From positions 1-22,886 of the IMG/VR virus record IMGVR_UViG_3300023179_000538: a DNA stretch of 22,886 bases, one strand, 5' to 3'. Shown piece after piece: positions 1 through 22,886 of the stretch. The first letter of the stretch is position 1; every line of letters starts with the position of its first letter. Below the pieces are notes generated by a model. It did no database searches and was not told where the DNA came from. It saw only the letters and a list, made by a program, of their open reading frames with translations. This stretch comes from a virus. The position numbers were made by a program, and so were the translations under genes.

Positions 1-465
1 CACGCTCTCCAAGCTGAAATCGTGGCGTTGAAGCAGCAGCTGGATCAGATCGGGCACAAGGTCATCGGCCGCGAGCAGGCCGAGCAACAGTCCCAGCTCA
101 ACCATTACGTCAAGATGATCGACGACTTTGCTGCCACGAAGGCGGACTGGTCGGAGATCGGCGCACAGACGATGGCGTTTTCCATTCGTCAGGTGCAGGC
201 CGAGAACCCCGACCTTCCCCCGCAGGACGTGATCCAGCAGGCCTATGACCGCGCCAGGTGGGCAAACCCCGCCACGCGGCAGAAGCTGTTGGCTGAGCAG
301 CAGGCGGAAGCCGAAGCCAAGCGCCTGGATGCGGCCAAGAAAGCCGCCAGCCAAGCCAGACGGGCCGGCGCGATTAACGTCAACGGAAGCACGATGCCGG
401 CGGCTGCGCGCGCGTCACTTGATGACGATCTGCGCGCGATCTGGCGGCGCAACCACGCAAACTAA
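1..465 (+). CDS. Scaffolding-like protein, 3' part (5' end outside window)
   Basis: The frame is open from base 1, so this is the C-terminal 154 residues of a longer gene; the GTG at 22 is unlikely to be the true start. The visible part is highly charged and helical, with a short coiled coil at its start (LKQQLDQIGHKV), a middle segment containing ENPDLPPQDVIQQAYDRA, and a Lys/Ala-rich tail ending in DDDLRAIWRRNHAN. An Ala/Gln/Lys-rich helical protein placed 12 bases before the major capsid gene is the usual position and style of a phage head scaffold, whose basic C-terminal helix binds the coat protein. The assignment rests on position and composition, since scaffolds share little sequence. 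A capsid-associated minor protein is the alternative. Confidence 0.65.
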   Translation, partial: HALQAEIVALKQQLDQIGHKVIGREQAEQQSQLNHYVKMIDDFAATKADWSEIGAQTMAFSIRQVQAENPDLPPQDVIQQAYDRARWANPATRQKLLAEQQAEAEAKRLDAAKKAASQARRAGAINVNGSTMPAAARASLDDDLRAIWRRNHAN

Positions 466-477
466 GGATAGCACCCA

Positions 478-1449
478 ATGCCATCTCCGAATGCAACCTT
501 CACCGAAATGGTCACGACGACCATGCGCAACCAGCACAAGAAGGTCGTCGACAACGTCACCCGCAACAACGGCTTGCTCACGGTCCTCAAGGAGCGTGGC
601 AACATCCAGACCGAAGGCGGCGGCTACGAGATCAGTCGGCCGCTCAGCTACGCCGAGAACGCGACGTATCAGCGTTACTCGGGCTACGATACGCTGAACA
701 TCGGCGCCTCTGATGTGCTGAGCGCCGCCAAGTACGACTGGGCGCAGTCGGCGTTGCACGTCACGGCATCGGGTCGCGAGCTGCGCATGAACAGCTCCGA
801 GGAGGCGATGATCAAGCTCGTCAAGGCGCGCACCGACGTCGCCATGGCGACGGCCGCCAACAACATGAGCGTCGACATCTACTCCGACGGCGCGCTGTCG
901 AACCAGATTGGCGGTCTGGCTCAGATCATCACAGCGGATGGCACGGGCACGGTCGGCGGCATCAATGCCAGCACCTACACGTTCTGGCGCAACAAGTTCG
1001 GCGAGATCGCGGCTGGTGGTGGCTCGGCGATCACGTTCGCCAACCTGAAGTCGGCCATGAACACGCAGTGGCTGTCGCAGACGCGCGGCAACGACAAGCC
1101 TGACTTGATCGTGTTTTCGCACGATCTGTACTCGATCTACGAGGGCGGCCTGCAGGACCTGCAGCGCTACAGCGATTCCAAGATGGCGTCGGCCGGATTT
1201 GAGGCGCTGAAATACAAGACGTCGTCGGTGATTTTCGACGATAACACGAACTACGGCACCACGGCTGAACTCGGCTACTTCCTCAACACCAACTACCTCT
1301 ATCTCATCGAGCACGAGGACGCGAAGTGGACGGAAGACGACGAGAAGGTGCCGACCAACCAGGACGCCGTTCTGGTGCCCATCTACTGGATGGGCCAGAT
1401 GGTGTGCACGAACCGGTCCCTGCAGGGCCGCATCCACGACCTGACGTAA
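478..1449 (+). CDS. Major capsid protein (probable HK97 fold)
   Basis: 323 residues, preceded by AAGGAT eight bases before the ATG. The N-terminal part (VTRNNGLLTVLKERGN, then EGGGYEISRPLSY) and the central segment RTDVAMATAANNMSVDIYSDG match the style of podovirus and siphovirus major capsid proteins: a long helix followed by a region where the subunit is tested as a homogeneous lattice former. The C-terminal part has alternating beta strands (TELGYFLNTNYLYLIEH) and ends with a conserved-looking VPIYWMGQMVCTNRSLQG segment. It follows the scaffold-like gene and precedes a decoration-like gene, as expected. No cleavage site is obvious, so maturation may be without proteolysis. The fold name is inferred from family style, not from a search. 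Confidence 0.85.
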   Translation: MPSPNATFTEMVTTTMRNQHKKVVDNVTRNNGLLTVLKERGNIQTEGGGYEISRPLSYAENATYQRYSGYDTLNIGASDVLSAAKYDWAQSALHVTASGRELRMNSSEEAMIKLVKARTDVAMATAANNMSVDIYSDGALSNQIGGLAQIITADGTGTVGGINASTYTFWRNKFGEIAAGGGSAITFANLKSAMNTQWLSQTRGNDKPDLIVFSHDLYSIYEGGLQDLQRYSDSKMASAGFEALKYKTSSVIFDDNTNYGTTAELGYFLNTNYLYLIEHEDAKWTEDDEKVPTNQDAVLVPIYWMGQMVCTNRSLQGRIHDLT

Positions 1450-1467
1450 TCACGGAGATCACAGCTC

Positions 1468-1950
1468 ATGACCAGTGCAACCACGGGGTGGCACCTCACC
1501 AATCCGTTCTCGTCCACTACGGACGGGCGGATGTTTGGCCTCGGTGACGTCATCACCGACCACAACGGCAAGACGTACATCTTCGTCAGGGCCACGGCGG
1601 CAATCGCGCAGTTCGACGTCATCACGTTCGACGAGACGCACTCGGGCGTCGTGGCGCCGCTGTCGCTGTCCAACGATGCTCGCGGCGACCGTGCCGCGGT
1701 TGCGCCCTTCGCATTCGCGTCAGGCGAATATGGATGGGTGCAAATTTACGGTGCCTGCACCATGAACGTGCTGGCATCGTGCGCGGCCAACGTGCGCCTC
1801 AACACCACGGGCACTGCCGGGTCTCTGGATGACGATGGCACCACCGGCGCGATGCAGGTCGAGGGTATCTTTCTCACCACGGCGCGCGGCGGCACCAACG
1901 GCTCGGCCGCCGGCATCCTGAACTGGCCCATCATCAGCGTGACGCTCTAA
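1468..1950 (+). CDS. Putative capsid decoration / cement protein
   Basis: 160 residues with GGAGA upstream of the ATG. The protein is rich in Gly, Thr, Ala and small beta strands (GDVITDHNGKTYIFVRATAA, then FDVITFDE and FASGEYGWVQIYG) and has no long helix. This pattern, and the place directly after the major capsid gene, resemble small beta-barrel capsid cement proteins such as the DUF2190-like group, which bind the outside of the shell and stabilise it. I do not recognise a diagnostic motif, so the role is inferred from position and composition. A stem-loop follows the stop codon and may separate expression of these abundant shell proteins from the genes after them. Confidence 0.55.
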   Translation: MTSATTGWHLTNPFSSTTDGRMFGLGDVITDHNGKTYIFVRATAAIAQFDVITFDETHSGVVAPLSLSNDARGDRAAVAPFAFASGEYGWVQIYGACTMNVLASCAANVRLNTTGTAGSLDDDGTTGAMQVEGIFLTTARGGTNGSAAGILNWPIISVTL

Positions 1951-1959
1951 CCGAGGCAA

Positions 1960-1986
1960 TGGGGCGGGGGATTGGCTCCCGCCCCA
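1960..1986 (+). terminator. GC-rich stem-loop after the capsid/decoration genes
   Basis: TGGGGCGGG (1960-1968) pairs perfectly with CCCGCCCCA (1978-1986) across a 9-base loop. It sits in the 53-base gap between the decoration gene and the next gene. No run of T follows, so it is not a classical intrinsic terminator. It could be a partial terminator, an RNase-processing barrier protecting the 3' end of the capsid mRNA, or an attenuator lowering expression of later genes. Confidence 0.55.
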
Positions 1987-2003
1987 ACCTTTGAGGACAT
2001 CAG

Positions 2004-2645
2004 ATGTCGGCGAAGATCAACATCCGCATCATCAAGTTTTGGACCGCATACCCCAAGCGGCCGGACGGGACGATTCTGCCCGTCGACATGGTTGAATACT
2101 GTGCGCCCGGCATGGCGCAGCGCGCAACCGTAGTGGCTCGGGTGTCGGAGCTGTCGCGCGTGCGCGCGGACGTCAGCAGCGAGGACATCGCCGGCCAGAT
2201 GGCGCGCGACCGCTGGGATGCAATCAAAACGGCGTACGAGCGCTGGAAAAGCGGCCAGGAGATGCCGACCACCGGAACGCCGCTGGCGGCATGGCCTGGC
2301 ATTACGCCCGAGCAAGCGGAGGTTTTGCGCAACTTCGGGCTCAAGAGTGTCGAGGACATCGCGCAGAGCGCGGACAGCGTCGTGGATCGCGTGCCGCTGC
2401 CCGGCAGCCGCATGATCAAGGAAAATGCCGTGCGGTTCCTGGCTGCGCGCGATCAATCCGCCATGGCAGCCGAGATGGCCAAGCGCGACGCCGAGGTGGA
2501 AGACCTGCGAAGCCAGCTCGAGGAAATGCGCCAGATCGTGCTCGCGCAGAGCGCCAAGGATACCGACGATTTGGAGCCGGACGGCTCCGAGCGCCCCAAG
2601 CGCCGCGGACGCCCGCCCAAGGCTGAGACGGAGGCGGCTGCGTGA
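2004..2645 (+). CDS. Phage protein with HhH-like segment, coiled coil and C-terminal AT-hook
   Basis: 213 residues; GAGGA six bases before the ATG supports the start. Three parts can be seen. Residues about 97-125 (PGITPEQAEVLRNFGLKSVE) resemble a helix-hairpin-helix, a non-specific DNA-binding unit. Residues 150-182 form a charged coiled coil (AEVEDLRSQLEEMRQIVL). The basic tail at 198-206 (PKRRGRPPK) has the GRP core of an AT-hook, which binds the minor groove. The gene lies between the shell proteins and the adaptor, so it may be a head-completion or packaging-related protein that touches DNA at the portal vertex. I do not recognise a named family; the DNA-binding idea comes from motifs only. 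Confidence 0.6.
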   Translation: MSAKINIRIIKFWTAYPKRPDGTILPVDMVEYCAPGMAQRATVVARVSELSRVRADVSSEDIAGQMARDRWDAIKTAYERWKSGQEMPTTGTPLAAWPGITPEQAEVLRNFGLKSVEDIAQSADSVVDRVPLPGSRMIKENAVRFLAARDQSAMAAEMAKRDAEVEDLRSQLEEMRQIVLAQSAKDTDDLEPDGSERPKRRGRPPKAETEAAA

Positions 2646-3349
2646 GCCTGCTGACCATCTGCCAGAACGCAGCCAAGCGGTTGGGCGTCCCGGTTCCGAC
2701 GCTGGTTGTCGGCTCGTCCGACACGACCGTTCTGCAGATGCTCGGCCTTGCCCAGCAGGAAGGCAAGGAGCTGGCCAACCGCCATCCTTGGCAGCGGCTG
2801 GTGAAGGAAAAGACCTTCACCGCCACGGCCACCGCTGTGCAGTCGGGCGCAATTCCTGACGACTTCGATCGCATGGTCAATGGCTCATTCTGGAACCGCA
2901 CGCGCGACAACTACATCACGGGGCCGATTTCGTCGCAGGACTGGCAGGCGATCCAGGCGACCGTGGCGCCGAACGTGGTCGAGGCGTTCCGCATCCGCGG
3001 CAACGACATGCTCATCACACCGACGCCAAAGGCTGGCGACCTTTATGCGTACGAGTACGTGTCGCTGTATTGGGCTGGCACGGCCGCCGGCTCCGGCGCA
3101 ACACAGGAGGAGTTCAACGCGGATACCGATATATCCGTGCTGAGCGAGGAGGTGATGACGCTCGGTCTGGTGTGGCGGTTTCAGCGGGCCAAGGGGTTTG
3201 ACTATTCGGAGGCGTTCCGTAGCTACGAGCTGGCCGTCAAGCGGCGCGTCGATCGCGATGGGGCCGCGCCCACCATCATGATGGGCGGACCCGCTGATCT
3301 GCGCCGGGCGCCGCGGGCTCTACCCCCTGACGGCAACTGGGATCTTTGA
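2642..3349 (+). CDS. Head-tail adaptor protein (SU10/T7 gp11-type)
   Basis: 235 residues. The GTG start overlaps the stop of the previous gene (GTGA), which implies translational coupling. The N-terminal helical part (LTICQNAAKRLGVP) and the segment QEGKELANRHPWQRLVKEKTF, with its HPWQRL motif, are typical of podovirus adaptor proteins that form a twelve-fold ring under the portal and carry the tail nozzle. The middle has beta-rich FRIRGNDMLITPTP and YAYEYVSLYW segments, followed by a C-terminal helix (SYELAVKRRVDRDG). The place directly before the nozzle gene agrees. A P22 gp4-type head-completion role is an equivalent description. Confidence 0.78.
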   Translation: MSLLTICQNAAKRLGVPVPTLVVGSSDTTVLQMLGLAQQEGKELANRHPWQRLVKEKTFTATATAVQSGAIPDDFDRMVNGSFWNRTRDNYITGPISSQDWQAIQATVAPNVVEAFRIRGNDMLITPTPKAGDLYAYEYVSLYWAGTAAGSGATQEEFNADTDISVLSEEVMTLGLVWRFQRAKGFDYSEAFRSYELAVKRRVDRDGAAPTIMMGGPADLRRAPRALPPDGNWDL

Positions 3350-4980
3350 TGCTCCAGCCGTTTCGGCCCAACCCCAAGCAGAAGGCTGTGGTTCGCCCGG
3401 CCATCGTGCCGGCGCCGGTCGAGGGCTACGACGCATCGTCCGCGCTCGCGGCTATGAGCGTCAAGCGCGCGGTGCAGCTGAAAAACTGGTTTCCGCAGCC
3501 GGGCTACGTCGAGGTGAGGCGCGGCTATCGGTATCACTCGTGGGACATCGAGTCCGACACGACGCCCGTTGAAAGCGTCATGATCTGGCAGGGACCTGCG
3601 TCGTCCAAGATGTTTGCGGCTGGCGGCGGCAAGATTTGGGACGTCACGGCAAGCGCGGCGGCAACGTCGGCCGTGACGAGCCTCAATGGCAACCGCTGGC
3701 AGTGGGTCAACATGACGACCGCGGCCGGCGCGTTCCTGTTCATCGTGAACGGCACGGACGCGCCGCGGCACTACAACGGAACGAGTTGGGCAACGCCGTC
3801 CATCACGGGCATCACGGCCTCCGACGTGATCCATGTGAACGTGCACAAAAAGCGGTTGTGGTTCACGCTCAAGGACTCGACGAAGGCGGCGTATCTGGCG
3901 ACTGACGCAGTGGCCGGCGCAGCGACCGAGTTCAATCTTGGCGCTAACTTTAAGAAGGGCGGCCACCTCGTCGGCATGGCCACATGGACGCGTGACGGCG
4001 GATCGGGCTCGGATGACTACGCGGTGTTTTTATCCTCGCGTGGACAGGTGGCGGTGTACCAGGGGACAGATCCTGCCAGCACTACCACGTGGGGCTTGGT
4101 TGGCGTGTTCGATGTGCCAACCCCGATCGGTCGGCGGTGCTTCCACACCTACGGCGCAGACGTCCTGCTGGTCACGCTCGAGGGCGTGTTCCCGCTATCG
4201 CAGATCTTGAGCCTCGACAGCTCGCAAGCTGGTCGCCGGGCGATCACGGAGAACATCTCAAACGCGATCAACGAGGCGGCGCGCCTGTACGGGGCACTGT
4301 TCGGCTGGGAACTGTGCACATACGCCAAAGGCACGCGGCTGATCCTGAACGTGCCCACAGCGGAGACCGTGTCGGCCAAGCAGTATGTCATGAACACGCT
4401 TACAGGTGCGTGGTGCGAGTTCGATGCACACAACGCCAACGCATGGGTCGTGTTCAACGATAACCTGTACTTTGCCGGCTCGGCGGATGGATGCGTGTAC
4501 CGCGCAGACACAGGCTCGGCCGACATCGACAGGCCGATCACGGCGATCGGGCAGACAGCCTACCAGCCGTTCGGGAATGCCGGCACGAACAAACGTTTCT
4601 CAATGCTGCAGAGCCTGACGACGGCAAGCGGCTCGCTTCGGCCCCGCCTTGGCATGAGCACCGATTTCTCCGAGACGTCGGTTCTGTCGGTTCAGTCGAG
4701 CAACTCAGCCGCCAGCGTCACGGCGTCATGGGACGGCGCGGTGTGGGATCAGTCGACGTGGCCAAACGAGGGCAGCCAGGTCAACGACTGGATCAGCACG
4801 CCCGCGATTGGTCGGTTTGGCTCGATCAAGTTTTACGCGCAGACCGGCATTCTGTCGGGTGGTTCGGCGTGGGGCGTGAGCTTGTGGGGCTCAAGCCTGT
4901 GGGGCTCGCAAGGCGCCAGTGATCAGACGCTACGCATCAACGGGTTTGTCGTGCTGGCTGAGCCGGGCGGCTACCTGTGA
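3349..4980 (+). CDS. Tail nozzle / DNA-stabilisation protein (T7 gp12 or P22 gp10-like)
   Basis: 543 residues from the ATG at 3349, which overlaps the previous stop (TGATG); a TTG three bases earlier is in frame but less likely. The early segment RAVQLKNWFPQPGYVEVRRG is the typical opening of podovirus nozzle and gp10 proteins, with an NW(F/Y)P then a GY..RRG. The rest is a long series of beta strands of propeller style (MFAAGGGKIWDV, YAVFLSSRGQVAVYQG, VWDQSTWPNEG). Near the C-terminus, about residues 504-518, is a Trp-Gly repeat (WGVSLWGSSLWGS). In related phages six copies extend the tail below the adaptor and hold the packaged DNA. The next gene starts inside its stop codon. Confidence 0.8.
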   Translation: MLQPFRPNPKQKAVVRPAIVPAPVEGYDASSALAAMSVKRAVQLKNWFPQPGYVEVRRGYRYHSWDIESDTTPVESVMIWQGPASSKMFAAGGGKIWDVTASAAATSAVTSLNGNRWQWVNMTTAAGAFLFIVNGTDAPRHYNGTSWATPSITGITASDVIHVNVHKKRLWFTLKDSTKAAYLATDAVAGAATEFNLGANFKKGGHLVGMATWTRDGGSGSDDYAVFLSSRGQVAVYQGTDPASTTTWGLVGVFDVPTPIGRRCFHTYGADVLLVTLEGVFPLSQILSLDSSQAGRRAITENISNAINEAARLYGALFGWELCTYAKGTRLILNVPTAETVSAKQYVMNTLTGAWCEFDAHNANAWVVFNDNLYFAGSADGCVYRADTGSADIDRPITAIGQTAYQPFGNAGTNKRFSMLQSLTTASGSLRPRLGMSTDFSETSVLSVQSSNSAASVTASWDGAVWDQSTWPNEGSQVNDWISTPAIGRFGSIKFYAQTGILSGGSAWGVSLWGSSLWGSQGASDQTLRINGFVVLAEPGGYL

Positions 4981-5426
4981 AGGTGCTGCGCGGGCATGAC
5001 CGGACGGTGGCGCAGTGGGTTGAAGCAAGGATGGACGGCCGCTGTGTGTTTCCGCACGCGGCGCTCGGCATCATTGATGACAATGGCGTGCTGCGGGGCG
5101 GTTTTGTGCTCGCGTTCCACACGCCGACGACGGCGGACCTCACGCTCTATGCGCCGCTCGCGCTGACTCACGGTGTGATGCGAGGGTTCTTTCGCTGGTG
5201 CTTTCTCGAGTGTGGCGTGCGGCGGCTTCAGATCGCGACGACGCGCAGCAACAAGACGATCAAGCGTGGTGCCCCGAAGATGGGGTTCAAGTTTGATGGC
5301 GTGGCAAAGGATTACTACGACGTGGGCGTCGACGCGTTGAGGTACGCCATGATGGCAGACGACTGCAGGTGGATCAGGGCTCATGGGATCACTTTTCAGA
5401 CAGCCGAAGCCGCCCGCGCCGCTTGA
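4977..5426 (+). CDS. GNAT-fold virion-module protein (T7 gp13-position)
   Basis: 149 residues; the GTG start overlaps the previous stop (GTGA). The core follows the GNAT acyltransferase pattern: LGIIDDNGVLRGGFVLAFH (strands 2-3), a helix LTHGVMRGFFRWCFLECGVR, then a strand and the typical late motif TTRSNKTIKRGAPKMGFKFD with GVAKDYY. The usual acetyl-CoA pyrophosphate loop (Q/R-x-x-G-x-G/A) is not visible; the matching place reads APLALTHGVMRG. Enzyme activity is therefore doubtful, and a structural or ejection role is more likely. GNAT-like proteins occupy this position, between nozzle and internal virion genes, in many T7-type virion modules. Its 3' end overlaps the next gene by 44 bases. 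Confidence 0.7.
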   Translation: MKVLRGHDRTVAQWVEARMDGRCVFPHAALGIIDDNGVLRGGFVLAFHTPTTADLTLYAPLALTHGVMRGFFRWCFLECGVRRLQIATTRSNKTIKRGAPKMGFKFDGVAKDYYDVGVDALRYAMMADDCRWIRAHGITFQTAEAARAA

Positions 5427-6324
5427 CGTGGGCTCGGTGTCGCAGCAGGCGCGCACGCAGAACACAGGCAATGCGTTTCAGCAGGCTGCGTTCAACCGCG
5501 TCAATCAATCGGACCCGTTCGGCAACCGGCTCGATTATCAGCAGACTGGGACCGACGCGCAGGGCAATCCGATCTTCTCTGCCAACCAGACGCTGGGCCA
5601 GATGGGTCAGGACTATGCGTCGGGGCTGTCCGGGTTGGGGCAGAAGTATTTCGACGCAGTTGACAACCGGCCGGATATGTCAAGCAACGCGGCGTTCGAT
5701 CGAGCCTACGGCTATGCCAGTGCCAACATGGAGCCGCGGTTGCAGCGGGCTGAGGATGCCGCCCGCAATCGGCTCGCTAATCAAGGTTTTGATCCGCAGT
5801 CGGAAGCCTACCGCTCTCAGATGGCGGACGTTGCGCTGCAGGCGAACGAGGCGCGAAACAACCTTGTGACCGGGCTACAGGGGCAGATGTTTAACCAGGG
5901 TCTGCAGAACCGCGCGCAGCAAATGAACGAGTATCAGCCGGGCATGCAGTTCGGCAACAAAGTGCTGACGCCGGAATACGTCAATCCGCAGGGCGTCAAC
6001 GTAGCTAACGTGGACGTGCCGGGGCTGTCGAACCTAGCCAAGAACCAGGAGTTCCAGAACTACAACGCGCAAATGCAAAACCACAGCGCCATGCTGGGCG
6101 GCTTGGCCAAAATTGCGGGCTCAGTGCTGATGGCGCCGATGACTGGCGGCACGTCGCTTGCGGGTGCAATCGGGTCGGGGATCGGGTCGGGGCTTGGCAA
6201 GATGTTCAGCGGTGGCGGTGGTGGCAATGGCCTGCCGGCGAATTACACCAACCCGTATGCGGAAGAGGGTTACAATTACAGTGCGTCGCCGGTCACCATG
6301 GGCTTTAAGGTCGGGGGCAACTGA
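5383..6324 (+). CDS. Internal virion / ejection protein (T7 gp14-position)
   Basis: 313 residues. The ATG lies 44 bases inside the previous gene and has AGGG six bases upstream. The N-terminus (MGSLFRQPKPPAP) and the Gln/Asn-rich start with NQSDPFGNRLDYQQTG match a widespread podovirus family placed between the GNAT-like protein and larger internal proteins. Residues 112-185 are helical with many Gln and Asn. Residues 238-275 form a Gly/Ala-rich hydrophobic stretch (LGGLAKIAGSVLMAP) that could insert into a membrane, consistent with a role in forming the channel for DNA entry. The C-terminus is a Gly run and a Tyr/Asn-rich tail. The role follows from family style and gene order. Confidence 0.7.
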   Translation: MGSLFRQPKPPAPLDVGSVSQQARTQNTGNAFQQAAFNRVNQSDPFGNRLDYQQTGTDAQGNPIFSANQTLGQMGQDYASGLSGLGQKYFDAVDNRPDMSSNAAFDRAYGYASANMEPRLQRAEDAARNRLANQGFDPQSEAYRSQMADVALQANEARNNLVTGLQGQMFNQGLQNRAQQMNEYQPGMQFGNKVLTPEYVNPQGVNVANVDVPGLSNLAKNQEFQNYNAQMQNHSAMLGGLAKIAGSVLMAPMTGGTSLAGAIGSGIGSGLGKMFSGGGGGNGLPANYTNPYAEEGYNYSASPVTMGFKVGGN

Positions 6325-7805
6325 TGGTGTTTAGCTACACACCCTACGCCGGCATGACGCCTGACCAAGTCCGGTCTGGCCGGCAGCAAGGCGCGATGCT
6401 TCAGCGTGCCGGCATGGACACCGATGGCATGCGCCATTGGACACAGATGCTGGGCAGCGTGCTGCAGTCAGGCGTCGGGTCCGCGTGGCAGGACCAAGCC
6501 AATCAGGGCGAGAAGGAGGGTCGAGCGTCGGCCAACATGCTGCTGGCGCAGGCGCTGCAGGGCAAGGACATCAAAGGCAACATCGGCGGCATGCTTGCAA
6601 ACCCGTGGGCCGCGGACCAGGGCGGCGCTTTGGCGGGGCGGTATCTGCAGCATCAGCTTGACCAGACGTCACCGGATGCAGCGCTGCGGCGTCAGCAGAT
6701 CGAGTTGGGCAACAAGCAGCTGCAAGAGCAAATTGAATCCCGCAAACAGATGTTCCCGCTTGAGCAGGAACGCTTGAGGCTGCAGGTCGAGGAACAGCGG
6801 CAGCGCGCCAACGATCCCTTTGAGCTTATGTTGCGCGAAAGGTTGAAGCAGGGCGCGGGTGGGACCCCGGGCCAACCGCCGGCTGCGCAGTTGCCGGCAC
6901 TACCGCCCGCGGGCGGCCCAGCAGCGTCGATGCCCGATCCAAACATTCGCCCCCAGAGCGCTCCGGTTGAGCAGCAAGCTGATCCCAATTTCATTCAGGC
7001 GCAGGCTCAGGGCGCGCCTCAGCCGATGCCCCAGGTGCCGCCGCAAACGGCTCCACAGCGCGACATGGTCGATTTGCCGGGGTACGGCAAGGTTGATGTC
7101 GATACAGCAAAAGCTCTGGCGTTCAACTACGCTCGCAAGGGCAACACGGCCGCAGCCAAGATGATCGAGGAGGCCATTGGCTCTGGCCTCGACAAGACCG
7201 CGCGCACGGAGCTGGACAAAACACGCATCAACCTCACCAACCAGCTTGGCCGCCTGAAGGAGATCGAACGGCAGTTCAATCCGAGCTTTCAGCAGGCCGG
7301 CACGCAGCTCGATATGCTGTTCAAGGCAGCATCGGAAAAAATGGGCGCGCCGCTGTCGCCCCAAAACCAGCAGGCTCTGCAGGGGTTCCATGCCTATCGG
7401 TCAGCGACCGTCGGACACTTTAACCAGATGCTCAAGGAATTGAGCGGCACGGCCGTGTCGGCGCAGGAGTTCGAGCGCATCAAGGCGCAGCTCCCAAATC
7501 CCGGCACGGGCTTTGCCAACGGCATCTTGGATGGCGACTCTCCGTCGGTGTTCCAGTCCAAGCTGGCGCAGGCGCGACGGGACGTCAGCCTTGCCATTGC
7601 TCGCGCACACTTCATGGCAGCCAACGGCTTCCGCGGCGACAAGGAGGCGATGGGTGCGGCCATGCCGCTGGATGCGGTACCGCGTGTCATCGAGCAGCGG
7701 GGGCAGATGCTGGAGCAACAGTTGCGCCAACAGTTCCCGCAGGCAAACCCAAAGGACATTCAGAACCGCGTTGATCAGCAGCTCCGACAGGAGTTCGGCA
7801 TCTGA
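6324..7805 (+). CDS. Internal virion / DNA ejection protein (T7 gp15-position)
   Basis: 493 residues; ATG within a TGATG overlap. Predicted parts: residues 1-115 Gly/Gln-rich with several helices; 118-165 a long charged coiled coil (QQIELGNKQLQEQIESRKQM, ending in EEQRQRA); about 175-246 a Pro/Gln/Ala linker; 250 to the end a helical domain (VDVDTAKALAFNYARKGNTA, then FHAYRSATVGHFNQMLKELS). Gln- and Ala-rich helical proteins of this size between two other internal proteins are typical of podovirus ejectosome components, which leave the head with the DNA and line a channel across the cell envelope. No enzymatic motif is visible. The assignment rests on order and composition. Confidence 0.65.
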   Translation: MVFSYTPYAGMTPDQVRSGRQQGAMLQRAGMDTDGMRHWTQMLGSVLQSGVGSAWQDQANQGEKEGRASANMLLAQALQGKDIKGNIGGMLANPWAADQGGALAGRYLQHQLDQTSPDAALRRQQIELGNKQLQEQIESRKQMFPLEQERLRLQVEEQRQRANDPFELMLRERLKQGAGGTPGQPPAAQLPALPPAGGPAASMPDPNIRPQSAPVEQQADPNFIQAQAQGAPQPMPQVPPQTAPQRDMVDLPGYGKVDVDTAKALAFNYARKGNTAAAKMIEEAIGSGLDKTARTELDKTRINLTNQLGRLKEIERQFNPSFQQAGTQLDMLFKAASEKMGAPLSPQNQQALQGFHAYRSATVGHFNQMLKELSGTAVSAQEFERIKAQLPNPGTGFANGILDGDSPSVFQSKLAQARRDVSLAIARAHFMAANGFRGDKEAMGAAMPLDAVPRVIEQRGQMLEQQLRQQFPQANPKDIQNRVDQQLRQEFGI

Positions 7806-10165
7806 TGAGCGGCTACGCGGAACGGCTGCTGTCAGGCAGCCAAGGGCAGGATGGCGAAATGCAGCCCGTTGGCGGCTACGCCGACCGGCTTCTGGGTGGC
7901 GTTCCGGCGATGCAAGCGGTTCAGCAAAAGAAGCCGTCAGGCGGCAATATCTTCTCCAACGCTTGGGAGATGATCAAGGGCAAGCGCGATCCCAATTATG
8001 CCGATGTGCCGGCATTCGACATCGACCGCGCTGGCCCCGGCGTGATCATGTCGACAGCTGGTGCGACGCTCGCCAATGCGGACGACACCGCATATGCGGA
8101 TATCATCCAGAAGTCGTTGGGAGATCGGTTCCTGGGCCGCACCAAGGACGCCAACGGCTACGAGATCATCGATTACATCGATGCCAGCGGGACCAAGCGA
8201 CGCGGCTACGTGAACATGCCCGGCCTCGACATGGGCGATGTGCAGCGCGCCATCGGTGGCGGCCTTGCCTACATGGGTGTGGGTAAAGTGCTTGGTCGGG
8301 CTATGCAGGGGGCGCCGATGTTGGGGCGCGTGGCCGCGCAGGGCGGCGGCGCGGCCAGCACGTCCGTGGTGCAGGATATCGGGTCGATGGCGCTCGGCAG
8401 CGAGCAGGGGATCGACCCTAAGAAAGCGGTCATTGCCGGCGCTGGTGGCGCGCTGTTCGAGGGGTTGCCAAGCAAAGCTGTAGCGCCCCTGCTCGGCGGC
8501 GCAGCGGGTGCGGCGCTGTCAAACGAGGGCGATGGTGTTGCTGGCGCCGGCCTTGGCGCCGCAGCCGGCATGGGCGCTGCTGCCCTCGCGCGCCGTCTGC
8601 TGGGCATGAACCCTGGCCAGTACGTGCAGAATGGCAAGCTCACGCCCGCCGGCGAGAAGGCGGCCGCGAGCGCAGGCGTCAACCCGGCCGAAGTCAACGA
8701 CGAGTTTGCCAAGGTGTTTGCCGACGCCTACGCCAAGACGCGCAGCGCGTCGCTGGCCGCAGTCGAGGCCGACGCGCGATCGGCGCCCGTGCCAGTGCGG
8801 CTGACCAAAGGACAGCGCGAGCGCGACTATCAGCAGATGGTGCTGGAAGATCAAATGCGAGCCGGCCTTAAAGGGCCGCAGGCAAAATCGGTCATGGATG
8901 ATTTTGACCGCCTGCAGACGCAAGACATCGCGTTTGCAGCAGACCGCAACCCCATGACGTTGGGCGGTGTCTCGTCAACGCTCGCTCCGCGGCGACTGGA
9001 TACACCACCCATGACGGCGCTGGGGAGCGATATCCGCGCTGGAGTGCAAACAGCGCGCGAGGGCGGCAGGCAAGCAGAAAAGCAGGCGTGGGAAGGGGCA
9101 AACAAAGGGTTTGCGGCGCCCGAGGAAGCGTTGGCCATGTTGCCGGGGGAGATCCGGGACGGCATCGCCAAGACCAACATCCCCGTCAACCAGAACACGC
9201 CGACAGCCTCAAAGATGGTGGATTTCCTGCGCGACTATCGCGCCGGCAAAGCGCCGACGGGAGCGGACGATTTCCTTCCCGACATGACGAACCAGAGCGT
9301 CGACCAGGTGCGACGCGTGCTCGGCCGCATGAAAGACGACGCAGCAACGGCAACGGACAAGGCAGCCGCTGATGCCGTGTACCGCTCCTACAACACGTGG
9401 ATGGGCAAGGCCGCAGATGCAGGTCACTTCCCTGCCGAAGCTGTGGCAGCCATCCGCAGCGGCCGGAGCATTTCCGCGGAGGTCAAGGGCTTGTTCGAGC
9501 CGCGTGATGGTGGGCGCCTGACGCCTGCAGCGCAGCGCATCCGAGACGTGCTCGAGCGTGCGGACTCGCCTGAAGCCGTTGTTGCCACTCTGTTTGGCCG
9601 CGTCGGCGCCAAGGGCATGATGCCAGCGGGCACCACCGGCATGCTGTCCAACCTCAAGACCGCGCTGCAGAAATACGCGCCCGAAACCGGCAAGCAAACC
9701 TGGGATGACATCCGGCTTGCCTACTGGCGCCGCATCACGACGGACAGCGCCGGGAACCTGCTCAGCCCGCAGATGCTGGCCAAGAACATTGCGACAGCAA
9801 AGAACCAGCATGGCGAGGCGTGGAACATCCTGCTCAACCCGCGTGAGCAAGCCATGATCATGCAGGTGCAGAAGGCCGTTGAGGCGGCAGGCTACAGGCC
9901 GTCCAACTTCCGCACCAACTCGAGTGGGTCCGCGTTTGCTGGCGGGTCAATGATCAAAGACCTTGTCGCGACCGTCTGGAAAGCGCTGGCGGCATCACCT
10001 GCCGTAAGCGCAACCGCTGGTGCCGTCATGCGTCCTGTTGCGTCGGGCTGGTACAAAGGTAAGGCGCAGCGCGCGACCGATCCTCGCATTCAGGAGGTCG
10101 TGCCGTCACTTGGCGGCTACGGCGGCGCTGTCGGTTCCGCCATCGAACGCAATCGCGCTCAGTAA
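7805..10165 (+). CDS. Large internal virion / DNA ejection protein (T7 gp16-position)
   Basis: 786 residues; ATG in a TGATG overlap. The N-terminus carries two copies of a short motif, GYAERLLSG at 3-11 and GYADRLLGG at 24-32. Residues about 65-145 (DIIQKSLGDRFLGRTKDANG, then RRGYVNMPGLDMGDVQRAI) look like a conserved phage domain seen at the N-terminus of other ejection proteins. Residues 148-266 are unusually Gly/Ala-rich and hydrophobic (AGAGLGAAAGMGAAALARRL), which could form membrane helices. The remainder is helical. No transglycosylase motif like that of T7 gp16 is visible. As the largest and last internal protein gene before the fibres, it probably forms the outer part of the ejection channel. 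Confidence 0.68.
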   Translation: MSGYAERLLSGSQGQDGEMQPVGGYADRLLGGVPAMQAVQQKKPSGGNIFSNAWEMIKGKRDPNYADVPAFDIDRAGPGVIMSTAGATLANADDTAYADIIQKSLGDRFLGRTKDANGYEIIDYIDASGTKRRGYVNMPGLDMGDVQRAIGGGLAYMGVGKVLGRAMQGAPMLGRVAAQGGGAASTSVVQDIGSMALGSEQGIDPKKAVIAGAGGALFEGLPSKAVAPLLGGAAGAALSNEGDGVAGAGLGAAAGMGAAALARRLLGMNPGQYVQNGKLTPAGEKAAASAGVNPAEVNDEFAKVFADAYAKTRSASLAAVEADARSAPVPVRLTKGQRERDYQQMVLEDQMRAGLKGPQAKSVMDDFDRLQTQDIAFAADRNPMTLGGVSSTLAPRRLDTPPMTALGSDIRAGVQTAREGGRQAEKQAWEGANKGFAAPEEALAMLPGEIRDGIAKTNIPVNQNTPTASKMVDFLRDYRAGKAPTGADDFLPDMTNQSVDQVRRVLGRMKDDAATATDKAAADAVYRSYNTWMGKAADAGHFPAEAVAAIRSGRSISAEVKGLFEPRDGGRLTPAAQRIRDVLERADSPEAVVATLFGRVGAKGMMPAGTTGMLSNLKTALQKYAPETGKQTWDDIRLAYWRRITTDSAGNLLSPQMLAKNIATAKNQHGEAWNILLNPREQAMIMQVQKAVEAAGYRPSNFRTNSSGSAFAGGSMIKDLVATVWKALAASPAVSATAGAVMRPVASGWYKGKAQRATDPRIQEVVPSLGGYGGAVGSAIERNRAQ

Positions 10166-10221
10166 TCCATCTCAGTTCCGCGTCCCCCGCCAACCTGTGT
10201 CACCCACGGGAACACCCACGC

Positions 10222-11175
10222 ATGCCTCGCAACGGATCAGGGACATACTCGGTCCCCAACACCTTCACAGCCGGGACGCAAATTTCCTCATCGGCCGTCA
10301 ACTCCAATCTGAGCGACATTGGATCGGAAATCACCGGCTCCCTGCCGCGGGACGGTCAAGCTGGCATGACAGGACAGCTCAAGGCTGCGTCTGGATCGGT
10401 GTTGGCGCCTGGTCTGTCCTTCGGCTCAGACACCGACACCGGCCTCTATCGAAAGGCTGGCGATACGATCGGCGTCGTTGCCGGCGGGACCGAGGTTGCC
10501 ACGATCAGCCCCAGCGGCATCGCAGATCAATCCGGCCTGGCCATCGTGGCCATTCCGGTTGGCGTGATGCTGCCCTATGGCGCAGCCACAGCCCCATCTG
10601 GGTGGGTCCGCGCTAACGGTCGCACAATCGGCAATGCAGCGTCGAGCGCAACTGAGCGCGCGAACGCCGATACGTTGGCGCTTTTCACGTTTCTTTGGAC
10701 CAACTTTGCCAACACCGAATGCGCGGTGTCCGGCGGTCGAGGCGCAAACGCTGCAGCGGATTACGCGGCAAACAAGACGATCTCGTTGCCGGACATGCGC
10801 GGGCGCGGGTTCTTCGGCTTGGACGATATGGGCTCAACTGCGGCAGGGCGCCTTGGGTCGATCATCACGTCGTCAACTACCAATGGCGCGAGTGGCGGCA
10901 CGGAAACACACACCCTCACGGCGTCGCAACTGCCAAGCCACACCCACACCGGCACCACCAACGCCGACGGGTCGCACACGCACACGCTCACCGCAGAAAA
11001 TTTTGTCGCCAACAACGGGTCGGGCTCCACATTCACGACGCTGCGCGTCAGCGGCTCGACCAACATCACCGGCGGCACGCACAGCCACGCCTTCACGACG
11101 GATGCCGCAGGATCGGGCGCTGCACACTCCAACATGCCGCCGGCTTGGCTCGGCACCTTCATCATCAAGCTCTGA
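10222..11175 (+). CDS. Short tail fibre with phage tail collar domain and HxH metal-binding tip
   Basis: 317 residues. The N-terminus MPRNGSGTYSVPNTF resembles that of the next gene and is probably a virion anchor. Residues about 110-210 are a tail collar domain: IPVGVMLPYGAATAPSGWVR with the typical P.GW....G pattern, and LPDMRGRGFFGLDDM. The C-terminal part carries repeated HxH pairs (PSHTHTG at 239-245, SHTHTL at 251-256, HSHAF at 287-291). In T4 gp12 and similar fibres such pairs from three chains bind metal ions along the fibre axis and stabilise the receptor-binding needle. A trimeric receptor-binding fibre is therefore likely. The 56-base gap upstream holds only a weak Shine-Dalgarno sequence (GGGAA). 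Confidence 0.85.
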   Translation: MPRNGSGTYSVPNTFTAGTQISSSAVNSNLSDIGSEITGSLPRDGQAGMTGQLKAASGSVLAPGLSFGSDTDTGLYRKAGDTIGVVAGGTEVATISPSGIADQSGLAIVAIPVGVMLPYGAATAPSGWVRANGRTIGNAASSATERANADTLALFTFLWTNFANTECAVSGGRGANAAADYAANKTISLPDMRGRGFFGLDDMGSTAAGRLGSIITSSTTNGASGGTETHTLTASQLPSHTHTGTTNADGSHTHTLTAENFVANNGSGSTFTTLRVSGSTNITGGTHSHAFTTDAAGSGAAHSNMPPAWLGTFIIKL

Positions 11176-11184
11176 GGCTACGCA

Positions 11185-13152
11185 ATGAGCCGCAATGCCG
11201 CCGGCACCTACACCGCGCCAGCCAACAGCGTCAATCCTGCCGTCGAAGGCACGACCATTGACGAGGGCGACTTTAACGCTTTCGTGGATGACATCGAGGC
11301 AGCCCTAACCGACAGCCTGGATCGCACCGGCAAAGGCAAGATCACCGCCCACATCGATTTCGACGAAATCTCAAGCCCTGGCACGCCCGCAACCAATGTT
11401 GGCCGTCTCTACGGCGGTGACGACAGCGGGCTGACGACGCTTTACTGGAAGGACTCATCTGGCAACGTCTACAACCTGTTGCAGGGCGCCGCATCGGGCT
11501 TGACGTTTCAGTTCTCGACCAGCACGACCACGACCAGCGATCCCGGAAACGGCGTGGTGCGGTTCAACAATGCCGCCCTGTCCAGCGTCACCGAGATTGC
11601 GATTGACGATCTGACGGCCGCGGGCGCCGACGTTTCGGCGTTCATTGTAACCTGGGATGATGTCGGCACGACCGATCGCGGCCGGCTGTTCATTCAGAAG
11701 CGCACGGCGCCCGGAACGATCGCGATTTTCCGCATCTCTGGTGCGCTGGTTGATGAGGCCGGCTGGACGCGGCTGGCCGTGACCTACATCACGCACGCTG
11801 GCACGTTTTCGGCCAACGATCCGATTGCTGTGTCTTACGGCACGCCGGGCTCAACGGGTGCCACGGGCGCCACGGGCTCGGCTGGTGCGAATGGCGCCAA
11901 TGGCACGGACCCCGGTATTCGGTGGCTGTTCGCATCGTCCACCACAATGGCCGACCCGAGTGCCGGCAACATTCGCTTCAACAATGCGACGTTCTCTAGC
12001 GTAACGGCGGCGGCGGTTTCGGCGAGCAGCGGCGAAACTGGCAACCCGTCTGTGCTGGCCTTCCTGCAGGCTCTGGACGACAGCACCACAACGGCGCATC
12101 GCGGCTATCTGATCATTAAGAAGGCATCTGCGCCGCAGAATTTTGTGATCTTCGACATCACCGGCGCGCTGATTGATAACACGACCTGGGTGCAGCTCGC
12201 GCTCACGCATGTGTCGTCCAGCGGATCGTTCTCGGCATCCGACGTGCTGTCAGTGCAGTTTGATCGCACGGGCGATGCTGGCTCCGGCTCGTTGTCCGGC
12301 ATGACAGCGAACGGCATGGTCTATGCCACGGGCTCGGCAGCGGCTACGTCCACGGGTGCTGCGACTGATGGGCAGATCCTCATCGGCCGCACCAGCAACA
12401 CGCCGGCCCTTGCGGCGATGTCTGGCGACGTGACAATGACGAATGCGGGCGTTACCGCGATCGGGGCCAGCAAGGTCACGAATGCGATGCTGGCCGGCTC
12501 GATCGACCTAACCACTAAGGTCACGGGTGCGTTGCCGGTTGCCAACGGTGGCAGCGGCGCCACCACGTTGACGGGTGTGATCAAGGGCAACGGCACGTCG
12601 GCATTCAGTGCTGCCGCTGCGACCGACCTTGGCGCCGGCAAGCATGCGATCTGGATACCGGCGGCGGCAATGGTGAGCCGCACGACGAACGGCGCGGAAG
12701 CGGCATCAACCGAGATGACCACGAACAAGAATATGTTCCGGTCGCTCAACTTTGACACAACCACGCAGGAGTTCGCGCAGTTCGGTGTGCAAATGCCGAA
12801 GTCGTGGAACGAGTCCACGGTGACGGCCAAGTTCGTTTGGTCGCACGCGAGCACAAGCACGAATTTCGGCGTGGTCTTTGCTCTTGAGGGGGTGGCAACA
12901 TCTGACGACGATGCGGGAGACGTAGCGTTCGGCACAGCGCAGCAAGTGGCTGACACGGGCGGCACCACGAATGATGTCTATGTCACGTCGGAAACCTCGG
13001 CCATCACCATTGCCGGCAGCCCTGCTCCAGAGGATTGGGTGATGTTCCAAGTCAAGCGGGTGCCTGCAGATGCGTCTGACACCATGGCTATCGATGCCCG
13101 CCTGCATGGCGTGACGCTCTACATCACCACTGACGCCATTACGGACGCCTGA
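11185..13152 (+). CDS. Long tail fibre with collagen-like linker and duplicated domain
   Basis: 655 residues. The N-terminus MSRNAAGTYTAPANSV resembles the start of the preceding fibre. Residues 104-218 and 246-360 are two copies of one beta-rich domain; both contain RFNNA, a RG.L.I.K segment, IF.I.GAL.D and G.FSA.D. They are joined by eight Gly-X-Y triplets at 219-242 (collagen-like, GATGATGSAGANGANG), which would form a trimeric rod. Residues 448-478 hold the common fibre segment GALPVANGGSGATTLTG. The C-terminal domain from about 486 (HAIWIPAAAMVSRTTNGAEA, then QMPKSWNESTVTAKFVW) belongs to a family often seen at phage fibre tips. It probably binds the host surface. Confidence 0.8.
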   Translation: MSRNAAGTYTAPANSVNPAVEGTTIDEGDFNAFVDDIEAALTDSLDRTGKGKITAHIDFDEISSPGTPATNVGRLYGGDDSGLTTLYWKDSSGNVYNLLQGAASGLTFQFSTSTTTTSDPGNGVVRFNNAALSSVTEIAIDDLTAAGADVSAFIVTWDDVGTTDRGRLFIQKRTAPGTIAIFRISGALVDEAGWTRLAVTYITHAGTFSANDPIAVSYGTPGSTGATGATGSAGANGANGTDPGIRWLFASSTTMADPSAGNIRFNNATFSSVTAAAVSASSGETGNPSVLAFLQALDDSTTTAHRGYLIIKKASAPQNFVIFDITGALIDNTTWVQLALTHVSSSGSFSASDVLSVQFDRTGDAGSGSLSGMTANGMVYATGSAAATSTGAATDGQILIGRTSNTPALAAMSGDVTMTNAGVTAIGASKVTNAMLAGSIDLTTKVTGALPVANGGSGATTLTGVIKGNGTSAFSAAAATDLGAGKHAIWIPAAAMVSRTTNGAEAASTEMTTNKNMFRSLNFDTTTQEFAQFGVQMPKSWNESTVTAKFVWSHASTSTNFGVVFALEGVATSDDDAGDVAFGTAQQVADTGGTTNDVYVTSETSAITIAGSPAPEDWVMFQVKRVPADASDTMAIDARLHGVTLYITTDAITDA

Positions 13153-13154
13153 TC

Positions 13155-13988
13155 ATGATCCCCATGAGCATGCACGCGATGATGGCGGGGGGGTCGCCGC
13201 TGGTGACAAGTACCGGCGGCACCATCACCATTGTCGGCGGCTATCGTATTCACACATTCACATCAAGCGGTACGTTTACCGCGAGCGGTGCTGGCAATGT
13301 TGAGTATCTTGTGGTCGCGGGCGGCGGCGGTGGTGGAGCTAACGGAGCCGGCGGTGGTGGTGCAGGCGGTTTCAAAACTGGTTCTTTGTCAATTGCGGCT
13401 GGCAACCATACTGTAACGATTGGCGCTGGCGGTACGGGTGCCACGAGCGGCAACGGAACGGCGGGCGGAAACTCTGTGTTTTCGTCAGTTACGGCCACCG
13501 GCGGCGGTGGTGGTGGCGGGTTGTCAACCAACGGCGTGACAGGCGGTAGCGGCGGCGGTGGTGGGTCATCATATAGCGGCGGTTCTCCCGGCAGTGGCGG
13601 CGCGGGAACCGGTAGCGAAGGGAATGCGGGAGCCACTGGCAGGACAGGCGTTGGGGCCGTGCCGGCTGATATCGCGGGCGGTGGCGGCGGTGGGGCTGGC
13701 GCAAGCGGCAATGCTCCACCTAGTAACGGCACCGGCGGAGCCGGTGGAGCCGGCACGGCATCCAGCATCAGCGGATCAAGCGTAACGTATGCCGGCGGTG
13801 GCGGTGGTGGTTCGGGAACAAACACCAGCAGCGGCGGCGCTGGTGGCGGCGGCGCTGGTGGCGGCGGATCAACTGCGCCGGTTGCTGGCACAGCTAATAC
13901 CGGCGGCGGCGGGGGTGGTGGCGCAAATCCGTCTACGAATGGAGCTAATGGCGGCTCCGGCATTGTGATCGTTCGCTATCTAATCTGA
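13155..13988 (+). CDS. Glycine-rich adhesin-like tail tip protein
   Basis: 277 residues from ATG 13155 (ATG 13164 is also in frame). After a short start comes YRIHTFTSSGTFTASG and VEYLVVAGGGGGG, the usual opening of phage glycine-rich domain proteins. The middle is made of many runs of four to seven Gly, separated by short Ser/Thr/Asn/Ala loops; the protein ends in GGSGIVIVRYLI, which is also typical. In T-even-like adhesins (S16 gp38) such runs pack as polyglycine II helices that present variable loops to the receptor. Being directly after two fibre genes, it is probably a receptor-binding tip. The DNA is strongly repetitive (GGCGGC/GGTGGT), so slippage could change loop numbers. Confidence 0.72.
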   Translation: MIPMSMHAMMAGGSPLVTSTGGTITIVGGYRIHTFTSSGTFTASGAGNVEYLVVAGGGGGGANGAGGGGAGGFKTGSLSIAAGNHTVTIGAGGTGATSGNGTAGGNSVFSSVTATGGGGGGGLSTNGVTGGSGGGGGSSYSGGSPGSGGAGTGSEGNAGATGRTGVGAVPADIAGGGGGGAGASGNAPPSNGTGGAGGAGTASSISGSSVTYAGGGGGGSGTNTSSGGAGGGGAGGGGSTAPVAGTANTGGGGGGGANPSTNGANGGSGIVIVRYLI

Positions 13989-13997
13989 GGGGAACAC

Positions 13998-14561
13998 ATG
14001 CCAGCAGCACTCATCCGAGATGGCTCGATCGCAGAAATCCGGCCGATCGAGTTCACCGACATCCCCGAGCACAAACGCCACATCTGGCGCCCGGTGGTCT
14101 ATGAGGGCGAGGGCCCGAACGTGACCAGCGTGGTCGAGGCTGACCGGGTGCGGGTAATGAGGTCGTATCCGCCGCTTGATCAGCTCAAGGCCGAGCAGAA
14201 GGCCCTCGTGGACGCCGAGGCCGAGCGCCAACGCCTGCGCTACATCACCGGCGGCGCGACCAAGGCCATGGAGTACCTTGAAGCCAAGGACCAGGCTGTG
14301 GCCGTCCTGCAAATGGGCGAGGCGTCTGCGAATGCCCTGGCCAACAATGGCGTGGCCGAGTTCCCGGTGCTCGCGGCATCCGTGCCGGTCGAAGCGCCAA
14401 CGCTCTATGCCGCCGCGCAGCTTGTGAGCGCCCGTTATGAGGCCTATGCGAGCAAGGCCGGCCAGATCAAGGGCAAGGTGATTGCGGCCAAGGCGGCAAT
14501 CATTGCGGCACAGACCGCGCCGGAAATCATGGCCGTGCTGGGGTCCATCGTATGGCCGTGA
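13998..14561 (+). CDS. Fibre-accessory protein (tail fibre assembly-like), unknown
   Basis: 187 residues with GAGGGGA seven bases before the ATG. The N-terminal 55 residues (IRDGSIAEIRPIEFTDIPEH, HIWRPVVYEGEGP) form a short beta-rich domain. The remainder is alpha-helical and Ala-rich (PPLDQLKAEQKALVDAEAER, then YITGGATKAMEYLEAKDQA). A small beta domain followed by long helices, directly after fibre genes, is the layout of DUF4376-type and tail fibre assembly proteins, which often serve as chaperones or short fibre parts. I see no catalytic motif and call it by position. Its end overlaps the next gene by 10 bases. Confidence 0.5.
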   Translation: MPAALIRDGSIAEIRPIEFTDIPEHKRHIWRPVVYEGEGPNVTSVVEADRVRVMRSYPPLDQLKAEQKALVDAEAERQRLRYITGGATKAMEYLEAKDQAVAVLQMGEASANALANNGVAEFPVLAASVPVEAPTLYAAAQLVSARYEAYASKAGQIKGKVIAAKAAIIAAQTAPEIMAVLGSIVWP

Positions 14562-14776
14562 GAAACTGGCGATTCCAGAAAGGCGAGCGGGTCGAGCGGG
14601 TCGAAACCCGCACCGAGCAGGGCATTCCGCCGGAGCTGCTGGACCTCATCACAACGCTGCAGAAAACGGTGCTGGACCTCAAGGCCGACCAGATGCGCGA
14701 CCGCATAGCGAACGAGCAGAGGTGGTCGTCGTTTGCGGGTTTCGTGGAGAAGGAAGCCAAGCGGAGGGCCGGATGA
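14552..14776 (+). CDS. Small charged helical protein of unknown function
   Basis: 74 residues from ATG 14552. It overlaps the previous gene by 10 bases and its stop overlaps the ATG of the endolysin gene (ATGA). The sequence is highly charged, with one predicted amphipathic helix (PPELLDLITTLQKTVLDLKA) and a basic C-terminus (VEKEAKRRAG); there is no signal or membrane segment. I do not recognise the family. Close packing with the endolysin suggests it is translated with the lysis genes; it could be a regulator or accessory factor of lysis. Confidence 0.55.
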   Translation: MAVRNWRFQKGERVERVETRTEQGIPPELLDLITTLQKTVLDLKADQMRDRIANEQRWSSFAGFVEKEAKRRAG

Positions 14777-15438
14777 CCCTTGCCCCTCGCTCCGAAGTCA
14801 AGCTCGCCGGTGTGCATTCCGATCTCGTCAGGGTGGTGCGTCGCGCCGACGAGATGGGCGCCACGTTCCATGTGACGTGCGGGCTGCGCACAGTCGAGGA
14901 GCAGAAGGCGCTCGTCGCCGCCGGCAAGTCCAAGACGATGAAGTCGAGGCATCTCACCGGCCACGCTGTCGACGTCGTGGCCGTCACCAAAGATGGCGGC
15001 GTCTCCTACGATGAAGACGACATGCAGGCCGTTGCTCGCAAGATGAAGGCGGCGGCGGCTGACCTCGGTATCCCGATCGAGTGGGGCGGGGACTGGAAAT
15101 CATTCCACGACACCCCGCACTTCCAGCTGCCCTGGAAGGACTACCCCGCAGATGGCCCCGCGCCGGCACACAGAGAAGCGGAGAAGCCTCTTGCGAAATC
15201 CGGCACCGTGTGGGGCTCACTTGGCGCCATGGCCTCTGGCGCTGCCGTCTACGCAGAGCAGACGATGTCCTGGGCTATCGACACGATTGCAGCCATGACG
15301 TCGCTTGAGCCAATCAAAGTGCTGCTGTCTCAGGCCGGAGCCAACGCCAAGGCGATCGGGCTCGGCACGCTGGTGTTCTGCGGGTTCGTGGTGATCTCGC
15401 GGCGCGCTCGGGTGAAATCCGAAGGGGGCGCGCCGTGA
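14773..15438 (+). CDS. Endolysin, M15-type L-Ala-D-Glu peptidase with C-terminal membrane segment
   Basis: 221 residues from ATG 14773, which overlaps the previous stop; the frame is open further upstream but that part is a shadow of the previous genes. The catalytic domain (about 1-122) has the M15 motifs: SRHLTGHAVDVV with His60 and Asp67, and WGGDWKSFHDTPHFQLPW with Asp113 and His116. By comparison with T5 endolysin, His60, Asp67 and His116 should bind zinc and Asp113 should be catalytic. It would cut the L-Ala-D-Glu bond of peptidoglycan stems. After a linker (122-143) come a hydrophobic Gly/Ala segment (145-162) and a clear transmembrane segment at 194-208, followed by a basic end. There is no N-terminal signal. 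The tail may bind or disrupt the membrane. Confidence 0.85.
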   Translation: MTLAPRSEVKLAGVHSDLVRVVRRADEMGATFHVTCGLRTVEEQKALVAAGKSKTMKSRHLTGHAVDVVAVTKDGGVSYDEDDMQAVARKMKAAAADLGIPIEWGGDWKSFHDTPHFQLPWKDYPADGPAPAHREAEKPLAKSGTVWGSLGAMASGAAVYAEQTMSWAIDTIAAMTSLEPIKVLLSQAGANAKAIGLGTLVFCGFVVISRRARVKSEGGAP

Positions 15439-17546
15439 ACGAAGCGGACCGCAATCGTCTGGCGCTGCTGCTTCTCAACGACGGTGGCGGCTCCCTGTCG
15501 CGACGCTCTGCGGTGTCGAACGCGTTCACGTCGGCCGTTGCGCCCGATCCTACGCAAGCCGAGTTCCTGCGATCGGAGAAGGACACGCGTCCATTCTACG
15601 AGACCGAGCATCGCGCGTCGGTCCTGCCTCTGGTCATGTCGGGATACAACAATTCTGTCGGCTACGGCGCGCCCGTCATTGCTGGCGGCCGCATGTGGGA
15701 CGTTCTCGGCGACATCACGTCAGGCCGACCGACGACGATGGACGAACTACACCATGCAGCAGAGCAGGGGGCGGGTGCCGCACTGCTGTCGAGCCCGTTC
15801 GTGAAGGCCCCAGCTGGCGCGCTGCGGTCTGGAGCGATGCGAAGCCAACCACCGGCGCCGTCCAGAAGTCTTGACCCGCTCGGCTACTATTCAAAGGCCC
15901 TTGAGGAAGCGCAGAATCTTCCGTCACAGGCGTCACACGATCAGATCCTCGCGACGCTCCGCAACAAGGGCGTCAAGCCGGGCGAGATCGAGGCGACGGG
16001 GCTGGCAGAGGCGCTGATGGGCAAGCCGTCCGTCTCGCGTGATGATGTCGTCCGGCATCTCACGGAGAACAGGGTGGGGCTGAATGAGGTGAAATACGGC
16101 GGAGACCGCACGAATCTTTCCGCCAGCGGACTGAGCGCCGAGGCACGCAAAGAATTCGAGTTGTTCCAAAGTTACGGCATTGGCACAACACTTGATGATC
16201 TGCGTTCGTTCATATCAAAGGAGGTCGACGACTACAACTTCAACTTCAGGCCGATCCCGCGCGGCCTCAGGGAGTTGAGCGCGGCAATTCGCAGCGGTCA
16301 GGTCAGGGAGGTGCCAGAGGTTACTGGCGTTGCCGACATTGCGAAATATAAAGGGTACTCCCTCGACCCGTCGAACCCGACCTATCGAGAGACGGTGCTG
16401 CATTTGCCAGAACGGCCAATAAAACCAAGTGGCATGGCTGGCACATCATGGGGCGATGATGTGCAATTTACTGATCGAGGGTCTGCCGGCGACCCAAATT
16501 TTAGAAAAGGCCACTTCCCCGAGCCTAACATCGTCGGCCACCTGATGACGAGCGTTAACAAGCACGAGGGCAAGCCCGTCTACACGATTGACCAGATTCA
16601 GTCTGATTGGGGGCAGAAGATTGAGACCGACACGCGGAATGCTCTGGCGCAACGTCTGTTCGGCAAGCGGTTCAAGGAACTGACGGCGGACGAACGCAAG
16701 CAGGTCAGCGCCGCTAAGCAAGAAGGTGACAAACCGGCGGGCGTCAGGGACGAGGCGAAGATCGCGGAACTGCAACTTAGGTTTGATGAGGCGGCCAAGG
16801 CTCTTGCAAGGGAGAGGGAGGTGGAACTGCTTCCAACTCTGACAAGCAACGGCGCCGAACGGCTGACCAAGCGTTTGTTTGGCGACCGTGCAACATGGGC
16901 CGAACTGTCGGACCAACAACGTCACGAAGTAGCAAAGCTATCGGCTGAGAATACGGCAAAGAACGCCGAACGGTATCGCAGGATGGAGTCACAAGAAGCC
17001 GCAGTAGATCGGCTTGAGGCGGAATTGAACACGGCTCGCAACAGCGCCGTCGGCCATCCCCTCGTCAACACCACCGACCAGTGGACCAACACGGTTCTCC
17101 GCCGTGCCATCCAGCTGGCCATCGAGGCCAACGCAGAGAAGATCGCGATACCATCCGGCCGCACCGTGCTGTCCTACAATCCCGGCGATGATCACGGCAT
17201 GAACGCGTTTTACAACGACATCGTACCGAAGAACCTCGCCAAGATCCTCGGCGGGCTCGACAAGGCCGGCCTTCGCCGAGCCATGGTCGATCAACTCGAC
17301 ACACCCTCCGGCCCGAAGGGCAGCGGCTTCACGGTGTTCGACTTGACGCCACAGATGAGGGAGCAGGCCCGTCGCGGCATGCCGATCTTCGCCAACCCCC
17401 CAACCGCAGCAGCACTTCCGGTTGCCGTGACCAGCCCCGATGACGAACGTCGTCGATCCATGACGGGAACGTGGATGTCGACCGACCGCTACCGCGATCT
17501 CGCTCTCCTGCTCATGCAGAGCCAGCAGCAGGGAAGCCAGCCATGA
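15435..17546 (+). CDS. Polyvalent-type (LPD/MuF-polyvalent-like) phage protein
   Basis: 703 residues; GTG start overlapping the previous stop (GTGA). Several pieces resemble the polyvalent proteins of phages and plasmids. Residues about 151-222 (YYSKALEEAQNLPSQ, LRNKGVKPGEIEATGL, VVRHLTENRVGLNEV) match a helical domain of such proteins. Residues 383-396 (YTIDQIQSDWGQKI) match their EIQSDWHQ motif, 542-575 (LVNTTDQWTNTVLRRAIQLA, then EKIAIPSG) match their T..W..L.LKR...A segment, and 589-610 plus LTPQMREQARRGMPIF (637-652) match their usual end. Residues 405-430 and 478-504 are a degenerate repeat (RLFGxR...EL....R..V). These proteins are thought to enter the cell with the DNA and counter host functions. 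The reaction is unknown. Placement in the lysis block is unusual. Confidence 0.65.
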   Translation: MNEADRNRLALLLLNDGGGSLSRRSAVSNAFTSAVAPDPTQAEFLRSEKDTRPFYETEHRASVLPLVMSGYNNSVGYGAPVIAGGRMWDVLGDITSGRPTTMDELHHAAEQGAGAALLSSPFVKAPAGALRSGAMRSQPPAPSRSLDPLGYYSKALEEAQNLPSQASHDQILATLRNKGVKPGEIEATGLAEALMGKPSVSRDDVVRHLTENRVGLNEVKYGGDRTNLSASGLSAEARKEFELFQSYGIGTTLDDLRSFISKEVDDYNFNFRPIPRGLRELSAAIRSGQVREVPEVTGVADIAKYKGYSLDPSNPTYRETVLHLPERPIKPSGMAGTSWGDDVQFTDRGSAGDPNFRKGHFPEPNIVGHLMTSVNKHEGKPVYTIDQIQSDWGQKIETDTRNALAQRLFGKRFKELTADERKQVSAAKQEGDKPAGVRDEAKIAELQLRFDEAAKALAREREVELLPTLTSNGAERLTKRLFGDRATWAELSDQQRHEVAKLSAENTAKNAERYRRMESQEAAVDRLEAELNTARNSAVGHPLVNTTDQWTNTVLRRAIQLAIEANAEKIAIPSGRTVLSYNPGDDHGMNAFYNDIVPKNLAKILGGLDKAGLRRAMVDQLDTPSGPKGSGFTVFDLTPQMREQARRGMPIFANPPTAAALPVAVTSPDDERRRSMTGTWMSTDRYRDLALLLMQSQQQGSQP

Positions 17547-17767
17547 TCACCGTTATCCTCGCCCGCTATGGGCTGCACATCGGGATCGTGGCTGGAGGAC
17601 TGGTGGCATTCTTCGCCTGGGACGCGTCTCGCGTCCACAAAGGCGTCCAGAAGGAGCGTGCTCGCGTCGAACGACAGGGAAACAAGATCGATGCGAAGGC
17701 TCAAGAGGCTCGCCGCGCTGCTACTGCTCAGCCTGACAAGCGGCTGCAGCAGTATTTCCGCGACTGA
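17543..17767 (+). CDS. i-spanin (Rz-like inner membrane lysis protein)
   Basis: 74 residues from ATG 17543, which overlaps the previous stop (ATGA). Residues about 3-26 (TVILARYGLHIGIVAGGLVA) form one N-terminal transmembrane helix. It is followed by a charged periplasmic coiled coil (SRVHKGVQKERARVERQGNK and on to KAQEARRA). This is the usual form of an Rz-type i-spanin: N-in, C-out in the inner membrane, with the periplasmic part binding the o-spanin to fuse inner and outer membranes at the last step of lysis. The lipoprotein gene starting inside it in another frame strongly supports the call. Confidence 0.8.
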   Translation: MITVILARYGLHIGIVAGGLVAFFAWDASRVHKGVQKERARVERQGNKIDAKAQEARRAATAQPDKRLQQYFRD

Positions 17768-17936
17768 GCCGGCGCCCGTTGGCACCGCCGAGCAGGTGTG
17801 CCGTACGTGGCAGACGATCCGGCCATCTCGCAAAGACGTTCTGACGCCGCCCACCACCGAGCAGATCGTCGGCAACAACGCGGCCCGCGAGCAGTGGTGC
17901 CCGCCCAAGTTTGCGTCGATCACAGCCAGGACGTGA
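17691..17936 (+). CDS. o-spanin (Rz1-like outer membrane lipoprotein)
   Basis: 81 residues from ATG 17691, inside the i-spanin gene in the +1 frame; the two overlap by 77 bases and this gene extends 169 bases beyond. The longer open frame starting at 17568 is a shadow. MRRLKRLAALLLLSLTSGC is a clear lipoprotein signal: basic start, hydrophobic core and lipobox LTSGC with the lipid-bearing Cys at residue 19. The mature part is short (about 63 residues) and contains Pro (TEPAPVG, VLTPPTTEQ), as expected for an o-spanin. It would sit in the inner leaflet of the outer membrane and bind the i-spanin. Partial overlap in shifted frames is a known spanin arrangement. Confidence 0.8.
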   Translation: MRRLKRLAALLLLSLTSGCSSISATEPAPVGTAEQVCRTWQTIRPSRKDVLTPPTTEQIVGNNAAREQWCPPKFASITART

Positions 17937-17947
17937 GCCAATGGCCC

Positions 17948-18268
17948 ATGAGCTACCACCGAGAGCAACCCCCGCACTCCGTGAATGGGTGGGGTCGCGT
18001 GATCGACAGAGAGGTGACCTCTCTGCGCCGGGAGCTGGACCAGATCCAGGAAACCTCTTCAGACCACGCCACCCGCATCAGATCCCTCGAGTTGGAGGCG
18101 GGCCACGCACGAGATCTGATCGACCAAGCGATGGCATTCGCAAGCAGGATCGAGCTACTGGAGAAATCCCTCCGCGCCGTCGTGTGGGCGATGGCGGTGC
18201 TGTGCTGGAAGCTGGCACCCGACATCGCAGCGAACCTGTTGGCTCTGCTGCCGGTTCGGATCGGCTGA
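17948..18268 (+). CDS. Coiled-coil protein with C-terminal membrane helix, holin candidate
   Basis: 106 residues from ATG 17948. An upstream AGGA (17928-17931) fits better with the ATG at 17941, but that frame is low-complexity Arg/Gly/Pro and looks like a shadow. Residues 17-75 form a charged coiled coil (DREVTSLRRELDQIQETSSD; IELLEKSLRA). Residues 77-101 (AVVWAMAVLCWKLAPDIAAN) form one membrane segment near the C-terminus. A coil followed by one C-terminal membrane helix resembles XhlA-type lysis proteins, and the place after the spanins agrees. No classical two- or three-helix holin is seen nearby, so this is the best holin candidate. The function is inferred. Confidence 0.6.
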   Translation: MSYHREQPPHSVNGWGRVIDREVTSLRRELDQIQETSSDHATRIRSLELEAGHARDLIDQAMAFASRIELLEKSLRAVVWAMAVLCWKLAPDIAANLLALLPVRIG

Positions 18269-18360
18269 GGCTGCTCAAGAGGGACGCGGCGATTGCTGGG
18301 GCTGTGTCTCTTGCGGTGCTGGCGTTCTGGATCGTGAAGCTCTGGCCGCATCATGCGTGA
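18265..18360 (+). CDS. Possible 31-residue membrane peptide with CTG start
   Basis: The CTG at 18265 overlaps the previous stop as CTGA, like the ATGA and GTGA overlaps elsewhere in this phage. The frame encodes a basic start (RLLKRD) and one hydrophobic helix (AAIAGAVSLAVLAFWIVKLW). Third codon positions here are mostly G or C. No better start is present. It may be translated by re-initiation, or joined to the holin candidate by a frameshift to give a two-helix product. It might also be chance; the call is tentative. Confidence 0.3.
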   Translation: MRLLKRDAAIAGAVSLAVLAFWIVKLWPHHA

Positions 18361-18371
18361 TCAAGCCGGCC

Positions 18372-18704
18372 TTACTTACCAGTGTTGCTAATTGTCTGAC
18401 GCATCTGCTCGATGACGCCGAGCGCTTTCTGAAACACCCTAGCTTGGTCGGCAAAGTATTCCCGGTTCGATTCGCTCTGGCGGCTATCCTTGCCGCTCAA
18501 CTCCCCGCACGACTTAATGGTGGCTTCGATGTTTCCGACCGCAGACTGCAGTGCGCTCAACGCATGAGCCACGGCGACCTCTGTCGGTGTTGATACGTAT
18601 CTGGTTGCTGTGATGCGGCCTTGAGCGTTGCCGGTGATGTTGGCGTTGTTGTTGCTGCCGGGCGTGACGCCTGAGGCGGCGTGGGTGTCGGTGATGGTGG
18701 TCAT
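18372..18704 (-). CDS. Small soluble protein of unknown function (minus strand)
   Basis: 110 residues from the ATG at 18704, preceded by AAAGG; longer frames upstream are shadows. The N-terminal third is Thr/Ser/Asn-rich (THAASGVTPGSNNNANITGN) and probably disordered. Residues about 38-105 are helical (PTEVAVAHALSALQSAVGNI; FQKALGVIEQMRQTISN). I recognise no family. The gene faces the late operon and its stop lies only 12 bases from the end of that operon, so the two transcripts converge. It follows another minus-strand gene after 14 bases and both are likely read from the control region at 18929-19039. Confidence 0.65.
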   Translation of the reverse strand: MTTITDTHAASGVTPGSNNNANITGNAQGRITATRYVSTPTEVAVAHALSALQSAVGNIEATIKSCGELSGKDSRQSESNREYFADQARVFQKALGVIEQMRQTISNTGK

Positions 18705-18718
18705 GTCTCGGGCCTTTC

Positions 18719-18928
18719 TTAGCGAACTTCGATTGGATAGTCGCGCGGCACCATAATCGGCTCCGCCAGCGCCGTGTAGATTGCGATCTCCCCAGCAGCA
18801 TCGCCACCAACATCCCAGCACTCACGGCGAACGCCCGTCTCCGGGTGTCGAATGAAAGCCTCGTCATAGTCGCCGCCAGCATCACCGCCTGTCAGGTATT
18901 GCTCTGCCGTGATCTTGCGCCAAGCCAT
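18719..18928 (-). CDS. Small acidic protein of unknown function (minus strand)
   Basis: 69 residues from the ATG at 18928, with GGGAGAG seven bases upstream. The sequence (ITAEQYLTGGDAGGDYDEAF; PETGVRRECWDVGGDAAGEI) is acidic and rich in Gly and Asp, with one Cys and no membrane segment. I recognise no family and see no helix-turn-helix, so a repressor role cannot be claimed from sequence. It is the first gene of a two-gene minus-strand unit, divergent from the serine recombinase gene. Such small units between late and accessory genes are often early or lysogenically expressed genes. Confidence 0.6.
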   Translation of the reverse strand: MAWRKITAEQYLTGGDAGGDYDEAFIRHPETGVRRECWDVGGDAAGEIAIYTALAEPIMVPRDYPIEVR

Positions 18929-18971
18929 GTCTCTCTCCCGTGTCTGATGGTGAATAGATAGCGCATGCCGC

Positions 18972-19000
18972 TTGACTGTGCAATAGGGGTGTCGTACATT
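18972..19000 (+). promoter_or_regulatory. Sigma70-like promoter for the serine recombinase operon
   Basis: TTGACT (18972-18977) and TACATT (18995-19000) are separated by 17 bases, five and four matches to the sigma70 consensus hexamers respectively. The first gene start (19040) lies 40 bases beyond the -10 box. It is the clearest promoter in the window and stands in the only divergent gap. Confidence 0.65.
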
Positions 19001-19008
19001 TTTGCACA
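18977..19008. promoter_or_regulatory. Inverted repeat across the promoter (operator or recombinase site)
   Basis: TGTGCAA (18977-18983) is matched exactly by TTGCACA (19002-19008), with 18 bases between. The left arm starts at the last base of the -35 box and the right arm follows the -10 box, so a dimer bound to both would cover the promoter. It could be an operator for a phage repressor, or a binding site for the serine recombinase encoded just downstream, giving self-regulation. Confidence 0.5.
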
Positions 19009-19039
19009 GACACGTTGGCGGAAAGCGCGATGACTGCTT

Positions 19040-19633
19040 ATGACAAAGACCGAGGCGGAAGGCGGGTTGCTAGTTGGGTACGCCCGCGTCTCGACGCAAG
19101 ACCAGAAGCTAGAGGCGCAGATCGAAGCCCTCAAGCGCGCAGGCGTAGACCCGGATCATATCCACACGGATCACGCTTCTGGTGTGTCGCGGCGACGGCC
19201 TGGGCTGGCGCTGCTCATGAAGGACGTGCGGGAAGGCGATACGGTCGTGGTCGTGTCCCTGGACCGCTTCGGCCGCTCGATCTCCGATCTGTTAAAGCGT
19301 CTGGAAGAATTGGACCGGCGCGGCGTGCGCTTCAAAACGCTGACGCAGCCAATAGACACTGGCTTGGCCATTGGCCGCTTGCTGCTGCACGTGCTGGGCG
19401 CGGTGGCTGAGTTCGAGCGGGCGTTGATTGCGGAGCGCACCAAGCGCGGCATGCAGCACCGGAAGGCGAATGGCGCCAAGTTCGGCCGCGACTTCGTGCT
19501 GACGCCGCCGCAGGTGAAGGAGATGCGCGCCTTGCGAAAGCAGGGGATACGGCCAAGCGATCTGGCAAAGCAGTTCGGTGTGTCGCGGGGTACGGTGTAC
19601 AATTCACTGCGGCGGAAGCCGCGTAAAATCTAG
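19040..19633 (+). CDS. Small serine recombinase (resolvase/invertase family)
   Basis: 197 residues from ATG 19040; an ATG at 19030 is in another frame. The catalytic domain (10-140) has LVGYARVSTQDQ, with nucleophile Ser18 and Arg16, and VVSLDRFGRSISDL with Arg76 and Arg79 of the active site. The long E-helix follows (LLHVLGAVAEFERALIAERT), ending with KRGMQHRKANGAKFGR. A small helix-turn-helix is at 155-190 (PSDLAKQFGVSRGTVYNSL). Length and domains fit resolvase/invertase enzymes, which exchange strands through a Ser-DNA bond as a tetramer. Its target site is not identified. Roles could be dimer resolution, inversion or promoter regulation. It begins the rightward accessory operon. Confidence 0.9.
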   Translation: MTKTEAEGGLLVGYARVSTQDQKLEAQIEALKRAGVDPDHIHTDHASGVSRRRPGLALLMKDVREGDTVVVVSLDRFGRSISDLLKRLEELDRRGVRFKTLTQPIDTGLAIGRLLLHVLGAVAEFERALIAERTKRGMQHRKANGAKFGRDFVLTPPQVKEMRALRKQGIRPSDLAKQFGVSRGTVYNSLRRKPRKI

Positions 19634-19647
19634 GAGCCGTAGGTGAC

Positions 19648-20301
19648 ATGATCGCGGCGCTCTACGTTGATCCAGATGGCGTTTATGCCGGCCGACCGGA
19701 TATCGATGCGTGGTGCGAGCTGCGTGACGCGCGCTGCTACGCCGGACCGTATCCGGTAGTCGCACACCCGCCGTGCCAGCGTTGGGGTCGGTTCTGGCAC
19801 GGCTCCACGCGCAAGCCGCACCAGTACAAGCTGGGTGACGACAAGGGGTGCTTTAAGTCTGCGCTTATGGCGCTGCATCGTTGGGGTGGCGTGATCGAAC
19901 ACCCGTGCGACAGCCACGCCTGGACGAACTTCAAGATGGACCCGCCACGCCGCCATGCCGGGTGGATGTGGACTCGTCCGCCTGTTGTTGACGACGTTCT
20001 GTTGGATGGCGAGTGGCACACCTGTTACGTCGAGCAGGGTCACTACGGCCACATGAGCCGTAAGATGACATGGCTTCTTGCCCAAGGCATCGAACGCGAT
20101 CGGCTGCCCGAGCTGAACTGGTCCAAGGGCAAGCAGCGTCTGCACCCGACTGCTCTTGCCCGCTACGGCTATGCCAAGGCCAGGCGCATCGGCATGACCG
20201 CAATGGTCGGCGGCAAGAACAAGACCAAGATCAGGAACGCGACACCGCCAGCGTTCCGCGATGTGCTGATCGGGATTGCGCAATTGGCGAAATCAACCTG
20301 A
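19648..20301 (+). CDS. Divergent DNA cytosine methyltransferase-like phage protein
   Basis: 217 residues with AGGAG plus a second AGGTG before the ATG. VVAHPPCQRWGRFW (37-50) contains PPCQ, the catalytic loop motif of cytosine-C5 methyltransferases (Cys43), and VIEHP (82-86) resembles their ENV motif with Glu84. A conserved-looking EQGHYGHMSRKMTWL follows (129-143), and the end has RNATPPAFRDVLIG. The normal glycine-rich AdoMet loop (FxGxG) is not visible near the start, where ALYVDPDGVYAG stands, and there is no recognisable target-recognition domain. Short proteins like this are widespread in phages and uncharacterised. It may be a true reduced methyltransferase, a base-modifying enzyme on the same fold, or an inactive relative. 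Confidence 0.6.
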   Translation: MIAALYVDPDGVYAGRPDIDAWCELRDARCYAGPYPVVAHPPCQRWGRFWHGSTRKPHQYKLGDDKGCFKSALMALHRWGGVIEHPCDSHAWTNFKMDPPRRHAGWMWTRPPVVDDVLLDGEWHTCYVEQGHYGHMSRKMTWLLAQGIERDRLPELNWSKGKQRLHPTALARYGYAKARRIGMTAMVGGKNKTKIRNATPPAFRDVLIGIAQLAKST

Positions 20302-20320
20302 CAACCGAGGAGCGATAGTG

Positions 20321-20566
20321 ATGCAGGACGTGGCGACCGTCAACGACATGCCGGCACCCTACCTCCGCGATCTGCGTGGCGACGATCTGATCCACGAGCT
20401 TGTGCTACTCATGGACAGGCTGCTGCCCGGCGACACGCTGCGCATCCATCGTCGCTTCCTTCTGGAGGCCGGTGCATCACTTGAGCACGTGCTGCCGCCG
20501 ACCTACCCGCACGAGAGATGGTCAGAGCCCGAGACGGCGGACCTTTGCATAAAGCGAATGGGATAA
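20321..20566 (+). CDS. Small phage protein of unknown function
   Basis: 81 residues from ATG 20321. GAGGAG at 20307-20312 stands eight bases before it and decides the start; the frame opens earlier at 20276 but has no ribosome site there. The protein is acidic and helical (PYLRDLRGDDLIHELVLLMD), then basic (TLRIHRRFLLEAG), and ends with LCIKRMG. No family is recognised. It is one of a row of small genes each preceded by a good GGAG-type site, as in phage early accessory operons. Confidence 0.6.
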   Translation: MQDVATVNDMPAPYLRDLRGDDLIHELVLLMDRLLPGDTLRIHRRFLLEAGASLEHVLPPTYPHERWSEPETADLCIKRMG

Positions 20567-20582
20567 GAGGAGACCAGGATAA

Positions 20583-20810
20583 ATGGAGACGCCGTGGAGA
20601 ATTGAGCGTCATCCTAGCGGCGTCGTGTTGGTTTACGGCAACACAGGCGGCGTTCGCGAGGCGACCCTAGCCGAAGCATGGGCGGCTGATCGCATCACGG
20701 AGTTAGAGTCTCTGCTGCATCGGATCGACGCCGTGATCGCGTGGGAAACGACGCCGCTCGGGAGAGCGTTTCAGGATGAGATGGAAGCCGCGCTGCGGCG
20801 CAAATCATAG
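20583..20810 (+). CDS. Small phage protein of unknown function
   Basis: 75 residues; GAGGAG lies ten bases before the ATG. The first half is beta-like (PWRIERHPSGVVLVYGNTGG), and the second half is a helix with a heptad pattern (AWAADRITELESLLHRIDAV) followed by a charged end (FQDEMEAALRRKS). No known motif or membrane segment is visible. It probably belongs to the accessory operon that starts with the serine recombinase. Confidence 0.6.
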   Translation: METPWRIERHPSGVVLVYGNTGGVREATLAEAWAADRITELESLLHRIDAVIAWETTPLGRAFQDEMEAALRRKS

Positions 20811-20818
20811 GAGCCGCA

Positions 20819-21202
20819 ATGCAGCGACGGTTTTGGACGTGCACGGACTGCGGCCACCAATTTGACGGTTCGGATCGGCGCGGGTTTGTTCCCAAGGCCG
20901 CCAGCGAGCGCGAGCGCTACGGCGTCACGTGCCCCGCGTGCCAGATCGTGAAGGGGATCGGGTCCGAGGCGTGGGCCATTTGGAATGAATGTGAGGGCGT
21001 GTTCGCGTGCAGTGTGTTCACAACGCGAGCGGAGGCGAAATCGGCTCTCGCCAATGCTGGATGGTCTGACGACGAGATCGTTGTTCCGGTCCGCGTGTTC
21101 CGAGAGGCCGGAGAGCGCGTGTGGTATCGGGCAATCGCCGAAGACGACCAGGAGAGATCCCGCGCACAGAGATCGCGCCCCAGTTTGCGCGTCGTTGAAT
21201 GA
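20819..21202 (+). CDS. Zinc-ribbon phage protein of unknown function
   Basis: 127 residues with AGGAG seven bases before the ATG. The N-terminal 45 residues hold two CxxC pairs, CTDC (8-11) and CPAC (38-41), 26 residues apart; this is a likely zinc ribbon that could bind nucleic acid or protein. The remainder is a small alpha/beta domain (VFACSVFTTRAEAKSALANA; GWSDDEIVVPVRVF; RVWYRAIAED), possibly a ferredoxin-like fold. No enzyme motif is seen. Its stop overlaps an ATG of the next small gene (ATGA). Confidence 0.65.
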   Translation: MQRRFWTCTDCGHQFDGSDRRGFVPKAASERERYGVTCPACQIVKGIGSEAWAIWNECEGVFACSVFTTRAEAKSALANAGWSDDEIVVPVRVFREAGERVWYRAIAEDDQERSRAQRSRPSLRVVE

Positions 21203-21209
21203 CAACCAT

Positions 21210-21214
21210 GGAGG
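21210..21214 (+). promoter_or_regulatory. Ribosome binding site GGAGG deciding a GTG start
   Basis: GGAGG stands five bases before the GTG at 21220. Two in-frame ATG codons lie earlier (21199, 21208) but the second is part of the site itself and the first has no such site, so the GTG is the likelier start. Confidence 0.55.
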
Positions 21215-21219
21215 CCAGC

Positions 21220-21339
21220 GTGACCGCCCGGCAGACCCGCAGTCTGATCTACGTCATGCTGTTCCTGGCAACGGCAGCGTGGCCGTGGGTCGCCGGCGTC
21301 GCGGTGTTCCTCGCACTGATGGACTTCATCGAGGGCTGA
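21220..21339 (+). CDS. 39-residue single-pass membrane protein
   Basis: From GTG 21220 the frame encodes 39 residues; from ATG 21199, which overlaps the previous stop, it would be 46. A short basic start (TARQTRS) is followed by one or two closely spaced hydrophobic stretches (LIYVMLFLATAAW, then PWVAGVAVFLALM) and the end DFIEG. The Pro-Trp in the middle could make a kinked helix or a tight hairpin. Small membrane proteins of this kind in phages can be holin-like, superinfection-exclusion or toxin-type proteins; which one cannot be told. It is the last gene before the attachment site. Confidence 0.5.
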   Translation: MTARQTRSLIYVMLFLATAAWPWVAGVAVFLALMDFIEG

Positions 21340-21361
21340 TCCTTGGGCGCATCCCTGGGCC
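21340..21361 (+). repeat. Candidate integrase arm-type sites, left pair
   Basis: TCCTTGGGCG (21340-21349) is followed by the related TCCCTGGGCC (21352-21361), two differences in ten, 12 bases apart. The exact ten bases occur twice more on the other side of the tRNA-like core (21507-21527). Direct repeats flanking a core are the usual form of arm-type sites for a lambda-type tyrosine integrase. Confidence 0.5.
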
Positions 21362-21388
21362 ATCGCCCCAGACACCTAAGCTAAGTCT

Positions 21389-21438
21389 TGGTCGGAGCGA
21401 GAGGATTCGAACCTCCGACCCCTTGCTCCCGAAGCAAG
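21389..21438 (-). tRNA. Partial tRNA-Pro(CGG), 3' part: attachment-site core
   Basis: On the minus strand this reads as the anticodon arm, variable loop, T arm and 3' acceptor strand of a proline tRNA, ending in CCA. Anticodon stem CTTGC/GCAAG encloses the loop TTCGGGA with anticodon CGG; the T loop is TTCGAAT; the acceptor strand is CGCTCCG then A and CCA. The acceptor 5' strand and D arm are missing: upstream sequence (past 21438) has no such arms. It is therefore not a working tRNA. It is best read as the identity block by which the phage integrates into a host tRNA-Pro gene and restores its 3' end. Phage genes on both sides suggest attP. Confidence 0.85.
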
Positions 21439-21463
21439 GTATTCTCGGAAAACTCAGCCATTC

Positions 21464-22540
21464 TCAGCCCCTCCGACCCGCTTTTGTGCCATCTGCGTTC
21501 ACGCGTTCCTTGGGCGATCCTTGGGCGTGATGTCCATAAACCCGGTCAATCATCTCGACCGTCATGCCCACAAACCCCGCCACCGTCCAGGCCGGCACGC
21601 CCGCACGCAGCATCCACGTCACGCAGGTGTGCCGCAACGTGTGGGGCACCACGTCAGCCGAGAGGCCAGCAGCTCGCCTGGCTGTGACCCAAGACCTCTT
21701 GATCGAGGCCACGGGCGTGCCCTTGACGTGCACCACGGAGCCGATCTGCTGGCCAAGGTCGCGATCGCGCCATCGCCGCGCGTGAGCCAGCAGCCGGCTG
21801 GGGATCTGGCAGGGGGGCTGCGCCTTGGCCGTTGAGCGCTCGCCGGCGCCCTTGCGATACAGGATACCGTGGTCGACATCGATCCAACCCGAGCGAAGGC
21901 CGGTGGTCCACTTGAGCCCCAGCAAAGCGCCTTTGCGCGTCCCGGTGTAGAGCCCGAGCAAGATGAACCGTCGCAGGTGCTCCGTGCGCCGTGCCGCCCA
22001 CAGGAGCTGAGCAGCCTCCGACCGGGTCAGGTAGCGGGATCGAGGATCAGCCCGCGCCGGCAAGGTCACGGCGGGGACTGCATCAAGGGGGCCATACTCT
22101 CGGTGATAGTGGTTGATGGCGGCCCTCAACGTCTTGAGGTCGTGACGGGCGGTTTGATCGCTCACACCTTGCGCCGTGCGCCACGTCACGTACTGCCGGC
22201 AAGTTACCCCTCGGATGTCGGCCAACCGCTTGTCGCCCCACCAGTCGATGATCGGCGATGCGGTGTGGGCGAGGAAGTCAGGCCGCCGGACGTGAGGGCC
22301 TCGCTCCTTGAGGTAGAGCGAGACGACATCTGCGATCAAGATGTCGCTTGGCCGACTGGATGCCGTCGGCGGCGTGTGCTTGCCGGTAATGTATCGCGCG
22401 AGCGCTGCCTCAGCTCCTCGACGGTCTGCCTCGCCGCAGCCTGTGCTGACCTCACTTCCTGAATCGAGGATGACCCATGTAAGCGGTCGCCCCCGTCTGT
22501 TTCGCAGGTAGAGGCGAGGTCCCTTTGCTCGTGGTGGCAT
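21464..22540 (-). CDS. int: Tyrosine site-specific integrase
   Basis: 358 residues from the ATG at 22540; the longer open frame up to 22843 is a shadow of the genes upstream. The N-terminus (MPPRAKGPRLYLRNRRGRPL) and about 70-155 (ADVVSLYLKERGP; TARHDLKTLRAAINHYHREY) are the arm-binding and core-binding parts. The catalytic domain has LLGLYTGTRKGALLGLKW with Arg202, VVPHTLRHTCVTWML with His300 and Arg303, and VEMIDRVYGHH with nucleophile Tyr335. The second His position (LGH box) reads VGM, with Met326, as in many integrases of this alphaproteobacterial phage group. It should integrate and excise the phage at the tRNA-Pro site, whose core starts 26 bases past the stop. Confidence 0.92.
   Translation of the reverse strand: MPPRAKGPRLYLRNRRGRPLTWVILDSGSEVSTGCGEADRRGAEAALARYITGKHTPPTASSRPSDILIADVVSLYLKERGPHVRRPDFLAHTASPIIDWWGDKRLADIRGVTCRQYVTWRTAQGVSDQTARHDLKTLRAAINHYHREYGPLDAVPAVTLPARADPRSRYLTRSEAAQLLWAARRTEHLRRFILLGLYTGTRKGALLGLKWTTGLRSGWIDVDHGILYRKGAGERSTAKAQPPCQIPSRLLAHARRWRDRDLGQQIGSVVHVKGTPVASIKRSWVTARRAAGLSADVVPHTLRHTCVTWMLRAGVPAWTVAGFVGMTVEMIDRVYGHHAQGSPKERVNADGTKAGRRG
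21507..21527 (+). repeat. Candidate integrase arm-type sites, right pair
   Basis: Two exact copies of TCCTTGGGCG lie at 21507-21516 and 21518-21527, 11 bases apart, about one helical turn, so both face the same side of DNA. They are inside the 3' end of the integrase gene, encoding its AQGSPKE segment. A third exact copy lies at 21340. Confidence 0.5.
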
Positions 22541-22713
22541 CGCGCGACGAACTCTCTCAACGCATCCTCGGTCACGTAACGCTTCCCTGCAATGACGATG
22601 GGAGTCAACCGTCCGCGGCGAACCTCGGTTGCGAGCGCAGACTTGCCGGGCAGTCCAAGCGCGGCTGCGGCCTTGGCCAGCGTCATGAGGCGAGGGAGCG
22701 CGTGATCGTTCAT
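22336..22713 (-). CDS. Excisionase / MerR-type HTH-like DNA-binding protein
   Basis: 125 residues from the ATG at 22713, whose last bases overlap the stop of the gene before it (ATGA); a GTG at 22719 closer to the GGAGG (22724-22728) is the alternative. The N-terminal 60 residues (LMTLAKAAAALGLPGKSALA; VRRGRLTPIVIAGKRYVTED) have the winged-helix pattern of small excisionases and AlpA-type proteins: helix-turn-helix followed by a wing that includes GKRY. The following tail is basic and low in predicted structure. The last 205 bases lie over the start of int in another frame, so the functional part may be only the N-terminal domain. Together with the integrase, it would direct excision. Confidence 0.65.
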   Translation of the reverse strand: MNDHALPRLMTLAKAAAALGLPGKSALATEVRRGRLTPIVIAGKRYVTEDALREFVARCHHEQRDLASTCETDGGDRLHGSSSIQEVRSAQAAARQTVEELRQRSRDTLPASTRRRRHPVGQATS

Positions 22714-22886
22714 TTCCACACGACCTCCCCGTTGAACTTCCGCCAGCCCTTGAAGCCGCGCCGCTTGTCCCGCCTTTTTGTTGGCACGACGTGCGCCGTC
22801 GCGACGTGACGCGACTTGGCAGCCTTCTTGTGATCCTCGGCATCCTTATGCGGCTTGCACCACGTGCAGGTGATGCCTCGGTTCGA
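22710..22886 (-). CDS. 3' end of a small basic protein (5' end outside window)
   Basis: The frame is open from the window edge to a TGA at 22712-22710 that overlaps the next ATG. The visible 58 residues start with TCTWCKPHKDAEDHKKAAKS and end with a conserved-looking RRGFKGWRKFNGEVVWK. They are strongly basic; a CxxC pair followed by His is seen at the beginning (CTWC..H), so a zinc-binding, nucleic-acid-linked protein is possible. I do not recognise the family. It is the gene before the excisionase-like gene in what appears to be a leftward xis-int unit. Confidence 0.55.
   Translation of the reverse strand, partial: SNRGITCTWCKPHKDAEDHKKAAKSRHVATAHVVPTKRRDKRRGFKGWRKFNGEVVWK

Follow-up and report, generated by a model that had tools for sequence, protein, structure and literature searches.

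The 22,886-nucleotide stretch of viral DNA analysed here (the window), which is an entire IMG/VR contig, carries within its lysis genes a 703-residue protein made up of two parts by homology: an N-terminal segment that recurs in two other phages, and a large module, the QSDW module, that is common in phage DNA and is without a family model in Pfam, PHROG and NCBIfam. We consider it probable that this protein is an effector made late, packaged into the virion and ejected early, with its gene parked in the lysis operon. Translated together with the lysis operon, the protein would be made late; the N-terminal segment would probably direct it into the short-tailed virion, in which it would be packaged and from which it would enter the next host together with the phage DNA; and the module, of about 515 residues, would be a probable enzyme, active in the newly infected cell immediately after ejection. 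An earlier note on this DNA had offered two readings, and late synthesis with presumed packaging is the better of them, the other being a role in lysis timing.

A late gene inside the lysis cassette

The contig represents part of a temperate phage with a short tail. It has a gene for a major head protein, tail-tube-like genes, genes for two large internal proteins and for fibres, and a lysis block, and it also encodes a DNA invertase and an integrase. The gene under study stands among the late genes, on the same strand and right after the fibre genes and the endolysin (Table 1). Its position between endolysin and spanins is as the earlier note had described it: the frame is single and intact, from a GTG start to a TGA stop, with an M15 endolysin and an Rz/Rz1 pair as neighbours and only shorter frames, broken by stops, on the opposite strand. 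The GTG start falls within the stop codon of the endolysin gene, and the ATG of the i-spanin gene falls within the stop codon of the 703-residue frame, each with an overlap of four bases. These overlaps at both ends suggest translational coupling, and because the start and stop codons overlap on both sides, so that the gene would be translated with the lysis operon, we infer late synthesis of its product.

Table 1. Features of the window discussed in the text (positions are those of the window).
Feature	Position	Strand	Remarks
Probable internal virion (ejection) protein	6324..7805	+	ct2G2228 homologue 3.5e-51; putative function, from position
Probable internal virion (ejection) protein	7805..10165	+	ct2G2228 homologue 1.6e-175; putative function, from position
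Small ORF, 74 aa	14552..14776	+	ATGA 4-base overlap with endolysin start
M15-type endolysin, 221 aa	14773..15438	+	Pfam PF13539 (Peptidase_M15_4) 2e-13; PHROG endolysin 1.1e-52
Polyvalent-type protein, 703 aa	15435..17546	+	GTGA overlap with endolysin, ATGA overlap with Rz
N-terminal segment, residues 42-119	15558..15791	+	common to ct2G2228 UOF81783.1 and IMG/VR contig 3300006417_000420
QSDW module, residues 142-658	15858..17408	+	alignment and AlphaFold2 of residues 137-659
YRE triad, residues 317-319	16383..16391	+	invariant: 1.00 in 85 sequences
QSDWGQ motif, residues 389-394	16599..16616	+	QSDW invariant; G mostly H in wider family
Short C-terminal tail, residues 659-703	17409..17543	+	compare tails of solo module proteins
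i-spanin (Rz-like)	17543..17767	+	one N-terminal TM segment; arrangement shared with L007 and L116
o-spanin (Rz1-like) lipoprotein	17691..17936	+	PHROG Rz-like spanin 9.7e-9; overlaps Rz, other frame

The Rz1 product has the lipobox LTSGC and a homologue in podovirus ct2G2228 (1.9e-18). The endolysin ends in a hydrophobic segment (residues ~190-208) that, judged by hydropathy, is possibly membrane-spanning, and hydrophobic endolysin C-termini are also found in ct2G2228, IMGVR_UViG_3300006417_000420, Rhizobium phage RHph_I3_18 and a further record (L028).

A part in lysis timing, as a regulator or component alongside the endolysin and spanins, takes its argument from position, that is, from the codon overlaps with the endolysin and Rz genes, and we regard it as very improbable. 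The 703-residue protein has no membrane or signal segment (hydropathy peaks at 1.0 over 19 residues), no lipoprotein or membrane signal typical of lysis proteins, and no peptidoglycan-hydrolase domain by Pfam or PHROG search. Furthermore, in both ct2G2228 and the phage of IMGVR_UViG_3300006417_000420 the endolysin gene is followed directly by Rz and Rz1, uninterrupted, so the gene in the window interrupts a conserved lysis cassette. In the comparison of gene order that the earlier note had proposed, two related phages have the cassette without this gene, relatives of the module lie beside terminase, portal or internal-virion genes, and nothing positive emerged for the role in lysis timing.

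In searches of 50 module-bearing records for M15_4 and phage-lysozyme domains, no lysis cassette containing the module was found; because these domains were detected in a minority of the records, calling the lysis site unusual rests on limited sampling. A literature search for polyvalent proteins located in lysis cassettes returned no relevant paper, and the main text of the polyvalent protein study of Iyer et al. (2017, PMC5512222) names no endolysin, holin or spanin. The lysis operon is not the usual site for polyvalent genes.

A widespread module with enzyme-like invariant residues

Over its whole length the module aligns with residues 142-658 of the protein, and it recurs as one unit; the segments 140-225 and 380-655 that the earlier note had singled out are indeed conserved, although as two ends of this one module and not as separate domains, and a further conserved block (~303-397) lies between them. 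The motifs quoted in that note are all present: besides QSDWGQ (Table 1), TTDQWTNTVLRR occupies residues 546-557 and LTPQMREQARRGMPIF residues 637-652. Relatives of the protein were found by single-sequence phmmer at E values of 1e-84 to 1e-91, far beyond chance, and a scan of genomes for the module gave one locus.

Scans of viral contigs recovered the module from proteins whose lengths run from 702 to 5878 residues. When a distant relative from Dolichospermum phage Dfl-JY45 served as the seed of a broader scan, at least 552 occurrences were confirmed among the 600 stretches listed. Among the matches listed there are at least 106 open frames with the module, and it occurs both in giants of 945-5878 residues and in solo proteins (roughly 560-832 residues; about 50, including a few fragments or broken genes) in which the module is preceded by a variable N-terminus and followed by a short tail. 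The module is also found in plasmids.

Across 85 sequences, E184, Y317-R318-E319, H360, N365, Q389-S390-D391-W392, G436, P542, G575, Y593 and G648 are invariant, and H369, W550 and R557 are nearly so; the protein in the window keeps all of them. The invariant polar residues are enzyme-like, and the module is probably catalytic on this evidence.

Neither Pfam nor PHROG gave a match to the whole protein at E 0.1, named LPD, ART and zincin domains included. When the 85 module sequences were searched, no Pfam or NCBIfam family, including any LPD, covered the module, and a PDB sequence search matched no solved structure. AlphaFold2 modelled the module alone with confidence (residues 137-659, 85 sequences; pLDDT 86.0, pTM 0.79), and its full-length model from 13 sequences was poor (pLDDT 58.5). 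A Foldseek search of the modelled module against the PDB returned nothing below E 0.4, and against viral predictions it gave 21 matches at E <= 0.001, nearly all of them uncharacterised or polyvalent-type phage proteins. The topology led us to consider a GNAT acetyltransferase, and the profile comparison spoke against it (hhalign probability 0.05%, in a small, ad hoc comparison set); the GNAT structures among the Foldseek matches had E values no better than 0.6.

The module is thus a very common one in phages, with enzyme-like invariant residues, for which there is neither a family model in these three databases nor a solved relative. The protein had been labelled as of the MuF-polyvalent or LPD type, and profile searches against LPD models had been proposed. 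Pfam detects no MuF domain or portal fusion in it, and the LPD models gave no match, either to the protein or to the 85 module sequences. With no counterpart for the module among Pfam, PHROG or NCBIfam families or solved structures, the designation LPD-type is right in kind, through the domain company described below, and not by any named domain.

Domain company and gene neighbourhoods of the module

Giant phage proteins with the module also carry LPD23, ART-PolyVal and zincin domains, and the protein in the window therefore shares modules with LPD23- and ART-PolyVal-bearing proteins, which speaks for the polyvalent type. Among plasmids, a Pseudomonas aeruginosa protein of about 5000 residues that is annotated as LPD23 contains the module, and on a Janthinobacterium plasmid a form of 605 residues has a DotH/IcmK type IV secretion gene in its vicinity. 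In phage ct7L0027 the portal comes first, then a polyvalent protein with M15, GNAT and ART domains, and then a module protein.

Some observations on individual polyvalent genes may be recorded here. The Dfl-JY45 protein (XAI97106.1, 2387 residues, L031:3415-10578) contains the QSDW module twice, together with four ART-PolyVal stretches. In ct7L0027 the gene for the GNAT/M15/ART protein overlaps the module gene by four bases (L114:6380-11139), and an M15 domain adjoins the module there as it does in the window. Two near-identical contigs differ in that a gene for a 1122-residue polyvalent protein is split in one of them into two frames, of 792 and 310 residues (L003:5456-8824 versus L001:6195-9563).

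The genes of the solo forms tend to lie beside virion genes. Nine cluster shortly before a terminase match (L073, L085, L095 and L108, at 0.37-0.47 kb) or a P22-type portal match (L041, L075, L083, L093 and L100, at 1.7-2.6 kb), and another (L016) is directly 3' of its portal. These solo proteins resemble the 703-residue protein in length and layout, and they differ from it in their N-termini and in their location beside terminase or portal genes. Several giants have their genes 11-17 kb downstream of a T7-type portal, in the region that internal virion proteins occupy, and a relative in a Pelagibacter phage adjoins a putative internal virion protein. Both placements would also suit a virion structural or assembly protein that lacks effector activity, such as a component of the internal core or of the tail; we nevertheless think this improbable, because the module occurs on plasmids too, has a patchy distribution in related phages (L025, L026 and L027 lack it) and has invariant polar residues of an enzyme-like kind.

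In the published description by Iyer et al., phage polyvalent proteins are late, virion-linked and injected, with late-gene placement being typical. The neighbourhoods of the module and the late placement of the gene in the window fit this view, as does the sharing of its module with LPD23 and ART-PolyVal proteins and with plasmids. The protein departs from the polyvalent proteins described there in consisting of a single module of effector size joined to an N-terminal segment, and in having a module that matches no LPD named in Pfam. A second enzymatic domain was not found by Pfam or PHROG, which makes the protein minimal for a polyvalent one.

An N-terminal segment joined to three payloads

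The N-terminal segment occurs in two other phages at 43-52% identity, and further viral scans added one new contig only, making three examples in all among the public contigs searched. Each of the three is joined to a different polyvalent payload. UOF81783.1 of ct2G2228 (MW202785), whose segment is 43% identical to that of the 703-residue protein, differs in carrying LPD23 and a zincin-like region; its gene lies after the tail spike and before the endolysin and looks frameshifted. The protein of IMGVR_UViG_3300006417_000420 (L024:6218-7393), with a segment about 50% identical, differs in having an ART-PolyVal payload (Pfam E 1.4e-6, slightly short of the curated threshold) and in being encoded between two tail genes. 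The third payload is the QSDW module of the window. Because one segment joins three payloads, we propose for it a role in delivery or docking, and on these three cases it is probably a delivery or virion-loading segment.

Several minor observations concern the same proteins. UOF81783.1 and UOF81816.1 of ct2G2228 (L007:19986-21204) look like one gene, comprising N-terminal segment, LPD23 and zincin, that has been split in two. Two genes of the phage of IMGVR_UViG_3300006417_000420 (L024:6218-7393 and L024:8825-9682) share an N-terminal tag of about 15 residues, M-x-D-D-x-S-R-Q-x-L-A-x-F-L. A terminal helix tag common to the N- and C-termini of the 703-residue protein was no better than in shuffled sequences (84/500).

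The recurrence of the segment among the tail genes of one phage (L024) bears on a further alternative, in which the protein would be a late-acting factor that is not packaged (a moron) and that is active within the dying cell or directed at competing phages. The enclosure of the gene in the lysis operon, where its first and last codons overlap those of its neighbours, would accommodate such a factor, and polyvalent domains have also been proposed to counter superinfecting elements (Iyer et al. 2017). The tail-gene setting of the segment argues against it, as does the company of module relatives with packaging, portal and internal-virion genes, and we judge this alternative unlikely.

The favoured reading, a packaged and early-ejected effector, can be extended: the QSDW module may be an enzyme fold so far unrecognised, which many phages and some plasmids deliver into cells, and the N-terminal segment may be a portable virion-loading tag for swappable effectors, placed in the lysis operon for late synthesis. 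We offer this extension tentatively. The protein offers a small, testable case in which a phage effector carries what may be a delivery tag, with three payloads in three phages, and if the segment does load short-tailed virions, it would provide a handle on how phages select the proteins that they inject.

The window and ct2G2228 share both large internal proteins as well as the o-spanin. The larger internal protein of the window (786 residues) has at its N-terminus a tandem short motif, GYAERLLSG...GYADRLLGG, and its ct2G2228 homologue has ARDWASELLGG...ARDWAEEMLNG.
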